A stretch of 61,952 bases of DNA from Bacteroidota bacterium. GTDB taxonomy: Bacteria; Bacteroidota; Rhodothermia; Rhodothermales; JANQRZ01. A program made the position numbers and the translations under genes. The DNA lies in NCBI GenBank assembly GCA_038746285.1, contig JBCDKT010000022.1:1-61952 (forward strand), given 5' to 3'. This document shows, piece by piece, positions 1-61,952 of the stretch; within the stretch, counting starts at the first letter, position 1; each line of letters starts with the position of its first letter. The notes below the pieces were generated by a model, which saw only the letters and a list, made by a program, of their open reading frames with translations, had not been told where the DNA came from and ran no database searches.

Positions 1-881
<881 letters not shown>

Positions 882-1108
882 AGTCGGGTCGGGAAGGGAA
901 AAGAGCCGGGGGATGATAACCGCGTGCCGGTCAGGACGCAATGCCGTCGCCCCGCCCATGTCGTCGCGGACAGGCGTCGATACCGGCAGACATAGGCTAC
1001 CAAGCGGCCCGGCAGCGCGGCCGCTCCCCGCGACTGGCGTGAGCCGATCCGTCGAGGAATCCCGTCTTGGAGGGCGAACCCGCTTCGCATCCTTCGACCC
1101 CCCCGACC

Positions 1109-2344
1109 ATGACGCGCCTCTTCCTCCTCTCGCTCGCCCTCGTCCTTGCCGCCTGCGGCTCCGACTACGAAGACGACTACGCCAACGACCCCTACGCGGC
1201 CAGCCCCTACGCTGAGGGCTACGCTGCCGGCCCCTACGCCGACGCGGCCTATCCGCACGAGGCCTACGCCGACAGTCCGTATCCGCAAGGCCCACCGCCG
1301 AGCGGCACCTACCAGCCGGCCGCTGCCGGTCCCGCTACCGGAGGCGCTCAGCGCGTGACGATCATGGACCGGGGGCTGGGGATGCCGAGCGGCACCCAGC
1401 TGGTCCCGGCCGGCTGGCACCTCACCCAGAACCTCGCCACCGATCCCAACACGGGACAGCCCGTGAGCCAGGTGCTCGACCTGCAGGGGCCTCGCGGCGA
1501 ACTCGTCCGCAACCTCGGCCTCGCGCCCTACGGCCCGATGATGGGCACCGACTTCGAGCAGACGTGGCGGCAACTCGCCCAGCACGGCGTGCAGCTCGGC
1601 GGCGTCTCCTTCGGGCATATGCAGCGCAGCGCGTCCACTGAGGCGCTGAGCGCCTACCGCCGCGCCGTCGAGCTGGCCGGACGCAAGGGCTTCCGCGCCG
1701 AGGCCCTCGAAGCGCCGGTCCAGGGCAGCCGCGACGGGCAGGCCGTGCAGGGCTTCGTCTACGTGATTCGCTTCACCTCGCCCCAGATGCCGGGCGGCGT
1801 GCTCCAGGCCACGGCGGTCCTCAGCCCGTCGGACCTCCTCCCGCAGACGCTCCAGACCTACGCCCAGGCGTCCGACAGCTACCAGCCGAACCCGGCGTAT
1901 GAGCAGCGGATGGAGCAGATCAGCCAGGCCGCGATGCAGCGGCAGAACGCGCAGCACCGGCAGCGCATGGCCAGCAGCCAGGCCCAGCACCAGCAGCGGA
2001 TGGCGCAGCGCCAGGCCAGCTTCAACGCCCACCAGCAGCGCATGGCCGCCAACTCCGCCGCCTTCGACATGCACAACCAGGCGTGGCAGAACCAGCAGCG
2101 CTCGAACGACGAGATGCACCGCCGCACCGTCAACAGCATCACCGGCAGCGTCGACCTCTACGACGCGAACACCGGCGACAGCTACTACGGCGTCGAGAGC
2201 GGGTACGACTCCTACTGGACCGACCAGGGCGGTACCGTCGTCGGCACCGAGGGGTACGACAACCCGGACCCGATGCAGTACAACCAGGCCACGGACTACG
2301 ACGACCTCTACGACCAGGGCGGCTACGACGACGGCGGGTGGTAA
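1109..2344 (+). CDS. Tyr/Gln-rich lipoprotein of unknown function
   Basis: A 411-residue protein. The start at 1109 is chosen because it puts a lipoprotein signal (MTRLFLLSLALVLAACGS) at the very N-terminus with lipobox LAAC; an in-frame start 42 nt upstream would bury it. The mature protein begins with an Asp/Tyr/Ala/Pro-rich low-complexity stretch (repeated PYA, AYA and DSPY units, residues about 20-75). A globular middle follows (about 90-250). Residues about 265-335 are Gln/Met/Arg-rich repeats (QRMA, HQQRMA), probably helical, and the tail is Tyr/Asp/Gly-rich. It is probably anchored in the outer membrane or periplasmic face. I do not recognise a family. It sits alone between a divergent kinase and a convergent peptidase gene. 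Confidence 0.75.
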   Translation: MTRLFLLSLALVLAACGSDYEDDYANDPYAASPYAEGYAAGPYADAAYPHEAYADSPYPQGPPPSGTYQPAAAGPATGGAQRVTIMDRGLGMPSGTQLVPAGWHLTQNLATDPNTGQPVSQVLDLQGPRGELVRNLGLAPYGPMMGTDFEQTWRQLAQHGVQLGGVSFGHMQRSASTEALSAYRRAVELAGRKGFRAEALEAPVQGSRDGQAVQGFVYVIRFTSPQMPGGVLQATAVLSPSDLLPQTLQTYAQASDSYQPNPAYEQRMEQISQAAMQRQNAQHRQRMASSQAQHQQRMAQRQASFNAHQQRMAANSAAFDMHNQAWQNQQRSNDEMHRRTVNSITGSVDLYDANTGDSYYGVESGYDSYWTDQGGTVVGTEGYDNPDPMQYNQATDYDDLYDQGGYDDGGW

Positions 2345-2383
2345 GGCGCAGCCTACTGCGGGGCCAGGAGCGGGTGCCGGGGC

Positions 2384-3595
2384 TTAGGCTTCGGTGCCCG
2401 CTTCGGCGTTGTGCCGCCACGCGAGGTAGGCCATGAACCCTGGCCCGAGGCGGAGCGCGTCCTCGTCGATCGTGAAGCGCGGCGTGTGGAGGCCGTGCGT
2501 GATCCCCTTCGCCTCGTTGCCGACCCCGAGCACGTAGAACGCCCCGGGCATCTGCTGCGTGTAGAACGCGAAGTCCTCCGACGCGAACCACTGCGGCAGG
2601 TCGATCACGCGCTCGGCACCGATGTACTCGACGGCGGCGGCGCGCACCTCGGCCGCGAGGGCCGGGTCGTTCGAGAGCGCCGGGTAGCCGACGACGATCT
2701 CGACCTCGCACGTCGCGCCGAAGGCGGCGGCGGTCTGCTCGGCGATGCGGCGGATCAGGTCGTGCGCCCGGAAGCGCCAGGTTTCGTCCATCGACCGGAA
2801 GGTGCCCTCGATGTGGACCTCGGCGGGGAGGACGTTCGTCGCGCCATCGGCCGTGACCTTGCCGAAAGAGAGGATACTTGGCACGTCGGGCGGGCTGTTG
2901 CGGCTGATGACGCTCTGGAGCGCGGTGAGGACGTGCGCCTGCACGAGGACCGCGTCGGCGGCGAGCGAGTGCGGGGCGGCGGCGTGCCCGCCCTCGCCTC
3001 GGACGGTCAGGTAGACCTCGTCGGCGCTCGCCATGAAGTCGCCGCTGCGGACCCCGACCGTGCCGACCGGCAGCTGCGGGAAGACGTGCTGCCCGACGAT
3101 CCCCTCGGGCGCGGGCGACCCGCTGGCTTCGAGGGCACCCTCGGCGATCATCACGCTCGCGCCGCCGGGCGTCTTCTCCTCGCTCGGCTGGAAGAGGAAG
3201 CGGACGCTGCCGCGCAGGTCGGCGCGGATGGCGTGGAGGATCTTCGCCGTGCCGAGGAGCGAGGCTGTGTGGGCGTCGTGCCCGCAGGCGTGCATGGTCC
3301 CGTCGTGCTCGGAGGCGAAGTCGAGGCCGGTAGCCTCGTGGATCGGGAGCGCGTCCAGGTCGGCGCGGAGCGCGAGCGTCGGCCCCAGCTGCCCGCCCTC
3401 AATCGTCGCAACGACGCCGGTCTTGGCTACGCCCGTCTGCACCGTCACGCCGTCCAGCGCGCCGAGCGTCTCGGCCACGAGCGCCGCCGTCTCGTACTCC
3501 TCGAAGGCCAGCTCCGGGTTGCGGTGGACGCGCCGCCGAAGGTCAACGACCTCGTCGAACAACTCGGCATTGAGGGCCTGGATACGGTCTTGCAT
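2384..3595 (-). CDS. M20D family amidohydrolase / N-acyl-amino-acid hydrolase
   Basis: A 403-residue zinc hydrolase of the M20D family (hippurate hydrolase, IAA-amino-acid hydrolase, N-acetyl-diaminopimelate deacetylase group). Visible motifs are RRRVHRNPELAFEE near the N-terminus, ALRADLDALP, the metal site MHACGHDAHTA (C104, H106), FQPSEEKTPGG (E139/E140), GQHVFPQLP (H170) and the C-terminal GLHTPRF supplying the last His. Length matches the family (about 390-410). It hydrolyses an amide bond in N-acyl amino acids or peptides, probably in the cytoplasm because no signal peptide is seen. The precise substrate cannot be deduced. It is monocistronic; the AT-rich sequence upstream (3596-3801) is shared with the divergent gene at 3802. 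Confidence 0.9.
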   Translation of the reverse strand: MQDRIQALNAELFDEVVDLRRRVHRNPELAFEEYETAALVAETLGALDGVTVQTGVAKTGVVATIEGGQLGPTLALRADLDALPIHEATGLDFASEHDGTMHACGHDAHTASLLGTAKILHAIRADLRGSVRFLFQPSEEKTPGGASVMIAEGALEASGSPAPEGIVGQHVFPQLPVGTVGVRSGDFMASADEVYLTVRGEGGHAAAPHSLAADAVLVQAHVLTALQSVISRNSPPDVPSILSFGKVTADGATNVLPAEVHIEGTFRSMDETWRFRAHDLIRRIAEQTAAAFGATCEVEIVVGYPALSNDPALAAEVRAAAVEYIGAERVIDLPQWFASEDFAFYTQQMPGAFYVLGVGNEAKGITHGLHTPRFTIDEDALRLGPGFMAYLAWRHNAEAGTEA

Positions 3596-3801
3596 GTAGA
3601 GTAAGGCTCGAATGATATTTTTGTCTAGACGTAATATAATGGAGGTATGATGTTGGGTAGTAACCGCTTACAGTTATAAGATATCTGGATATACTTAGCA
3701 AAATGTTAATACTTGTTACAACATATATTGTGTTTGTGGATTCTAATCACTACAATGAGATGTAGCCAAGATCTCAACTGTATCACAAACACCCTACTAC
3801 C
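3596..3801. promoter_or_regulatory. AT-rich divergent intergenic region
   Basis: About 206 bp between the divergently transcribed M20D hydrolase and the beta-helix protein. It is much richer in A+T than the window, with many TATAAT-like words (for example around 3635-3642 and 3680-3700). It probably holds both promoters. The low G+C continues into the downstream gene, so it may have been acquired together with it. No specific operator was recognised. Confidence 0.4.
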
Positions 3802-6800
3802 ATGCTCGGGTACCTCCATAGCCTAATTGCGCTCGCTCTTCTAATCGTTCCAGGAGCTTTACAGGCACAGCCTCCCTCTACTGTTTCGAGCCAAGCTGAA
3901 CTCAATGCCCTTAGTGTCGTGGTGGCAGATACGGGTAAAGTGGTGCTCCGTCAAGGCTACTACGAAGCCGGAGATGGCGGAGGCATGAACTTCAGGCTTT
4001 ATCACGGTTCTAATCCTCTACTGGCGAACTTGCAAGGTAGTATTATTCCAGGCCTCATCTTCCCGGCTGGAGCAAGACAAAGCAAATCAGAATCCGTTAC
4101 GTTCAGTAGCGCCAACTCGAGGCAAAGGGACACGACATCATGTGCCCCCGTCATACCAGGCTCTTATTCCATTACCCTGAGTGGCACTGACGCGGGGGGT
4201 AATTCATATACCGTTGCTCTCGCCGACTCCTCCATGCATGGAGTGGTATGGCAGGGCCGGGAGAATTGGAAACCTCTTCTGAACTACGCGACAGGGAAAT
4301 TCCAGGAGAGGGAGGGCCCGGGAGGATTCGCCATGAAGGGACTTTTCGCCAGGCACCTCGGAGGGACTAGTCAAGATTCTTGGAGTATTTCTGGCACAGT
4401 GGAATACGACTGTGCTCAGGACAATCTCTACTGGGTTGCAATCAGGCCGGAGGGCGGGGCTCTTCTCTCGAATACAACAGAGTGGGACGCTAGGTGGTTT
4501 GGAGCGCGGAGCGAGGCGCAAGAGGCCTACTTCGACAACACGGACGCGCTCGGCTGGGCGAGTTGGGGAATAAAGAGATTTAACCAACTGCAGCTGGGTA
4601 CAGCAGAGTCATTGCATCTCCCAGACCCAGAGTGTTCCACCGCGTGCGACGGAGAACTATACTGGCGCGCAGGAACTGTTCAGCTCCCGAGCGGCGTCAT
4701 GCTAACCGGCGATGTCGGGGTTACTCTCGCCAGCACAGACTCCACAGACGAGCATGGCAACAACTACCGCCCAGTTGTCTTACCAGAGGTCGCAACCGTT
4801 CTGAAGACACTGCCTCCTCCACAGTCGATGGGGTCCATTGTTCTAGGAGGACCTCCACCATCCGTGTGTCCCTCATGCAGAATCCAACTAGACGCTACTC
4901 TAGCAAGACGAGATTATGCGGAGCCGTACCACCTCGCTCCTGACGCCCGCATCCTCCTCGCCTATAGCACGAACTCTATTCAGCCAGAGTATGCTGCTTC
5001 CTCCTTCAAAGCTCGAGATATCGTAGTCGATGTCTCGTTCAGAGAAGACTCGTTCTACGATGATTTCTACGAAGACAATGGATACTACGACAACACGCCG
5101 GGATATCGCATTGACCACGAGTATGCCGAAACGGGTCCCGTCTACACGTACGATGAGTTAAACGAGGCTGTCAGAAACACTCCGGGCTCCATAGGCTTTG
5201 CGCAGAGCTCTCACGGTGATAACACTGGGCTTCGGATTCCCAGCAACCAAAAGTTCAACCTGACCAACGTAGGTGTACTCAACACGCATTCTAATGGAGT
5301 TCTGAGCTACTGGGTGGATCGACCAGTCCTGCGGTCTGACTGGCACAACTTCCGAGACCTATATTTCAGAGACGCAGGGACCTTCAACCATGCGCTCTAT
5401 CTGTATGGGTGCACTGAAATAACTAACGTCACGATAGAAGGTGTGGGGTGGGGTCACACTGCACTGCAATGCTCTGAGGTAGAGAATCTGGTGGTTAAGA
5501 ACCTGATAGCTAACCCTCATCACAGTGAAAGCTATGTTATAGGAGTGAGAGGCGGCGCAAGGTATAGTACATGTCAAGACGCAATTGATGATCCTTACAA
5601 TATATATAATAATTGCCCTAATAAGATTAATAACTACTACGTCGATATAGGCAACTTTCAAGGAAGTCCCAAGAGTGTATTTGGTGTTGCTGGGCCTGAT
5701 ATAACCATAGAGAATGGAGTTATAGTCCAAGGGGACTTCAAGCAGATGTCACCGTTTGGCGTGAGCCTCAACTACGACGCCGACAGCCTGCAAGCGTACA
5801 GCGACAACCACTTCTCAGACCTGACTGTGGTGGCGTCTGATGGAAACGCCGCGTCTGCGATCCTAAATAATGACTGGCATGTGTGGGAGAGCTCAGTCGA
5901 AAACGTTGACTTTAAGAATACTTCATCTAGCTCATTGGACTATGACTTTAAATATTGCACCCGCATTCGGGGTGCTACAAGCGGTCGGCCCGGTGGGGGA
6001 GACCCGCAGAGTTTCGTATGGAAGAATATAGGAGAAACTGAAGCCGCTCACTGCGAGAAGTTAATACAATACAAACCTTCTAGTAATAGGGAGCGTAGAC
6101 ACTGGTACATAGACTCAAACTTCAGAAATACTAATGCATACTTTATGATAGACGATGGTGACGACAAAGACTCTATCGGAGACTATTGCAGTTCAGGTGC
6201 TCCCTGTGCCAAGCTGGACAATACACCTATCTTATTCGTGAACTCGACATTCGAGCTACCAGGGCAGCTCAAGCGCGAGGAGGCTGACCTGTTCTACGAA
6301 GTGTCGCGATTCAGGAACGTCGTTAGTGAGGAGGGGTGGGTAAGTGAGGATAGTCTCCTGTGGGTATGTCCTCAGGACACATCAGGTACCTATCAAAGAG
6401 CTATTGCAACGAACCTTCTGTGGACGCCCCATCCACTGCGTGGCCAAGTGGAATTCGGAGGAGACCTCGGACCGATTCTCGATGCTGACAGCACCTCGTG
6501 GAGCTTCGTTGATGGTGATGGAACGGCTTTCGCAAGCAATGAGACGAAGGAAACCCCCCTCTTCGGATTTGAACTTCCCAACGGGTGCAGTGAAAACGAT
6601 ACATTGACTGTGAATGTCACCGTAGCCAGGCTTCTAGACAAGAGCGGGAATCTGCTAGATGTCCCCGATACAGAGGCCTGGCATGCTGGACAAAGGGTTG
6701 CTGCAGAGAATGCCCTAGAGGCTAAGCAAGACGCTGCGCTGCCTGGTTCGCCGCGCCTCGACGCTGTTTATCCCAACCCTTCCAGAGGAGGAGCTATTAG

Positions 6801-7011
6801 CATTGTCGTAGAAATGCCAGAGCCTGGCCCCGTACGTGTTGACGTATTCGACCTTCTGGGACGGACGATCTCTGTTCTTGCTGATGAGCGTATGGAGGCA
6901 GGCAGGCATCAGGCCGAGTTGAACACGCACGGGCTTGGCAGCGGTGTTTACTTTGTGCGCTTCCGCAGCGGCGACGAGGTGCAGACACGCAAGATCACCG
7001 TGTTGCGCTAG
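3802..7011 (+). CDS. Secreted right-handed beta-helix-like protein with T9SS type A sorting domain
   Basis: A 1069-residue secreted protein. Residues 1-22 are a signal peptide (LIALALLIVPGALQAQ). The middle (about 430-720) is rich in short strands with N/V/I alternation (LTNVGVLNTHSNG, EITNVTIEGVGW, VENLVVKNLIANP), the look of a right-handed parallel beta-helix (pectate-lyase/pectin-lyase-like fold). The last about 80 residues (VYPNPSRGG..., DLLGRTISVL, LGSGVYFVRF, TRKITVLR) are a T9SS type A sorting domain, so the protein is exported to the surface. Base composition is clearly lower in G+C than the neighbours across the passenger and returns to host-like values in the sorting domain. It may bind or cleave a polysaccharide or be an adhesin; no catalytic residues could be assigned. 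Confidence 0.8.
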   Translation: MLGYLHSLIALALLIVPGALQAQPPSTVSSQAELNALSVVVADTGKVVLRQGYYEAGDGGGMNFRLYHGSNPLLANLQGSIIPGLIFPAGARQSKSESVTFSSANSRQRDTTSCAPVIPGSYSITLSGTDAGGNSYTVALADSSMHGVVWQGRENWKPLLNYATGKFQEREGPGGFAMKGLFARHLGGTSQDSWSISGTVEYDCAQDNLYWVAIRPEGGALLSNTTEWDARWFGARSEAQEAYFDNTDALGWASWGIKRFNQLQLGTAESLHLPDPECSTACDGELYWRAGTVQLPSGVMLTGDVGVTLASTDSTDEHGNNYRPVVLPEVATVLKTLPPPQSMGSIVLGGPPPSVCPSCRIQLDATLARRDYAEPYHLAPDARILLAYSTNSIQPEYAASSFKARDIVVDVSFREDSFYDDFYEDNGYYDNTPGYRIDHEYAETGPVYTYDELNEAVRNTPGSIGFAQSSHGDNTGLRIPSNQKFNLTNVGVLNTHSNGVLSYWVDRPVLRSDWHNFRDLYFRDAGTFNHALYLYGCTEITNVTIEGVGWGHTALQCSEVENLVVKNLIANPHHSESYVIGVRGGARYSTCQDAIDDPYNIYNNCPNKINNYYVDIGNFQGSPKSVFGVAGPDITIENGVIVQGDFKQMSPFGVSLNYDADSLQAYSDNHFSDLTVVASDGNAASAILNNDWHVWESSVENVDFKNTSSSSLDYDFKYCTRIRGATSGRPGGGDPQSFVWKNIGETEAAHCEKLIQYKPSSNRERRHWYIDSNFRNTNAYFMIDDGDDKDSIGDYCSSGAPCAKLDNTPILFVNSTFELPGQLKREEADLFYEVSRFRNVVSEEGWVSEDSLLWVCPQDTSGTYQRAIATNLLWTPHPLRGQVEFGGDLGPILDADSTSWSFVDGDGTAFASNETKETPLFGFELPNGCSENDTLTVNVTVARLLDKSGNLLDVPDTEAWHAGQRVAAENALEAKQDAALPGSPRLDAVYPNPSRGGAISIVVEMPEPGPVRVDVFDLLGRTISVLADERMEAGRHQAELNTHGLGSGVYFVRFRSGDEVQTRKITVLR

Positions 7012-7079
7012 GCACGGTTCGAATGTTGGGTTGCCGAGTTATGCTACCCAGCCTACGAAAGCGGCTACTCTGTCTGCTG

Positions 7080-7124
7080 CACTCAAGGCGCAAGTCTCTA
7101 CGGTTGAGGCTTGCGCTCTGAGTG
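7080..7124 (+). terminator. Hairpin downstream of the beta-helix protein gene
   Basis: Arms 7080-7094 and 7110-7124 form a 15-position stem with one G-T wobble and one A-C mismatch (CACTCA...CGCAAG pairing with CTTGCG...TGAGTG). The loop is 15 nt. There is no clear T-tract, so termination is plausible but not certain. Confidence 0.45.
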
Positions 7125-7193
7125 TAGCATGGATGTTGTGCCGAGCGAAGTCGTGACGTATGCTGGGTCGTCTCTCACCAAACCGTTGTTCCC

Positions 7194-9395
7194 GTGTGTC
7201 GTCACTGTCTATCTCTCGCGCTGCTCCTCGCCGTCTCGCTCGTCGCGCACGGGCAGGCGGCGCAGGACCTCACCCTCCAGGCCCCCGACGCCACGACGGT
7301 CGAGATCGACCGCGACGAGTGGGGCGTGCCGCGCATCACGGCTGAGACCGAGACGGGCGTGTTCTTTGGCCAGGGCTTCGCCGCGGCCCAGGACCGGCTC
7401 TTCCAGATGGAGAACTTCTGGCGCGCCTCGACCGGCCGCCTCGCCGAAGCCTTCGGCTCGGACTTCGTCGAGAGCGACCAACTCGTCCGCACGTTCTTCT
7501 ACACCCCCGCCGAGCGCCAGGCGCAGTTCGAGGCCCTGCCGGGCGAGGTCCAGACGATGCTGACGAGCTTCAAGGACGGCGTCAACGCCTACATCGACTC
7601 GGTCGCGGCGAACCCGGCGGTGTACCAGCCGGCCGAGTACGCCCAGGCGCCGTTTACGCTGATTGGGATCGAGGCGTGGGACAACGACAAGATGGTGGCC
7701 CTGATGCAGTTCTTCATGCGACGCTTCGGCGAGGCGGGCGGGGCGGAGCTGACCCGGCTCGCTGAACTGACGGCGCAGGGGCAGAAGTGGTTCGACGCGA
7801 ACCGGCCGATCAACGACCCCACGGCCGCGACGACGATTCCGAATGACATCCCGCGCCCCCCGACTGCGCACGAGGTGACTTACCGCGGCCCGGCCGTGGA
7901 CCCGGCCATCGCGAAGGCGGTCGAGGCGCGGCGCGAGCGGGTCAACCGCCAGTTCGACGCGCTCGGGGTGCCGCGCAAGTTCGGGTCGTACGCATCGCTC
8001 ATCGGGCCGTCCGTGTCGGCCCCCGGCGACGTGATGCTCCTCGGCGCGCCGCAGATGGGCGTCCCTGCCGTCTCGGCGCCCGGTGACCCGGACCGGGCGG
8101 TGACGTGGGAGTGCGAACTCCTCGTCGGCGACGCCGAGGACCCGGCGCTCCACATCGCGGGCATGACCGTGCCCGGCATCCCGGGCGTCATCATCGGGCG
8201 GACCGCCGACCGCGCGTGGACGCTCACGAGCGGCGTCTCGGACAACGTCGACACCTTCATCGAGACAACCGAAGACGACACGCTCGACCGCTACTTCTTC
8301 GACGGAGCGTTCGTGGACTACGAGGCCATCGACGAGACCATCTCAGTGCTCGGCGGCACGCCCGTCGCCTTCACCCACTACCGGAGCGTCCACGGGCCGG
8401 TCTACGCCGACGACCTCGACAACAACCAGGCGTTCACCTGGCAGTACACCTTCTGGGACCAGGAGCTCGACATGGCGACAGCCTTCTACGACCTCTGGAA
8501 AGCCGAGACGCGGGAGGAGGTGGAGGCCGTCGGGGCGGCGGTCCCGATGTCGTTCAACCTCTTCCTGAACAGCAAAGACCAGGACATCCGGTTCTGGCAC
8601 ATCGGCTTCTACCCGGACCGCCCGGACGGGGCCGACCCGCGCCTCCCGCTCGTCGGCGACGGCTCGCAGGAGTGGGACGGCATCCGGGCCTTCGCCGAGT
8701 TGCCGAAGGACGAGAATCCAGTCCAGGGCTACTACGTCAACTGGAACAACAAGCCTGCCGCCGACTGGGACCACGGCGACATCATGCCCTGGGCCGCCGG
8801 GGCCGGGCGGACCTACGACGGGGTCCTCGCGCTCGACAAGTTCGTGGTGCAGGAAGCCCCGCTGACCTTCGACGATCTCAAGGGCATGCACCCGATCATC
8901 GACGCGCGCGAGTACCCCGGCACCTACCAGCAGATCGTCCAGCTCAGCGAGACCGGCAGCCGCGCCGAGAACATGGTGCCGCCCGGGCAGAGCGCGTTCT
9001 TCAACAACGCAGGCGTGCCCAGCCCCCACGTCGCCGACCAGTGGCCGCTCTACCAGACCTACGAGATGAAGCCCTTCTCGTTCGCCGGCGCGAACCCGGT
9101 GGCGGGCGAGCCGGGCGCGGCACCGGGCCGGGCTCCGCGCCTCGGGGCCGTCTACCCGAATCCGCCCGTCGGCGAGGTCACCCGCGTCGTCGTTGAGATG
9201 CCGACGGCCGGGACGATGCAGCTTGAGGTCATCGACGTGCTCGGTCGCACGGTGGCCACGCTTCGGAACGGAGCGATGGCCGAGGGCACACATGAGCTTG
9301 AGGTCAGCACCCGGGACCTCGGGAGCGGCGTCTACTTCGTCCGCCTTCGCGCCGACGGCCAGACCCAGACGCGCAAGCTGACGGTTGTCCGGTAG
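7194..9395 (+). CDS. Penicillin acylase family (Ntn) hydrolase with T9SS sorting domain
   Basis: A 733-residue protein starting at GTG 7194; no in-frame ATG lies between it and the upstream hairpin. Residues 1-22 form a signal peptide (LSLALLLAVSLVAHGQ). The alpha-chain region contains the family motifs IDRDEWGVPRITAET, GQGFAAAQDRLFQME and LQAPD. The Ntn nucleophile at the alpha/beta junction is probably Ser265 in KFGSYASLIGPS. Most family members read GSNAW there, so this is a variant junction. GVIIGRTADRAWTLTSG and MSFNLFL follow as in the beta chain. The C-terminal about 80 residues are a T9SS type A sorting domain nearly identical at its end (LGSGVYFVRL, TRKLTVVR) to that of the preceding gene. 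Expected to be a surface or secreted amidase, perhaps acting on acyl-homoserine lactones or other N-acyl compounds; the substrate is inferred only. Confidence 0.85.
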   Translation: MCRHCLSLALLLAVSLVAHGQAAQDLTLQAPDATTVEIDRDEWGVPRITAETETGVFFGQGFAAAQDRLFQMENFWRASTGRLAEAFGSDFVESDQLVRTFFYTPAERQAQFEALPGEVQTMLTSFKDGVNAYIDSVAANPAVYQPAEYAQAPFTLIGIEAWDNDKMVALMQFFMRRFGEAGGAELTRLAELTAQGQKWFDANRPINDPTAATTIPNDIPRPPTAHEVTYRGPAVDPAIAKAVEARRERVNRQFDALGVPRKFGSYASLIGPSVSAPGDVMLLGAPQMGVPAVSAPGDPDRAVTWECELLVGDAEDPALHIAGMTVPGIPGVIIGRTADRAWTLTSGVSDNVDTFIETTEDDTLDRYFFDGAFVDYEAIDETISVLGGTPVAFTHYRSVHGPVYADDLDNNQAFTWQYTFWDQELDMATAFYDLWKAETREEVEAVGAAVPMSFNLFLNSKDQDIRFWHIGFYPDRPDGADPRLPLVGDGSQEWDGIRAFAELPKDENPVQGYYVNWNNKPAADWDHGDIMPWAAGAGRTYDGVLALDKFVVQEAPLTFDDLKGMHPIIDAREYPGTYQQIVQLSETGSRAENMVPPGQSAFFNNAGVPSPHVADQWPLYQTYEMKPFSFAGANPVAGEPGAAPGRAPRLGAVYPNPPVGEVTRVVVEMPTAGTMQLEVIDVLGRTVATLRNGAMAEGTHELEVSTRDLGSGVYFVRLRADGQTQTRKLTVVR

Positions 9396-9414
9396 CACAC
9401 CGCAGCAAACACGA

Positions 9415-9449
9415 CGCCCCGAGTCGGCTTGGACCGGCTCGGGGCGTTT
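9415..9449. terminator. Bidirectional terminator between convergent genes
   Basis: A 13-bp stem (CGCCCCGAG at 9415-9423 with CTCGGGGCG at 9438-9446, extended inward by four pairs) with loop CTTGGA, followed by TTT. It lies between the convergent ends at 9395 and 9471 and can serve both. Confidence 0.8.
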
Positions 9450-9470
9450 CGTGCTCGAACCCTACGTGGG

Positions 9471-11291
9471 TCAGCGGGCGACGGTGAAGCGCTGAGCTGC
9501 CGAAGACGCGCCAGCCTCCAGCCGCACGACGTAGACGCCGCTCGGGAGGCCGGAGACGTCCAGGCGCAGGGTGTGACGCCCCGGGCCAGAGGAAGACGCC
9601 GCCTGGCGCACGACCTCACGCCCCAGCACGTCGTAGACCACCGCTCGGACGGGAGCCGACGTCGGCAGCGTGTAGGTCAGCGTCGCGGCATCGGTCGACG
9701 GGTTGGGGAAGAGGGACTCCAGGGCGAGCGCATCGGAGGGCGCAGCGGCATCGTCCGTGTCCGTCGTGGCACCGGGCGCGAAGGTCGCGGCGACGAGGCC
9801 TCCGGTCCCCGAGGGGAGGCGAAGGAAGCGGGTCGCCGCGTCGAAGTCGGCGTAGGGGACGCCGTCCAGGGTGACGCTCGTGAGGAGCACCTCGCCTTCG
9901 GCGGCGGCCAGCGGACTCAGCCGGAGCGTCCGGTCCTCGGCCGCAGGGGCAAAGCGGTAGTGCAGCCGGGCCGGTTGGCCGTGGACGAAAAGCTGACTGT
10001 AGAGGTAGGCGTAGTACCCGAGTTCGATAGAGTGATAGGCCGCCTTGTAGCCGTCGCCCTTGAACAGATTCCCCCACTGCGGGATCGTCTCGCCGTAGCG
10101 GGTCACGTCGGCGAAGACCTCGCCGTGGAAGGCGTCCTGGAAGTGCTCCATGAAGAAGCGCATCGTCCCGTCGGCCATCGAGAGGTAGGCCGGGTCGTCG
10201 GTGTGGCGGTACAGCTCCAGGCCCGCCGTGACGGCCTGCTCCATCTGCCACCACGCCTTCGTGGTGTCGGGCAGGCCCCAGAGTATCATCTCGCCGGTCG
10301 TCCGGTCGAAGTCTTTGTAGGGTCCCCCGAGGTCGTGGTCGTAGCCCCGGTCGAGGACGTGCTGCGCGAGCGTCTCTGCGGCACCGAGGTATGCCGGGTT
10401 GGGGCGGACCGCGTGGAGCCGTCCGAGCACCCAGGCCGACTTCAGGACGTGTCCCATGATCGTCAGCCGCTCCGAGCCGAGGGGCTGCCACGCGGACGAG
10501 TACTTCTCGGCGAAGCCGATGGCCTGGTCCGGCATCGACGCCACGAGCCGGTCGAGGACGTTGGCTGCGAGGGCGTCGAGCCGGGTGCCGTACGCGTCGT
10601 CGCCGGAGCCCGTGTAGAGTTGGAGGGCGTGCGTGGTGAAGGCGTCCACGGTCGCGTTGAAGCTCTTGCCGGTGGGAGAGGCCCCCGAGCGGCTCACCCG
10701 GTCGTAGTAGCCGAAGCGGGCCGCGTCGCTGTCCCACAGGTGCTCCTCCATCCACGCATACCCGGCGCCGAGCCACGCCGCGTCGCCCGCGCTGCCGGTG
10801 GCCTCGACCATCGCCATCGGGCCGAGCAGCGCGTAGTGCTGAATGAAGGCCGTCTTCTGCGCGTTCGGGTCGAGGGCTTGGCCGCTCTCGCTCAGGCGGT
10901 TGAACCATCCCCCGTGGACGGGGTCCCAGCCGTGCTCGTACAGGAAGTCCAGGGCACCCCGTGCGTAGTCCAGGTAGCGCTCGTCGCCGGTGAGCTGGAA
11001 GGCGCGCGCCATTGCGTAGGCGTTCCGGCTCTGCGTGAGGACGTCCTTGTTGGTGCCCCAGCCGGTGTTGACCGAGCCGTCGCGGGCGATGTTGGTGTAG
11101 AATCCGCCGCGCGCCTCGTCGTACGCGTCGCCGAGCCAGAAGTCCGCGTTGGTCTCGACGTAGTCGAGGATCAGTTCTGGGTTTTGGAGGTGCGGGGAGT
11201 CCAGCGCTACCTGCGCCTGGAGGGCCGGAGCCCACGGCGCACAGAGGACCAGGACAGCGGCGAGCGCGAGGCGTAGCGAGCGAGAGATCAT
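9471..11291 (-). CDS. Secreted AGE-fold (N-acylglucosamine 2-epimerase/mannobiose 2-epimerase-like) protein with T9SS sorting domain
   Basis: A 606-residue protein. Residues 1-27 are a signal peptide (LRLALAAVLVLCAPWAPALQAQ). Residues about 40-430 form an (alpha/alpha)6-barrel of the AGE superfamily. Recognisable segments are GGFYTNIARDGS, KDVLTQSRNAYAMARAF, HGGWFNRL, QKTAFIQHYALLGPMAM, KSFNATVDAFTTHALQLY, ERLTIMGHVLKSAWVLGR, TKAWWQMEQAVTAGLELY and IPQWGNLFKGDGYKAAYHSIELG. The His residues in these motifs are the usual epimerase acid/base candidates. The C-terminus (FPNPSTDAATLTY..., DVLGREVVRQ, GVYVVRLEAG) is a T9SS type A sorting domain. It probably isomerises or epimerises sugars from extracellular glycans. 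Secreted members of a normally cytoplasmic family are uncommon. Confidence 0.85.
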   Translation of the reverse strand: MISRSLRLALAAVLVLCAPWAPALQAQVALDSPHLQNPELILDYVETNADFWLGDAYDEARGGFYTNIARDGSVNTGWGTNKDVLTQSRNAYAMARAFQLTGDERYLDYARGALDFLYEHGWDPVHGGWFNRLSESGQALDPNAQKTAFIQHYALLGPMAMVEATGSAGDAAWLGAGYAWMEEHLWDSDAARFGYYDRVSRSGASPTGKSFNATVDAFTTHALQLYTGSGDDAYGTRLDALAANVLDRLVASMPDQAIGFAEKYSSAWQPLGSERLTIMGHVLKSAWVLGRLHAVRPNPAYLGAAETLAQHVLDRGYDHDLGGPYKDFDRTTGEMILWGLPDTTKAWWQMEQAVTAGLELYRHTDDPAYLSMADGTMRFFMEHFQDAFHGEVFADVTRYGETIPQWGNLFKGDGYKAAYHSIELGYYAYLYSQLFVHGQPARLHYRFAPAAEDRTLRLSPLAAAEGEVLLTSVTLDGVPYADFDAATRFLRLPSGTGGLVAATFAPGATTDTDDAAAPSDALALESLFPNPSTDAATLTYTLPTSAPVRAVVYDVLGREVVRQAASSSGPGRHTLRLDVSGLPSGVYVVRLEAGASSAAQRFTVAR

Positions 11292-11822
11292 AGAGCGAGG
11301 AGGCCAGAGACGTCGGCGAAGAGCGCTAAGGTACTACTTCGCTCAGCGTCGCGCGCCCTGTCTGGACGTAGGGGCAGCCATGCAGGCTGAACGCCGTAGG
11401 CACTAATCCTCTGGCAAGTTGAGACTGACAGGTCACTCCACCTTGTCATCCCGGACCCCGATCCGGGATCTAAAGCCTGGCTTGGAGATGGGCTGCGCCG
11501 CTGCTGCGCGGTCTGAACCGAGCTCAGGATGACATACCTGTCAGCGTGAGCTTGTCGCAGCACTCAGGGTCAGGTCTTCGGGCGGAGATTTCGCGTTCGG
11601 AAGGCGAGCGGAAAGGGAACGTGGTTTGGTAGGACACGGGCCGCACGGTCACGCTCATTTTAGGGGGTGCAAAGCGAGGCTCCGGGAAAGGCGTTCCGCC
11701 GCCCGGAGAAATGCTTTCCACCTTTTAAGCCGGGCGATGGAACGTGCGATTACCGGATTAGAGCGCTGTACGCCCCTTACCTCTTCTTGGACCCAGCCCG
11801 CCCCGCCGTGGAACCGACCTTC
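11292..11822. other. 531-bp intergenic region ahead of the polysaccharide locus
   Basis: Non-coding in any convincing frame. It holds the palindromic element at 11425-11544 (listed separately) and must contain the promoters of the minus-strand AGE protein and of the plus-strand Wzz/BY-kinase. A short AT-richer stretch near 11619-11650 is the likeliest promoter position for the polysaccharide genes. No riboswitch or leader peptide was recognised. Confidence 0.4.
11425..11544. repeat. Palindromic REP/MITE-like element
   Basis: About 120 bp with nested inverted repeats. The outer arms are CTGACAGGT (11425-11433) and ACCTGTCAG (11536-11544). The inner arms are TGTCATCC (11444-11451) and GGATGACA (11527-11534). 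A small hairpin ATCCCGGA/TCCGGGAT lies just inside the left inner arm. The architecture is that of dispersed extragenic palindromes. Only one copy was noticed in the window. Confidence 0.55.
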
Positions 11823-14246
11823 ATGAACCGCCCCGTCCTGCCCGGCGCAGCGACGGTCACGACCGGCCCCGTGAGCGCCGCCGGGCTTGGGGGAAACGGG
11901 CCGATGCCCGCGGCCGCGCCGGAGCCTGAACCGTTCGCCGAACTGTCGCTGTCGGGCCTGCTCGAGATCCTTCAGCGGGGATGGAAGCTGGTCTTACTCG
12001 TCGCCCTCGCCGTCTTCGGGGTGGCGGCGCTCTACACCTTTACCCAGGCTCCGCTCTACAGCACCGCCAGCGTCGTGCTCGTGGACACGAACAAGAACCA
12101 GAACTGGAGCGCGAACTCCATCGAGAGCCTGCTCTCGTTCGGTGGCGACTCGCGCACGATCTACAACGAGGTCGAGATTCTGCGCCAGTCGGTACCTCTC
12201 GCCGAGGGCGTGGCGGCGCGGCTGACCGAGGCCGCACCGGAGCCCGCGCCGCTGATGCTGGACGGCGACGGCCAGGCCCGGACCGTCGGCGGCATGGCGC
12301 GCGCGATGCTGGAGCAGAGCGTCAGCTTCGCGCCGGTCAGCGAGCGCGCCGACCTGATCCGCATTACGGCCCGCAGCACGAGCCCGGACGAGGCCGCCCT
12401 CATGGCCAACCTCTACGCCGAGGAGTACCTCAAGCGGAGCCAGGAGACGAGCCGGGCCAGCATCTCCAGCTCGCGCGCCTTCCTCGAAGGGCAGGAGGCC
12501 AAGCGCCGCGAGGACCTGCGCCAGATCGAGGGCGACCTCGGCCAGTTCCTGACCCAGGAAGGGGCCATCGCCCTCGACGCCGAGGGGCAGAACGCCGTCA
12601 CCCAGATCGCCGCTCTCGACGCCGCCCTAGAAGAGACCCGCGTGGAGCTGGAGATGGAGCAGGCAGCGCTCGGGTCGCTCGAAGCCGAGGTCGAGCGCGT
12701 CGAGCCGGGCCTCGCGCGGCGCATCGCGTCCGGCGTCGAGAACGAGATCCGCGTCCTCCAGGAGCGCATCGCCGAACTCGAACTCCAGGCCAGCGACTTC
12801 TACTCCGTCGACCCGACACTCGAAGGCAACGAGGCCCGCGACCCCGACCTCCTTCAGATCACCTCGCGCATCGAGCGGCTCCGCCAGCAGGTGGACCAGC
12901 AGGCCGGGCAGTACGTCGAAGAGGTCCTCGCCGTCGGCGGGATCGACGCGAGCACAGGCCGGGCCTCGGGGCTGGGCTATATCACCGGGCTCCAGCGCGA
13001 GGTGGTGCAGAAGCGCATCCGCGTCCAGGGCCTGGCGGCGAAGGCCGCCGCGCTCCGCGCCCAGGTGGGTGCCTACGAGGGACGGCTGCGCGACATCCCC
13101 CGCCAGACGATCCAACTCGCCCAGCTCCAGCGCCAGCAGCAGGCGACGGAGCGGACCTACCTCTTCCTCGTCGAGAAGCTCCAGGAGGCGCGTGTGGCCG
13201 AGGAGTCCGAGCTCGGCTACGTCGAGGTCATCCGCCGCGCCGACGTGCCGCTCGACCCCGTGCGCCCACGCCCGGTCCTGAACCTCGCGCTCGGCCTGCT
13301 CTTCGGCCTCGCCGCCGGCGTGGGCGCGTCCATGCTCTGGAACGCCCTCGACCACCGGATCAAAGCGCCGGACGACCTGCGGGCGCACGGCTTCACCGTC
13401 CTCGGGGCCGTGCCCGACATGAAGGACATCGTCAAGCGCAACTTCGGCGGGCAGGAGCGGGTCCGCATCGACTCCCACGAGGTGAGCACGACGGTCGCCG
13501 CCGTGCTCCACCCGCTCTCGCCGCTGGCCGAGGCGTTCCGGCACCTGCGGACCAACATCCAGTTCAGCCTCCCGGACCAGCAGGTAGAGGTCATGATGGT
13601 CACCAGCTCCGGCCCGAGCGAGGGCAAGAGCACGACCGCGATGAACCTCGCTGTCTCGATGGCGCAGGCCGGGCACCGGACGCTCTACGTCGACGCCGAC
13701 CTCCGCAAGCCGAAGGGCCACACCCTCCTCGGCCTCACCCGCTACAACGGCCTCTCCGAGCTCCTCTTCCGCCGCGGCACCATCGACTGGGAGAGCTACC
13801 GCCAGCCGCTCCGCGTGACGTGGAAGGAGTTCGACGACGCGGTCGAGAACCTCTACGTGATCCCGGCCGGCAAGCACGTCCCCAACCCGGCGGAGCTGCT
13901 CAACTCCCAGCGCATGAGCGAACTCGTCGCCGAGATGCGCGAAGCCTTCGACATCGTCGTCATCGACACGCCGCCGGTGCTGGCCGTGACCGACGCCGTG
14001 CTCGTCTCCCGCCTCTGCGACGGGATCGTGTTCCTCTCCGTCGCCGGGCAGACGAGCTGGCGCTCGCTCGTGCGGACGCGCGACGGCATCAGCGTCTCCG
14101 GGACGCCGCTCCTGGGCACCGTCCTCAACCGCTTCGACGAGCGCGTCAAGGGCTACGGCTACGGGTATGGCTACGGCTACGGTAGCATGGAGGACTTCAC
14201 GCTCGCCTCCGCCGGCGAGGCCCCGCACGAGCCGGTCGAAGCCTAG
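11823..14246 (+). CDS. Polysaccharide co-polymerase / BY-type tyrosine autokinase (Wzz-Wzc family)
   Basis: An 807-residue inner-membrane protein controlling chain length and export of capsule or exopolysaccharide. The ATG at 11823 is chosen because it is followed directly by a cytosolic leader and the first membrane helix (KLVLLVALAVFGVAALYTF). A periplasmic coiled-coil Wzz domain follows (about 80-450) with Gln/Glu-rich heptads and the GNVR-type segment RDIPRQTIQLAQLQRQQQATE. The second helix is LNLALGLLFGLAAGVGASML. The C-terminal BY-kinase has Walker A SSGPSEGKSTT (about 594-604), Walker A' TLYVDADLRKPK (about 620) and Walker B VVIDTPPVLAVTD (about 712). It ends in an alternating Gly-Tyr run (about 776-788), the autophosphorylation cluster. 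It heads the polysaccharide operon. Confidence 0.93.
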   Translation: MNRPVLPGAATVTTGPVSAAGLGGNGPMPAAAPEPEPFAELSLSGLLEILQRGWKLVLLVALAVFGVAALYTFTQAPLYSTASVVLVDTNKNQNWSANSIESLLSFGGDSRTIYNEVEILRQSVPLAEGVAARLTEAAPEPAPLMLDGDGQARTVGGMARAMLEQSVSFAPVSERADLIRITARSTSPDEAALMANLYAEEYLKRSQETSRASISSSRAFLEGQEAKRREDLRQIEGDLGQFLTQEGAIALDAEGQNAVTQIAALDAALEETRVELEMEQAALGSLEAEVERVEPGLARRIASGVENEIRVLQERIAELELQASDFYSVDPTLEGNEARDPDLLQITSRIERLRQQVDQQAGQYVEEVLAVGGIDASTGRASGLGYITGLQREVVQKRIRVQGLAAKAAALRAQVGAYEGRLRDIPRQTIQLAQLQRQQQATERTYLFLVEKLQEARVAEESELGYVEVIRRADVPLDPVRPRPVLNLALGLLFGLAAGVGASMLWNALDHRIKAPDDLRAHGFTVLGAVPDMKDIVKRNFGGQERVRIDSHEVSTTVAAVLHPLSPLAEAFRHLRTNIQFSLPDQQVEVMMVTSSGPSEGKSTTAMNLAVSMAQAGHRTLYVDADLRKPKGHTLLGLTRYNGLSELLFRRGTIDWESYRQPLRVTWKEFDDAVENLYVIPAGKHVPNPAELLNSQRMSELVAEMREAFDIVVIDTPPVLAVTDAVLVSRLCDGIVFLSVAGQTSWRSLVRTRDGISVSGTPLLGTVLNRFDERVKGYGYGYGYGYGSMEDFTLASAGEAPHEPVEA

Positions 14247-14286
14247 CCCCGCCACGCCCCCTTCCGCCATCACCGCCTTCCTCCCC

Positions 14287-14766
14287 ATGAACCGCCTCTT
14301 CGCCCTCGCCTCCCTCTTGGCGCTCGCCGGTCCGGCCGCGCACGCGCAGATCGTCACCGCCACGCCCGGCGTCTCCGTCTACCGCTACGCCGAGCCCGGG
14401 CGCTCGACGATGGACCTCCAGGTGTGGGGCGACGTGCGGACGCCGGGGCTCTACCAGGTGGAGGTCGGGACGGACATGCTCCAACTGCTCTCGTACGCCG
14501 GCGGCCCCCAGACGGGCGCGCAGCGCGGCGAGGAGGAGCGCGTCACGCATGTGCAGCTCACGCGGTTCGAGGACGGACGCCAGAACGTGGTGGTGGCCTG
14601 CACGATGGACGAACTCCTCGCCGATGGGTATCCGCCGCTCCAGGCCGGCGACCTGCTCACAATTCGCACGGAAGTCAAGACCGGGATCGGTTTACGCGAC
14701 GTTGCCGTATTTACTTCTTCGCTCGGCACGCTCGCGCTCGTGCTGCTCCGTTTGGTCGGTAGCTAG
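14287..14766 (+). CDS. Small SLBB-type polysaccharide export protein
   Basis: A 159-residue protein. It has a signal peptide (MNRLFALASLLALAGPAAHAQ), then an SLBB-like fold (LQVWGDVRTPGLYQVEVGTDMLQLLSYAGGPQTGA, residues about 40-75) as in Wza-type export proteins, and a C-terminal hydrophobic segment (LGTLALVLLRLVG). It lacks the Poly_export domain of full Wza and is much shorter. It could be an accessory that bridges the Wzz/BY-kinase upstream to an outer-membrane channel. The start 40 nt downstream of the kinase stop is supported by the signal peptide. Confidence 0.75.
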   Translation: MNRLFALASLLALAGPAAHAQIVTATPGVSVYRYAEPGRSTMDLQVWGDVRTPGLYQVEVGTDMLQLLSYAGGPQTGAQRGEEERVTHVQLTRFEDGRQNVVVACTMDELLADGYPPLQAGDLLTIRTEVKTGIGLRDVAVFTSSLGTLALVLLRLVGS

Positions 14767-14787
14767 CGCCTGCACGGCAGAGACCTC

Positions 14788-16230
<1,443 letters not shown>

Positions 16231-16281
16231 CAAATGACGAACGACGAGTGACGAACGGACATCCCGGTCCACGAGCATACC

Positions 16282-16317
16282 CCAGACCTATGAAGGACTC
16301 CAGACCTATGAAGAACT
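16282..16317 (+). repeat. 18-bp tandem duplication at the start of the wbpB-like gene
   Basis: 16282-16299 and 16300-16317 are 17/18 identical (unit CCAGACCTATGAAGGACT versus ...GAACT). Each copy carries an in-frame ATG (16290 and 16308), so the gene has duplicated start contexts separated by exactly six codons. Confidence 0.8.
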
Positions 16318-17255
16318 TTGCCCTCACCGGCGTCGCCGGGTACATCGCCCCGCGCCACCTCAAGGCCATCGCCGAGACCGGCAACCGCCTCGTCGCTGCC
16401 GTCGACCCGCACGACTCCGTCGGCATCCTGGACCAGCACTTCCCGCAGACGGCGTTCTTCACCGAGTTCGAGCGCTTCGACCGGCACCTGGAGAAGCTGC
16501 GCCGCGGGCCGGAGAGCGAGCGCGTGGACTACGTCACGATCTGCTCGCCGAACCACCTCCACGACGCCCACATCCGCCTCGCCCTCCGCGTCGGCGCCGA
16601 CGCGATCTGCGAGAAGCCGCTCGTGATGAACCCCTGGAACCTCGACGTGCTGGCGGAGCTCGAGCGCGAGTACGACTGCTGCTCGGTCCACACGATCCTC
16701 CAGCTCCGGGTCCACCCGGCGCTCCTCGCGCTCCGCGAAAAGCTCCAGGGCTCCGACAAGCGGCACGCGGTCCGGCTGAGCTACGTCACCTCGCGCGGGC
16801 AGTGGTACCGCTACTCCTGGAAGGGCAACGCCGACAAGTCCGGCGGCGTGGCGACCAACATCGGCATCCACTTTTTCGACCTCCTGATCTGGCTCTTCGG
16901 CGGCGTCGAAGAGAGCGAGGTCCACGTCCTCGAAGCGGAGCGCGCCGGCGGCTTCCTCGAACTCCAGCGCGCCGACGTGCAGTGGTTCCTCTCGATCGAC
17001 GGCAACGACCTGCCCGCCTCGGTCAAGGGCCAGCAGCCTACCTACCGCTCGATCACCGTCGACGGTGAGGAGGTCGAGTTCTCCGGCGGCTTCCGCGACC
17101 TCCACACGGTCGTCTACGAGCAGACCCTCGACGGCCAGGGCTTCGGGATCGAGGACGCCCGCCCGTCCATCGAACTCGTCCACGCCATTCGGACCGCGAA
17201 GGTCGAGACCGCTCCCACGCTGCCGCACCCTTTTCTGGGCTTCGAAGTAGCCTGA
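16308..17255 (+). CDS. wbpB: UDP-2-acetamido-2-deoxy-D-glucuronate 3-dehydrogenase (WbpB/WlbA-like oxidoreductase)
   Basis: A 315-residue Gfo/Idh/MocA oxidoreductase. It converts UDP-GlcNAcA to the 3-keto sugar for transamination by the WbpE homologue. The N-terminus MKNFALTGVAGYIAPRHLKAI matches the WbpB/WlbA family start, so ATG 16308 is preferred over the duplicated ATG at 16290. Other family landmarks are VDYVTICSPNHLHDAHI, ICEKPLVMNPWNLD, TILQLRVHPALLALREKL, SYVTSRGQWYRYSWKG, SGGVATNIGIHFFDLL, VKGQQPTYRSITVDGEEVEFSGGF and GIEDARPSIELVHAIR. Length fits the family. It is in the same operon as the dehydrogenase and the acyl- and aminotransferase genes. Confidence 0.92.
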   Translation: MKNFALTGVAGYIAPRHLKAIAETGNRLVAAVDPHDSVGILDQHFPQTAFFTEFERFDRHLEKLRRGPESERVDYVTICSPNHLHDAHIRLALRVGADAICEKPLVMNPWNLDVLAELEREYDCCSVHTILQLRVHPALLALREKLQGSDKRHAVRLSYVTSRGQWYRYSWKGNADKSGGVATNIGIHFFDLLIWLFGGVEESEVHVLEAERAGGFLELQRADVQWFLSIDGNDLPASVKGQQPTYRSITVDGEEVEFSGGFRDLHTVVYEQTLDGQGFGIEDARPSIELVHAIRTAKVETAPTLPHPFLGFEVA

Positions 17256-17367
17256 GTGCTTCGCACTGGGGTTGGGCGTGCGGGAGGGTGCGAGCGTCCA
17301 CCGTCTAGCTGAGACTCTACGCACTCCCACACGCCCGACCACCCGCACTCCTCGAACACGCCAAACG

Positions 17368-18069
17368 ATGACGCTGACTGACATGGCCCCGACCGGCACA
17401 GACACCGGACGCATCCGCACGCTCCCCGGCGTCCGCATCCACGAGAGCGCCTACGTGGACGCGCCGTGCGAGATCGGCGAGGGGACGAGCATCTGGCACT
17501 TCAGCCACGTCCAGCCCGGCGCGCGCATCGGGCGCGGCTGCACGCTCGGCCAGAACGTCAACGTGGCGAACGATGTCGTGATGGGCGACCGGGTCAAGAT
17601 CCAGAACAACGTCTCGATCTACACCGGCTGCGAGCTCGAGGACGAGGTCTTCCTGGGCCCGAGTTGCGTGCTGACCAACGTCACGAACCCGCGCTCTCAG
17701 GTCAACCGCCGCGGCCTCTACGAGCGGACCCTCTTCCGGCGTGGCGCGACCGTCGGCGCGAACGCGACCGTCGTGTGCGGCGTCACGCTCGGGCGCTACT
17801 GCTTCGTGGCTGCCGGGAGCGTGGTGACGAAGGACGTGCCGGACTACGCGCTCGTCGTCGGCAACCCGGCCCGGCAGCGCGGCTGGATGAGCCGCCACGG
17901 ACACCTGCTCGAAGTCGGCGGCGACGGCCTCGCTACGTGCCCTGAGTCGGGCCTGCGCTACCAGGAGACCGGCGGCGTGCTCCGCTGCCTGGACCTGGGC
18001 GAAGACGAGCCGCTGCCGGAGCGTATGACCGAAGGCCACCAGACCTACGACGACTTCAAATCCACCTGA
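17368..18069 (+). CDS. wbpD: UDP-2-acetamido-3-amino-2,3-dideoxy-glucuronate N-acetyltransferase (WbpD-like)
   Basis: A 233-residue left-handed beta-helix acyltransferase. Hexapeptide repeats run from about 35 to 165 (HESAYVDAPCEIGEGTSIWHFSHVQPGARIGRGCTLGQNVNV..., GPSCVLTNVTNPRSQVNRRGLYERT, GATVGANATVVCGVTLGRYCFVAAGSVVTKDVPDYALVVGNPAR). The TNVTNPRS...Y segment and SIWHFSHV are characteristic of the WbpD/WlbB group, which acetylates the 3-amino group with acetyl-CoA. The C-terminal about 50 residues contain paired Cys (CPESGLRY, LRCLDLG) that may bind zinc. ATG 17368 is chosen because the upstream in-frame sequence is Thr/Arg/Pro-rich and unlike the family. It is 3 bp from the next gene. Confidence 0.9.
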   Translation: MTLTDMAPTGTDTGRIRTLPGVRIHESAYVDAPCEIGEGTSIWHFSHVQPGARIGRGCTLGQNVNVANDVVMGDRVKIQNNVSIYTGCELEDEVFLGPSCVLTNVTNPRSQVNRRGLYERTLFRRGATVGANATVVCGVTLGRYCFVAAGSVVTKDVPDYALVVGNPARQRGWMSRHGHLLEVGGDGLATCPESGLRYQETGGVLRCLDLGEDEPLPERMTEGHQTYDDFKST

Positions 18070-18072
18070 GCC

Positions 18073-19212
18073 ATGACCGCCACCGCCATCCCCATCCTCG
18101 ACCTGGAGCCGGAGATCGATGCGCTCTGGGATGAGTTCAGCGACGCGTTCCAGCGCGTGCTCCGCTCCGGGCAGTTCATCAAAGGCCCCGAACTCGACGC
18201 CTTCGAGCGCGAGGTGGCGGACTACCTCGGGACGAAGCACGCCATCGGGGTCAACTCCGGGACAGACGCGCTCGTGGTCGGCCTCCGGGCGCTCGGCATC
18301 GGCCCAGGCGACGAGGTCGTCACGACGCCGTTCTCGTTCTTCGCCACGGCCGAGTCGATCAGCGCCGTCGGCGCGACGCCCGTCTTCGCCGACATCGACG
18401 CGCGGACGTTCAACCTCGACCCGGACACCGTCGAGCCGCTCGTGACCGAGCGCACGGCGGCCGTCATGCCGGTCCACCTCTACGGCGGCCCCGCCGCCAT
18501 CGGGCCGGTCCTGGAGATCGCCGAGCGGCACGGCCTGGCGATCATCGAGGACTGCGCGCAGTCGTTCGGCGCGCGCTTCGTGGACGCGGCGGGCGGCGAC
18601 GGCATGGCGACGTGGCACGGCAAGAGGACGGGGACGGTCGGCGCGGTCGGGGCGTACTCGTTCTTCCCGTCCAAGAACCTCGGGGCCTTCGGCGACGCCG
18701 GCCTCGTCACAACCGACGACGACGCCCTCGCCGAGCACATGCGGAAGCTACGGGCGCACGGCGCGCTCAAGAAGTACCACAACGAAGAGGTCGGCTACAA
18801 CTCGCGCCTCGACGCGCTCCAGGCGGCGTTCCTCCGGGTCAAGCTGCCGCACATCGGGGACCAGAACGCGGGCCGCCGCCGCGTGGCCGAGACCTACAAC
18901 CGGCTCCTCGCTGACGTCGAGGGCGTCGTCGCGCCGGCCGTCGTGCCGGGGCACGTCTTCCACCAGTACACCGTCCGCATCCTCGGCGGCAAGCGCGACG
19001 CGGCCGCGGCGGCGCTGAAGGCGCAGGGCATCCAGACGATGATCTACTACCCGGTGCCGCAGCACCGCCTCCCGGTCTACGACCACCTGGCGTCGGACTG
19101 CCCCGTCAGCGACCAGCTCGCGGGCGAGGTGCTCAGCCTCCCGATCTGGCCCCAGCTCGACGAAGCCACGATCCGCCACATCGCTGGCGCACTCGCCGAG
19201 GCCGTCCGGTAG
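18073..19212 (+). CDS. wbpE: UDP-3-keto-GlcNAcA 3-aminotransferase (WbpE/WlbC-like, DegT/DnrJ/EryC1 family)
   Basis: A 379-residue PLP-dependent aminotransferase that transfers an amino group from glutamate to the 3-keto sugar made by the WbpB homologue. Motifs are IPILDLEPEIDAL at the N-terminus, SGTDALVVGLRALGIGPGDEVVTTPFSFFATAESI, HLYGGPAAIGPVLEIAERHGLAIIEDCAQSFGA, the PLP lysine in SFFPSKNLGAFGDAG, RAHGALKKYHNEEVGYNSRLDALQAAFLRVKL, and the C-terminal YYPVPQHRLPVYDHL. Length is typical (about 360-380). It sits immediately after the acetyltransferase gene, as expected for this sugar pathway. Confidence 0.92.
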   Translation: MTATAIPILDLEPEIDALWDEFSDAFQRVLRSGQFIKGPELDAFEREVADYLGTKHAIGVNSGTDALVVGLRALGIGPGDEVVTTPFSFFATAESISAVGATPVFADIDARTFNLDPDTVEPLVTERTAAVMPVHLYGGPAAIGPVLEIAERHGLAIIEDCAQSFGARFVDAAGGDGMATWHGKRTGTVGAVGAYSFFPSKNLGAFGDAGLVTTDDDALAEHMRKLRAHGALKKYHNEEVGYNSRLDALQAAFLRVKLPHIGDQNAGRRRVAETYNRLLADVEGVVAPAVVPGHVFHQYTVRILGGKRDAAAAALKAQGIQTMIYYPVPQHRLPVYDHLASDCPVSDQLAGEVLSLPIWPQLDEATIRHIAGALAEAVR

Positions 19213-19223
19213 CCCGCTGACCG

Positions 19224-20072
19224 ATGCTGACACGCACCGCCAAGCGGACCATCAAAGAGGGGCTGATGCTCCCGCGCCGCCTCACGAGCGCGCGCCGGGT
19301 GCTGCCGGACTTCCTGCTGATCGGCGCGCAGAAGGCGGGGACGACGTCGCTCTACCACTACCTCACCCAGCACCCCCGCGTCCTGCCGGTGCACCGGAAG
19401 GAGGTCCACTACTTCGACATCGGCTACCGCCGCGGCCTGGGCTGGTACCGTTCCTTCTTTCCGACCGCGCGCGAGGTCCAGCGGGAGGCGGCCCTGACCG
19501 GCGAGGCGAGCCCGTACTACCTCTTCCACCCGCAGGTCCCGGCCCGCATCCGCCAGGACCTCCCGGACGCGAAGCTGATCGTGCTGATGCGTAACCCGGT
19601 GGACCGGGCGTACTCGCACTACCACCACGAAGTCCGCAAGGGCTACGAGACGCTGCCGTTCGAGGAGGCCGTGGACCGGGAGGAAGAGCGGATCGCGGAA
19701 GAGACGGCCCGGCTCGGAGCCGACCCCGCCTACTACAGCCAGGCGCACCGTTCGTTCTCGTACCTCGCGCGCGGGCGCTACCTGGAGCAGCTCCGCCCGT
19801 GGATCGACCGCTTCGGGCGGGAGCAGATGCTGCTGCTGCCGGGCGAGCGGATGTACGCCGACCCCCAGGGCGTCCTCGACGCCGTGTGCGGCTTCCTCGG
19901 GATCGAGCCGTTCGGCGGGTTCCGCTTTCGCAAGCACAACGACTTCCGCTACGACCCCCTCGACCCGGCGCTGCGCGCCCGGCTGGCGGCCTACTTCCGG
20001 CCCCACAACGAGGCCCTCTACGACGCCCTCGGCGAGGACTACGGCTGGGAGCGCGAGGCGGCGGCGGGATGA
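19224..20072 (+). CDS. Sulfotransferase (heparan-sulfate NDST-like domain)
   Basis: A 282-residue PAPS-dependent sulfotransferase. The 5'-phosphosulfate loop is LPDFLLIGAQKAGTTSLYHYLTQHP (about 31-55) with the catalytic lysine in QKAGTTS. The 3'-phosphate-binding element is AKLIVLMRNPVDRAYSHYHHEV (about 113-134). GRYLEQLRPWIDRFGREQMLLL and the C-terminal LRARLAAYFRPHNEALYDALGEDYGW are typical of the Sulfotransfer_1/NDST group acting on polysaccharides. It overlaps the downstream flippase gene by 4 bp (ATGA). It probably sulfates the glycan assembled by this locus, fed by the PAPS enzyme encoded at 49107. Confidence 0.9.
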   Translation: MLTRTAKRTIKEGLMLPRRLTSARRVLPDFLLIGAQKAGTTSLYHYLTQHPRVLPVHRKEVHYFDIGYRRGLGWYRSFFPTAREVQREAALTGEASPYYLFHPQVPARIRQDLPDAKLIVLMRNPVDRAYSHYHHEVRKGYETLPFEEAVDREEERIAEETARLGADPAYYSQAHRSFSYLARGRYLEQLRPWIDRFGREQMLLLPGERMYADPQGVLDAVCGFLGIEPFGGFRFRKHNDFRYDPLDPALRARLAAYFRPHNEALYDALGEDYGWEREAAAG

Positions 20073-21637
20073 GCGCCGGCCCTGACAGCGACACCGGCCC
20101 CGACGCGGGACCGGAGGCGCAGGCACCGAGCCTGACGCGGAGCACGCTCGGCGGGCTGCTGTGGAACTTCTCCGGGGCCGGCGTGCAGGCGCTGCTCCGC
20201 ATCGGCGTGCTCCTGGTGCTGGCCCGGCTGCTGACCCCGGCCGACTTCGGCGTGGTCTCGGCGGCACTCGTGGTGGTCTACTTCTCCGAGATCTTCTCCC
20301 AACTCGGCATCGGCCCGGCGCTCGTGCAGCGGCCCGGCCTGAGCGATGACCACCTGCGGACGGGCTTCACGGTCTCGACGCTCTGCGGGGTCGCCCTCGC
20401 CGGGGTCGTGGTGTGGGGGGCTCCGGCGATGGCGGCGTTCTTTCGGATGCCGCCGCTGGCCGACGTGCTGCGCGTGCTGGCGTGGGTATTCCCGCTCAAA
20501 GGCCTCGCGCTCGTCGCCGAGTCGCTGCTCTACCGGGAGCTGCAGTTCCGCTGGATCGCCACGCGCGACGTGCTGGCGTACTTCGTCGGCTACGGTCTCG
20601 TCGGGCTTGGGCTGGCGTTCGGCGGCTTCGGGGTGTGGGCGCTGGTGTGGGCGCACCTCGCCGAGACGGTCGTGCGGACGGGCGTGCTGCTGGCGGCGCG
20701 GCGGCACCCGAAGCGGCCCCAGGTCGCCCTCGGCCCGCTGCGCGAACTGGTCTACTACGGCGGCGGCTTCACCGTGGCGCGCATCTCGAACTACGTCGCG
20801 CAGCAGGGCAACAACCTCATCATCGGGCGGCTCCTCGGTGCCTCCGCGCTCGGCCTCTACGGGCGCGCGTTCCAGCTTACCACGATGCCGGTCATCCTCG
20901 CCGGCGGCGTCCTGGACAAGGTGCTCTTCCCGGCGATGGCCAAGATCCAGGGGGACGCGGCCCGGCTGCGCCGCATCTTCCTCGAAGGCACGTCGGTGCT
21001 GAACCTCCTCACGCTGCCGCTCAGCGCGGCGTCGGTCGCCCTCGCTCCCGAGATCGTGGGCGTGCTGCTGGGGCCGGACTGGCTCGCCGCCGTGGTGCCC
21101 TTCCAGGTGCTAGCCCTCGGGATGATGCTCCGCACGAGCTACAAGATCGGCGACGCGCTCGCGCGGGCGACCGGGGCGGTCTACAACCGGGCGTGGCGCA
21201 AGGCCGTCTACGCCGGGTGCGTGCTCGCCGGCTCGCTCGCCGGCTCGGCGTGGGGGATCGAGGGCGTGGCGGTGGGAATCCTGCTCGCGCTGGTGGGCAA
21301 CTTTTTCCTCGTGGCCGACCTCAGCCTCCGGCTTACGGGGGTGACATGGGGCTATTTCCTGCGGATGCACGTCCCGCCGCTGCTGCTGGCCGCGCTCGTC
21401 TTTGGCACGTCGTTTGGCCTGGCCGAGGTGCTGCGTAGCGTCGCCGCGCCCGCGGCCCTCGTCGCCCTCAGTGGGATGGGGGCCGCCGGGCTGCTCAGCC
21501 TCGGCCTCGTGCTGGCCTTCCCGGCCTTCTTCGTCGGGGCCGACGGGCTCCGGCTGATCGGGACGCTCCTCCGCCACCTGCCCGCCCGCTTCCAGGCCCT
21601 CGGCTGGGCGCAGCGCTTCCGCCAGACTCCGGCCTGA
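20069..21637 (+). CDS. Wzx-type oligosaccharide flippase (MATE/MOP superfamily)
   Basis: A 522-residue inner-membrane protein with about 12-14 hydrophobic segments, for example VLLVLARLLTPADFGVVSAALVVVYF, VTWGYFLRM and LLLAALVFGTSFGLAEVL. The N-terminal LGGLLWNFSGAGVQALLRIGVLLVLARLLTPADFGV and GRLLGASALGLYGRAFQLTTMPV are family hallmarks of lipopolysaccharide/O-antigen translocases. It would flip undecaprenyl-linked repeat units to the periplasm. ATG 20069 overlaps the sulfotransferase stop (ATGA), giving a start about 30 residues before the first helix. It is part of the polysaccharide operon. Confidence 0.9.
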   Translation: MSAGPDSDTGPDAGPEAQAPSLTRSTLGGLLWNFSGAGVQALLRIGVLLVLARLLTPADFGVVSAALVVVYFSEIFSQLGIGPALVQRPGLSDDHLRTGFTVSTLCGVALAGVVVWGAPAMAAFFRMPPLADVLRVLAWVFPLKGLALVAESLLYRELQFRWIATRDVLAYFVGYGLVGLGLAFGGFGVWALVWAHLAETVVRTGVLLAARRHPKRPQVALGPLRELVYYGGGFTVARISNYVAQQGNNLIIGRLLGASALGLYGRAFQLTTMPVILAGGVLDKVLFPAMAKIQGDAARLRRIFLEGTSVLNLLTLPLSAASVALAPEIVGVLLGPDWLAAVVPFQVLALGMMLRTSYKIGDALARATGAVYNRAWRKAVYAGCVLAGSLAGSAWGIEGVAVGILLALVGNFFLVADLSLRLTGVTWGYFLRMHVPPLLLAALVFGTSFGLAEVLRSVAAPAALVALSGMGAAGLLSLGLVLAFPAFFVGADGLRLIGTLLRHLPARFQALGWAQRFRQTPA

Positions 21638-21652
21638 CCCCGCCCGCCCGCC

Positions 21653-22693
21653 ATGCCCGCCCTCGCATTCCTCCTCTACGACAACCGCTCCGGCTCGACG
21701 CTCCTCTCGGCGCTGCTGAGCGAGCACGCCGGCGTCGCCGTCTCGCACGAGACCGACCTCGTGGCGGCAGTTCTGGAGGCGCCGGGGCCGCGCGAGGTCC
21801 AGGGGGCCGCGCTCGCGGATTACCTCTACGCCTCCACGCGCTTCGGTGAACTCGGGCTGGACCGGGGCGCGGTCGCGCAGGCGCTGGGCGCGCACGGGGC
21901 GACGCTGACGCGGCAGGCGGCGCTGCGCACGCTCGTCCGGCACTACTTCGAGGCGCAGGCTCCGGCGGCCGAGGCGTGGGTCGTCAAGGGCCCCCGCCTG
22001 CACTACCACCTCCGCGCGCTCGCGGCGGCGTTCCCCGAGGCGGCGCTGCTGCACCTCGTCCGCGACGGGCGCGCCGTCTTCCGGTCGAAGCGCGCCACAC
22101 CCTCGGGCCACGCGCTGCGGACGGGCGCGCGCGAGGTGATGGACGACGACCTCGTCCGCGCCGCCCACAACTGGCAGCGCAAGATCGCGCTCGTCGACGC
22201 CTTCGACGGGCTGGCCGTCCACGCGGTCCGCTACGAGGACCTGCTCTGCGCGCCCGAGGCCGAGCTGGGCCGCCTCCTCGACGCCGCCGGCGTGTCGGAT
22301 GCGGGCCGCACCCGGAGCGCCACCCGCGCCGAGTTCGTGCAGGCGCAGGTCGGGGGCACCTACCACGGCATCCACGCGAGCGTGGCCGGGGACCTGGACC
22401 CGGCGAAGGCCGCCCGCTGGCGGACCGACCTGGCACCGGACGAGATCGCCCTCTACGAAGCGCTGGCCGGCGACGCGCTGGCGCGCTACGGCTACGAGCG
22501 AACGGCGACGGTGCCCGGCTCCTGGGCCGGCCGGGTGCGGCAGCGCGTGCGGCTGCTCGGGCTGCGGGTCCGCCGCGAGCGGAGCCGGTGGGCCGCCGCC
22601 GCGAAGGCGGTCCGGCGCGGCGAGGCGGGGCGCGTCCTGCGCGGCAAAGCCTTCGAGTGGAAAGCGCGGCGGGTGGGGCCGGAGGCGTCGTGA
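21653..22693 (+). CDS. Second sulfotransferase family protein
   Basis: A 346-residue protein of the Sulfotransfer/Stf0-like superfamily. The N-terminal phosphosulfate-binding loop is FLLYDNRSGSTLLSALLSEH (about 5-24), with R-S-G-S-T in place of the canonical K-x-G-T-T. The central VVKGPRLHYHLRALAAAFPEAALLHLVRDGRAVFRSK (about 108-144) supplies the 3'-phosphate site, and VHAVRYEDLLCAPEAEL is a conserved late motif. The last about 60 residues are Arg/Ala-rich. It probably modifies the same glycan at another position from the upstream sulfotransferase. Its stop overlaps the next gene (GTGA). Confidence 0.85.
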   Translation: MPALAFLLYDNRSGSTLLSALLSEHAGVAVSHETDLVAAVLEAPGPREVQGAALADYLYASTRFGELGLDRGAVAQALGAHGATLTRQAALRTLVRHYFEAQAPAAEAWVVKGPRLHYHLRALAAAFPEAALLHLVRDGRAVFRSKRATPSGHALRTGAREVMDDDLVRAAHNWQRKIALVDAFDGLAVHAVRYEDLLCAPEAELGRLLDAAGVSDAGRTRSATRAEFVQAQVGGTYHGIHASVAGDLDPAKAARWRTDLAPDEIALYEALAGDALARYGYERTATVPGSWAGRVRQRVRLLGLRVRRERSRWAAAAKAVRRGEAGRVLRGKAFEWKARRVGPEAS

Positions 22694-23976
22694 AAACATT
22701 ATTCTTCTGGCTCTTCCCCCTCGTCATCCTGACCGACTGCATCGGGCCGCTGGTGCAGGTCGGGAGCCTGCACGCGGGGCACCTCAAGTACGGGATCCTC
22801 CTGCTGGCCACCGTGCTGACGGCCCCGCACTGGCGGCTGACGCTGCCGGTGGTGGCGGTGCTCGGCTTCCTCGTCTACGTCACCGGCCTCGCCTTCCTGG
22901 CCTCGGACTGGGGCAACTCGCTCAACGGCGCGATGCGGCTCTGGCTGGCCCTGTCGATGTACCCGGTGGCGGTGTCTGTGCTGCGAAGCTGGCAGGACGT
23001 GACGGCTTTCCTGCGCCTTCTCATGGTTGGGGCCTTCGTGCTCGTGCTCACGTTCGGGGCGGCGCAGGTGTACCCGTGGGGATGGGAAGGCTACATGCGC
23101 GGGAGCGGGTTTAGCTACGGCGGTATGGGCGTCTACGCCACGTACGCGATGGTCTACCTCACGCTCGCGGCGGCGGTCTCGCTGCCGCTCGTCCGGTCGA
23201 AGCGGCGGCGCCTGCTCGCGCTCGCGGTCTACGGACTCGCGGCGATGATCGTGCTGGTCTCGTTCCGGCGGAGCGCGATGGCTGGGCTGGCCGTCGGGGG
23301 CTGCGCCCTCGTCGTGCTCGGCGGGGTCCGGCTGAGCATGGGGCGCACGCTGGCCGGGCTCGGTGTGCTCATCCCGATCGCGGCGGCGTGCTTCTTCCTC
23401 TTCGGCGAGAAGGTGACGCAGCTCTACGCGTCGCGCGCCGTCGAGGGCGTGCACTTCGAGATGGCCTCACGCTACGGCCGCGTCGCGGAGACGGAGAAGG
23501 TGTGGCGCGACTTCACCGGCGGCTCGCCGCGCCACATGCTCTTCGGGACCGAGTTCTCCAACGCGACCGACATCTTCGAGTGGAAGCTCAACGACCGGCG
23601 CATCCATGTGGACTACAACGTGATCCTGGACGGGGCCGGCGCGGTCGGTCTCGGAGCGTTCCTGCTCGTGTACCTGCTCATCGCGCTGCGCTTCCGGGCG
23701 AGCTACCGGCGGCTGCTCCGCTCGCGCCTCGCCACCGGCCTCCACGCGCTGTTCTGGGCGCTGCTCGCGGCGAGCCTCGTGTTCTCGGCCTCCAACCAAC
23801 TCTGGGTGACGGTGCCCTACGGGCTGTTCTTCGCGCTCCTCGGCGCACTCCAGCGTGCCGCCGAGGTGCTGCCCGCGAAGCGGGCCGCCGCCGCCCGCGC
23901 CGGGGTGCCGCTGCTCCGGGCTCCGCTCCCGCTTCCTCCCACCACGCCCGCCCGATCCCATGCGCGTCCTGCTTAA
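22690..23976 (+). CDS. O-antigen ligase / Wzy polymerase-like membrane protein
   Basis: A 428-residue polytopic protein with about 11 hydrophobic helices. The larger periplasmic loop before the last helices (about 255-320) contains SRYGRVAETEKVWRDF and HVDYNVILDGAGAVGLGAFLLVYLLI, the region matching the Wzy_C/O-antigen ligase domain (YGRV...H-x-Y-N). GTG 22690 overlaps the stop of the sulfotransferase by 4 bp and puts the first helix (TLFFWLFPLVILTDCIGPLV) at the N-terminus. It would polymerise the repeat unit or ligate the glycan to its acceptor; sequence alone does not separate polymerase from ligase. The Ala/Pro-rich tail overlaps the next gene. Confidence 0.82.
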   Translation: MKTLFFWLFPLVILTDCIGPLVQVGSLHAGHLKYGILLLATVLTAPHWRLTLPVVAVLGFLVYVTGLAFLASDWGNSLNGAMRLWLALSMYPVAVSVLRSWQDVTAFLRLLMVGAFVLVLTFGAAQVYPWGWEGYMRGSGFSYGGMGVYATYAMVYLTLAAAVSLPLVRSKRRRLLALAVYGLAAMIVLVSFRRSAMAGLAVGGCALVVLGGVRLSMGRTLAGLGVLIPIAAACFFLFGEKVTQLYASRAVEGVHFEMASRYGRVAETEKVWRDFTGGSPRHMLFGTEFSNATDIFEWKLNDRRIHVDYNVILDGAGAVGLGAFLLVYLLIALRFRASYRRLLRSRLATGLHALFWALLAASLVFSASNQLWVTVPYGLFFALLGALQRAAEVLPAKRAAAARAGVPLLRAPLPLPPTTPARSHARPA

Positions 23977-25027
23977 CGCCCCCGACCCCGACAACCACGG
24001 CGGCGTCGCCAACTACTGCAAGTCCCTGCTGCCGCACTTCCGCACCCAGGTCGAGGTGCTGCACCGGGGCTCGCGCCACGGCGAGGCCGGCGCGCCCGCC
24101 CGCGTCCGCCGCCTCGCCGGCGACACCGTGCGCCTCCTCCGTACCCTCGGCAGGCAGCGCTTCGACGTGGTCCACCAGAACACCTCGTTCTACGGGCCAG
24201 GGCTGGCGCGCGACGCTGTCCTCGCCAACCGGGCGAAGGCCGCCGGCGCAAAACTCTTCATCCGACTCCACGGCTGGGACGCGGCCTTCGAGCCGACCTT
24301 CAACAGCCGCCGCTTCGGCTGGGTCAAGCGCCAGTACTTCAACGCCGACGCGGTTGCGGTCGACGCCGACGAGTACGAGCAGAAGCTGCGAGCGTGGGGC
24401 TACGGCGGCCCGATTCACCGCGAGACGACGGTCGTGGACGACGGCCTCCTCGCGCAGCACGCCGGCGCCAAGCCCGAAGGCCCGCTGACCGTCCTCTTCC
24501 TCGCCCGCCTCGCCGAAGACAAGGGCGTCTTCACCACGCTCGAAGCCGTCCGCCTCGTGCAGGAGCGCCACCCCGAGGTCCGCCTCATCGTCGCGGGCGA
24601 GGGGCCCGTCCGGGCCGGTGCCGAGGCGTGGGTCGCCGAGCGGGCGATGCCGGGGGTCCGGTTCACGGGCTACGTCCGCGACGCCGACAAGGCCGCCGTC
24701 TTCGCCGAGTCCGACGTCTACCTCCTCCCGACGCTCCACGGCGAGGGGCTGCCCACCTCGATTCTCGAAGCGATGGCCTTCGGCCTCCCGGTCATCACCC
24801 GCCCGATGGGCGGCATCGGGGACCACCTCACCAGCGGCGAGCACGGCTTCCTCACCGAGCGCACCGACCCCGACGCCTTCGCCACCTTCGTCACGCGGCT
24901 GGCCGAGGACGCCGGCCTCCGCCGGGCGCAGAGCGAGCGCAACCGCGCGACCGCCCGCGAGCGCTATCTCGCCTCGACCGTCGCCGCCCGCCTCGAAGGC
25001 ATCTACCAAACCGTCGCCGCGGCATGA
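23960..25027 (+). CDS. GT4 family glycosyltransferase
   Basis: A 355-residue GT-B glycosyltransferase. The N-terminal acceptor domain starts MRVLLNAPDPDNHGGVANYCKSLLPHF, which fixes the ATG at 23960 and gives a 17-bp overlap with the upstream gene. The donor domain has LTVLFLARLAEDKGVFTTLEAVRLV, VRLIVAGEGP, VRFTGYVRDADKAAVFAESDVYLLPTLHGEGLPTSILEAMAFGLPVITRPMGG, that is, the E-x7-E motif of GT4 retaining enzymes (E in HGEGLPTSILEA). It transfers a nucleotide-activated sugar to the growing lipid-linked repeat unit at the cytoplasmic face. Its substrates cannot be told from sequence. Confidence 0.92.
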   Translation: MRVLLNAPDPDNHGGVANYCKSLLPHFRTQVEVLHRGSRHGEAGAPARVRRLAGDTVRLLRTLGRQRFDVVHQNTSFYGPGLARDAVLANRAKAAGAKLFIRLHGWDAAFEPTFNSRRFGWVKRQYFNADAVAVDADEYEQKLRAWGYGGPIHRETTVVDDGLLAQHAGAKPEGPLTVLFLARLAEDKGVFTTLEAVRLVQERHPEVRLIVAGEGPVRAGAEAWVAERAMPGVRFTGYVRDADKAAVFAESDVYLLPTLHGEGLPTSILEAMAFGLPVITRPMGGIGDHLTSGEHGFLTERTDPDAFATFVTRLAEDAGLRRAQSERNRATARERYLASTVAARLEGIYQTVAAA

Positions 25028-26271
25028 ACCGAGGCCGCACCTCCGATCCAACTCCGGGCGATCCGCTGCCCGGCGATCCGATTCCGGGCGCGCTCCGCCG
25101 GCTGCTCGGCTGGGCCGAGGCCGAGGACTTCGCCGGGTCCGACCCCTACGACCTCCTCGCCTCGGGCTGGCGGCTGGACCGCCTGCCGCCGGCGGCGACG
25201 TTCGTCCTGACCCAACTCCACAAGCGTAACCCGGTCGACCTCCGCCGGCTGCTCCGCATCCCGAAGCTGCGGCTTCCGAAGGGGATGGGGCTGTTTCTGA
25301 AGGCCTACAGTCTGCGCGCCGAGCAGCGGGGCGACGCCCACAGCCGCGCCCAGGCCGACCGCCTCTTCCGCTGGCTGATGGACCACCGCTCGGCGGGCTA
25401 TGCCGAGGACGCCTGGGGCCTGCCCTTCGCGTACTCCTCCCGCGTCGCCGTCACCGAGGCGTGGCGGCCGTCGAGCGTCGTCACCTCGTTCGTCCACGAC
25501 GGGCTGTTCCACTACGGGCGGCTCACCGGCAGCGCCGAGGCCGAGGCCGCGATGCGGAGCGCGTGCGACTTCCTCCTGCACCACCTCCACCGCACCGAGC
25601 GCGACGGCGGCCTCTGCTTCAGCTACACGCCCGACCGGCCCGACCAGTGCTTCAACGCCAACGCCCTCGCCGCCGCGATGCTGGCCCGGACCTACGCCGT
25701 CACCGGCGAGCCCGAACTGCTCGGCCTCGCCCACGCCGCTGCCGACTACGTCGTGGCCCACCAGAAAGACGACGGGCGCTGGAACTACAGCATCCAGGCC
25801 GACGGCTCCGAGAAGCAGCAGATCGACTTCCACCAGGGCTTTATCCTCGACGCGCTCCACGACATCGTCACCCACAGTGACCGCGACACGGCAAGCCTCC
25901 GGGCGGCCATCGAGCGTGGGGCGGCCTACTACCGGCGCGAGCAGTTCACCGGCGAGGGCCGCAGCCTCTGGCGCGTGCCGCGCGAATGGCCCGTCGATAT
26001 CCATAACCAGGCGCAGGGCATCATCACCTTTGCCCGGCTCCACGCGTGGACGCCGGACGCGCTGCCCTTCGCCGAGCAGGTCGCCCGCTGGACGGTCGAG
26101 CACATGCAGGACCCCGGCGGCTGGTTCTGCTACCGCCTCGGGCGGCACCACACGAACCGGCTGCCCCACATGCGCTGGGGGCAAGCCTGGATGACGCTCG
26201 CCCTCACTCACCTGCTCGTCGCCCGAGACGAAGCCGCCGTAGTCCGCGCGCCCCAGACGGTACACGCATGA
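25024..26271 (+). CDS. Polysaccharide-locus (alpha/alpha)-toroid protein of unknown reaction
   Basis: A 415-residue protein with no signal peptide. From about residue 90 it is built of paired helices with recurring aromatic/Gly turns (SVVTSFVHDGLFHYGRLTG, CFNANALAAAMLARTYAVTGEPELLGLAHAAADYVVAHQKDDGRWNYS, IDFHQGFILDALHDIV, DIHNQAQGIITFARLH, WFCYRLGRHHTNRLPHMRWGQAWMTLALTHLL), as in six-hairpin glycosidases, AGE epimerases and GH88/105 enzymes. Such proteins recur in LPS/capsule clusters and are often given unreliable names. It might epimerise or trim a sugar of the unit. ATG 25024 overlaps the upstream stop (ATGA), and its own stop overlaps the next gene, so the four genes 22690-27383 are translationally chained. 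Confidence 0.7.
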   Translation: MNRGRTSDPTPGDPLPGDPIPGALRRLLGWAEAEDFAGSDPYDLLASGWRLDRLPPAATFVLTQLHKRNPVDLRRLLRIPKLRLPKGMGLFLKAYSLRAEQRGDAHSRAQADRLFRWLMDHRSAGYAEDAWGLPFAYSSRVAVTEAWRPSSVVTSFVHDGLFHYGRLTGSAEAEAAMRSACDFLLHHLHRTERDGGLCFSYTPDRPDQCFNANALAAAMLARTYAVTGEPELLGLAHAAADYVVAHQKDDGRWNYSIQADGSEKQQIDFHQGFILDALHDIVTHSDRDTASLRAAIERGAAYYRREQFTGEGRSLWRVPREWPVDIHNQAQGIITFARLHAWTPDALPFAEQVARWTVEHMQDPGGWFCYRLGRHHTNRLPHMRWGQAWMTLALTHLLVARDEAAVVRAPQTVHA

Positions 26272-27383
26272 GGTATCTCTTCTACTTCGGCCACCCGGCC
26301 CACTTCCACCTGTTCAGGCACACCGTCGCCGCGCTCAAAGCGGAGGGGCACACCGTGGACCTCTTCTGCAAGACGAAGGACCTGCTCGAAGACCTGCTCC
26401 AGGCCTCGGGGTGGGCCTACACCAACGTCCTCCCGCAGGGCAAGGGCGCGGGCCGCCTCGCGATGGCGACGGACCTGCTGGCGCGCAACGGGCGGATGCT
26501 CCGCCACTGCCTCCGCCACCGCCCCGACCTGATGGCGGGGACCTCGCCGGAGGTCGCGCAGATCGGGCGGCTCCTCGGCATCCCGTCGCTCGTGCTAAAC
26601 GAGGACGACGTGGACATCGTGCCGCTCTTCGCGAAGGCGGCCTACCCGTTCTGCACGGCGGTCGTCGCGCCGGAACAGACCGACCTCGGACGCTGGGCTG
26701 GCAAGGGCCTCACCTATCCCGGCTACCAGAAGCTCGCTTACCTCCACCCGAACCGGTTCACGCCGGAGCGCAGCCGCGTCGAGCACCTCTTCGCCGGGCG
26801 CGCGCAGTACTTCGTGCTCCGGTTCGTCAGCCTGACCGCGCACCACGACGTCGGCATCGGGGGGTTCACGCCGGCCGTGGCCCGCCGCGTCGTCGACCTC
26901 CTGGAGCCGCACGGCGCGGTCTGGATCAGCGCCGAGGGCGATCTCGGCGGCGACCTCCAGCGCTACCGGCTCGCCCTCGACCCGCTCGACATCCACCACG
27001 CGCTCCACTTCGCGACGCTCTTCGCGGGCGACAGCCAGAGCATGACCGTCGAGAGCGCGATGCTCGGCACGCCGTCGGTGCGGTTCAGCGACTTCGCCGG
27101 GCGCATCAGCGTGCTCGAAGAGTTGGAGCACACCTACGGCCTCACGGTCGGCATCCCGGCGAGCGAGCCGGGGCGCCTGGCCGAGACCCTCCAGCGACTC
27201 CTCGCCCGCGACGACCTCCGGGCGGCCTACGCCGCGCGCCGGGACACAATGCTCGCGGACAAGATCGACCTGTCGGCCTTTCTGATCTGGCTGATGAGTA
27301 CGTTCCCCGACAGCCTCCGCACAGTGCGCGCCGACCCCGCCACCGCGTCGCACTTCCGCACCCCCCACCGCGTCGCCGCCTGA
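26268..27383 (+). CDS. DUF354 family GT-B-like glycosyltransferase
   Basis: A 371-residue protein of the DUF354 family (UDP-GlcNAc 2-epimerase/MurG-like GT-B fold). It starts MRYLFYFGHPAHFHLFRHTVAALKAEGHTVDLFCKTK and contains PDLMAGTSPEVAQIGRLLGIPSLVLNEDD, YPGYQKLAYLHPNRF, FVLRFVSLTAHHDVG and GDSQSMTVESAMLGTPSVRFSDF. It most likely acts as a glycosyltransferase in the surface polysaccharide pathway. DUF354 genes are often adjacent to wecB/wbpI-type epimerases, as here (27394). Translation is coupled to the upstream gene by an ATGA overlap. The exact sugar transferred is unknown. Confidence 0.85.
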   Translation: MRYLFYFGHPAHFHLFRHTVAALKAEGHTVDLFCKTKDLLEDLLQASGWAYTNVLPQGKGAGRLAMATDLLARNGRMLRHCLRHRPDLMAGTSPEVAQIGRLLGIPSLVLNEDDVDIVPLFAKAAYPFCTAVVAPEQTDLGRWAGKGLTYPGYQKLAYLHPNRFTPERSRVEHLFAGRAQYFVLRFVSLTAHHDVGIGGFTPAVARRVVDLLEPHGAVWISAEGDLGGDLQRYRLALDPLDIHHALHFATLFAGDSQSMTVESAMLGTPSVRFSDFAGRISVLEELEHTYGLTVGIPASEPGRLAETLQRLLARDDLRAAYAARRDTMLADKIDLSAFLIWLMSTFPDSLRTVRADPATASHFRTPHRVAA

Positions 27384-27393
27384 CCGCCCTCCT

Positions 27394-28482
27394 ATGAACG
27401 TCCTCACCGTCATCGGAGCCCGCCCCCAGTTTGTCAAGGCCGGGCCACTCTCGAAAGCGCTCCGCCGCGCCGGCCACCGCGAGGTGATCGTCCACACCGG
27501 CCAGCACTACGACGCCGCCATGTCCGACCAGATCTTCACCGACCTGGAGATCCCGGCCCCGGACTACAACCTCGACGTCCGCTCCGGCTCCCACGGCGCG
27601 CAGACTGGGCGGATGCTCGCGGCGCTCGAAGAGGTGCTCCTCGGCGAGCAGCCGGACCTCGTGATCGTCTTCGGTGACACCAACACGACGATCGCGGCCG
27701 CCCTCGCGGCGGTGAAGCTGCACCAGAAAGTCCTCCACATCGAGGCCGGGCTGCGGAGCTTCAACCGTGCGATGCCCGAGGAGATCAACCGCGTCCTCAC
27801 CGACCACTGCTCGGACTTCCTCTTCGCGCCGACCGACAGCGCCGTCGAGAACCTGACGCGCGAGGGGCTGGCGCACCGGACCTACCGCGTCGGCGACATC
27901 ATGGTGGACAGCCTGCTGGACCGGCTGGAGATCGCCCGCGAGCGATCAGACATCCTGGCGCGCGTCGGCGTCGAGGACGGCGGGTACTACCTCCTCACGC
28001 TCCACCGCCCGTACAACGTGGACGACCCGAAGCGGCTCGCGGCAATGCTCGGCGCGCTCGGCCGGCTCGGGCGGCCGGTCGTGTTTCCCGCGCACCCGCG
28101 CACGCGCGCCGTCCTCGAGCAACATGCCCTCGCCGTGCCGGAGGCGGTGCGCCTCCTGGAGCCGCAGGGCTTCCTCGATTTCGTTCGCCTCGAAGCCGGG
28201 GCCGTCAAAATCCTGACCGACTCCGGCGGCGTGCAGAAAGAGGCCTACATCCTCGGCACACCCTGCGTCACGCTCCGCCCCGAGACCGAGTGGGTCGAGA
28301 CCATCGAGGCCGGCTGGAACGTGCTCGCCGACCCCGAGGACGCGGGCTTCGCCGACCTCGTGCTGGGCTTCGACCCCGTGGGCGCGCAGCCGGACCTCTT
28401 CGGGCGCAACGTGGCCGAGGAGATGGTGCGCTGCATCGAGCGCGTGATGGAGGACAACGGCGGGGTCCCCGAGCCCAGGTAG
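27394..28482 (+). CDS. wbpI: Non-hydrolysing UDP-GlcNAc(3NAcA) 2-epimerase (WecB/WbpI family)
   Basis: A 362-residue epimerase: MNVLTVIGARPQFVKAGPLSKALRR, VHTGQHYDAAMSDQIFTDLEIPAPDYNL, VIVFGDTNTTIAAALAA, HIEAGLRSFNRAMPEEINRVLTDHCSDFLFAPT, GDIMVDSLL, LLTLHRPYNVDDPKRL, ILTDSGGVQKEAYILGTPCVTLRPETEWVETIEAGWN. All residues typical of the WecB fold are present. Because wbpA, wbpB, wbpD and wbpE homologues precede it, the most economical role is C2 epimerisation of UDP-GlcNAc3NAcA to UDP-ManNAc3NAcA (WbpI/WlbD). A plain UDP-GlcNAc 2-epimerase is the alternative; the two cannot be told apart by eye. Confidence 0.88.
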   Translation: MNVLTVIGARPQFVKAGPLSKALRRAGHREVIVHTGQHYDAAMSDQIFTDLEIPAPDYNLDVRSGSHGAQTGRMLAALEEVLLGEQPDLVIVFGDTNTTIAAALAAVKLHQKVLHIEAGLRSFNRAMPEEINRVLTDHCSDFLFAPTDSAVENLTREGLAHRTYRVGDIMVDSLLDRLEIARERSDILARVGVEDGGYYLLTLHRPYNVDDPKRLAAMLGALGRLGRPVVFPAHPRTRAVLEQHALAVPEAVRLLEPQGFLDFVRLEAGAVKILTDSGGVQKEAYILGTPCVTLRPETEWVETIEAGWNVLADPEDAGFADLVLGFDPVGAQPDLFGRNVAEEMVRCIERVMEDNGGVPEPR

Positions 28483-28534
28483 CGCAGCCGGTCGCCGGGG
28501 GGCGTAACCCAACGTCTCGTATCAACCTCCGTAG

Positions 28535-28554
28535 GGGCGTACGGCCGTACGCCC
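28535..28554. repeat. Perfect 20-bp palindrome
   Basis: GGGCGTACGGCCGTACGCCC is its own reverse complement and lies in the 253-bp gap after the epimerase gene. It may act as a terminator-like cruciform, an operator or part of a dispersed extragenic repeat. No T-tract follows. Confidence 0.6.
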
Positions 28555-28680
28555 TTGCGACGGCGGGGAAGCATTATGGGCTGAGGGTATGAGGGGCCGC
28601 GCGCGCATCGATTTCTATACAAGAGATTTAATTCAAGTTTTTGGGTGCCGATCCTAAATGTGGTCCAGCGCTTGCCGAAG

Positions 28681-28731
28681 ACTATCTAGAGCAGCCAGGA
28701 GCCCCTCCACCGCTGGCCCCAACTAGATAGT
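28681..28731 (+). promoter_or_regulatory. Inverted repeat abutting the start of the sugar transferase gene
   Basis: ACTATCTAG (28681-28689) pairs perfectly with CTAGATAGT (28723-28731), enclosing a second CCAG/CTGG pairing. The right arm ends 4 nt before the ATG at 28736. The surrounding 28600-28735 region is AT-richer than its neighbours and probably contains the promoter. In RNA this would be a hairpin covering the ribosome entry region; in DNA, a dyad operator. Confidence 0.5.
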
Positions 28732-28735
28732 ATTC

Positions 28736-29839
28736 ATGGCTTACCCCCCGATGGACGCGACGGCCACCCTCGGCCCCCCAGCACTCGATGCCGTGACCGT
28801 GACGCGGCGCGCGGAAAGGGTTTCCGAGCCGGTCGCCTCCAGCGCCCTTGTCGGCGTGCCGGTCGTCCGGCCGGCCGGGGCCCGGACCCAGGTCGTGGCG
28901 ACAACCGACCGCGCCGTGATCGAGGCGCTGCCTGCCGGGACCGAGGCCATCGTCAACGGCGCGCGCCTCAACGACGTCCGCTACCTCAACAAGTTTTTCG
29001 AGGCCGTCAACGCAGCCCTGCCCACAGGCGGGACGTTCGCCGGGTGCGTACAGACGTCGGAGCTCCGCAAGCGGGCCGTCTTCGGCGCTCACCCGCGGTG
29101 GATTGCGTGGCTCGTCTACGCGGTCGAGTTCCTCTTCACGCGCGCCTTCCCCAAGCTGAAGCCCACGCAGCGCCTCTACTTCGCCCTCACGAAGGGGCGG
29201 GGCCGTGCCTTCTCGAAGGCCGAGGTGCTGGGCCGGCTCGTCTCGTGCGGGTTTGAGATCGTCGAGCACTACGACAGCGACGACGGCCTCTTCCGCTTCG
29301 TCGTGCGCAAGGAGCGCGCCCCGGCCTTCGACGAGAACCCGTCCTACGGGCCTGTCTTCAAGATGAAGCGCGTCGGGCGCGGCGGGGAGCCGGTCCACGT
29401 CTACAAGCTCCGCACGATGCACCCCTACGCGGAGTACCTCCAGGCCTACCTCTACGCCACCAACAGCCTCGACGAGAAGGGCAAGTTCAGGGACGACTTC
29501 CGCATCACGACCTGGGGCCGCACCTTCCGCAGGCTCTGGATCGACGAGCTGCCGATGCTCCTCAACTGGCTGCGCGGCGACCTCCGACTCGTCGGCGTCC
29601 GCCCGATCTCGGAGCACTACCTGAGCCTCTACCCTGAGGCCCTCGCCGCGCAGCGCTGCCGCCACAAGCCCGGCCTCGTCCCGCCCTTCTACGCCGACCT
29701 CCCGAACGGCTTCGAGGAAGTCCTCGACTCCGAGGCGGCCTACCTGGAGGCCTACGAGCGCGCCCCGGTGCGGACAAACGTGCGCTACTTCGGGCGGGCG
29801 ATGTATAACATCTTCGTCAAGCGCGCCCGCAGCCAGTAG
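28736..29839 (+). CDS. Sugar transferase (phosphoglycosyl-transferase-like) with an atypical N-terminal domain
   Basis: A 367-residue protein. Residues about 200-340 match the bacterial sugar transferase (PglC/WcaJ) catalytic domain: KMKRVGRGGEPVHVYKLRTM, RITTWGRTFRRLWIDELPMLLNWLRGDLRLVGVRPIS, RHKPGLVPPFYADLP. The Asp-Glu pair of IDELP, corresponding to the PGT catalytic dyad, is kept. The usual membrane re-entrant helix before the domain is not evident. Instead residues about 40-200 (VVATTDRAVIEALPAGTEAIVNGARLNDVRYLNKFFEAVNAALPTGG..., EVLGRLVSCGFEIVEHYDSDDGLFRFVVRKE) resemble a degenerate methyltransferase-like fold. It may initiate repeat-unit assembly on undecaprenyl phosphate. It is preceded by an inverted repeat. 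Confidence 0.75.
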   Translation: MAYPPMDATATLGPPALDAVTVTRRAERVSEPVASSALVGVPVVRPAGARTQVVATTDRAVIEALPAGTEAIVNGARLNDVRYLNKFFEAVNAALPTGGTFAGCVQTSELRKRAVFGAHPRWIAWLVYAVEFLFTRAFPKLKPTQRLYFALTKGRGRAFSKAEVLGRLVSCGFEIVEHYDSDDGLFRFVVRKERAPAFDENPSYGPVFKMKRVGRGGEPVHVYKLRTMHPYAEYLQAYLYATNSLDEKGKFRDDFRITTWGRTFRRLWIDELPMLLNWLRGDLRLVGVRPISEHYLSLYPEALAAQRCRHKPGLVPPFYADLPNGFEEVLDSEAAYLEAYERAPVRTNVRYFGRAMYNIFVKRARSQ

Positions 29840-30015
29840 GGTGCCGAAAGGCGTGCCGCGTGGGCTTGTTCGGATGGCAGATAGAGCGATATATTCCTCC
29901 CCCTGCCTGTAAGACAACATGCGGCATGTCTGCCTGGAGTTATCTAATCATGCATAGCCCAGCAGCCACGACCTAGCTCACCCCCGCGCCCGGGCAGGGT
30001 CCACCACCACGCCTC

Positions 30016-30996
30016 ATGCGCTCTCTCCGTCTGCTCACCACCTGGAGCGGCCCCCTGCCCGCCTACCTGCCGCTGTTCCTCAAGACAGCCGCAGGCAACC
30101 CGACCGTCGACTTCGTTTTCGTGGCAGACGCGCCAGCCCCGCCGGAGCTCCCGGCCAACGTGACCTGGGTGGAGCGGGCGTTTCCTGACTTGCTGGCCGA
30201 GATGGGCGCGGCCCTCGGGGTCCGGCTCCCGGCGGGTGACCCGTACAAGATGTGCGACCTGAAGCCCACGTTCGGGGTGACGCTGGCGCACCTCATCGGC
30301 GACGCGGACTTCTGGGGACACATCGACTGTGATCTCGTGCTCGGTGACCTCCGGGCGTCGTTTACGGACGCCGTGCTGGGCGCGCACGACCTCCTGACGC
30401 TGCGCGGCCGGGGGATAATGCACGGCCCGCTCACGGTCTACCGGAACACGGACCCTGTGAACCGGCTCTTCGAGCAGGCTGCCGGCTGGCGCGAGACCCT
30501 CAGCCTGCCTCGCTGCGCCGGGTTCGACGAGACCTGCGGCTGGCGGCGGTGGAAAGGCGAGCCGCGACCCGAAGGCACGCCGGAGTCGATGACGGACGCG
30601 GCCATGCGCGCCGTCGCAGCCGGAGCGGTGTGCTGGTACGACCCCGACCACGTCAAAGAGTCGGCCCCCTACCGGTCGATGGACGTGCGCTGGGAGCAGC
30701 GGGACGGGCTCGGTCGCCTGACGGACGAGCACGCCCGGAGCCTCGCGTTCTACCACCTCCTGTTCGCCAAAGACGACCGGCGCTTCCGCATCCCGACCTG
30801 GCCGCTCGGTGCCGTGCCGGAAGCGTTCACGCTGACGCGGTGGGGTGTGCGGCCAGTTCGCCAGCCCTCGGCCGTGCGCAGTGCCGTGTCGGGCATCTGG
30901 GCGGCTCCGCAGCGCGTCCGGGCGCAGCTTGCCCGGCTCGTCCCGAAGGCCCGCCCAGGATTCGCGCTCGGCGGAGACGAAGACCGAGTCATCTGA
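30016..30996 (+). CDS. DUF6625-like glycosyltransferase
   Basis: A 326-residue protein beginning MRSLRLLTTWSGPLPAYLPLFLKTAAGNPTVDFVFVAD. It carries PYKMCDLKPTFGVTLAHLIGDADFWGHIDCDLVLGDL. The DCD within HIDCDLVLGD looks like the metal-binding DxD of GT-A glycosyltransferases, and KMCDLKP is typical of the DUF6625 family found in capsule loci. Further features are HGPLTVYRNTDPVNRLFEQ, FDETCGW and FYHLLFAKDDRRF. It probably adds a sugar to the surface glycan. It is separated by about 175 bp from the sugar transferase and is likely transcribed from its own promoter in the AT-richer sequence near 29885-29950. Confidence 0.72.
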   Translation: MRSLRLLTTWSGPLPAYLPLFLKTAAGNPTVDFVFVADAPAPPELPANVTWVERAFPDLLAEMGAALGVRLPAGDPYKMCDLKPTFGVTLAHLIGDADFWGHIDCDLVLGDLRASFTDAVLGAHDLLTLRGRGIMHGPLTVYRNTDPVNRLFEQAAGWRETLSLPRCAGFDETCGWRRWKGEPRPEGTPESMTDAAMRAVAAGAVCWYDPDHVKESAPYRSMDVRWEQRDGLGRLTDEHARSLAFYHLLFAKDDRRFRIPTWPLGAVPEAFTLTRWGVRPVRQPSAVRSAVSGIWAAPQRVRAQLARLVPKARPGFALGGDEDRVI

Positions 30997-31020
30997 CCCT
31001 GTAGAGATTTACGATACCAG

Positions 31021-31326
31021 ATGAATACGCTTCAGGAAATCGAGTGCTGGTATTCTTTGCAGTGCGATGGAGATTGGGAGCATACGTATGGCGTGGGCAT
31101 CGGAACGCCTGACAACCCTGGATGGACCGTTACGATCGACCTCCACGAGACAGAACTCGAAGGCGCTCTGTTTGAAGCCCTATGGCAGGGAAACGCAGAT
31201 GAGGATGAGGACTGGTTACAACTCAGGGTCGAGGCTGGACAATTCAAAGGAGCGGGCGATCCATCGAAGCTAGACGTGATTCTCCGGGCGTTCCTCGAAT
31301 GGTCTCGGCAGCATACAGGGACATAG
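31021..31326 (+). CDS. Imm53 family immunity protein (orphan)
   Basis: A 101-residue acidic protein: MNTLQEIECWYSLQCDGDWEHTYGVGIGTPDNPGWTVTIDL, followed by ELEGALFEALW and GAGDPSKLDVILRAFLEW. The W-Y-x-x-Q-C-D-G-D-W-E-H core and D-N-P-G-W are signatures of immunity protein 53, which neutralises polymorphic/contact-dependent toxins. No toxin gene is adjacent. It may be an orphan immunity gene protecting from neighbours' toxins or a remnant of a toxin cassette. Its 3' end lies just upstream of a small hypothetical gene. Base composition is lower in G+C than the flanking polysaccharide genes, consistent with recent gain. Confidence 0.85.
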   Translation: MNTLQEIECWYSLQCDGDWEHTYGVGIGTPDNPGWTVTIDLHETELEGALFEALWQGNADEDEDWLQLRVEAGQFKGAGDPSKLDVILRAFLEWSRQHTGT

Positions 31327-31358
31327 CCGTCCGTACCAAGCAGAACAACACTGACGTG

Positions 31359-31598
31359 ATGGAATCGCTAGGACCGAACGACCTCAACGAGGGACACTAC
31401 TTCGAACTCATGGACCGAGCCAGCGTGTTCGCCAGCATCTTCGAGGATCACGTCGCGGCGCACCCTGTCGTCGAGGCAGACGAATGCCTCGGTGAGTTGG
31501 TCGAGCGGGCGCGGGAGCTGCACGGTGAGATTTATCAGCGAGCGGGTACCCTGTGGGGCGCGCAGTGTGAGGACCCACCGACAAGCAGCAGCGCGTAG
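31359..31598 (+). CDS. Small hypothetical acidic protein
   Basis: A 79-residue protein (MESLGPNDLNEGHYFELMDRASVFASIFEDHVAAHP...) predicted to be mostly helical, with no signal peptide and no recognised domain. ATG 31359 lies 32 nt after the Imm53 stop; an upstream in-frame start at 31299 would overlap Imm53 and adds sequence without similarity to anything known. It is co-directional with Imm53 and could be a second immunity-type or accessory gene. Confidence 0.5.
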   Translation: MESLGPNDLNEGHYFELMDRASVFASIFEDHVAAHPVVEADECLGELVERARELHGEIYQRAGTLWGAQCEDPPTSSSA

Positions 31599-31604
31599 CG
31601 TCAG

Positions 31605-33326
31605 TCAGTACCGCACGCTGCGGAAGGGGAGGCCCCAGCGGACGAGCGCCGACGGGGCGACGTAGCGGTAGAGGCCGGTCTCCTCATCGCTGATTGACTC
31701 GAAGCGGAGGCTGGCCGCGAGGAAGAGGCCGGGCAGGAGTTCGTAGCCGCCTTCGACCTCCAGCAGCAGTTCGTCGCGGCGGACGCCCTGGAGGAGGCGG
31801 ACGCCGAAGTCGCGCGGCCGGTCCTCGTCGTAGGAGCGCCGGGGGTCGCCGCCGAAGTTCTGGGCCTCCGTGTCGCGCCCGCGCCGCGTGTAGGCCCCGC
31901 TCAGCGCGAGCCGGACCTGCGGGTGCGGCCGGTAGCGGAGGAAGAGCGCCGCGTCCCACAGGTTCTGCCCGGCGGCGAACCCGAGCGGGTCGTTGTAGTG
32001 GGTGTAGTTACCGTCGGTGTGGTGGCTGTAGGTGTAGGGCCGGACGCGGGCGACCTCGGCGCGCACGTCGAGGTTCTCGACCGGCAGGTCGGCGAGGGCC
32101 AGGCCGAGCAGGAAGCCCCACTTGTTGCTCCACGCGCGGCGGCTGGAGAACAGCTCGCGTGCCTGGAACTCGGTCAGCAGCACCTGCCCGTAGGGCCGGA
32201 CCCCCGGCCGAACCGTCCACGCCGCCCCAGCCCCGACCGAGAGGTTGCCCCGGAAGTTGTAGTCCTTCTCGACCTGGTGGTAGAAGATGACCGGGTTGAG
32301 GAACGACACGTCGTACGCCGAGCGCCCGCTGAGCGTGTCCGGGAGGAAGATCACGCTCTCGAAGAGCTCGATCTGGAGCCGGTCGGTGACGCTGAGCGCG
32401 AGCTTGTGGAAGGCTCCGTACTTGCGCGGCAGCGCCCGGTCGCGGTCGGGGAAGACGGACTGCGCGTCCATCGCGGCGAAGAGGTTGGTGTACTGGAGCC
32501 GCCAGACCGTCGTGCGGAGCTGGAGCTGGTCGTAGACCGGCGCGAAGTCGGAGAGCCAGAGGCTGCCTGTGCCGGCCCCCCAGCGGTTGCGGTCGCGCCC
32601 GAAGCGGGCCTCGAAGTGCCGGCTGCGGAACCCGACGACGCCCATCGCGCGCCCGAAGTCGTAGGTGCCCTCGACGCGGCTGCCGGTCTCGAGCGGGAGG
32701 AAGCGGACGACGCGCTCGCGCGGGGCCGTGCTGTTCTCGATCTGGGGCCGGACGGGCCGCGCCTGCGTCTCCTCGATCCGCGACTCGAAGAAGACCGGCC
32801 CGACGTGGCCCGAGGCGCGCACGGCGCGGGTGTTCTGCCAGGTCGTGGTCGTGCCCGGCCGCGTTTCGCTCGCCGTCTGCCGGGCGCGCCCGGCCGTCAG
32901 GTAGGCCGCCGGGTTGAGCTGGAAGGCGTAGCCCTCGCCCGCGACCGAAAGTAGGTCCTGGCCGTTGCGGTAGAGCCCCGCCCAGCCGCGCACGGCCTGG
33001 GCACCGGGGCCGGGGCGCTCGCCGCGGAAGCGCGCGAGGAGCACCCGGTCTACGGCGCTGAGGTCGCCGGCGCGGAGGGCGAGCGAGTCGAGGGCGCGCT
33101 GGGCGTCGTAGGCCGAGAGCGGCTGGCTCAGCAGGGCGAGACCACCGAGGCGGCCGAGCGTCTGCTGGCGAAGCAGAAACTCGGAGACCTGGTCGCCGAT
33201 CTGGAGAAGGCCGTCGCGCTGGGCGATGGCCTCGGGCGACAGCGCGAGGGCGAGTCCGGACAAGACGAGCCGGAGGCAGGAGAGGCGGAGGCGGGACATG
33301 AGGCGGGCGCGAAAGAGCTTTCGCAA
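31605..33326 (-). CDS. Wzi-like capsule assembly outer-membrane protein
   Basis: A 573-residue protein with a signal peptide (LRLVLSGLALALSPEAIAQ) followed by a repeat of amphipathic beta strands ending in an aromatic-containing strand (LVRWGLPFRSVRY), as in outer-membrane barrels. Motifs resembling the capsule-assembly Wzi family are SRHFEARFGRDRNRWGAGTGSLWLSDFAPVYDQLQL, GAFHKLALSVTDRLQIELFESVIF, FLNPVIFYHQVEKDYN and YTYSHHTDGNYTHYNDPLGFAAGQN. Wzi-type proteins help attach or export capsule at the cell surface. ATG at 33302 is an alternative start giving a more conventional signal peptide. It is transcribed divergently from the CysQ gene and lies within the polysaccharide region. Confidence 0.85.
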   Translation of the reverse strand: MRKLFRARLMSRLRLSCLRLVLSGLALALSPEAIAQRDGLLQIGDQVSEFLLRQQTLGRLGGLALLSQPLSAYDAQRALDSLALRAGDLSAVDRVLLARFRGERPGPGAQAVRGWAGLYRNGQDLLSVAGEGYAFQLNPAAYLTAGRARQTASETRPGTTTTWQNTRAVRASGHVGPVFFESRIEETQARPVRPQIENSTAPRERVVRFLPLETGSRVEGTYDFGRAMGVVGFRSRHFEARFGRDRNRWGAGTGSLWLSDFAPVYDQLQLRTTVWRLQYTNLFAAMDAQSVFPDRDRALPRKYGAFHKLALSVTDRLQIELFESVIFLPDTLSGRSAYDVSFLNPVIFYHQVEKDYNFRGNLSVGAGAAWTVRPGVRPYGQVLLTEFQARELFSSRRAWSNKWGFLLGLALADLPVENLDVRAEVARVRPYTYSHHTDGNYTHYNDPLGFAAGQNLWDAALFLRYRPHPQVRLALSGAYTRRGRDTEAQNFGGDPRRSYDEDRPRDFGVRLLQGVRRDELLLEVEGGYELLPGLFLAASLRFESISDEETGLYRYVAPSALVRWGLPFRSVRY

Positions 33327-33404
33327 GAACTTACCCTACCCTTATCGGCCAGGCGTGCTATTCTGCTTAACCCCTTTGCCTCCCCCTGATCCCGCTCGCC
33401 CTCC

Positions 33405-34193
33405 ATGCTCGACCGTGTCCGCCAGATCGCCGAAGAAGCCGGCCGCAAGATCCTCGACCACTACGCCGACGAGATTCCCGTCGACTACAAGGCCGACGAC
33501 TCGCCGCTGACCCAGGCCGACCGCGCCGCGCACCACCTGATCGTGGAGCGGCTGCGCGCCGCCTTCCCCGACGTGCCGGTGCTCTCCGAGGAGTCCGAGC
33601 CGGGCGAGATCGCCGACCGCCGGAGCTGGACGCGCTTCTGGCTCGTCGACCCGCTCGACGGGACGAAGGAGTTCATCAAGAAGACGGGCCAGTTCACGGT
33701 CAACATCGCGCTGATCGAGGACGGCGAGGCCGTGCAGGGCGTGGTCCACGTCCCGGCGCAGAAGGTGACCTACTTCGCCGAGCGCGGGGCCGGGGCCTTC
33801 CGCCAAAACGGCGACGGCGAGCCGCAGCGGATCGAGGTCCGCCAGGCGGCACCGAAGGAGCTGACGGTCGTCGCGAGCCGGGACCACGCGGGGCCGGAGG
33901 TCGCGGCGATCCTGGCGAAGATGGCAGACGCCGGCGTCGAGGTCGAGTCGGCGTCGATGGGGAGCTCGCTCAAGTTCTGCCTCGTCGCCGAGGGCGCGGC
34001 CGACCTCTACCCGCGCACCGTCCCGACGATGGAGTGGGACACGGCGGCGGCGCAGTGCATTGTCGAGACCGCCGGCGGGCAGGTGACCACGCTCGACGGG
34101 ATCCGGCTCAGCTACAACAAGGAGGACCTCCGCAACCCGTCGATCATGACCGCCGGCGACCCGTCGCTCGACTGGAACCAGTATCTCGGCTAG
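33405..34193 (+). CDS. cysQ: 3'(2'),5'-bisphosphate nucleotidase CysQ
   Basis: A 262-residue Mg-dependent, lithium-sensitive phosphatase of the IMPase superfamily that hydrolyses PAP (and PAPS) to AMP. Metal-site motifs are all visible: LSEESEPGE (about 64-72), FWLVDPLDGTKEFIKKTGQFTVNIALIE (about 81-108) and TMEWDTAAAQCIVETAGG (about 207-224). KEFIKKTGQFTVNIALI marks CysQ rather than inositol monophosphatase. PAP is the inhibitory by-product of sulfotransferases, so the gene fits beside the sulfated-polysaccharide locus with its two sulfotransferases and the PAPS synthetase at 49107. Confidence 0.93.
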   Translation: MLDRVRQIAEEAGRKILDHYADEIPVDYKADDSPLTQADRAAHHLIVERLRAAFPDVPVLSEESEPGEIADRRSWTRFWLVDPLDGTKEFIKKTGQFTVNIALIEDGEAVQGVVHVPAQKVTYFAERGAGAFRQNGDGEPQRIEVRQAAPKELTVVASRDHAGPEVAAILAKMADAGVEVESASMGSSLKFCLVAEGAADLYPRTVPTMEWDTAAAQCIVETAGGQVTTLDGIRLSYNKEDLRNPSIMTAGDPSLDWNQYLG

Positions 34194-34277
34194 GCGCTAT
34201 CTCGGCCAGGTGCTTGGCTTCTCGCCCGTAGCCGCCGATATCCGAGCCATGTCTGCGGACCTCCCGACTCTCGACCC

Positions 34278-36074
34278 GTGACCCCCGACGCGACCGTCCT
34301 CGGCTGGGAGGCGTGGTACACCCTCGGCGCGCTCGTCGTGATGACGGCGGGCCTCGGCGCCAACGTCGCCCGGCCGGACCTCGTGCTCCTCGGCACGCTC
34401 GGGCTGCTGCTGCTGGCCGGGGTCGTCTCGCCGGCCGACGCCTTCTACGGCCTCTCGAACCCGGCGGTCGTGACGGTCGGCGCGCTCTTCGTCGTCGCGG
34501 CGGGCGTCGAGCGGACGCGGGCGCTCGCGTTCCTCGACCGGCTGCTCTCGGCGCGGAGCCGGGGCAAGGCCGGCGGCATCCTCGCCCGCGTGATGCCGAT
34601 GACGTCGGTGCTCTCGGGGTTCCTGAACAACACGCCCGTCGTGGCGATGCTCATCCCGCGCCTCGAAGAGTGGGGCCGGCAGCGCGGCGTCCCCGCCTCG
34701 AAGCTCCTCATCCCGCTCTCGTACGCCGCCATCCTCGGCGGGATGCTGACGCTCGTCGGAGCCTCGACGAACGTCGTCGTCCACGGCCTGCTGCTGGCCG
34801 AGGGGCTGCCGGGGTTCAACATGTTCGACTTCGCGTGGATCGGCGTGCCGGCCGTCGCAATCGTCGCCACCTACTTCGTCCTGATCGGACACCGGACGCT
34901 CCCGGCGACGGGCGGCGGCGAAGGCCGCCGGGCCCAGCTCCGCGACTACCACTTCGACGTGCGCGTCTCGGGCGGGGCACCGTTCGCCGGCAGGACGATT
35001 GAGGAGGCCGAGCTGCGGACGCTCGGCGGCGCCTACCTTGCCCACCTCCGGCGCGGCGACCGCATCATCGCGGCCAGCCCTGAAGAGGTGCTGGAGGCGG
35101 GCGACGTGCTCACGTTCGTCGGCGACGCGGGCGTGCTCGACGAACTGCTGAAACGGCCGGGGCTGGAGCGCAAGGTGTCGGCCGTCGAGACCCAGGACCG
35201 GCTGCGCGACCCGCACGACCTCACGCTCTACGAGGCCGTCATCTCGACCGCGTCAGTCCTGGTCGGGCGGACGCTGAAAGAGACCGGGTTCCGCGAGCGC
35301 TACCGGGGCGTCGTCCTCGCCATCCACCGCCGCGACGAGCGCATCTCGGGCTCGCTCGGCCAGACCCCGCTCAAGGCCGGCGATCTGCTTCTGATCGAGG
35401 GGGGGCCGTACTTCGATCACTACGATGCGCCGGGCCGGGAGGAGTTCTACTACGTCGCGCCCGTCCAGCAGCGCGTCGAGAAAGCGAGCCGCCGCGCGCC
35501 GATTGCCCTGGGGATCCTGCTCGGGATGGTGGCAGTGGCGACGACGGGGATCGTGCCGCTGACGGTGGCGGCGTTCTCGGCGGCGCTCGGCATGGTGGTC
35601 GTCGGCTGCGTCACCGGGCCGGGGGCGCGGCAGGCCATCGACCTGTCGGTGCTGCTCGTGATCGCCGGGGCACTCGGGATTGGCAAGGCCGTCGAGTCGA
35701 CGGGGCTGGCGGCGGCGGCGGCGCAGTTCGTCACGGGCGTCGCCGCCGGCTCCGGGCCGCTCGTCGCGCTCGTCCTGATCTACGTCACGGCAAACGTCCT
35801 CTCCGAGCTGATCACCAACAAGGCCTCGGCCGTGCTCGTGTTTCCCGTCGCCCTCTCCGTCGCCCTCGAAATCGGGGCCGACCCCAAAGCCTTCGCCCTC
35901 GCCGTCACGATTGGTGCGGCGGCGAGCTTCCTGACGCCCATCGGCTACCAGACCAACCTGATGGTGATGGGGCCGGGCGGCTACCGCTACACAGACTACG
36001 CGAAAGCCGGCTTCCCCGTCTCGCTGACCGTCGCCACGATCGCCATCAGCATTATCAACCTCATCTGGTTGTAG
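34278..36074 (+). CDS. SLC13/DASS permease with RCK_C domains, probable sulfate transporter
   Basis: A 598-residue inner-membrane transporter from GTG 34278. There are two transmembrane halves (about 10-205 and 395-598) separated by a cytosolic part with two TrkA-C/RCK_C domains (FDVRVSGGAPFAGRTIEEAELRTLGGAYLAHLRRGDRII... and LVGRTLKETGFRERYRGVVLAIHRRDERI...). SLC13 signatures are GFLNNTPVVAMLIPRLEEW, YAAILGGMLTLVGASTNVVVHGLLL, ELITNKASAVLVFPVALSVA and TPIGYQTNLMVMGPGGYRYTDYAKAGFP. Proteins with this layout are often annotated as sulfate transporters. The adjacent cysQ supports sulfate as substrate; other oxyanions or dicarboxylates remain possible. Confidence 0.88.
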   Translation: MTPDATVLGWEAWYTLGALVVMTAGLGANVARPDLVLLGTLGLLLLAGVVSPADAFYGLSNPAVVTVGALFVVAAGVERTRALAFLDRLLSARSRGKAGGILARVMPMTSVLSGFLNNTPVVAMLIPRLEEWGRQRGVPASKLLIPLSYAAILGGMLTLVGASTNVVVHGLLLAEGLPGFNMFDFAWIGVPAVAIVATYFVLIGHRTLPATGGGEGRRAQLRDYHFDVRVSGGAPFAGRTIEEAELRTLGGAYLAHLRRGDRIIAASPEEVLEAGDVLTFVGDAGVLDELLKRPGLERKVSAVETQDRLRDPHDLTLYEAVISTASVLVGRTLKETGFRERYRGVVLAIHRRDERISGSLGQTPLKAGDLLLIEGGPYFDHYDAPGREEFYYVAPVQQRVEKASRRAPIALGILLGMVAVATTGIVPLTVAAFSAALGMVVVGCVTGPGARQAIDLSVLLVIAGALGIGKAVESTGLAAAAAQFVTGVAAGSGPLVALVLIYVTANVLSELITNKASAVLVFPVALSVALEIGADPKAFALAVTIGAAASFLTPIGYQTNLMVMGPGGYRYTDYAKAGFPVSLTVATIAISIINLIWL

Positions 36075-36131
36075 GGACCCGGCGCATCGGGGTATGCTTG
36101 CGTTATCATGGTCGGCCCCTACGCCCCAACC

Positions 36132-37163
36132 ATGACGCCCTCCGCCACCGACATCCAGGCCGCGCTCGACGCCAAGGCCAAGCCGCCCGGCGCGCTCGGC
36201 CGCCTTGACCCCCTCGCAGCGCGCGTGGCCGCCGTCCAGGGCACGCTCCAGCCTGACCCCGATCCAGCCCGCGTGGTCGTCTTCGCCGCCGACCACGGCG
36301 TCGCCGCCGACGGGGTGAGCGCCTACCCCGCCGCCGTCACGCCCGCGATGGCGCGGACGATAGCGGCGGGCGGCGCGGCCGTCTCCGTCCTTGCCCGGAG
36401 TTGCGGAGCCTCGGTCGAGGTCGTCGACGTGGGCATCGACGCAGACCTCGCGGACGCGCCGGGCATCGTCCACGCGAAGGGGGCGCGGGGGACGAAGAAT
36501 CTGGCGCGGGGGCCGGCGATGACAGAGGCCGAGTGTGCGGCGGCCTGGAGGTCAGGAGCCGATGCGGCGCGGCGGGCAGCAGACGCCGGGGCGCGAACAC
36601 TCGTGCCGGGCGAAGTCGGGATCGGTAACACGACGGCGGCGGCGGCCGTGCTTGCGGCGCTTTTCGGCTGGAAGCCCGAGGAAGCCATCGGGCGCGGGAC
36701 GGGCGTAGACGACGCGGGGCTCGCCCGGAAGGCAGAGGCCGTCTGCGCGGGGCTGGCACGCGTCCCGGACGAGGCAGGACCGAAAGGCGTGCTCCGGCAC
36801 GTCGGCGGGCTCGAGATCGCGGCGATGGCGGGTGCATTTGCGATAGCTCCTGCGCTCGGCCTCGTCGCTGTCGTGGACGGGTTCGTCGCGACGGCCGCGG
36901 CAGCGGTCGCGGTCCGGCACGACCCCGCCGTGGCGGGGCACCTCGTCGCGGGCCACGTCTCGGCCGAGGCCGCCCACCGGCGGGCGCTCGCCGCCCTCGA
37001 CCTGGAGCCGGTCCTCGACCTCGGGATGCGCCTCGGCGAGGGAACCGGCGGCGTCCTCGCACTCCCCATTCTCCGCGCCGCCTGCGCCGTCCTCTGCGAG
37101 ATGGCGACGCTCGACGAAGCCCTCGCGCTTGGCGCACCCGCTTCTGAACCCACAGCCTCGTGA
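36132..37163 (+). CDS. cobT: Nicotinate-nucleotide--dimethylbenzimidazole phosphoribosyltransferase
   Basis: A 343-residue enzyme that activates the lower ligand of cobalamin by making alpha-ribazole 5'-phosphate. Diagnostic segments are KPPGALGRLDPLAARVAAVQG, VVVFAADHGVAADGVSAYP, AGGAAVSVLAR, GEVGIGNTTAAAAVLAALFG, GRGTGVDDAGLARK, GGLEIAAMAGAF, VVDGFVATAAAAVAV, GHVSAEAAHRRAL and LDLGMRLGEGTGGVLALP, the last containing the general-base Glu. ATG 36132 is preferred to an upstream ATG at 36108. The gene is chained by a GTGA overlap to cobS and starts a four-gene cobalamin set. Confidence 0.95.
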   Translation: MTPSATDIQAALDAKAKPPGALGRLDPLAARVAAVQGTLQPDPDPARVVVFAADHGVAADGVSAYPAAVTPAMARTIAAGGAAVSVLARSCGASVEVVDVGIDADLADAPGIVHAKGARGTKNLARGPAMTEAECAAAWRSGADAARRAADAGARTLVPGEVGIGNTTAAAAVLAALFGWKPEEAIGRGTGVDDAGLARKAEAVCAGLARVPDEAGPKGVLRHVGGLEIAAMAGAFAIAPALGLVAVVDGFVATAAAAVAVRHDPAVAGHLVAGHVSAEAAHRRALAALDLEPVLDLGMRLGEGTGGVLALPILRAACAVLCEMATLDEALALGAPASEPTAS

Positions 37164-38008
37164 GCGACGCCGAGACCTTCCGCCCGCCCGCTCTCGACCC
37201 ACCGCCCTCAACCGGCTGGCGGGGCGTCGCCCGCGTCCCGCTGACGGCCGTGATGTTCCTGACCCGGCTCCCGTGCCCGGCCTGGGTCGGCCACGACGCC
37301 CCGACGCTGTCGCGCTCGGCGGTCTACTTTCCCGCCGTCGGCGCGCTCGTCGGCGGGTTCGGGGCGGCGGCGTATGGCCTGGCCTCGCTCGCCTTCGCGC
37401 CGGCGTTTGCAGCGGCGGCAGCGCTCGCGGCGACGGTGTGGCTTACGGGGGCGTTCCACGAAGACGCCCTCGGCGACACGTTCGATGGGTTCGGCGGCGG
37501 CTGGCAGCCGGACGAGATCCTCCGCATCATGCGCGACAGCCGGCTCGGGACGTACGGGACGGTGGCGCTTGTGATCACGCTTGGTGCCCGGTGGATGGCC
37601 CTCGCCAGCCTCGCCCCGCCAGCGATCCTCGGCGCGCTCATCGGGGCGCACGCCCTCGCCCGGTGGACGGCGCTCCCGCTCATCCTGTGGCTCCCATACG
37701 TCCGCGAGACCGGGACGGGCAAGCCGTTCGCGGCGAGCATGACGCCGGGCCGGCTCGTCGTCGGGAGCGCGCTCGCGCTCGGGCTGGCGGCGCTCGCGCT
37801 CGGGTGGGCGCTCGTCCCGGTCGGCCTGACGGTCGCCTGCGTCACGCTCGTCGGCGGGTGGTACTCGCGTTCGAGGATCGGGGGGATGACGGGCGACGTG
37901 CTCGGGGCCGTCAACGGGCTTTCGGAGCTGGCGGTCTACCTCGTCCTCCTCGGCGACTGGTCCGGCGCTTGGGGACGGATAGCCGCGCTCGTGGGGGGAC
38001 TGACGTGA
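37160..38008 (+). CDS. cobS: Adenosylcobinamide-GDP ribazoletransferase
   Basis: A 282-residue integral membrane enzyme joining adenosylcobinamide-GDP to alpha-ribazole(-phosphate), completing the nucleotide loop of cobalamin. Motifs are VMFLTRLPCPAW, SAVYFPAVGALVGGF, LTGAFHEDALGDTFDGFGGGW, ILRIMRDSRLGTYGTVALVI (the conserved acidic HEDGLAD/DxRxGxYG pair) and SRIGGMTGDVLGAVNGLSELAVYL. Hydrophobic helices alternate with these loops. GTG 37160 overlaps the cobT stop, and its own stop overlaps the next gene (GTGA), indicating translational coupling. Confidence 0.95.
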   Translation: MSDAETFRPPALDPPPSTGWRGVARVPLTAVMFLTRLPCPAWVGHDAPTLSRSAVYFPAVGALVGGFGAAAYGLASLAFAPAFAAAAALAATVWLTGAFHEDALGDTFDGFGGGWQPDEILRIMRDSRLGTYGTVALVITLGARWMALASLAPPAILGALIGAHALARWTALPLILWLPYVRETGTGKPFAASMTPGRLVVGSALALGLAALALGWALVPVGLTVACVTLVGGWYSRSRIGGMTGDVLGAVNGLSELAVYLVLLGDWSGAWGRIAALVGGLT

Positions 38009-38577
38009 GCGTGCTCCACCTCGTCCGCCACCTGCCCGCCGCCGGTGCCGAGGGCCGCGCCATTGGGCGGACCGACCTTCCGCTCGCGGACGCCACGAGC
38101 GTGACTCGGCTTGCTGAAGCATGGCCGCACCCGCCACCTGCCCGCCTCGTGGCGAGTCCGCTCGCGCGGGCACAGCAGACGGCCGCCGCGCTCGCCGAGG
38201 CGTGGGGGCTGCCGGTCGAGACGGAGCCGGCGCTCGCCGAGGTGGATTTTGGCCGGTGGGACGGCAAGACGTGGGAGGAGATCGAGCGTACCGACGGCGA
38301 TGCGCTCGCGGCGTGGATGGCCGACTGGACCCGGACGCCCGCACCCGGCGGCGAGTCGTTCGCCGATGTCGAGGCCCGGGCCGAGGCATGGCTCGACGCG
38401 CTCAACGCGCAGGGCGAGACCGTCGCTGTCGCCCACGCCGGGCCGATCCGGGCGGTGCTCGTCCGCCTCCTCGGCCTCGACGCCGGGTACGCCTTTCGCC
38501 TCGCCGTCGCGCACGGGGCGCTCACGACCGTCCGCCTCGCGCCACCCGAACTGCTCGTCCTCAACCGGCCGCTATGA
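38005..38577 (+). CDS. cobC: Histidine phosphatase, alpha-ribazole phosphatase-like (CobC)
   Basis: A 190-residue histidine phosphatase starting with MSVLHLVRHLPAAG, so the catalytic RH is present but the usual following Gly-Glu/Gln (RHGE/Q) is replaced by Leu-Pro. Further family elements are GRTDLPLAD, RLVASPLARAQQTAAALAE, LAEVDFGRWDGKTWEEI and VAVAHAGPIRAVLVRLL (second catalytic His). Placement between cobS and a BtuF-like gene and the GRTDLPL signature favour alpha-ribazole-5'-phosphate phosphatase. The stop overlaps the next start (ATGA). Confidence 0.85.
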   Translation: MSVLHLVRHLPAAGAEGRAIGRTDLPLADATSVTRLAEAWPHPPPARLVASPLARAQQTAAALAEAWGLPVETEPALAEVDFGRWDGKTWEEIERTDGDALAAWMADWTRTPAPGGESFADVEARAEAWLDALNAQGETVAVAHAGPIRAVLVRLLGLDAGYAFRLAVAHGALTTVRLAPPELLVLNRPL

Positions 38578-39473
38578 CCTTCCGCCTCGCCCTCCTCGTC
38601 GCTGCCCTGACTGTCCTCGCCGGGTGCCGTACCGATGCGCCCGATGCGCCGACGGCCACGCGGGCGTTCACCGATGACCTCGACCGGACCGTGCAGGTGC
38701 CGGCGGAGCCTCGCCGCGTCGTCACCCTCGCGCCGAGCGTGACCGAGATGGTCGCGGCGGCGGGTGGGCTAGACCGGCTGGCGGCCCGGACGCTCTACGA
38801 CGATTACCCCGAGGCCGTCCGCGCCCTCCCCGCGATCTCGACCTACCCCCTCGACCGCGAGCGGCTCCTCGCCCTCGGTGCCGACCTCGTCGTGGGAACC
38901 GACCAGGTCAACGATGTCAGCGAGGGCGACGCGCTCACGGCGCTCGGCGTACCGGCGGTCTACCTTTCGTTCGGTGGCCTCGCCGACGTCTCGCGCGGGC
39001 TCCGCCGCCTCGGCGACCTCCTCGGCACGGCGGACGAAGCCGAAGCGGCGGCCCTGGAGTTAGAGGCTCGGCTCAGCCGACACGCCCTCGCCGGACCCGA
39101 CGCCCCGACCGCCCTCGTGCTCATCAGCGACGGCCCGCTCTACGTCTTCGGCGGGGCGAGCTACGTCCACGAGATGGTCGCGCTCGCCGGCGGGCGCTCC
39201 GTCACGGCCGGCCTCCCCGGCGAAGGCACGACGCTCTCGCCCGAGTGGGTGGTGGCCGAGTCGCCCGACGTGGTCGTGGTGCTGGAGGAGGACTACGTGG
39301 CGGCCGACCTCCGGGCCGCGCAGCCGGTGTGGGGCCCGCGCGTCGAAGGCCGCGTCTGCGGCGTCTCCCCCGACCTCGTCTCGCGGCCAGGCCCCCGCCT
39401 CGCCGACGGCATCGACGCGCTCGCGGCGTGCATCCGCAGGGCTTCTATCTCGGGCCAGGCGTTGAGGCGGTAG
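38574..39473 (+). CDS. btuF: BtuF-like cobalamin/iron-complex substrate-binding lipoprotein
   Basis: A 299-residue ABC-transporter-type binding protein. It has a lipoprotein signal (MTFRLALLVAALTVLAGC, lipobox LAGC), then the periplasmic-binding fold of the helical-backbone (PBP-like III) class: TVQVPAEPRRVVTLAPSVTEMVAAAGGLDRL, YPLDRERLLALGADLVVG, LGVPAVYLSFGGLADVSRGLRRLGDLLG, VHEMVALAGG and LSPEWVVAESPDVVVVL. Coupling to cobT-cobS-cobC suggests vitamin B12 or corrinoid as ligand. Permease and ATPase genes are not in the window. Its last 29 bp overlap the 3' end of the convergent DUF3325 gene. Confidence 0.8.
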   Translation: MTFRLALLVAALTVLAGCRTDAPDAPTATRAFTDDLDRTVQVPAEPRRVVTLAPSVTEMVAAAGGLDRLAARTLYDDYPEAVRALPAISTYPLDRERLLALGADLVVGTDQVNDVSEGDALTALGVPAVYLSFGGLADVSRGLRRLGDLLGTADEAEAAALELEARLSRHALAGPDAPTALVLISDGPLYVFGGASYVHEMVALAGGRSVTAGLPGEGTTLSPEWVVAESPDVVVVLEEDYVAADLRAAQPVWGPRVEGRVCGVSPDLVSRPGPRLADGIDALAACIRRASISGQALRR

Positions 39474-39897
39474 GTGGCCGCTTCCCGGTCGGGGGCTTCC
39501 CAGGTGGGGGCTTGCCCGGACGGGGAGCGCCGGGTGGCCTCTTGGCCGGTGGACTCGCCTCGGGCGGGCCGGACGCCAGCGCACCGGCGAGCGCGCCCAG
39601 CCACCCCGGCTGCCATGTGAGCGTGAACGCCACAGCCAGCGCCGCCACGCCCAGCCACAGCACCCACGACACAATCGCAAAGCTCACCACCTCGTCCCGG
39701 AGAAAGAGCGGCACGACCGCCAGCCCGAGGAGCACGTAGCCCGCCGCCCGCGACGGCGTCCACGACGCAGGCGGCACGGCCTTCGTCACCTTCTTCCAGT
39801 TCCGGTCCAGGCTCAGCGCGAGAAGGGCAAAGCCGACGTAAGCCACAGCGATGCCGGCTGCGAGCAGAAGACCGTCGGTGAGGAGGGTGTCAGGCAT
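39445..39897 (-). CDS. DUF3325 family small membrane protein
   Basis: A 150-residue protein with three hydrophobic helices (GLLLAAGIAVAYVGFALLALSL, AGYVLLGLAVVPLFL, VLWLGVAALAVAFTLTW) and a DRNWKKV loop between the first two, as in DUF3325 proteins that accompany PepSY-type iron uptake genes. The C-terminal about 45 residues are a Pro/Gly/Lys-rich tail (PPGAPRPGKPPPGKPPTGK) not usual for the family. It overlaps the PepSY gene by 8 bp at its start and btuF by 29 bp at its end. It is probably the last gene of the iron operon. Confidence 0.75.
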   Translation of the reverse strand: MPDTLLTDGLLLAAGIAVAYVGFALLALSLDRNWKKVTKAVPPASWTPSRAAGYVLLGLAVVPLFLRDEVVSFAIVSWVLWLGVAALAVAFTLTWQPGWLGALAGALASGPPEASPPAKRPPGAPRPGKPPPGKPPTGKRPPTASTPGPR

Positions 39898-41563
39898 CGG
39901 GGTGCCCCTTCGTGAGCGGGGAAACGGCGACAGGCGAAGGGACGGCCGAGGCTCCGTCGCCCGCGTTCGGCACCGCCGCCGGACGTGGGCGCGACGGTGG
40001 GCGGGCTTGGGCTACTACGTCGGCTTCGTCCTTCGACTGACCGAGCCGCCGGGCGACCACGACCGCCAGCACCGCCGTCGCCACCAGCAGCAGGTCCATC
40101 CCGAAGACCGCCCACTGCTTGTCCGCAAACGTCTGCACCGGGTGCGCGCCCGTCGTGACCGCGTTCAGCAGCGGGGCTACCGCGCACAGCGCGGCCAGCA
40201 CCCACGTCTGCTCGCGCCACGCCACCCGCATCTCTGCCCCGCGCCAGCGCCGCAGCCCGACGTGGGCGAACGTGACGAGCCAGACGAGGTAGAACGTCCA
40301 CACCTCGAGCGCTGCCCGCTCCTGCCCAGCAAACTCGGCCCCGAGCGGGAGCACGCGGTTGACAACAAAGAAAGCGACGGTGGCGACCATGATGCCGGTC
40401 ACGCTGCCGACCGTTAGCACCTCGACGATGCGGAGGCCGGTCGGGCTGAGTTCGTCGTGCTTCGAGCGCCGCTTCTCGAACCAGTAGACGAAGCCGGTGC
40501 CGATCAAGACGCACCCGGAGAGGCCCGCGAGGAAGTAGAGCCAGCGCAGCGCCCAGTGGTCGAACTGGATCAGGTGCAGGCCGGTCAGGAAGTGCTGCGC
40601 CGTCATCACCGGCTCGGTCACGAAGCGGTGCAGCTCCTCCCCGGTCACCGCGTCGAAGTAGATCACGTTGCGGTCGTAGTGGACGTGGTCCTGGTAGCCG
40701 CGCCGCATCGAGACGAAGCCGTTGGCGTCGCCGGGGTGGAACGACCGGACGAGGTAGGGCGGGACGCCCCACTCGGCCTCGACGGTCGCCCACATCGTTT
40801 CGAGCGAGGCTGTTTCCGTGGCCGGGACGCCGGCCGGCTCGCGCTCGTAGTGGTCGTAGGCCTCGTTGAAGAACTCCGTGCGCGGCTCCTCCTCGTCGGC
40901 GTAGGCGAGGTCGGCCGCCTGCGGGAAGTAGACGTTGACGAAGATGGCGACGCCCGAGAGCGCGATCAGGAAGTGGAACGGGAGCGCGAGCACGCCCGAG
41001 AGGTTGTGGAGGTCGAGCGTGCTGCGGGCCAGCTTCTTCTCGGGCCGGAGCGTAAAGAAGTCCTTGAAGAGCCGGATGTGGACCACGACGCCGGAGATGA
41101 GCAGCACCATCATCGCCATCCCGGCTAGGCCGACGATCCAGTACCCCAGCCGCTTCCATCCGAGGTGGAGCGAGTAGTGGAACGGGAAGATGAACCCGGT
41201 CCCGGCCAGCGTCTCGGGCTCGGGGATCGCCTCGCCTGTGGTGAGGTCGAGGCGAGACCGGTCGCTGAAGGCGCCTGTGGTATCGCGCACGTAGAGGTGA
41301 GCGAAGGGGATGCGCTCGCGTGGCATGACGAGGAACCACTCGGTCGCCTCCGGATGCGTCTCGCCGGCCTGGGCGGCGAAGGCATCGAGGTCTAAGTCGG
41401 CCGGGGGTGCCGCGATGCGCGTCTCGGGCATCATCCACCGGTCGATCTCCCGGTTGAAGACGCTCAGCGACCCCATCCAGAAGATGGCGAAGAGGAGGCC
41501 GCCCAGCACCACGCCCGCCCAGGTGTGGAGCCACAGCATCGAGAGCCGAAACGTCTCTTTCAT
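39890..41563 (-). CDS. PepSY-associated membrane protein (probable siderophore-iron reductase, XusC/FhuE-PiuB type)
   Basis: A 557-residue inner-membrane protein. The first helix MLWLHTWAGVVLGGLLFAIFWMGSLSVF, PepSY-type periplasmic portions, and helices with conserved His (HYSLHLGW, GLAGMAMMVLLISGVVVHIRLFKDFFTLRPEKK, LDLHNLSGVLALPFHFLIALSG, HFLTGLHLIQFDHWALRWLYFLAGLSGCVLIGTGFVYWFEKR) match the PepSY_TM family. The intramembrane His residues could ligate haem for reduction of imported ferric siderophore. C-terminal helices are followed by a basic, Pro-rich tail. It is flanked by DUF3649 and DUF3325 genes exactly as in known siderophore loci. Confidence 0.88.
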   Translation of the reverse strand: MKETFRLSMLWLHTWAGVVLGGLLFAIFWMGSLSVFNREIDRWMMPETRIAAPPADLDLDAFAAQAGETHPEATEWFLVMPRERIPFAHLYVRDTTGAFSDRSRLDLTTGEAIPEPETLAGTGFIFPFHYSLHLGWKRLGYWIVGLAGMAMMVLLISGVVVHIRLFKDFFTLRPEKKLARSTLDLHNLSGVLALPFHFLIALSGVAIFVNVYFPQAADLAYADEEEPRTEFFNEAYDHYEREPAGVPATETASLETMWATVEAEWGVPPYLVRSFHPGDANGFVSMRRGYQDHVHYDRNVIYFDAVTGEELHRFVTEPVMTAQHFLTGLHLIQFDHWALRWLYFLAGLSGCVLIGTGFVYWFEKRRSKHDELSPTGLRIVEVLTVGSVTGIMVATVAFFVVNRVLPLGAEFAGQERAALEVWTFYLVWLVTFAHVGLRRWRGAEMRVAWREQTWVLAALCAVAPLLNAVTTGAHPVQTFADKQWAVFGMDLLLVATAVLAVVVARRLGQSKDEADVVAQARPPSRPRPAAVPNAGDGASAVPSPVAVSPLTKGHPDA

Positions 41564-41601
41564 CGCGCTGGTGGTGTCAGGTCAGTGGGGTGAGGGTAGG
41601 T

Positions 41602-41958
41602 CTAGCCACCCGCGCTGGCCATGGCCTCGACGGCCTGCGCTAGGCCGACGGCGACGAGCGTGCCGCCGCCGAGCACGAGCCACAGCCGGACGAGTTTCCG
41701 CTCGGCGAAGGCCCAGATGAGGATAAGGAGGTACAGGACGATGGCGAGGAGCATCCCCGAGACGACGGCCTCGCTGCGCGCCATGCCGAGCGTGGCGAGC
41801 ACCCACGCCAGCAGCGCCGTCCCCGACTCGACGAGGAGGTAGCCTCCGACGACGGCGAGGAGCACGCGCTGTACAACCTGCGAAGCCGGGTGACCAGCAG
41901 CCGCACGCAGCGCATTGGTCTTGCGCTCAGGCGTCGCAGAGGGAGAGGCGTAGCTCAT
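41602..41958 (-). CDS. DUF3649-like small membrane protein of the iron locus
   Basis: A 118-residue protein starting MSYASPSATPERKTNALRAAAGHP, with three hydrophobic helices (VVQRVLLAVVGGYLLVESGTALLAWVL, AVVSGMLLAIVLYLLILIWAFA, LVRLWLVLGGGTLVAVGLAQAV). The pattern R-V-x-L/A-A-x-x-G-G-Y and W-A-F-A-x-R resembles DUF3649, which precedes PepSY and DUF3325 genes in siderophore loci. The chosen ATG at 41958 avoids an implausible 41-residue extension. Function is unknown; presumably it forms a membrane complex with the PepSY protein. Confidence 0.72.
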   Translation of the reverse strand: MSYASPSATPERKTNALRAAAGHPASQVVQRVLLAVVGGYLLVESGTALLAWVLATLGMARSEAVVSGMLLAIVLYLLILIWAFAERKLVRLWLVLGGGTLVAVGLAQAVEAMASAGG

Positions 41959-42140
41959 GGGGCAGGTGCAAACGTGGGGACGGCAGGAGAGGCCCCGGAT
42001 CGGCGAGCTTGGGTGCCCTTGAGTGCCGGACGGGCGCGCAAGTTCCAGATAGAGGTGGGGCCCCGACGGAGCGTAGCCCATCGAGGCCCCAGCCGGACAC
42101 GGCTAGCAAGCAGGCACGCTGTGTCTGCTGCTACCGCGGC

Positions 42141-43442
42141 CTAGCTGTCCATCCCAGGGCCCCAGAGTTGCTCGATGGACTCGGGGGACCCGTCCCGGGT
42201 CGAGAGCACGACGGTGTAGCTCTCGATGGAGTTCTGGACGAGCACGTCCCGGGGACCGTTTTCCAGATCGAGTGGAATGCCAGAGATGTACCGGACGCCG
42301 TTGACTGTGCCGTACGGGTTGAACCGGCTGTACTCCTGGAGGGCGTTGAACGGACGGGTCGCCCCCGTCTCCAGGTTCACGACCGTGTTGACCGTGTTGA
42401 AGTCGAAGAGCTCCGGCCACTCTTCCGGGATCGGCGTGTCGGCCGGGTAGTGCGTCACGACGACCTCGCCATCGACGACGAACGGGACCTGGTTTATGAA
42501 CAGCACGCCGTCAATGGCCTCGCTGAGGTCGAGGGAGAAGGTGGGATCGTGCGTGCCATCAGGGCGGACGCGGAGCAGCGTCAGCGGGTCGCCAGACGAG
42601 TCGGGCAGGTCGGCGAAGTACGGATACACGCTGACGTACCACGCCGGGAACGTGAGGTACGACCCGTCCCCTATGTCCCGGAACCGGTCGCTGTTGCCTG
42701 TCGCCCGGGCGTCGGTCTCGTACCGGACCGTGTTCGTTCGCGTGTCAAAGACGAATACCTGGGACTCGAAGGGGTGCGTGAAGTCGGTCAGGTCCACGTT
42801 GACGATGGGTGCCATGATGGTGCCATCGCCCTTGACGTACCGAAACGCGCCAACGAAGGCGTTGTCTGAGGCCCAGCCATCCGTCGACAATGGCTCAAAG
42901 TCGATGACCTCAGTGGCCCCCTGGGTGAGGTCTTGCGGGTTGAACTCGACCACCTTGCCAGCGCTGCCGGCATTGTAGGCCACCAGGTAGGCCTCCGTGT
43001 CGGAGAACGCGACGGGGTTGCCGAGTTCACCCGTGATCCCGAGGCCCGTCAGGTTGAGCTGGCCTTCGATGGAGATGCTCAGGTCCGTCCGGTCCACGAC
43101 GTACTTCGTGTAGATCCCCTCACCGTCCGAGACGAAAATGTCGTCCCCGATGGTGAACACGGAGGCGTCTTCGCCCCCCACCTCAACCATCTCCGAGAGG
43201 TCGACGGACGTCGGGACGTCTTCGTAAACCCCGATGAACAGCGTCTCCTCGTCGGGGCCTTCCGCAGAGAAGGCGAACAGCACGCCCTGTGCAAATTCAC
43301 CAGGACCAGGGTCGGGATTGGGGTCGGAATCCGTCGAGTCGCACGCGACGACGGTGAGCGCCAGCAGGGCGACGAGTGCTGCGGCAAAGCGGTTGCCCCA
43401 GGTGCGTGTGGCACCAGTACGGGCAGAAATCTTCGTGGTCAT
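42141..43442 (-). CDS. DUF4374-like surface lipoprotein (XusB-like siderophore-binding candidate)
   Basis: A 433-residue protein. ATG 43442 places a lipoprotein signal (FAAALVALLALTVVACDST, lipobox VVAC) near the N-terminus, followed by an Asp/Pro-rich surface-export-like linker (DSTDSDPNPDPGPGE). The rest has repeating beta-strand blades (FIGVYEDVPTS, VFTIGDDIFVSDGEGIYTKY, AYLVAYNAGSAGKVVEFNP, GDGSYLTFPAWYVSVYPYF, NTVVNLETGATRPF), consistent with a beta-propeller of the DUF4374 kind. In Bacteroides such a lipoprotein (XusB) captures siderophores beside a TonB receptor and a PepSY protein; the same three partners are adjacent here. The ligand is inferred from context. Confidence 0.75.
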   Translation of the reverse strand: MTTKISARTGATRTWGNRFAAALVALLALTVVACDSTDSDPNPDPGPGEFAQGVLFAFSAEGPDEETLFIGVYEDVPTSVDLSEMVEVGGEDASVFTIGDDIFVSDGEGIYTKYVVDRTDLSISIEGQLNLTGLGITGELGNPVAFSDTEAYLVAYNAGSAGKVVEFNPQDLTQGATEVIDFEPLSTDGWASDNAFVGAFRYVKGDGTIMAPIVNVDLTDFTHPFESQVFVFDTRTNTVRYETDARATGNSDRFRDIGDGSYLTFPAWYVSVYPYFADLPDSSGDPLTLLRVRPDGTHDPTFSLDLSEAIDGVLFINQVPFVVDGEVVVTHYPADTPIPEEWPELFDFNTVNTVVNLETGATRPFNALQEYSRFNPYGTVNGVRYISGIPLDLENGPRDVLVQNSIESYTVVLSTRDGSPESIEQLWGPGMDS

Positions 43443-43567
43443 GGGCTTGTGGTTATGTGGGGAAAGCTCCCCAGTGATGCACGTGAACCAGTCAGGTGCC
43501 GGTTCAGGCGGGTGATAGACGCAGGGCACAGGCCGCACGTCGGTGACAGCGCGTGCACAGCAGTGCG

Positions 43568-45937
43568 CTAGAGTTGCGTGGTGAGTTTGAGGTAGAAGGC
43601 GCGGCCGGGGCGCTGCACCCCGAAGAAGTCGAAGACCGTGGCGTTGGTCAGATTTTGGACCTCGCCGGTGAGCGCCCAGCGCGTCTGCGCGACCCCGGAC
43701 TCGTAGGTGATGCCCGCAGCGATGGTGGTCTGGGACGGGATCTCGCGCTTTGTGTCCCGCCGCCCCGCGCTCTCCCAGGACCGGAAGAAGCGGTGGACGT
43801 AGCGCGTGCTAGCGAAGACGGCGACCTCATCGCCACGCCGCACGGGCGAGTCTGCTCGGTAGCGCGCCGCCGCGTTGGCGAAGTAGTAGGGGCGGTTCGG
43901 AATCCGATCCCCTCGGAACGAAGCGAGCAGCCCTTCGCGCGACGTGTTGCGAAACGACTGGTAGGTCGTGTTCACGTCGAGGGCAAGCCGGGTGTCGAGC
44001 AGCGACGTCCGGCCCCGCGCTTCGATGCCGACGGAGGTCGCGTTGAACACGTTGGTGAACGCTTCGAAGAACTCGTTCTCGGGCACGAGCACGATGAGGT
44101 TCTCCGTCGCGCGCAGAAAGCCGTTCGCTTCGAGGGCCCACGGCGTCCGGGCCCCGCGTGCGCTCGAGAACTTCACTTCGACGTTGGCATTGTGGCTCCG
44201 CTCGGGCAGCAGCTCCGGATTCGCGCTCACGTTCAGGCCGTTGCCGAAGAACTCATCCCGTCGGGGAAGCCGCGTTGCCCACTCGTAGGAAGCCTTGGTG
44301 GACAGCCGGTCCGTCCATGCCATCCGGGTCACGTTCCCAATGCCGGCGAGGCTGTTGGTCGTGCGGTACCGAACCTGAGAAAAGCCTTGCCGGTCAGGAA
44401 GGGTGGACGTGGCGAGTTGGCGATAGTCCTTGACGAAGAGCCGGCTCTCGAAGCGCCCCGAAGGCACACTGTACTGGTACTGGAGCCCGCTCACCCAGGT
44501 CGTCAGCCGCGCGTCGCCCGACAGGAGGTCCGTGCCCTGGGTGATCAGCGCGTCCCGGCCCGTCCTCCAGTTGAACGTGGGCGCAGTCGTCGCTTCCACC
44601 CGATGGCGGTCGCCAAGCAGCCAGGCCACGCTGAGCCGAGCTAAGGCGTCATCGTCCCAGATCGTCCGGTCGGTCCCCCGATTGCGAATGACCTCGCCGG
44701 GGCGTCCCACCTCCGTGAAGCACTCGCCGAACCAGTTGTATCGGCAATTCGACACGTCGGAAAGACGCCGCGCTGTGCTCGTGTACCCGCCAACCGCATC
44801 GACGAAACCCCGATCGGCCACCTTCGCGCGGTACGTCACGTTCGCGCCCACAGCCGTCCCCAAAGACTCCGCCTCGCCATACGGCAGGCCCGTCATCAGG
44901 GCGTTGTTCTGGATTTGGTTGGCGAAGTCCGTGACGTAGCCCCGAACGCTGAGTTCGTCGGCCCACGGGCGGTCGGCCACGCCCAGGGTCAGGTTGGCAC
45001 CGCCTGCCCGGTAGCGGTCATTGAAGCGAGGCACGGTCACCTGAGACGGGCGCCCTAGCTCGTCGGCGACCTGGACGGTCACCTCGTAGTCGTTGCGCGC
45101 GAAGTCGTAGAACCCGCCGCCGCGCACGAACAGGCCACTCTCGGCGCTCCGGAAGCCGAGGTCCCCCGTCGTCCGGTGCGTCCCGAACGACCCCGTCTGG
45201 TACGACGCCGAGCCCTGCACGACGTCCACCAGGTCCTTCGTGACGAGGTTGACTGCCCCACCGAGCGCATCCGCCCCAAAGTGGATCGGGACCACGCCCT
45301 TGTAGACCTCGACGCGCCCGATGAGGCTCACCGGCACGTTGGCGATCCCAAACGGATACCCTGCCAACTCCAGCGGCAGGCCGTCGAGGAAGAACCGGAT
45401 CTGGTCATCGGTGAGGCCGTTGAGCGAGAACCGCGCGCCGGAGCCGAGTCCGCCACTGCGCTGCACCGCCACGCCCTGCGTCTGGGCAAGCACCAAGCCC
45501 AGGTCCGCTGCCTGCACACGGGCTTCGCGGAGGTCCAGGACCGCTACGGCCTGCGCCGTCGCCTCGATCCGCTCGGCCTCGCTCTCGGCCTCCACCACCA
45601 CCCGGTCCAGCCCGATCGACGACTCCGAGAGCGCGACCTCGACGCGGGCCGTCTCGCCGCGGCCGACGGTGACCGCCTCGCGGGCCGTCTCGTAGCCGAG
45701 GAGACTGACCTCGATGGTTTGCTCGCCCACCGGCACGGCGCGGATAGTGAACTCGCCGTCAGCGTCGGTGGCGTCGCCGCGCTCGGTGCCAGCAACGAGG
45801 ACGGCGGCACCGGGGAGCGGAGCGCCGGTCTCGGCGTCGGTGACGCGTCCGGCGACGGTGCCCGTCTGCGCGAATGCGGCTGGGGCAAACGACATGGCTG
45901 CAGCGAGCAACAGGGGAAGCAGAGCGAGAGCTCGCAT
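43568..45937 (-). CDS. TonB-dependent outer-membrane receptor (siderophore type)
   Basis: A 789-residue receptor. It has a signal peptide (1-23, ending AFAQ), then a CarboxypepD_reg-like domain (TVAGRVTDAETGAPLPGAAVLVAGTERGDATDADGEFTI, about 27-110), a TonB plug (VAVQRSGGLGSGARFSLNGLTDDQIRFFLDGLPLE..., IGRVEVYKGVVPIHFGADALGGAVNLVTK) and a 22-strand-type barrel ending VQRPGRAFYLKLTTQL with a terminal hydrophobic residue after alternating aromatics. There is no long N-terminal signalling (STN) domain, so direct FecR signalling is not obvious. Neighbouring FecR/ECF sigma genes and PepSY/DUF4374 partners suggest ferric siderophore import. Confidence 0.92.
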   Translation of the reverse strand: MRALALLPLLLAAAMSFAPAAFAQTGTVAGRVTDAETGAPLPGAAVLVAGTERGDATDADGEFTIRAVPVGEQTIEVSLLGYETAREAVTVGRGETARVEVALSESSIGLDRVVVEAESEAERIEATAQAVAVLDLREARVQAADLGLVLAQTQGVAVQRSGGLGSGARFSLNGLTDDQIRFFLDGLPLELAGYPFGIANVPVSLIGRVEVYKGVVPIHFGADALGGAVNLVTKDLVDVVQGSASYQTGSFGTHRTTGDLGFRSAESGLFVRGGGFYDFARNDYEVTVQVADELGRPSQVTVPRFNDRYRAGGANLTLGVADRPWADELSVRGYVTDFANQIQNNALMTGLPYGEAESLGTAVGANVTYRAKVADRGFVDAVGGYTSTARRLSDVSNCRYNWFGECFTEVGRPGEVIRNRGTDRTIWDDDALARLSVAWLLGDRHRVEATTAPTFNWRTGRDALITQGTDLLSGDARLTTWVSGLQYQYSVPSGRFESRLFVKDYRQLATSTLPDRQGFSQVRYRTTNSLAGIGNVTRMAWTDRLSTKASYEWATRLPRRDEFFGNGLNVSANPELLPERSHNANVEVKFSSARGARTPWALEANGFLRATENLIVLVPENEFFEAFTNVFNATSVGIEARGRTSLLDTRLALDVNTTYQSFRNTSREGLLASFRGDRIPNRPYYFANAAARYRADSPVRRGDEVAVFASTRYVHRFFRSWESAGRRDTKREIPSQTTIAAGITYESGVAQTRWALTGEVQNLTNATVFDFFGVQRPGRAFYLKLTTQL

Positions 45938-45975
45938 AGCGGGAGAGAGGACGGGAGAGGGTTGGGCTGCTCCAG

Positions 45976-46938
45976 CTAGAGCAGCCGAGAGGTGCGAGTT
46001 CGCACCGGAATAGCAGGGGGGAGGTGGGTGGGGGTCCCAGCCGATCTGGACAGACTCTCAGGCTGAGGCGAGAGCGGCGGACGTGTCAGGCCTTCCGCGG
46101 ACGTCTGGTCTTCTTCAGATGCCTGGCCTTTCGTGGACGTGGCGAGGATGTCTTCGAGCGTAGCCTCGACCTGGACGGGCCACGTCCAGGCACCGGCCTG
46201 GGCCGACTCGCCAGCGCCGAGTGTCAGCTTGGCGGGTATGTCGCCGACGCTCGGATAGAGCTCGATGGTGGCTGTGAGGCCGACGCGCCCCTCCTCGACG
46301 GAGACGAACATCGTCTCTTCTCCCGCGCGCGCGCGGACGGCAAACGTCGTCGAGAGGGCCTGCACACCGCCTTGCGCCGTCGAGACCGAGAACGGACGGT
46401 CCGGGTCGGGGACGACCTCGAACAGAGCTGCTCCCTCCAGCGCAAACCGACGGTGCGCTGGATGGAACTGGATGAACATCGACTCCTGGGAAAGCACGAC
46501 GCGCGAGCCGTCGGCTAGTACGACTTCGCGGGACTCACCGGGGCCGGTGGTCCAGACCTTCCGGCCGTCGGGATCGCCCTCGGGCGTAAGCACGGCCGCC
46601 CAGAGGCCGGCGGCGAGGACGGCTGCGGCAGCGATACCCGTCGGGACGGCCCACCGGCGGCGGACGGGGCGGGCCGCCTCGCGGTCGGAGGAGCGGCGGG
46701 TGCCGGGGGCGGGCCGCCGCATCTCGCGCCGGACGGCGGCCCAGTTGGCCGGACCCGACCCTGCGGGCGCGGCCGGAGGCTCCGCTCCGCTCGCGGCCTC
46801 GTGGACAGCCCGGGCGGCCTCGAACGAGTCGCGCCGCGCGGGGTCGGCGTCGAGCCAGCGCTCCGTCTCGGCGCGCTCGGCCGGCGTGGCACCGCCGTCG
46901 AGGTAGCGCAGGATGCGTATCCAGTCGTCATGGCTCAT
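45976..46938 (-). CDS. FecR-type anti-sigma / transmembrane sensor
   Basis: A 320-residue protein. The N-terminal cytoplasmic part (MSHDDWIRILRYLDGGATPAERAETERWLDADPARRDSF) matches the FecR sigma-binding region. One membrane helix follows (PTGIAAAAVLAAGLWAAVL, about 98-116), then the periplasmic FecR domain (WTTGPGESREVVLADGSRVVLSQESMFIQFHPAHRRFALEGAALFEVVPDPDRPFSVSTAQGGVQALSTTFAVRARAGEE). The usual secretin/TonB-N terminal domain is replaced by a Ser/Thr/Pro-rich tail. It probably controls the ECF factor encoded upstream and through it the TonB receptor operon. Confidence 0.88.
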   Translation of the reverse strand: MSHDDWIRILRYLDGGATPAERAETERWLDADPARRDSFEAARAVHEAASGAEPPAAPAGSGPANWAAVRREMRRPAPGTRRSSDREAARPVRRRWAVPTGIAAAAVLAAGLWAAVLTPEGDPDGRKVWTTGPGESREVVLADGSRVVLSQESMFIQFHPAHRRFALEGAALFEVVPDPDRPFSVSTAQGGVQALSTTFAVRARAGEETMFVSVEEGRVGLTATIELYPSVGDIPAKLTLGAGESAQAGAWTWPVQVEATLEDILATSTKGQASEEDQTSAEGLTRPPLSPQPESLSRSAGTPTHLPPAIPVRTRTSRLL

Positions 46939-47335
46939 GCCGCGCGCGGAAGAGGTGCCGGGACGGGAGTCCCGAAGCGAGGTGGGGTGGATGCGGCGGT
47001 AGTCTGCGTGCCGCGATCACGAAGAAGGGTGAGAGAGGTGCGCTAGCCTGGGGAGCATCGGCCGGCGCGCGTGAGGGGGGGCGTCGCGTCTGAAGTGAGC
47101 GTGGCTGAGCGGCGCGTGCCGCTAGGTCCTCACGCGCAGAGCACCGCACCCCCGCGCCAACCCCCAGCCCTTCACCTTTTCTTGGCTAAACAAATTTCGC
47201 CGGCACGCTGCCGCTGCCCTCCCGGCGGGCTGCGTCCGACGCACCGACAGCGACAGGCTGCAGCGCCTTGCCCGGGGAGCCTGTCCTGACCAGGCCATTC
47301 CTGAGGCGATCCGAGGTCCGCCGGCCACACGTCCT
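46939..47335 (-). promoter_or_regulatory. 397-bp intergenic region between the sigma factor and fecR-like genes
   Basis: No convincing gene. The only AT-rich stretch (about 47165-47203, reading AAATTTGTTTAG on the minus strand) is the best candidate for a promoter driving fecR and the downstream receptor. The rest is GC-rich with no clear terminator. The large spacing shows that sigma and anti-sigma genes are not tightly coupled here. Confidence 0.35.
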
Positions 47336-47929
47336 CTACGGGTGGGCCAGCTCCGGGGAGAGCGCGTACCGGAGGGTCCGCAGCGCACGGGCAAGGTGGT
47401 TCTCGACCGTCTTCGGCGTCACCGCCATCGCCGAGGCGATCTCGGCGTACGAGAGCCCGTGGCTGTGCCGAAGCTGGAAGGCCATGCGCTGCCGCTCTGG
47501 AAGCCGCGCCACGGCCTCGGCGACGGCCTGCGAAACCTCCCCGCCACCGGACGGCGGGGCGGCGACGGTCTCAGCTGCGTCGAGGCCCGAGAACCGGAGC
47601 GCCCAGCGCCGGCGGCCCCGCCGCACGTTGAGCGCGCGGCTCCGGGCGGCCCGGAAGAGGTAGGCGCGCAGCGACGGGTCGGCCGAGAGGGCACCGCGGC
47701 GGTGCCAGAGCCCGACGAAGACGTCTTGGACGGCCTCGTCGGCGTCGGCCTCCCCGGCAATGGAAGCCGCGAAGGCGCGGAGCGCGCTGTGGTAGCGGTG
47801 GAAGAGGTCCCGGAAGGCGGTCTCGTCGCCGCCGGCGATCCGGTCGAGGAGGGAGGCGTCGGTAGGGTCCGCGGGCGGTCGGCTGCCGGTGGACGGAGCG
47901 GTGCAGACGCCAGGAGGGAGACTGGCCAC
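47336..47929 (-). CDS. ECF RNA polymerase sigma factor (FecI-like)
   Basis: A 197-residue sigma-70 family protein with regions 2 and 4 only. Region 2 is LLDRIAGGDETAFRDLFHRYHSALRAFAASIAGEADADEAVQDVFVGLWHRR (about 27-78). Region 4 is AVARLPERQRMAFQLRHSHGLSYAEIASAMAVTPKTVENHLARALRTLRYAL (about 138-190) with a helix-turn-helix. Length and motifs match Bacteroidota ECF factors paired with FecR. It likely directs transcription of the TonB-receptor operon when released by the FecR protein at 45976-46938. Confidence 0.9.
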   Translation of the reverse strand: MASLPPGVCTAPSTGSRPPADPTDASLLDRIAGGDETAFRDLFHRYHSALRAFAASIAGEADADEAVQDVFVGLWHRRGALSADPSLRAYLFRAARSRALNVRRGRRRWALRFSGLDAAETVAAPPSGGGEVSQAVAEAVARLPERQRMAFQLRHSHGLSYAEIASAMAVTPKTVENHLARALRTLRYALSPELAHP

Positions 47930-48012
47930 GACTGCGAGGTGCTTGGATGTGCCTAGACTGGATCTAAATAACGAGCGCCTGCCTGTTTGGTTTACACCCC
48001 GTACACTTTTTT

Positions 48013-48094
48013 TGCCGGATCGGCCTAGAAAAGTCGGAAGCTGTTCGGGTTTTCAGCGTTAGGAGGCGAGAGCGAGCGAGGAGCCGATCCGGCA
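48013..48094. repeat. 12-bp perfect inverted repeat
   Basis: TGCCGGATCGGC (48013-48024) is the exact reverse complement of GCCGATCCGGCA (48083-48094). It is interleaved with the repeat at 48037-48198. Confidence 0.7.
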
Positions 48095-48198
48095 AGAAGC
48101 GTGAAGCAGACGAACCGCGAGGTTCGGCGATGCAGCGCGACGCGGCCGGTCGGTTCCGCAGCCGCTCGTAGCCCGCGATCATAAATCCGAACAGCTTC
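48037..48198. repeat. 16-position inverted repeat with one G-T wobble
   Basis: GAAGCTGTTCGG (48037-48048) pairs perfectly with CCGAACAGCTTC (48187-48198), and four more positions (48049-48052 with 48183-48186) continue the stem, one as a G-T wobble. Confidence 0.7.
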
Positions 48199-48241
48199 TC
48201 AGAACCGCCGCTTTCCGGTCAGCGGGCCTGGCAAACGCAAA

Positions 48242-48287
48242 CGCCTCCGCCTGCGGCGCTCGTTTCGGCGAACCGCAGGCGGAGGCG
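48242..48287 (-). terminator. Strong hairpin terminator of the DM13 lipoprotein gene
   Basis: Arms 48242-48256 and 48273-48287 form a perfect 15-bp GC-rich stem (CGCCTCCGCCTGCGG). On the minus strand it is followed by TTTGCGTTT, 19 bp past the stop at 48306. Confidence 0.75.
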
Positions 48288-48305
48288 AGGGCCTTCGGAA
48301 AACGG

Positions 48306-48803
48306 TTACAGCGTGGCTGTGCCGAACTCGACCGAGAACGCGCGGCACCAGACGGAGACCCCGGCCGCGTTCGACACGTCGGCGTCGGCGGGGACGGTGT
48401 AGTTCTGGTCGCCCCGGGTGCTCTTGAGCGTGCCGAGGTCAATGGGGCCGTTGGTCTTGTCGTCGAGGTCCGTCACGAGCCAGACGCGCAGGTCTGGACC
48501 GTTGTCCGAGTCGAGCCCTTCGAGGCGGACGACGTGCGAGCCGTCGTCGAGCCGGTAGAGGAGCGCGCGGCCCTCTACGTCGTGGCCGCTCGCACCCGCG
48601 AACGTGCCTTCGCCGAGCACCTCGGGGTCTGCCATGGCTGGTTCGGCCATGACCTCGGTCGACATGTTCTCTTCCATTTCTTCGGCGGAGCCGTCGGCTT
48701 CTGCGGCCTCGGACGAGGAGGAGATCGGCGGGTCGCTGGCGGGGGCCGTGTCGGTGCCGCAGGCGGCCAGGGTCAGGAGCGTGAGGAGAAGGAAAAAGCG
48801 CAT
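48306..48803 (-). CDS. DM13 domain lipoprotein
   Basis: A 165-residue protein. ATG 48803 gives a lipoprotein signal MRFFLLLTLLTLAACGTD (lipobox LAAC). A Ser/Glu-rich low-complexity linker follows (about 20-55), then a DM13 domain: EVLGEGTFAGASGHDVEGRALLYRLDDGSHVVRLEGLDSDNGPDLRVWLVTD, DLGTLKSTRGDQNYTVPADADVSNAAGVSVWCRAFSVEFGTATL. The single conserved Cys in VWCRAFSV fits the DM13 family, proposed to bind haem or take part in redox chemistry. An upstream in-frame ATG (48860) is rejected because it buries the signal. Confidence 0.85.
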   Translation of the reverse strand: MRFFLLLTLLTLAACGTDTAPASDPPISSSSEAAEADGSAEEMEENMSTEVMAEPAMADPEVLGEGTFAGASGHDVEGRALLYRLDDGSHVVRLEGLDSDNGPDLRVWLVTDLDDKTNGPIDLGTLKSTRGDQNYTVPADADVSNAAGVSVWCRAFSVEFGTATL

Positions 48804-49106
48804 GGGGATTAGGGGGTAGGTGAGCCCCAATCTACGGTCCCGGTGGCTGTGCCGGCGCATGACCGTCGGTGCGCCGGCTCACGTCCCGCAGCCCCCTCGC
48901 CGCCCGCGTCGGCCGCTGTGCGGCAGGCTCAGCCGTGAAGAAACAATCCGCCGGTTAAACGGCGGGCAGCGCGCGGACGATATGCTGTGTGGAAAGCGCA
49001 TGATGCGCGTGAGCAGTTTGTAAGGAGAATGCCGTCCGGCTTGAACCCGACGACCTTTTAGGTCATTTTCCGCACTCCCCTTTTCCCCGCAACCCCCTTT
49101 CCTGTA
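48804..49106. promoter_or_regulatory. Divergent control region between the DM13 gene and the PAPS synthetase gene
   Basis: 303 bp without a gene. It contains two small dyads: CCGCCG-GTTAAA-CGGCGG (48948-48965) and GCGCAT-G-ATGCGC (48996-49008). Either may be an operator for the sulfate-activation gene. No riboswitch was recognised. Confidence 0.4.
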
Positions 49107-50828
49107 ATGACAGAGACCTCCCTCATCGCGCCGCACGGCGGCACCCTCTGCGACCTCGTGGCCGGTGCCGACCCGGAGGCCGCCCTCGAAGCGGCGCACG
49201 AGCTTCCCTCGATCGCGCTGACCCCGCGCCAGGCCTGCGACATCGAACTGATCCTCAACGGCGGCTTCTCCCCGCTCAAAGGCTTCCTGAACGAGGCCGA
49301 CTACAACGGCGTTGTCGAGAACATGCGCCTCGCCGACGGCACGCTCTGGCCGATGCCGATCACGCTCGACGTGAGCGGCGAGACGGCCGGCGACCTGAAG
49401 GAAGGTGACCGCGTCGCGCTCCGCGATAACACCGGCCTCCTCCTCGCGATCATGACCGTCGAGAGCCGCTGGACGCCGGACAAGGAGCGCGAGGCGACCG
49501 AGGTCTTCGGCACGACCGACAAAAAGCACCCGGCCGTGGCCTACCTCATGGAGCAGGCGGGCGACGTGTACCTCGGCGGCCCGCTCGAAGGCGTGCAGCT
49601 CCCGATGCACTACGACTACAAGGACCTCCGCCACACCCCGGCCGAGCTCCGGGACAAGATCGAGAGCCTCGACTCGAACAAGGTCGTGGCCTTCCAGACG
49701 CGCAACCCGATGCACCGGGCGCACTACGAGCTCACGAGCCGCGCGGCCGAGGAGATCGGCGGGACGCTCCTCATCCACCCGGTCGTCGGGATGACTAAGC
49801 CGGGCGACGTGGACCACTACACCCGCGTCCGCTGCTACCAGGCCATCCTGAAGCAGTACGACGAGGGCCAGGCGATGCTCAGCCTCCTCCCGCTCGCGAT
49901 GCGCATGGCCGGCCCGCGCGAGGCCGTCTGGCACGGCCTCATCCGCAAGAACTACGGCTGCACCCACCTCGTCGTCGGGCGCGACCACGCCGGCCCGGGC
50001 AACGGCTCCGACGGCCAGCCGATCTACGGCCCCTACGACGCGCAGGAGCTGTTCCAGCAGTACCAGGACGAGATCGGCGTCGAGATGGTGCCGTTCCGGC
50101 TGATGGTCTACGTCCCCGAGGACGACGCCTACATGCCCATCGACGAGGCGAACGAGCAGGGCAAGACGTTCGAGAATATCTCCGGCACGCAGCAGCGCGA
50201 GATGCTCGCCAACGGCGAGGAGATCCCGAGCTGGTTCACCTACCCCGAGGTCGTTCGCGAGCTCAAGATCAGCCACCCGCCGAAGAGCGAGCAGGGCTTC
50301 ACGGTCTTCTTCACCGGCCTCTCCGGCTCGGGCAAGAGCACCGTCGCCAACGCGCTCGTCGACCGCCTGATGGAGTCCGGCCGCAACGTGACGCTGCTCG
50401 ACGGCGACGTGGTGCGGACCAACCTCTCGAAGGGTCTCGGCTTCTCGCGCGAGGACCGCTCGACGAACGTCCAGCGCATCGGCTACGTGGCGAGCGAGAT
50501 CACGAAGCACGGCGGCATCGCCGTCTGCGCCCCGATCGCGCCCTACGAGGCCGACCGCCGCGCCAACCGCGAGGCCATCGAGGCCGGCGGCGGCTACGTC
50601 GAGGTCTTCGTCTCGACCCCGCTCGAAGTCTGCGAGGAGCGCGACGTGAAGGGGCTCTACGCCAAGGCCCGCGCCGGCATCATCAAGGAGTTCACCGGCA
50701 TCTCGGACCCCTACGAGGCCCCGACCGACGCCGAGATCGACATCCCGACGCAGGAGATGTCCGTCGAGGAGGCCGTCGAGAAGATCGTGGCCGACCTCAA
50801 CGAGATGGGCTACCTCTCGCTGAACTAA
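49107..50828 (+). CDS. Bifunctional sulfate adenylyltransferase / adenylylsulfate kinase (PAPS synthetase)
   Basis: A 573-residue fusion. Residues about 1-385 are ATP sulfurylase: PUA-like start, LNGGFSPLKGFL, VVAFQTRNPMHRAHYELTSRA (QxRN and HxxH nucleotide-binding motifs), LLIHPVVGMTKPGDVDHYTRVRCYQAI, NYGCTHLVVGRDHAGPG and SGTQQREMLANGEEIPSWFTYPEVV. Residues about 390-573 are APS kinase: FTVFFTGLSGSGKSTVANAL (P-loop), TLLDGDVVRTNLSKGLGFSREDRSTNVQRIGYVASEI, APIAPYEADRRANREAIEAGGGYVEVFVSTPLEVCEERDVKGLYAKARAGIIKEFTGISDPYEAP. It produces PAPS, the donor for the sulfotransferases at 19224 and 21653. A strong terminator follows. Confidence 0.96.
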   Translation: MTETSLIAPHGGTLCDLVAGADPEAALEAAHELPSIALTPRQACDIELILNGGFSPLKGFLNEADYNGVVENMRLADGTLWPMPITLDVSGETAGDLKEGDRVALRDNTGLLLAIMTVESRWTPDKEREATEVFGTTDKKHPAVAYLMEQAGDVYLGGPLEGVQLPMHYDYKDLRHTPAELRDKIESLDSNKVVAFQTRNPMHRAHYELTSRAAEEIGGTLLIHPVVGMTKPGDVDHYTRVRCYQAILKQYDEGQAMLSLLPLAMRMAGPREAVWHGLIRKNYGCTHLVVGRDHAGPGNGSDGQPIYGPYDAQELFQQYQDEIGVEMVPFRLMVYVPEDDAYMPIDEANEQGKTFENISGTQQREMLANGEEIPSWFTYPEVVRELKISHPPKSEQGFTVFFTGLSGSGKSTVANALVDRLMESGRNVTLLDGDVVRTNLSKGLGFSREDRSTNVQRIGYVASEITKHGGIAVCAPIAPYEADRRANREAIEAGGGYVEVFVSTPLEVCEERDVKGLYAKARAGIIKEFTGISDPYEAPTDAEIDIPTQEMSVEEAVEKIVADLNEMGYLSLN

Positions 50829-50837
50829 GACGTCTGG

Positions 50838-50875
50838 CGGCCCGCTGTCCCTCGCCGGGGCGGCGGGCCGTTTTT
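50838..50875 (+). terminator. Rho-independent terminator
   Basis: Stem CGGCCCGC (50838-50845) with GCGGGCCG (50863-50870) followed by TTTTT (50871-50875), 10 bp after the PAPS synthetase stop. Confidence 0.9.
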
Positions 50876-50910
50876 ATGTTCCGTCCACGCTACTATACCC
50901 AGCCAACAGC

Positions 50911-51966
50911 ATGAACAACGCAACCAACGGCACGAGCCACGCGAACACGAAGGTCCTCGTCACTGGGGCCGGCGGCTTCATCGGCCACCACCTCGTGAAC
51001 TACCTCAAGGACAAGGGCTACTGGGTCCGCGGCGTGGACATCAAGGAGCCGGAGTTCGAGGCGACGCGTGCCGACGAGTTCGAGCTGCTCGACCTCCGCG
51101 ACCGGGCCAACTGTCTCCAGGCTACGCGCGGCATCGACCACGTCTACGCGCTCGCGGCCGACATGGGCGGGATGGGGTTCATCTCGAAGTACCACGCCGA
51201 GATCCTCCACAACAACATCCTGATCAACACGCACACGATGGAGGCCGCGCGCCTGAACGGCGTCACGCACTACCTCTACACGTCGAGCGCGTGCATCTAC
51301 CCGGAGTACCTCCAGACCGAGGCCGAGGTGAAGCCGCTCAAGGAGGAGGACGCCTACCCGGCGCAGCCGCAGGACGCCTACGGCTGGGAGAAGCTCATCA
51401 CCGAGCAGCTCGCCTACCACTACAACAAGCAGTACGGCATTGAGACGCGGACGGTGCGCTTCCACAACGTCTACGGCGAGCTCGGGACCTGGCAGGGCGG
51501 GCGCGAGAAGGCCCCGGCGGCGATGTGCCGCAAGACAGCCTACGCCAAGCTCCTCGGCGGCAAGGAGGGCGCCCCCGGCGGCGCGCCGCAGATCGAGATC
51601 TGGGGCGACGGCGAGCAGACCCGCTCGTTCATGCACGTCGACGACTGCGTCGAGGGCGTCTACCGCCTCATGATGAGCGACTGCACCGAGCCGCTCAACC
51701 TCGGCCGCGACCGGATGGTGACGATCAACCACCTCGCGCAGATCGCCGCCGACGCGGCCAGCGTCGAGGTCGAGCAGGTCCATATCGACGGGCCGATGGG
51801 CGTCCGCGGCCGCAACTCCAACAACGACAAGCTGAAGGAGGTCCTCGGCTGGGAGCCGCAGATCGCGCTCGAAGACGGCCTCGACCGGACCTACCAGTGG
51901 ATCGAGTCCCAGGTCAAGCAGAAGCTCGCCCGCGAAGAGGCCGAGGTCGGACTGGCCGTCTCCTAA
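50911..51966 (+). CDS. GDP-mannose 3,5-epimerase-like NAD-dependent epimerase
   Basis: A 351-residue extended short-chain dehydrogenase: VLVTGAGGFIGHHLVNYLKDKGYWVRGVDIKEPEF (Rossmann GxxGxxG), VYALAADMGGMGFISKYHAEILHNNILINTHTMEAARLNGVTHYLYTSSACIYPEY, DAYPAQPQDAYGWEKLITEQL (catalytic YxxxK), RFHNVYGELGTWQGGREKAPAAMCRK, WGDGEQTRSFMHVDDCVEGVYRL, LNLGRDRMVTINHLAQI and GVRGRNSNNDKLKEVLGWEP. Match to plant-type GDP-mannose 3,5-epimerase is close, including the Cys in SACIYPE and the GTWxGGREKAPAA loop. It would give GDP-L-galactose or GDP-L-gulose. It lies just after the PAPS synthetase, behind that gene's terminator. Confidence 0.9.
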   Translation: MNNATNGTSHANTKVLVTGAGGFIGHHLVNYLKDKGYWVRGVDIKEPEFEATRADEFELLDLRDRANCLQATRGIDHVYALAADMGGMGFISKYHAEILHNNILINTHTMEAARLNGVTHYLYTSSACIYPEYLQTEAEVKPLKEEDAYPAQPQDAYGWEKLITEQLAYHYNKQYGIETRTVRFHNVYGELGTWQGGREKAPAAMCRKTAYAKLLGGKEGAPGGAPQIEIWGDGEQTRSFMHVDDCVEGVYRLMMSDCTEPLNLGRDRMVTINHLAQIAADAASVEVEQVHIDGPMGVRGRNSNNDKLKEVLGWEPQIALEDGLDRTYQWIESQVKQKLAREEAEVGLAVS

Positions 51967-51990
51967 GCCTCACCATCATCGAAGCAACTC

Positions 51991-52022
51991 CGCGGGGGCG
52001 GCCGTCATCGGTCGCCCCCGCG
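51991..52022 (+). terminator. Hairpin terminator after the GDP-mannose epimerase gene
   Basis: A perfect 10-bp stem CGCGGGGGCG (51991-52000) / CGCCCCCGCG (52013-52022), 25 bp after the stop; only weak T content follows. Confidence 0.7.
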
Positions 52023-52107
52023 TGTCTAAATCAGCGGCGCTTGCTCAGCGGCTGGCGGTGTGGGGGCTCGAGGCTGGACGAGAACGATGCGAGGCTCATG
52101 CGACCGG

Positions 52108-52326
52108 TTAGGCGATCAAAACCAGAAGTTCGGAGAGTATACCTGCGCCGCCGAGCGTAGCGGCGGCTATCATCCCCGCTGCGAGTAGAAACATGAGCAA
52201 CAGGGCGAGCACTTTGATCGCCCAGTGCTCATTGGTCGGCACTTTGGTCCTCAGCAAGCCGAAGCAGAACTCTATGGCGGAGTCTTCTCCGGACTGGCGC
52301 GTGATAGGCGTTTCGTCGTTACTCAT
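52108..52326 (-). CDS. Small hypothetical membrane protein divergent from the CRISPR-Cas locus
   Basis: A 72-residue protein (MSNDETPITRQSGEDSAIEFCFGLLRTK...) whose C-terminal half is two closely spaced hydrophobic segments (WAIKVLALLLMFLLAAGMIAAATLGGAGILSELLVLIA). ATG 52326 is used; a longer in-frame version from 52491 would read through the crRNA-like element and is Cys-rich and improbable. No family was recognised. It shares its upstream region with the putative cas promoter. Confidence 0.55.
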   Translation of the reverse strand: MSNDETPITRQSGEDSAIEFCFGLLRTKVPTNEHWAIKVLALLLMFLLAAGMIAAATLGGAGILSELLVLIA

Positions 52327-52367
52327 GCGACGGCCTGTCGGACACTCTTTTTCGAGAAGACGGGGGC

Positions 52368-52397
52368 TTGCGCTACAACAACAGTTTGCATTATGTT
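52368..52397 (+). promoter_or_regulatory. Putative promoter of the crRNA-like RNA and cas operon
   Basis: TTGCGC (52368-52373) and TATGTT (52392-52397), 18 bp apart, resemble a sigma-70 type -35/-10 pair. Transcription would start near 52403-52406. The -10 and start site lie inside the sequence matched by the guide of the crRNA-like element. A weak match to consensus; inferred mainly from position. Confidence 0.4.
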
Positions 52398-52410
52398 CTG
52401 GTCCTACGAA
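52388..52410 (-). promoter_or_regulatory. Candidate autorepression protospacer with TTC PAM
   Basis: Read on the minus strand, TTC (52410-52408) is followed by GTAGGACCAGAACAT (52407-52393). This matches 13 of the first 15 bases of the guide after the orphan repeat (GTAGGTCCAGACCAT), with mismatches only at guide positions 6 and 12. TTC is the known type I-C PAM. Pairing is poor after position 15, as expected for binding without cleavage. Confidence 0.7.
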
Positions 52411-52439
52411 CAACATCAGTAAGGTACTCCGCTCACAAC

Positions 52440-52533
52440 CCAGCGCGCAAGTGCCTTGTCCGGTGAGGATTGAAACGTAGGTCCAGACCATGCTGAGATG
52501 AATTGGCGGCGGCTCCTTCGGGGGTCGCCGCCA
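52440..52533 (+). ncRNA. CreR-like crRNA-resembling RNA upstream of cas3 (degenerate repeat, guide, capped hairpin)
   Basis: 52440-52476 aligns with the 37-nt array repeat. The last 13 bases, TGAGGATTGAAAC, are identical, GTC and a few other positions also match, and the stem region has diverged. The guide-like sequence starts at 52477 and runs about 27 nt. It is followed by a 13-pair hairpin (52504-52533) closed by a C(TTCG)G tetraloop, in the place where a mature type I-C crRNA carries its repeat stem-loop. The guide matches the promoter-proximal protospacer at 52393-52407. Known CreR RNAs let Cascade repress its own operon in this way; the role here is inferred from sequence alone. Confidence 0.65.
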
Positions 52534-52596
52534 GTTTGGAGGTTACGTTTTCAGTCTGCTCGTGTCTACGGTTCTGAATCATCCAACCCGCTTGTC

Positions 52597-54873
52597 GTGT
52601 CTGTTTCCCTGCACGCCCACACACCCAATGATCGCGACGAGTGGCATCCGCTGGACGCTCACCTCAGTGATGTGGCGGACGAAGCAGCAGATTTCGCCGC
52701 ACGCTTCGGGAAGGGCGAACATGCAAAGTCCGCTGCCGCGCTCGCCCGGTGGGCTGGTCTGTGGCACGATCTCGGGAAGGCATGGCCGGAGTTTCAGGAG
52801 TACCTCCTCGCGTGCGACCGTGCAAAGCGGGAGGGCCGGAAGTCGCCTTCATCGCCCGGCTCTCACGCAATTTGGGGGGCGATCCTCGCCCGACTTTGTA
52901 GGAAGAGCCTGGGGGATGCCTGGAAAGACCTCGCGCTTCCCATCGCCGCCCATCACGCCGGGCTGAAGTCGCCGGGGTCGTTGGAGCCGCAGTTGATGGA
53001 GGCCGCCGATGAGGCTGATCTGTCGCCTTATCACGAACTGGCTCGGCACCTGGAGGCCGGTGCCATGCAGCGATTCGCCGTGCCGGAGGATCCGCACCGC
53101 CGAGAGCTTCGCACTCGCATGGTACTCTCGGCCCTCGCCGACGCCGACTACCTCGACACGGAGCGCCACTTCAACGAGAAGAAAGCGGCGCGACGCGAAG
53201 GCTTCGAATCGCTCAACGTTCTCGCCGAACGACTGGAGCGAGCACAGCGGGATTTTATGGGCGGACTCGACGATCCCAACTCGGAGGTTAACCGGATTCG
53301 GCGCGAGGTCTACGATGCCTGCCTCGCCGAAGCGACGAGTTCACCGGGCTTCTTTCGGCTGACCGTTCCAACAGGTGGCGGGAAGACCCGGAGCGGTCTC
53401 GCATTCGCACTAGAGCATGCTCGCGCTAACCATCTCGACCGTGTCATCGTTGCCATTCCCTACACGAGCATCATCGACCAGACGGCGGCGGTCTACGCGG
53501 ACATCCTCGAGGTGCGGAACGTGCTCGTCCACCATAGCCAGACACCCGAGCCGCCGGAACAGGAGCGCGAGCGGCAGGACGAGAAGACCACGCTCCACCG
53601 GCTAGCGACGGAGAACTGGGATGCTCCACTCGTGCTCACGACGACGGTGCAGCTCTTCGAGAGCCTCTTCACTCGGTATCCCGGTCGCGCCCGCAAGCTT
53701 CACCGGCTCGCCCGGAGTGTGATCGTGCTCGACGAGGCGCAAGCACTTCCGCTCTATGTTCTCCTCCCCACGCTCGACGTGCTCCGCGCCCTCGTAGACG
53801 ACTACGGCGCAAGTGTTGTCCTTTGCACGGCGACCCAGCCCGGCTTCGAGCAGTCCGATGCGCTGCCGCCGATCCAGGGTGTCCCGATCACAGAGATCGT
53901 TCCGCAGCACCCCGATCACTTCGAAGCGCTGGAGCGCGTTCGTGTGGAACCTCGCCTCGGGCCGGTCCCACTCGCGCAGATTGCAGATGAGATCGTGGAG
54001 GAGCGTGGGTTGGACCAAGTGCTCATCATCCTGAACGCCCGGCGCGATGCGGTCGCACTCGCCGAGGAACTGCGCTTGCGGAAGGCCGAGGGGCTGTTGC
54101 ACCTTTCGACGCTGCTGTGCGGCGCGCACCGACGGCAGGTGCTCCGCCGGGTTCGGCAGCGGCTCGAAGCCGGGCTGCCGGTCCGGCTCATCTCGACGCA
54201 AGTCGTCGAGGCGGGTGTGGACATAGACTTCCCCGTCGTCTACCGTGCGCTCGGGCCGCTCGACCGGATCGTGCAGGCAGCGGGACGGTGCAACCGCGAG
54301 AACGACCTCGGGCACCGGGGCGGGCGGCTCGTTGTCTTCGAGCCAGAGGGCGGAGGGTTCCCCCGAGACAACCCGTACCGGAGTGGGACCGGCCTCGCCC
54401 GTGATGCGCTCCGTCACCGCGAAGAGCCACTCTCGAACGAGGCGCTCGACGAGTATTTCGGCCTGCTGTTCAGCGAGACCGGCGCGGGCGGCGAGCTCGA
54501 CAAGTACGGGGTGCAGCCTGCTCGGGGAGCGCTCGACTTCGAGACCACGCAGGAGCAGTACCGGCTCATCCCGCAGGACACGGTACCCGTGTTTGTGTGC
54601 CGCGACTGGACTGAGGACGACGCGCTCTCCGACGCCGCTCTGACGCGGCTCGCACGGTGGACCGAGAGCCCCGACCGCTACGCGTGGCGACGGCTCGGGC
54701 CGTTCACGGTCAGCGTGTACCGCCACCAACTCCGGGAATTCGAGGCAAGCCCTCACCTCGAAACCCTCGACGAGTTACTCCACGTCTGGCGCGGCTCTTA
54801 CGACAATTTACTTGGGCTGCCCCTCACGCTCGACGATCCAGCTGACCTCGCCTACGAACCTCTCATCTTCTGA
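52597..54873 (+). CDS. cas3: CRISPR-associated helicase-nuclease Cas3 (type I-C)
   Basis: A 758-residue protein with an N-terminal HD nuclease (HPLDAHLSDVADEA with H22, GLWHDLGKAWPEFQEYL with H57-D58, then SHAIWGAI and AAHHAG) and an SF2 helicase: VPTGGGKTRSGLAFALEHA (Walker A, about 258-265), AIPYTSIIDQTAAVY, VLDEAQALPLYVLLPTL (DEAQ, about 378), CTATQPGF, and VRLISTQVVEAGVDIDFPVVYRALGPLDRIVQAAGRCNRE (motif VI). It degrades DNA recruited by the Cas5c-Cas8c-Cas7 complex. GTG 52597 is chosen because the family starts about 15-20 residues before H-x-L-x-D/H. ATG 52498 would place the crRNA-like hairpin inside the coding sequence. Confidence 0.93.
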   Translation: MSVSLHAHTPNDRDEWHPLDAHLSDVADEAADFAARFGKGEHAKSAAALARWAGLWHDLGKAWPEFQEYLLACDRAKREGRKSPSSPGSHAIWGAILARLCRKSLGDAWKDLALPIAAHHAGLKSPGSLEPQLMEAADEADLSPYHELARHLEAGAMQRFAVPEDPHRRELRTRMVLSALADADYLDTERHFNEKKAARREGFESLNVLAERLERAQRDFMGGLDDPNSEVNRIRREVYDACLAEATSSPGFFRLTVPTGGGKTRSGLAFALEHARANHLDRVIVAIPYTSIIDQTAAVYADILEVRNVLVHHSQTPEPPEQERERQDEKTTLHRLATENWDAPLVLTTTVQLFESLFTRYPGRARKLHRLARSVIVLDEAQALPLYVLLPTLDVLRALVDDYGASVVLCTATQPGFEQSDALPPIQGVPITEIVPQHPDHFEALERVRVEPRLGPVPLAQIADEIVEERGLDQVLIILNARRDAVALAEELRLRKAEGLLHLSTLLCGAHRRQVLRRVRQRLEAGLPVRLISTQVVEAGVDIDFPVVYRALGPLDRIVQAAGRCNRENDLGHRGGRLVVFEPEGGGFPRDNPYRSGTGLARDALRHREEPLSNEALDEYFGLLFSETGAGGELDKYGVQPARGALDFETTQEQYRLIPQDTVPVFVCRDWTEDDALSDAALTRLARWTESPDRYAWRRLGPFTVSVYRHQLREFEASPHLETLDELLHVWRGSYDNLLGLPLTLDDPADLAYEPLIF

Positions 54874-54935
54874 ACATGATGACAGGCAGGCGGCAGACCT
54901 TCGCCGTTACTTGTTGCATGACTGTCCATCACACT

Positions 54936-55634
54936 ATGCCTGATCTCTCTGTCAGCGTCTGGGGCGACCTCGCCCTCTTCTCCCGACCGGACCTCCGCGT
55001 CGAGCGCGTGAGCTATCCCGTCATCACCCCGAGCGCGGCGCGCGGCGTTCTGGAAGCCATTTTCTGGAAGCCAGAGTTCCGCTATCGCATCCGCCGGATC
55101 GACGTAGCGAAGGCTGGGTCGACGGTGAGCGTGCTCCGCAATGAAATCAAGGACCGGCAGGGGGCCTCGCCCGTCGTCGTGGAGCGGGCGCGGACGCAGC
55201 GGACGGCGCTCATGCTCCGCGACGTGCGCTACGTGATCCACGCCGACCTCCGGCTCCGGCCCCACGCCACCGATCCCGTCGCCAAGTACGTCGAGCAAGC
55301 CGAGCGACACGTCCAGCGCGGCTCGTGCTTCCACCGGCCCTACCTCGGCACGCGCGAGTGCTCGGCTCACTTCGCGCCTCCCGGCGAGAAAGACGGCCCG
55401 AACGAGAACGTCAACCTCGAAGTGGGGACAATGCTGTTCGACCTCGCCTTCGTGCCGGGCAAGGCAAAGGGCGGGCTTTCGTTCCGTCGGCAGAACGGGA
55501 AGGAGAAGCGGGTCGTGAAGGGCCAGGCTCGCCCGCTCTTCTTCGACGCCCGCGTCGAGTACGGCGTCCTCGACCTGGAGCCGTTCCAGCACCTCTACAA
55601 CGAGATAGACCACCTCGAAGGCCATGCTGACTGA
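54936..55634 (+). CDS. cas5c: Cas5c (Cas5d), type I-C crRNA-processing endonuclease
   Basis: 232 residues from the ATG at 54936 (MPDLSVSVWGDLALFSRPDLRVERVSYPVITPSAARGVLEAIFWKP). In-frame ATGs at 54876 and 54918 exist but extend beyond the usual family start, which lies about 8 residues before the W/FGDxALF motif. A RAMP fold with the Gly-rich end is expected. In type I-C, Cas5c replaces Cas6: it cleaves the repeat and keeps the 5' handle (11 nt in studied systems), matching the conserved end of the repeats here. Other landmarks are YLGTRECSAHFAPP, MLFDLAF and ARPLFFDARVEYGVLDL. It overlaps cas8c by 11 bp. Confidence 0.93.
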   Translation: MPDLSVSVWGDLALFSRPDLRVERVSYPVITPSAARGVLEAIFWKPEFRYRIRRIDVAKAGSTVSVLRNEIKDRQGASPVVVERARTQRTALMLRDVRYVIHADLRLRPHATDPVAKYVEQAERHVQRGSCFHRPYLGTRECSAHFAPPGEKDGPNENVNLEVGTMLFDLAFVPGKAKGGLSFRRQNGKEKRVVKGQARPLFFDARVEYGVLDLEPFQHLYNEIDHLEGHAD

Positions 55635-57510
55635 ACTCTACGACCTCGGCCTCCGCCTGCGCGAGAAAGGCGAACTCCCACCGCCCGGCTTCGCCGACTA
55701 CGCTGCTCCGATCTGGTGGACGATCTCGCTCCGCCCGCCCAAGCACCCTGGCTACCCGCCTCAAGCCGAACTGAGCGAGAGAGGCGGCGCGCGCCCTCGG
55801 CCCGACAGTGGCCGGACGAGCGGCGTTCTCGCCTACCCTCTCGTTGACACGGCCGCTTATGTGCTGGGCCGCGATGAAAAGGACGATGGGAAGCAGGACC
55901 GCCAAGCTGCCAAGAAGCACGAGGCGTTCCGCCACCGACTCGACGAGGTAGCTGAGGCGATTGAGGACTCCGATCTCGTCGCCGCGATTCACCTTCTCGG
56001 TGACGCGCTCGACCAAGGCGTCCTCACCGAAGACCCACAGCTAGAGCAGGTCGCGGCCGACCACTGGGTATCAGTCCAGATGATGGACGGGCCGCTCAAA
56101 GGAGAGCACCTCTTCGAGCATGAGGCCGTTCGCCGGTGGTGGGCAGGGTGGCTCGACGCCGAGGTCAAGAAGAAGGGGTTCGAGGGGACGTGTTCGATCA
56201 CGGGCGAGCACCGGCCGCTCGTGGACCGCATTCCCGGCAAAGGTTACTTCCGGGGCAAGGCGTCGCTGCTCGGACTCAACGAGGATGCTTACGTCTCCTA
56301 CGTCGGAGGCGGAGGGGCGGCGAAGAAAGCGTCCATCGGCGTGAGTTACGACGCGGCTGACGTGGCGAACCGCGCGCTTGGGTATCTCGCCCGCTCGGAG
56401 CGGCACAAACGGACGCTCGTCTACGACAAGGAGAGCGACCTCCGCACGCTCACCGCTGTATTCTGGCTAGGGGAGGACGACCCGGTAGAGGTTTCGGGCA
56501 AGGGTGTCTTCGAATCGGATGACTTCCTCTCATCTCTCGGTGATGTGGTTGGGCGCGGCTTCGAGGACGAGGCGCCGGAGCGCGATCTCAAACAGATCCA
56601 CAACCTCCTGAAGCTTCCGTGGGCACCCAAGCGCGAGAGCTTGCGGCTGGATGAGGTCGGGTTTTACCTCGCCATCCTCTCGAAGAACGCCTACCGCGTC
56701 GTCGTGCGCGAGTGGCTGGCGCTCGACCTCGCGGACGTCAAGAAGAGGCTGGACGCATTCCTCGAAGCGACCAGCATCGTCCGACCGGGTGGAGGCGAGC
56801 CGCATCCTGTTTCGATCCAGCAGACGCTGAAGGCGCTCGATGGCGGGAGTCCGAATCTCGGGCGTGACCTCCTCCGCACTGCCTTCGCGGATGCGCCACT
56901 CCCGCAGACCATCCTCCAGCCGTGCCTCGCCCGGCTCCGCGTCCTCTTCGTCAAGGGCGACGCGCCGTGGTGGCAGGAGCACGCGCTCGCCGCCCTCCTC
57001 AAGCTCACCCTCTCTCACCAACCCGGTACTGCCATGACTGATTCTGCTGAACGAGAAAAAGCGTACCTCTGCGGAAAGCTCCTCGCGGTCCTCGGTCGCA
57101 TCCAGCAAGATGCTCTCACGACCGACAACGTTGTCAAAACTAAGGAGGGCGAAGAAGGCACCCCCTCAGCATCGCTCAACCGGACGGTCACTCAGCGTGT
57201 GTTCGCAGCGGCATCCACAGCCCCCGAGCCTTACCTGACGCCGCTTGTTCAGCGTGCGACTGTCGCGCATCTCCCTAAGCTCCCGGAAGGTCCCCAAAGG
57301 TCGAGCAAGCCGAATGAGAAAGACTATCGGTGGACACCGGATCGTGGGGAGCGCGAGCTGCGCGGGCTGATGGCGGAGATCGACAAGTCCGGTGGCTTCC
57401 CCCACATTCTAGACCTACACGGCCAAGCACAGTTCGCACTCGGCTTCTACCGGCAGCGCGCCGACTTCTTCTCATCATCCACCCCCGAGACCCCTTCCGA
57501 CCATGACTGA
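55624..57510 (+). CDS. cas8c: Cas8c (Csd1), type I-C Cascade large subunit
   Basis: A 628-residue protein beginning MLTELYDLGLRLREKGELPPPGFADYAAPIWWTISL, the Csd1 N-terminus. It contains VHQ-like CSITGEHRPLVDRIPGKGYFRGKASLLGLNEDAYVSYVGGGG (about 181-225), ADVANRALGYLARSERHK, TAVFWLGEDDPVE, LSKNAYRVVVREWLALDLADVKKRLDAFL, and the C-terminal LGRIQQDALTTDNVV, PYLTPLVQRATVAHLPKL and FALGFYRQRADFFSS. It recognises the PAM and recruits Cas3. Length is slightly above the usual about 570-600. It starts within the cas5c end and overlaps cas7 by 8 bp. Confidence 0.94.
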   Translation: MLTELYDLGLRLREKGELPPPGFADYAAPIWWTISLRPPKHPGYPPQAELSERGGARPRPDSGRTSGVLAYPLVDTAAYVLGRDEKDDGKQDRQAAKKHEAFRHRLDEVAEAIEDSDLVAAIHLLGDALDQGVLTEDPQLEQVAADHWVSVQMMDGPLKGEHLFEHEAVRRWWAGWLDAEVKKKGFEGTCSITGEHRPLVDRIPGKGYFRGKASLLGLNEDAYVSYVGGGGAAKKASIGVSYDAADVANRALGYLARSERHKRTLVYDKESDLRTLTAVFWLGEDDPVEVSGKGVFESDDFLSSLGDVVGRGFEDEAPERDLKQIHNLLKLPWAPKRESLRLDEVGFYLAILSKNAYRVVVREWLALDLADVKKRLDAFLEATSIVRPGGGEPHPVSIQQTLKALDGGSPNLGRDLLRTAFADAPLPQTILQPCLARLRVLFVKGDAPWWQEHALAALLKLTLSHQPGTAMTDSAEREKAYLCGKLLAVLGRIQQDALTTDNVVKTKEGEEGTPSASLNRTVTQRVFAAASTAPEPYLTPLVQRATVAHLPKLPEGPQRSSKPNEKDYRWTPDRGERELRGLMAEIDKSGGFPHILDLHGQAQFALGFYRQRADFFSSSTPETPSDHD

Positions 57511-58381
57511 GCACATCATCACCGACCCCGAGAAGCGTCACGACTTCGTCTTCCTCTTCGACGTCACCGACGGCAACCCCAACGGCGACCCTGACGGCGA
57601 CAACACGCCACGCTTCGACCCCGAGACCCGGCAGGGCCTCGTCACCGACGTTTGCATCAAGCGCAAAATCCGCGACTACGCCCACGAGATGGCCGGGGCC
57701 GACATCTTCATTCAGAGCGAGAAGACCCTCAATACGCGGATCAAAGAGGCCGCCGAGGCGAACGACATCCCGAAGCCAAAGAACAACAAGGTCGTGGTCC
57801 CCGAGCTTCAGGGACACGTCGCCGCGGCCTACCTCGACGTGCGTCTCTTCGGAGCCGTTCTCTCGACCGGCGACTACAACGCCGGGCAAGTGCGCGGGCC
57901 GGTGCAACTCACATTCTCGCGCTCGGTGGACCCGATCCTGCCTCTCTCGGTCACGATCACGCGGCAGGCGCGGACAACGGAGAAGCGGGCAGAAACGGGG
58001 AAGACTGAGATCGGGCGGAAGGCCATCGTCCCTTACGCGCTCTACCGAGGGCACGGGTTCTACAGCCCGCACCTCGGTGAGCGAGTCGGTGTCTCGCAGG
58101 AAGACCTCGCGCTCTTCTGGGAGGCGTTCGCCCGCATGTTCGAGTACGACCGCTCGGCGGCGCGTGGGCAGATGGTCCTCCGCGAGGCGTATATCTTCAC
58201 GCACGACAGTCCTCGTGGCAACGCACCGGCCCATCGCCTTTTCGAGCGCATCCGGTTCGAGGAGGCGAACGGCGATGTGCCGCGCTCCTTCGACCACTAC
58301 CGCGACCGGCTCATCGTGGACGAGGGCGGCCTGCCGGACACCATCGCGCTGACGAGGCTCACGGACGTAGCCTGGGGCTGA
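57503..58381 (+). CDS. cas7: Cas7c (Csd2), type I-C Cascade backbone subunit
   Basis: A 292-residue RAMP protein: KRHDFVFLFDVTDGNPNGDPDGDNTPRFDPETRQGLVTDVCIKRKIRDYAHEM at the N-terminus is a near-signature of Csd2. VVVPELQGHVAAAYLDVRLFGAVLSTGDYNAGQVRGPVQLTFSRSVDPILPLSVTITRQARTTEK and GRKAIVPYALYRGHGFYSPHLGERVGVSQEDLALFWEAFARMFEYDRSAARG also match. Several copies coat the crRNA and flip out every sixth base, relevant to the mismatch pattern of the element at 52440. It is the last gene of the interference block before the antisense toxin-antitoxin pair. Confidence 0.95.
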   Translation: MTEHIITDPEKRHDFVFLFDVTDGNPNGDPDGDNTPRFDPETRQGLVTDVCIKRKIRDYAHEMAGADIFIQSEKTLNTRIKEAAEANDIPKPKNNKVVVPELQGHVAAAYLDVRLFGAVLSTGDYNAGQVRGPVQLTFSRSVDPILPLSVTITRQARTTEKRAETGKTEIGRKAIVPYALYRGHGFYSPHLGERVGVSQEDLALFWEAFARMFEYDRSAARGQMVLREAYIFTHDSPRGNAPAHRLFERIRFEEANGDVPRSFDHYRDRLIVDEGGLPDTIALTRLTDVAWG

Positions 58382-58393
58382 GCCGTGGCGGTC

Positions 58394-58837
58394 TCACACG
58401 ACTTCGCTGAGTTGCAGGACTTCCAGGTTCGGCACGGCGCGGACGCGCGCGTCGTTGGTGAGCAGAACAGCGCAGCCATGCAAGCGAGCCGTAGCGGCGT
58501 GGATTGCGTCGGGCAGCTTGAGGGCCGTCGTGGCGGCGCGGAGTCGGGCCGCTTCGATGAGCACACTGCGAGACACGGGTTCGACTGCGAGGCCACCGTG
58601 CGCACGGACGACGCGCAGAAAGCTCCGCTCGCGTTCGGCATCTCGGTCCCGGAGGGGGTGAACGAGAACCTCCGACAGCGTGAGTTCGCTTGTGAGCGCA
58701 GTCAGAGCACCACTGGCGACGGCCCTCACGACGGGCCTCAGGGCCGACTCGTACACCGCCGACCCCTCGACGACATAGATGAACACGTTCGAGTCGAAGT
58801 AGACGCGTCGGCCAGCGATCCGGTCGAGGAGGGTCAC
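58394..58837 (-). CDS. vapC: PIN domain toxin, VapC-like
   Basis: 147 residues from GTG 58837, which overlaps the antitoxin stop by 4 bp (GTGA). The PIN fold has all four acidic positions in view: VYFDSNVFIYVVEG (first Asp), ELTLSEVLVHPLRD (Glu), LKLPDAIHAATARLHGC (Asp) and LLTNDARVRAVPNLEVLQLSEV (Asp). It is expected to be an Mg-dependent RNase toxin cleaving tRNA or rRNA. It lies antisense between cas7 and cas4, ending only 12 bp from the cas7 stop. An upstream ATG (58876) would overlap the antitoxin more and is less likely. Confidence 0.88.
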   Translation of the reverse strand: MTLLDRIAGRRVYFDSNVFIYVVEGSAVYESALRPVVRAVASGALTALTSELTLSEVLVHPLRDRDAERERSFLRVVRAHGGLAVEPVSRSVLIEAARLRAATTALKLPDAIHAATARLHGCAVLLTNDARVRAVPNLEVLQLSEVV

Positions 58838-59169
58838 GACGGCCCCTGCTCTCGGCGTGCGAACGGCTCGTCCCATTCGTCCCGGAGTGCGCGGAGGTCC
58901 CGGTCGATCTCGTCGGCGGTCCGGCCGCTCGGCGCGATCCCGAAGGCTTGGTCGAGCGGAAGCGGGGGAAGCGGTTCCAGTTCGGCGGCGGTCGGGAGGT
59001 CGTCGAGCGAGGATGGGGTCGCAGTCTCGTCCGGCGGTGCGCCGTCGCCGGACGGCTCGGGGAGCAGGATGATGACCTCGGCGTCGGTGCCGGCGGGGAG
59101 GGCGTCGTCCTGGAGCTCGATGCGGCCGCCGGGCTGGACGCGGACGCGCTTGCGGAGGGCCTTGTTCAT
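58834..59169 (-). CDS. vapB: VapB-like antitoxin with AbrB-type N-terminus
   Basis: A 111-residue acidic protein. Residues 1-37 (MNKALRKRVRVQPGGRIELQDDALPAGTDAEVIILLP) look like an AbrB/MazE swapped-hairpin DNA-binding domain. The middle is a Pro/Glu/Asp-rich linker, and the C-terminus (RTADEIDRDLRALRDEWDEPFARR) is an amphipathic helix that would wrap the PIN toxin active site. It is encoded just upstream of the toxin with a 4-bp overlap. Its start is only 24 bp from the divergent cas4 start, so its autoregulated promoter must overlap cas4 control sequences. Confidence 0.8.
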   Translation of the reverse strand: MNKALRKRVRVQPGGRIELQDDALPAGTDAEVIILLPEPSGDGAPPDETATPSSLDDLPTAAELEPLPPLPLDQAFGIAPSGRTADEIDRDLRALRDEWDEPFARREQGPS

Positions 59170-59193
59170 AGGTCGGTGCAGAGGGTCTGGCCG

Positions 59194-59862
59194 GTGAACG
59201 ATTTCTCAGCCCATCGGATCCAGAGCAGTGGCTCGCCCGGCGGCTGGCGTGACGCCGAGGTCGTCCCGATCTCGGCGCTCCAGCACTACGCCTACTGCCC
59301 CCGGCAGTGCGCGCTGATCCACGTCGAGCAGGTGTGGGACGAGAACATCTACACGCTCCGCGGGCGGCGGGCGCACGGGCGGGTGGACACGCCGAAGGGC
59401 ATGACCCGCGACGGCCTCCGCACAGAGCACGCGCTCCCGCTCTTCTCCGACGCGCTCGGTCTCGCGGGCCGCGCCGACGCCGTCGAGTTCGAGGCCGACG
59501 GGACGCCGTTCCCGGTCGAGCACAAGGTCGGGAGCCGGAAGAAGGGCGGGCTCGCCCGGCGGGCCGACGAGGTGCAGCTCTGCGCGCAGGCGCTCTGCCT
59601 GGAGGAAATGTTCGAGCGTGATGTGCCCGCCGGAGCGCTCTACTACCGCAAGAGCCGCCGCCGCCACGAGGTCGCGTTCTCGAGCGCGCTCCGGGTGGAG
59701 ACGCAGGAGGTCATCCGGAAGACGCGGGGGCTGCTGCGGGTGCGGCGGCTACCCCCGCCCGTGGCCGACGCACGCTGCCCGCGCTGCTCGCTCATCGAGA
59801 CCTGCATGCCCTACGTCGTCGAGCGCCTCGGCGACGGCGAACCGAACGACGAAACGCCATGA
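59194..59862 (+). CDS. cas4: Cas4 exonuclease (type I-C)
   Basis: 222 residues from GTG 59194, the nearest plausible start before the conserved VVPISALQHYAYCPRQCALIHVEQVWDEN. The first Fe-S cysteine is in YCPRQC, and the C-terminal cluster is ADARCPRCSLIETCMPYVV. RecB-type nuclease residues are GRADAVEFEADGTPFPVEHKVGSRKKG and DEVQLCAQALCLEEMF (Q motif). Cas4 trims prespacers and selects the TTC-type PAM with Cas1-Cas2. It is chained to cas1 by an ATGA overlap. Because the toxin-antitoxin pair is antisense upstream, the promoter for cas4-1-2 is uncertain. Confidence 0.92.
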   Translation: MNDFSAHRIQSSGSPGGWRDAEVVPISALQHYAYCPRQCALIHVEQVWDENIYTLRGRRAHGRVDTPKGMTRDGLRTEHALPLFSDALGLAGRADAVEFEADGTPFPVEHKVGSRKKGGLARRADEVQLCAQALCLEEMFERDVPAGALYYRKSRRRHEVAFSSALRVETQEVIRKTRGLLRVRRLPPPVADARCPRCSLIETCMPYVVERLGDGEPNDETP

Positions 59863-60896
59863 CAACGCAGCTCCTCAACACGCTGTTCGTGCAGACGCAG
59901 GGGGCCTACCTCCGGCTCGACCACGAGACGCTCCGCATCGAAGCGCCGGACGAGGACGGGGAGAAGGAACTCAAACTCCGCATCCCGCTGCACCACCTCG
60001 GCGGAGTCGTCGTCTTTGGGAATGTGCTGCTGAGCCCGTACCTCCTCGGACAGTGCGCCCGCGACGGGCGCGAGGTGGTGTGGTGCTCGCGGAGCGGGCG
60101 GTTTCAGGGCCGGCTCGCGGGGCCGGTGTCGGGGAACGTGCTGCTGCGCCGCGCCCAGCACCTCGCGCTCTCGGACCCCGCGATCACGCTGGAACTCGCG
60201 CGGCAGTTCGTACTCGGCAAGGTGCGGGGGGCGCGGACCGTGCTCAAGCGGGCACTCCGCGAAGACACCGGCGATGCCGCTACGCTCGAAGCCGCTGTCG
60301 GGGCGCACGACGAGGCGATTTACCGGCTGCGGGGCGCAGACTCCGTCGAGACCGTCCGGGGTGAGGAGGGACAGGCAGCGGCCGTCTACTTCGCCGTGTT
60401 CCATCACCTCATCGGACCCATCGACTTTCGCTTCGACGGGCGCAACCGGCGGCCCCCGCGCGATCCGGTCAACGCGGCACTCTCGTTCGTCTACACGCTC
60501 GTCCGGGGCGACTGCGCGGCGGCGCTCGAAAGCGTCGGGCTGGACCCGCAGGTGGGGTACCTCCACGTCCTCCGCCCGGGTCGTCCGGCCCTCGCGCTCG
60601 ACCTGATGGAGGAGTTTCGCGCGTGGTGGGCCGACCGGCTCGTGCTGACGCTCATCAACCGGAAGCAACTTGGGCTTCAGCACTTCGAGGCCCGGCCCGG
60701 CGGAGCGGTCTACCTCAGCGAGACCGGGCGCAAGGAGGTGCTGACTGCATACCAGAAGCGCAAGCAGGAGACCGTCCGCCACCGGCTCTTCAAGGAGGCT
60801 GTGCCCGTCGGGCTGCTCCCGTTCGTACAGGCGCGTCTCCTCGCCCGCCACCTTCGCGGCGACCTCGACGCCTACCCGCCCTTCCGCGCCCGCTGA
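59859..60896 (+). CDS. cas1: Cas1 integrase (type I-C)
   Basis: A 345-residue protein. The N-terminal beta domain is LLNTLFVQTQGAYLRLDHETLRIEAPDEDGEKELKLRIPLHHLGGVVVFGNVLLSPYLL. The catalytic C-terminal domain has the conserved Glu in EGQAAAVYFAVF (about 168), His in VGYLHVLRPGRPALALDLMEEFR (about 232), and Asp in ALDLMEEFR (about 245). With Cas2 it integrates new spacers at the leader end of the array that begins at 61367. Length and motifs match type I-C Cas1. It is translationally coupled to cas4. Confidence 0.96.
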   Translation: MTTQLLNTLFVQTQGAYLRLDHETLRIEAPDEDGEKELKLRIPLHHLGGVVVFGNVLLSPYLLGQCARDGREVVWCSRSGRFQGRLAGPVSGNVLLRRAQHLALSDPAITLELARQFVLGKVRGARTVLKRALREDTGDAATLEAAVGAHDEAIYRLRGADSVETVRGEEGQAAAVYFAVFHHLIGPIDFRFDGRNRRPPRDPVNAALSFVYTLVRGDCAAALESVGLDPQVGYLHVLRPGRPALALDLMEEFRAWWADRLVLTLINRKQLGLQHFEARPGGAVYLSETGRKEVLTAYQKRKQETVRHRLFKEAVPVGLLPFVQARLLARHLRGDLDAYPPFRAR

Positions 60897-60907
60897 CTCT
60901 CAGCCTC

Positions 60908-61207
60908 GTGAAACGAATCGACCTGCTCGTCACGTACGACGTGGACACCTCGACGAAGGCTGGGGCGCGGCGGCTCCGCCGCGTGGCGAAGGTATGTGAG
61001 AGCTTCGGGCAGCGCGTGCAGTACTCGGTGTTCGCGTGCAGCGTGACGCGGGCGCAACTGGAGGAGATGGAAGCCCGGCTCCTCGACGAGATGAACCTGC
61101 AGAAGGACAGCCTGCATCTCTACACCCTTCATGGCGGGCTGGACCGCTCGCGCCGCTCCCACGGCGTGGACCCGTACCGGGACTTCGACGATCCGCTGAT
61201 CCTGTGA
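60908..61207 (+). CDS. cas2: Cas2 (type I-C)
   Basis: 99 residues from GTG 60908, 11 bp after cas1. The ferredoxin-like fold starts MKRIDLLVTYDVDTSTKAGARRLRRVAKVCESFGQRVQYSVFACSVTRAQLEEMEARLLDEM. The conserved Asp is in TYDVDT, and it ends DRSRRSHGVDPYRDFDDPLIL. It forms the structural dimer bridging Cas1 during spacer acquisition. It is followed by the leader and array. Confidence 0.95.
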   Translation: MKRIDLLVTYDVDTSTKAGARRLRRVAKVCESFGQRVQYSVFACSVTRAQLEEMEARLLDEMNLQKDSLHLYTLHGGLDRSRRSHGVDPYRDFDDPLIL

Positions 61208-61366
61208 GCGGGGGCGTGCGCGAACCTGAAGTGGGCACGGAGGCCCTAAGGGGTTCGCGTGCGCAGGGTGTTCTTTGACGTGTTAGGATAGACCATCTTC
61301 CGGCATACCCCGGCGAGACGAGAGGCGTGGGGTTGCGAAAAGGGTGATAGCCCGTATTTTGCCGCG
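61208..61366 (+). promoter_or_regulatory. CRISPR leader
   Basis: 159 bp between cas2 and the first repeat. It contains an inverted repeat CGCGAACC (61219-61226) / GGTTCGCG (61252-61259) that could end the cas transcript, followed by an AT-richer stretch (TGTTCTTTGACGTG near 61269-61282, ATTTTG just before the array) likely to include the array promoter. Confidence 0.65.
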
Positions 61367-61952
61367 GTAGCAGCCGGCCCCCAGGTCGGCTGAGGATTGA
61401 AACCGCGAGAAGGCAAAGGTGCATCACCCCGACGTGGTAGCAGCCGGCCCCCAGGTCGGCTGAGGATTGAAACGGATTCGTGGCGACGAGGGCGTTTTCG
61501 TAGACCGTAGCAGCCGGCCCCCAGGTCGGCTGAGGATTGATACACGGAGCACTCCGTCAGCCGGTCCCGGTAGAACGCCAGTAGCAGCCGGCCCCCAGGT
61601 CGGCTGAGGATTGAAACGCGTCGTCGAGTTGCGCCTTGATCCGCAGCAGGTCGTGTAGCAGCCGGCCCCCAGGTCGGCTGAGGATTGAAACGAGCCTGTC
61701 ACGTCGTGTAGCATCTCCGTCTCCGGGGTAGCAGCCGGCCCCCAGGTCGGCTGAGGATTGAAACGCACTCAGCGCGTGCGCCCTCAGCGCCTCCTCCTGC
61801 GTAGCAGCCGGCCCCCAGGTCGGCTGAGGATTGAAACTGTGTGGCAAACGGCGTCCCGTTGTCCGAGCGAATCGTAGCAGCCGGCCCCCAGGTCGGCTGA
61901 GGATTGAAACCTCACCAACCGAGAATCATCATGCCAGACACGAAGGGTAGCA
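61367..61952 (+). CRISPR. Type I-C CRISPR array, 8 full repeats plus a partial ninth at the window edge
   Basis: The repeat is 37 nt: it begins GTAGCAGCCGGCCCCCAGG, ends TCGGCTGAGGATTGAAAC, and has a CAGCCG/CGGCTG stem. Copies start at 61367, 61437, 61507, 61581, 61655, 61728, 61801 and 61874; the ninth begins at 61947 and is cut by the edge. Spacers are 33, 33, 37, 37, 36, 36, 36 and 36 nt, all different. The repeat at 61507 has one substitution (A to T at 61541), giving GATAC instead of GAAAC within the crRNA handle. The ATTGAAAC end and the position after cas2 agree with type I-C and with transcription from the leader. Confidence 0.98.

Follow-up and report, generated by a model that had tools for sequence, protein, structure and literature searches.

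The window, by which we mean the whole 61,952-nucleotide stretch analysed here, carries a type I-C operon in the order cas3, cas5c, cas8c, cas7, cas4, cas1 and array, and the element described in this report lies in the 630-nt gap between this operon and an epimerase-like gene. All features of the operon are on the plus strand. The cas3 gene (52597-54873) has a probable GTG start and is followed by cas5c (54876-55634, TIGR01876), cas8c (55624-57510, TIGR01863), cas7 (csd2; 57503-58381, TIGR02589), an ORF (58948-59862) with cas4 at its residues 107-288 (TIGR00372) and a type I-C cas1 (59859-60896, TIGR03640). The CRISPR array (61367-61952, RF01322) has 37-nt repeats, identical copies of which are also found on contig C75 of the draft genome, and in an Rfam scan the gathering score was reached by the array repeats only. 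The GTG at 52597 is the most likely start of cas3, since the N-terminus read from there (VSVSLHAHTP) aligns with that of another Cas3 (MERFYAHTP, locus L031), and this would place the guide and the hairpin described below in the cas3 leader. A start at ATG 52498, by which the guide would be cas3 coding sequence, is unlikely for the same reason. Divergent from the element, on the minus strand, is a 72-codon ORF (52111-52326; MSNDETPITRQ...LLVLIA) with a C-terminal hydrophobic segment and a coding-like GC content by codon position (57/43/71). For this possible alternative target gene, a search of 113 genomes of the order gave nothing beyond a single weak frame that contains stops, and neither Pfam nor viral contigs gave a match. 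In G000, contig C77 (L178) holds a second CRISPR array, the repeat of which is different, and also encodes a distant Cas1 (37% identity).

Upstream of cas3, at 52464-52476 of the plus strand, stands an orphan repeat 3' end, TGAGGATTGAAAC, which includes the 11-nt handle AGGATTGAAAC. It is identical to the last 13 nt of the 37-nt array repeat and is solitary, about 8.9 kb away from the array. All other copies of this 13-mer in the 4.1-Mb draft genome belong to array repeats (28 exact copies and one more with a mismatch), and the reversed pattern is absent from that genome. The first-pass annotation had placed a degenerate repeat at 52440-52476; the exact 13-nt 3' end stands, but the 5' half (52440-52463) bears no evident resemblance to the array repeat. 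There is no second repeat within 100 nt of the orphan handle, and the element is thus not an ordinary CRISPR array.

The guide, GTAGGTCCAGACCAT, starts at 52477 (52477-52502, plus strand). At positions 1-15, except 6 and 12, it pairs with a protospacer, GTAGGACCAGAACAT, which is read on the minus strand from 52407 to 52393 and is flanked by the PAM TTC (52408-52410, minus strand; plus-strand letters GAA). Both the coordinates and the letters of this match, which had been put forward as 13/15 positions beside a type I-C PAM with pairing that fades after position 15, were verified, the pairing being found to end at 15, and the observation of an orphan handle with a guide and a PAM-flanked self-target is confirmed. 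TTC followed by GTAGGNCCAGANCAT has a single perfect match genome-wide, namely the target at 52407-52393. The run of 13 matched read positions beside TTC is to be compared with a maximum of 7 in 3000 first-order Markov regions, or with a longest run of 10 in the same regions when any PAM was allowed.

In place of a second repeat, a UUCG-capped hairpin is found at 52500-52537 of the plus strand. This structure, already present in the first-pass annotation, is genuine and strong (-29 kcal/mol, z -6.6), and it is the proposed 3' boundary of the RNA. In the structure of the type I-C Cascade, Cas5c processes the crRNA and holds its handle, and the crRNA has no 3' stem-loop (PMC7684278), which makes a role as 3' boundary more probable for the hairpin than one as an essential component of the complex. 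On the other side of the guide, a possible imperfect stem, CAGCGCGCAAG/CTTGTCCGGTG (52441-52465, plus strand; 9 pairs, 2 mismatches), ends exactly at the 11-nt handle, and as it is equalled in 12% of shuffles it is not significant alone.

Type I-C loci were collected from genome collections by Cas5 and Cas1 similarity, and orphan handles with at most two mismatches were sought in the cas3/cas5 flanks of 141 non-redundant loci (230 stretches, 120 kb), of which 28 were found. Targets within 250 nt of a handle were ranked by their matches at read positions, with the PAM disregarded. At least 13/15 matches were reached by 10 targets, and TTC flanked nine of these; 58 shuffled-handle controls with 285 sites gave no TTC target at this level. 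The nine TTC elements are those of the window, of L030, L044, L045, L034 and L085 (cyanobacteria), of L082 (Armatimonadota), of L031 (Rubrobacteraceae) and of L220, whose genome was taken from the Dictyobacter phylum. A GAAAG handle is found in two further elements, those of L172 and L173, from the same order as the window. Similar matches with other PAMs were left uncounted (L080 and L068 with TTT, L230 with TTA, L247 with GTT), as was the 15/15 match of L076, the PAM of which is CTC. TTC matches farther away, at +471 in L081 and +589 in L244, have position 6 paired.

Most of these elements consist of a handle, a guide and a GC-rich hairpin that starts about 20-47 nt past the guide start, and among the other elements a second repeat is seen in L031 only. 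A stem flush with the handle is present in L085, L030, L044, L045, L172, L173 and L076; its sequence varies between lineages, and several of the handle-flush stems outside the window have shuffle P values of 0.00-0.04. The placement of the target varies. In the window, L082, L172, L173 and L220 it precedes the element and is on the minus strand. L031 also has it upstream, on the plus strand, and in the cyanobacterial loci it is downstream of the element, likewise on the plus strand. The gene that follows is cas5 in L173 and L220; in L031 and the window it is cas3. A small ORF stands between target and cas5 in the cyanobacterial loci, so that something other than a cas gene may be repressed in these, and an HNH-like ORF intervenes before cas5 in L082. 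The core of the original reading, a crRNA mimic with a PAM-flanked self-target, limited pairing, a hairpin and cas genes downstream, thus recurs with the same anatomy in independent type I-C loci of several phyla. The supposed peculiarity to Rhodothermota does not hold, the distribution being much wider.

Some further elements and genes were noted in the course of the survey. The HNH-like ORF of L082 (7616-7870), between guide element and cas5, could be cargo or a toxin gene driven by the same promoter, and the small ORFs at L085:7786 and L045:1335, between target and cas5, look mutually related. At L080:4832-4900 two tandem handles with near-identical short guides have a TTT-flanked match just upstream of cas5. 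Four cyanobacterial loci (L243, L245, L246 and L247) have in common an orphan handle and the guide TC[AG]TTTTGTTAT[AC]TGC, about 550-720 nt upstream of cas5; in L247 the match at +584 is 15/15 by read positions with the PAM GTT. On the Bacteroidota side (same GTDB phylum), L160, L163, L165 and L170 carry orphan handles with guides common to different species and several elements per locus: TATGATTATGATTGTT in L160, L163 and L165, AATCTTTATGC in L160 and L165, and GAACA.AAATATGAATACCGA in all four.

The first-pass annotation had also proposed a comparison of guide and promoter among relatives, and this could be carried out in part. Among the genomes compared, the two nearest relatives, G340 (same genus) and G414 (same family), gave no type I-C match, and G179 and G030 (same order) have type I-C loci with no orphan handle upstream of cas3. 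Compensatory changes are seen in L172 and L173, which belong to one genus: positions 1 (A/G) and 3 (T/A) of the guide differ between the two loci, and the targets differ identically, by which the pairing is kept. Two compensatory changes in one comparison are suggestive rather than strong evidence of covariation. In the handle-free locus of G179 (L139), the gene immediately upstream of cas3 resembles one for a WYL-domain regulator; a protein may thus take the place of the regulatory RNA there.

The position of the mismatches is informative in its own right. In type I effectors every sixth base of the guide is flipped out and is not read. Since the scoring of the survey was blind to positions 6 and 12, targets were chosen anew, this time by TTC and by identity across all of positions 1-15. 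In the 11 elements with at least 11/15 matches, the mismatches at positions 1 to 15 numbered 1, 1, 1, 1, 0, 11, 1, 2, 0, 0, 1, 11, 0, 0 and 0, i.e. positions 6 and 12 were mismatched in 22/22 cells, where 75% would be expected under neutrality, and every other position had 0-2 mismatches. When no more than one mismatch was permitted outside one phase of six, 11/11 elements passed at phase 6 and none at phases 1-5. The handles used for the register were listed from earlier scans, which makes this a test on a chosen set, and the independent control is that of the shuffled handles. L081, with its target at longer range, matches at both 6 and 12, and its inclusion gives 22/24 in a tally of 12 elements (P 0.04). 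Judged from these alignments, the mismatches at 6 and 12 are the expected footprint of the 6-nt register of a type I effector, as had been suggested for the window and as is now seen to recur in independent type I-C loci. A register this strict also raises the possibility that positions 6 and 12 are selected against pairing.

The promoter under the target is less clear. The best plus-strand candidate, TTGCGC-N18-TATGTT (52368-52397), is weak: its score of 6.4 is close to the 95th percentile for background stretches of 150 bp, and a stricter consensus gave no promoter in the interval. A minus-strand candidate, CTGATG-N18-CATAAT, with its -10 at 52395-52390, is equally good and overlaps it, and the protospacer overlaps the best -10 candidate of either strand. 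The -10 that had been proposed for the transcript with the element and cas3 is thus a weak candidate, and the opposite strand offers one as good. In L082 the target covers the TATAAT of TTGACA-N18-TATAAT upstream of the element, and near-consensus promoters are also present at the targets of L044, L172 and L173; in L082, L172 and L173 the target covers or adjoins a near-consensus promoter of the transcript that carries the element.

Taken together, we consider it likely that the element is a single-repeat, CreR-like RNA of type I-C, which directs the effector to the promoter of the very cas3 transcript that contains it, and from the sequence features we infer its transcription, processing, loading, repression and lack of cleavage as follows. 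A transcript starting near 52400 would comprise, in that order, the degenerate repeat, the handle, the guide, the stable hairpin and cas3. The 5' end would arise at the handle, through cleavage by Cas5c or in some other way, and the hairpin would set the 3' end. The RNA, loaded by Cas5c-Cas8c-Cas7, would direct the complex through TTC and about 15 base pairs to the promoter at 52407-52393, where the bound complex would block the transcript that holds the RNA and cas3, and hence the operon. The pairing would be too short for a full R-loop, so that the site would be spared from Cas3. Because ordinary crRNAs would compete for the same proteins, repression should ease when crRNAs are abundant or when effectors are lost.

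The main rival to autorepression of cas3, though an unlikely one, is an addiction module of the CreTA/CrePA kind, in which the guide RNA represses the divergent promoter of the 72-codon hydrophobic ORF, whose product would be toxic if the effector were lost. The target does overlap the minus-strand -10, CATAAT, which is as good as the plus-strand one, and the ORF, with its coding-like GC content, its hydrophobic segment and its lack of homologues, would be consistent with such a module, as would the HNH-like ORF of L082 and the other small ORFs that follow the target in cyanobacteria. The 72-codon ORF is, however, a putative gene only, and in L173, L220 and L031 cas5 or cas3 comes directly next, where an extra gene is unneeded. 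Less probable still is that one bound complex represses both divergent promoters, by which cas3 and the small ORF would be controlled together; the target does cover the best -10 candidate of each strand, but each promoter is weakly predicted. That the element is a leftover repeat of a former array, its guide match being accidental or without function, is very improbable: the 5' half of the repeat is indeed eroded, but the handle, all 13 read positions and the PAM are intact, the probability of this by chance is negligible, and the same pattern of erosion around intact functional parts recurs in unrelated loci. A relic repeat with a chance match is rejected on the basis of the uniqueness of the target in the genome, the Markov regions, the shuffled handles and the register at 6 and 12. 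Solitary repeat units of type I-C do act as RNA anti-CRISPRs (PMC10651486), but a Racr-like RNA from a mobile element that disables the effector is the least credible explanation here, as the element stands in the cas operon leader, its guide has a chromosomal PAM-flanked target, and the handle-guide sequence is in no viral contig searched.

Beyond autorepression of cas3 in the window, it is tempting to speculate, although here our confidence falls short of even, that these elements form a widespread class of single-repeat regulatory RNAs of type I-C with handle, guide and capped hairpin, which in several loci would lie within the leader of the repressed transcript, each RNA being excised from the cas mRNA, and in which selection may act against pairing at positions 6 and 12. 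If the proposed autorepression is true, type I-C, which is among the commonest CRISPR subtypes, joins the systems with RNA-guided self-repression and does so with a minimal element of one repeat, and the mismatches at 6 and 12 provide a simple sequence test for finding more elements. Another consequence would be that cas expression in these hosts may rise when an anti-CRISPR disables the type I-C effector. The control of type I-C operons becomes directly testable by promoter fusion.

Several known systems resemble the element in some respects. Shmakov et al. 2023 reportedly described standalone repeats and mini-arrays, that is, repeat-like elements in CRISPR loci with guides against promoters. 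Our element falls in the same bioinformatic class, and type I-C cases may already be listed there. In the literature searched no type I-C case was found described, which is no proof of absence, and the novelty of a single-repeat element of type I-C is provisional. CreA of CreTA (Li et al. 2021) and CrePA (Shu et al. 2025) are said to involve a crRNA-like RNA that represses a promoter by partial complementarity; in contrast to these, there is no established toxin gene here, the divergent 72-codon orphan ORF being a candidate only. The natural single guide tracr-L autoregulates Cas9 (Workman et al. 2021, cited in PMC10651486), reportedly through a shortened match. It shares with our proposal a CRISPR effector guided to its own promoter, but is a type II, tracrRNA-derived single guide. 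The Racr solitary repeat units (PMC10651486) have a single repeat and type I-C examples in common with our element, but are encoded by viruses or plasmids, apart from cas genes, and inhibit rather than guide, while the repeat studied here is immediately upstream of cas3.

The closest comparison is with CreR (cas-regulating RNA, Liu et al. 2023), which is described for types I-B, I-E and V-A (as cited in PMC13131331; see also PMC12737573). Like CreR, the element would give a crRNA-like RNA encoded at a cas locus, with a degenerate repeat and a limited, PAM-flanked complementarity to a cas promoter, which in the window is a putative one. In the window the 13-nt handle is identical in sequence to the array repeat, so that recognition by the cognate effector is predicted, and the seed-proximal match upstream of the cas genes comprises 13/13 read positions beside TTC. 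The element differs from CreR in its type I-C context with expected processing by Cas5c and no Cas6, in its place upstream of cas3 in the same direction, and in its architecture, since CreR is a two-repeat mini-CRISPR, whereas here one repeat is followed by the UUCG hairpin. As the element would work like CreR but has a hairpin in place of the second repeat of the mini-CRISPR, we regard it as a variant of CreR.
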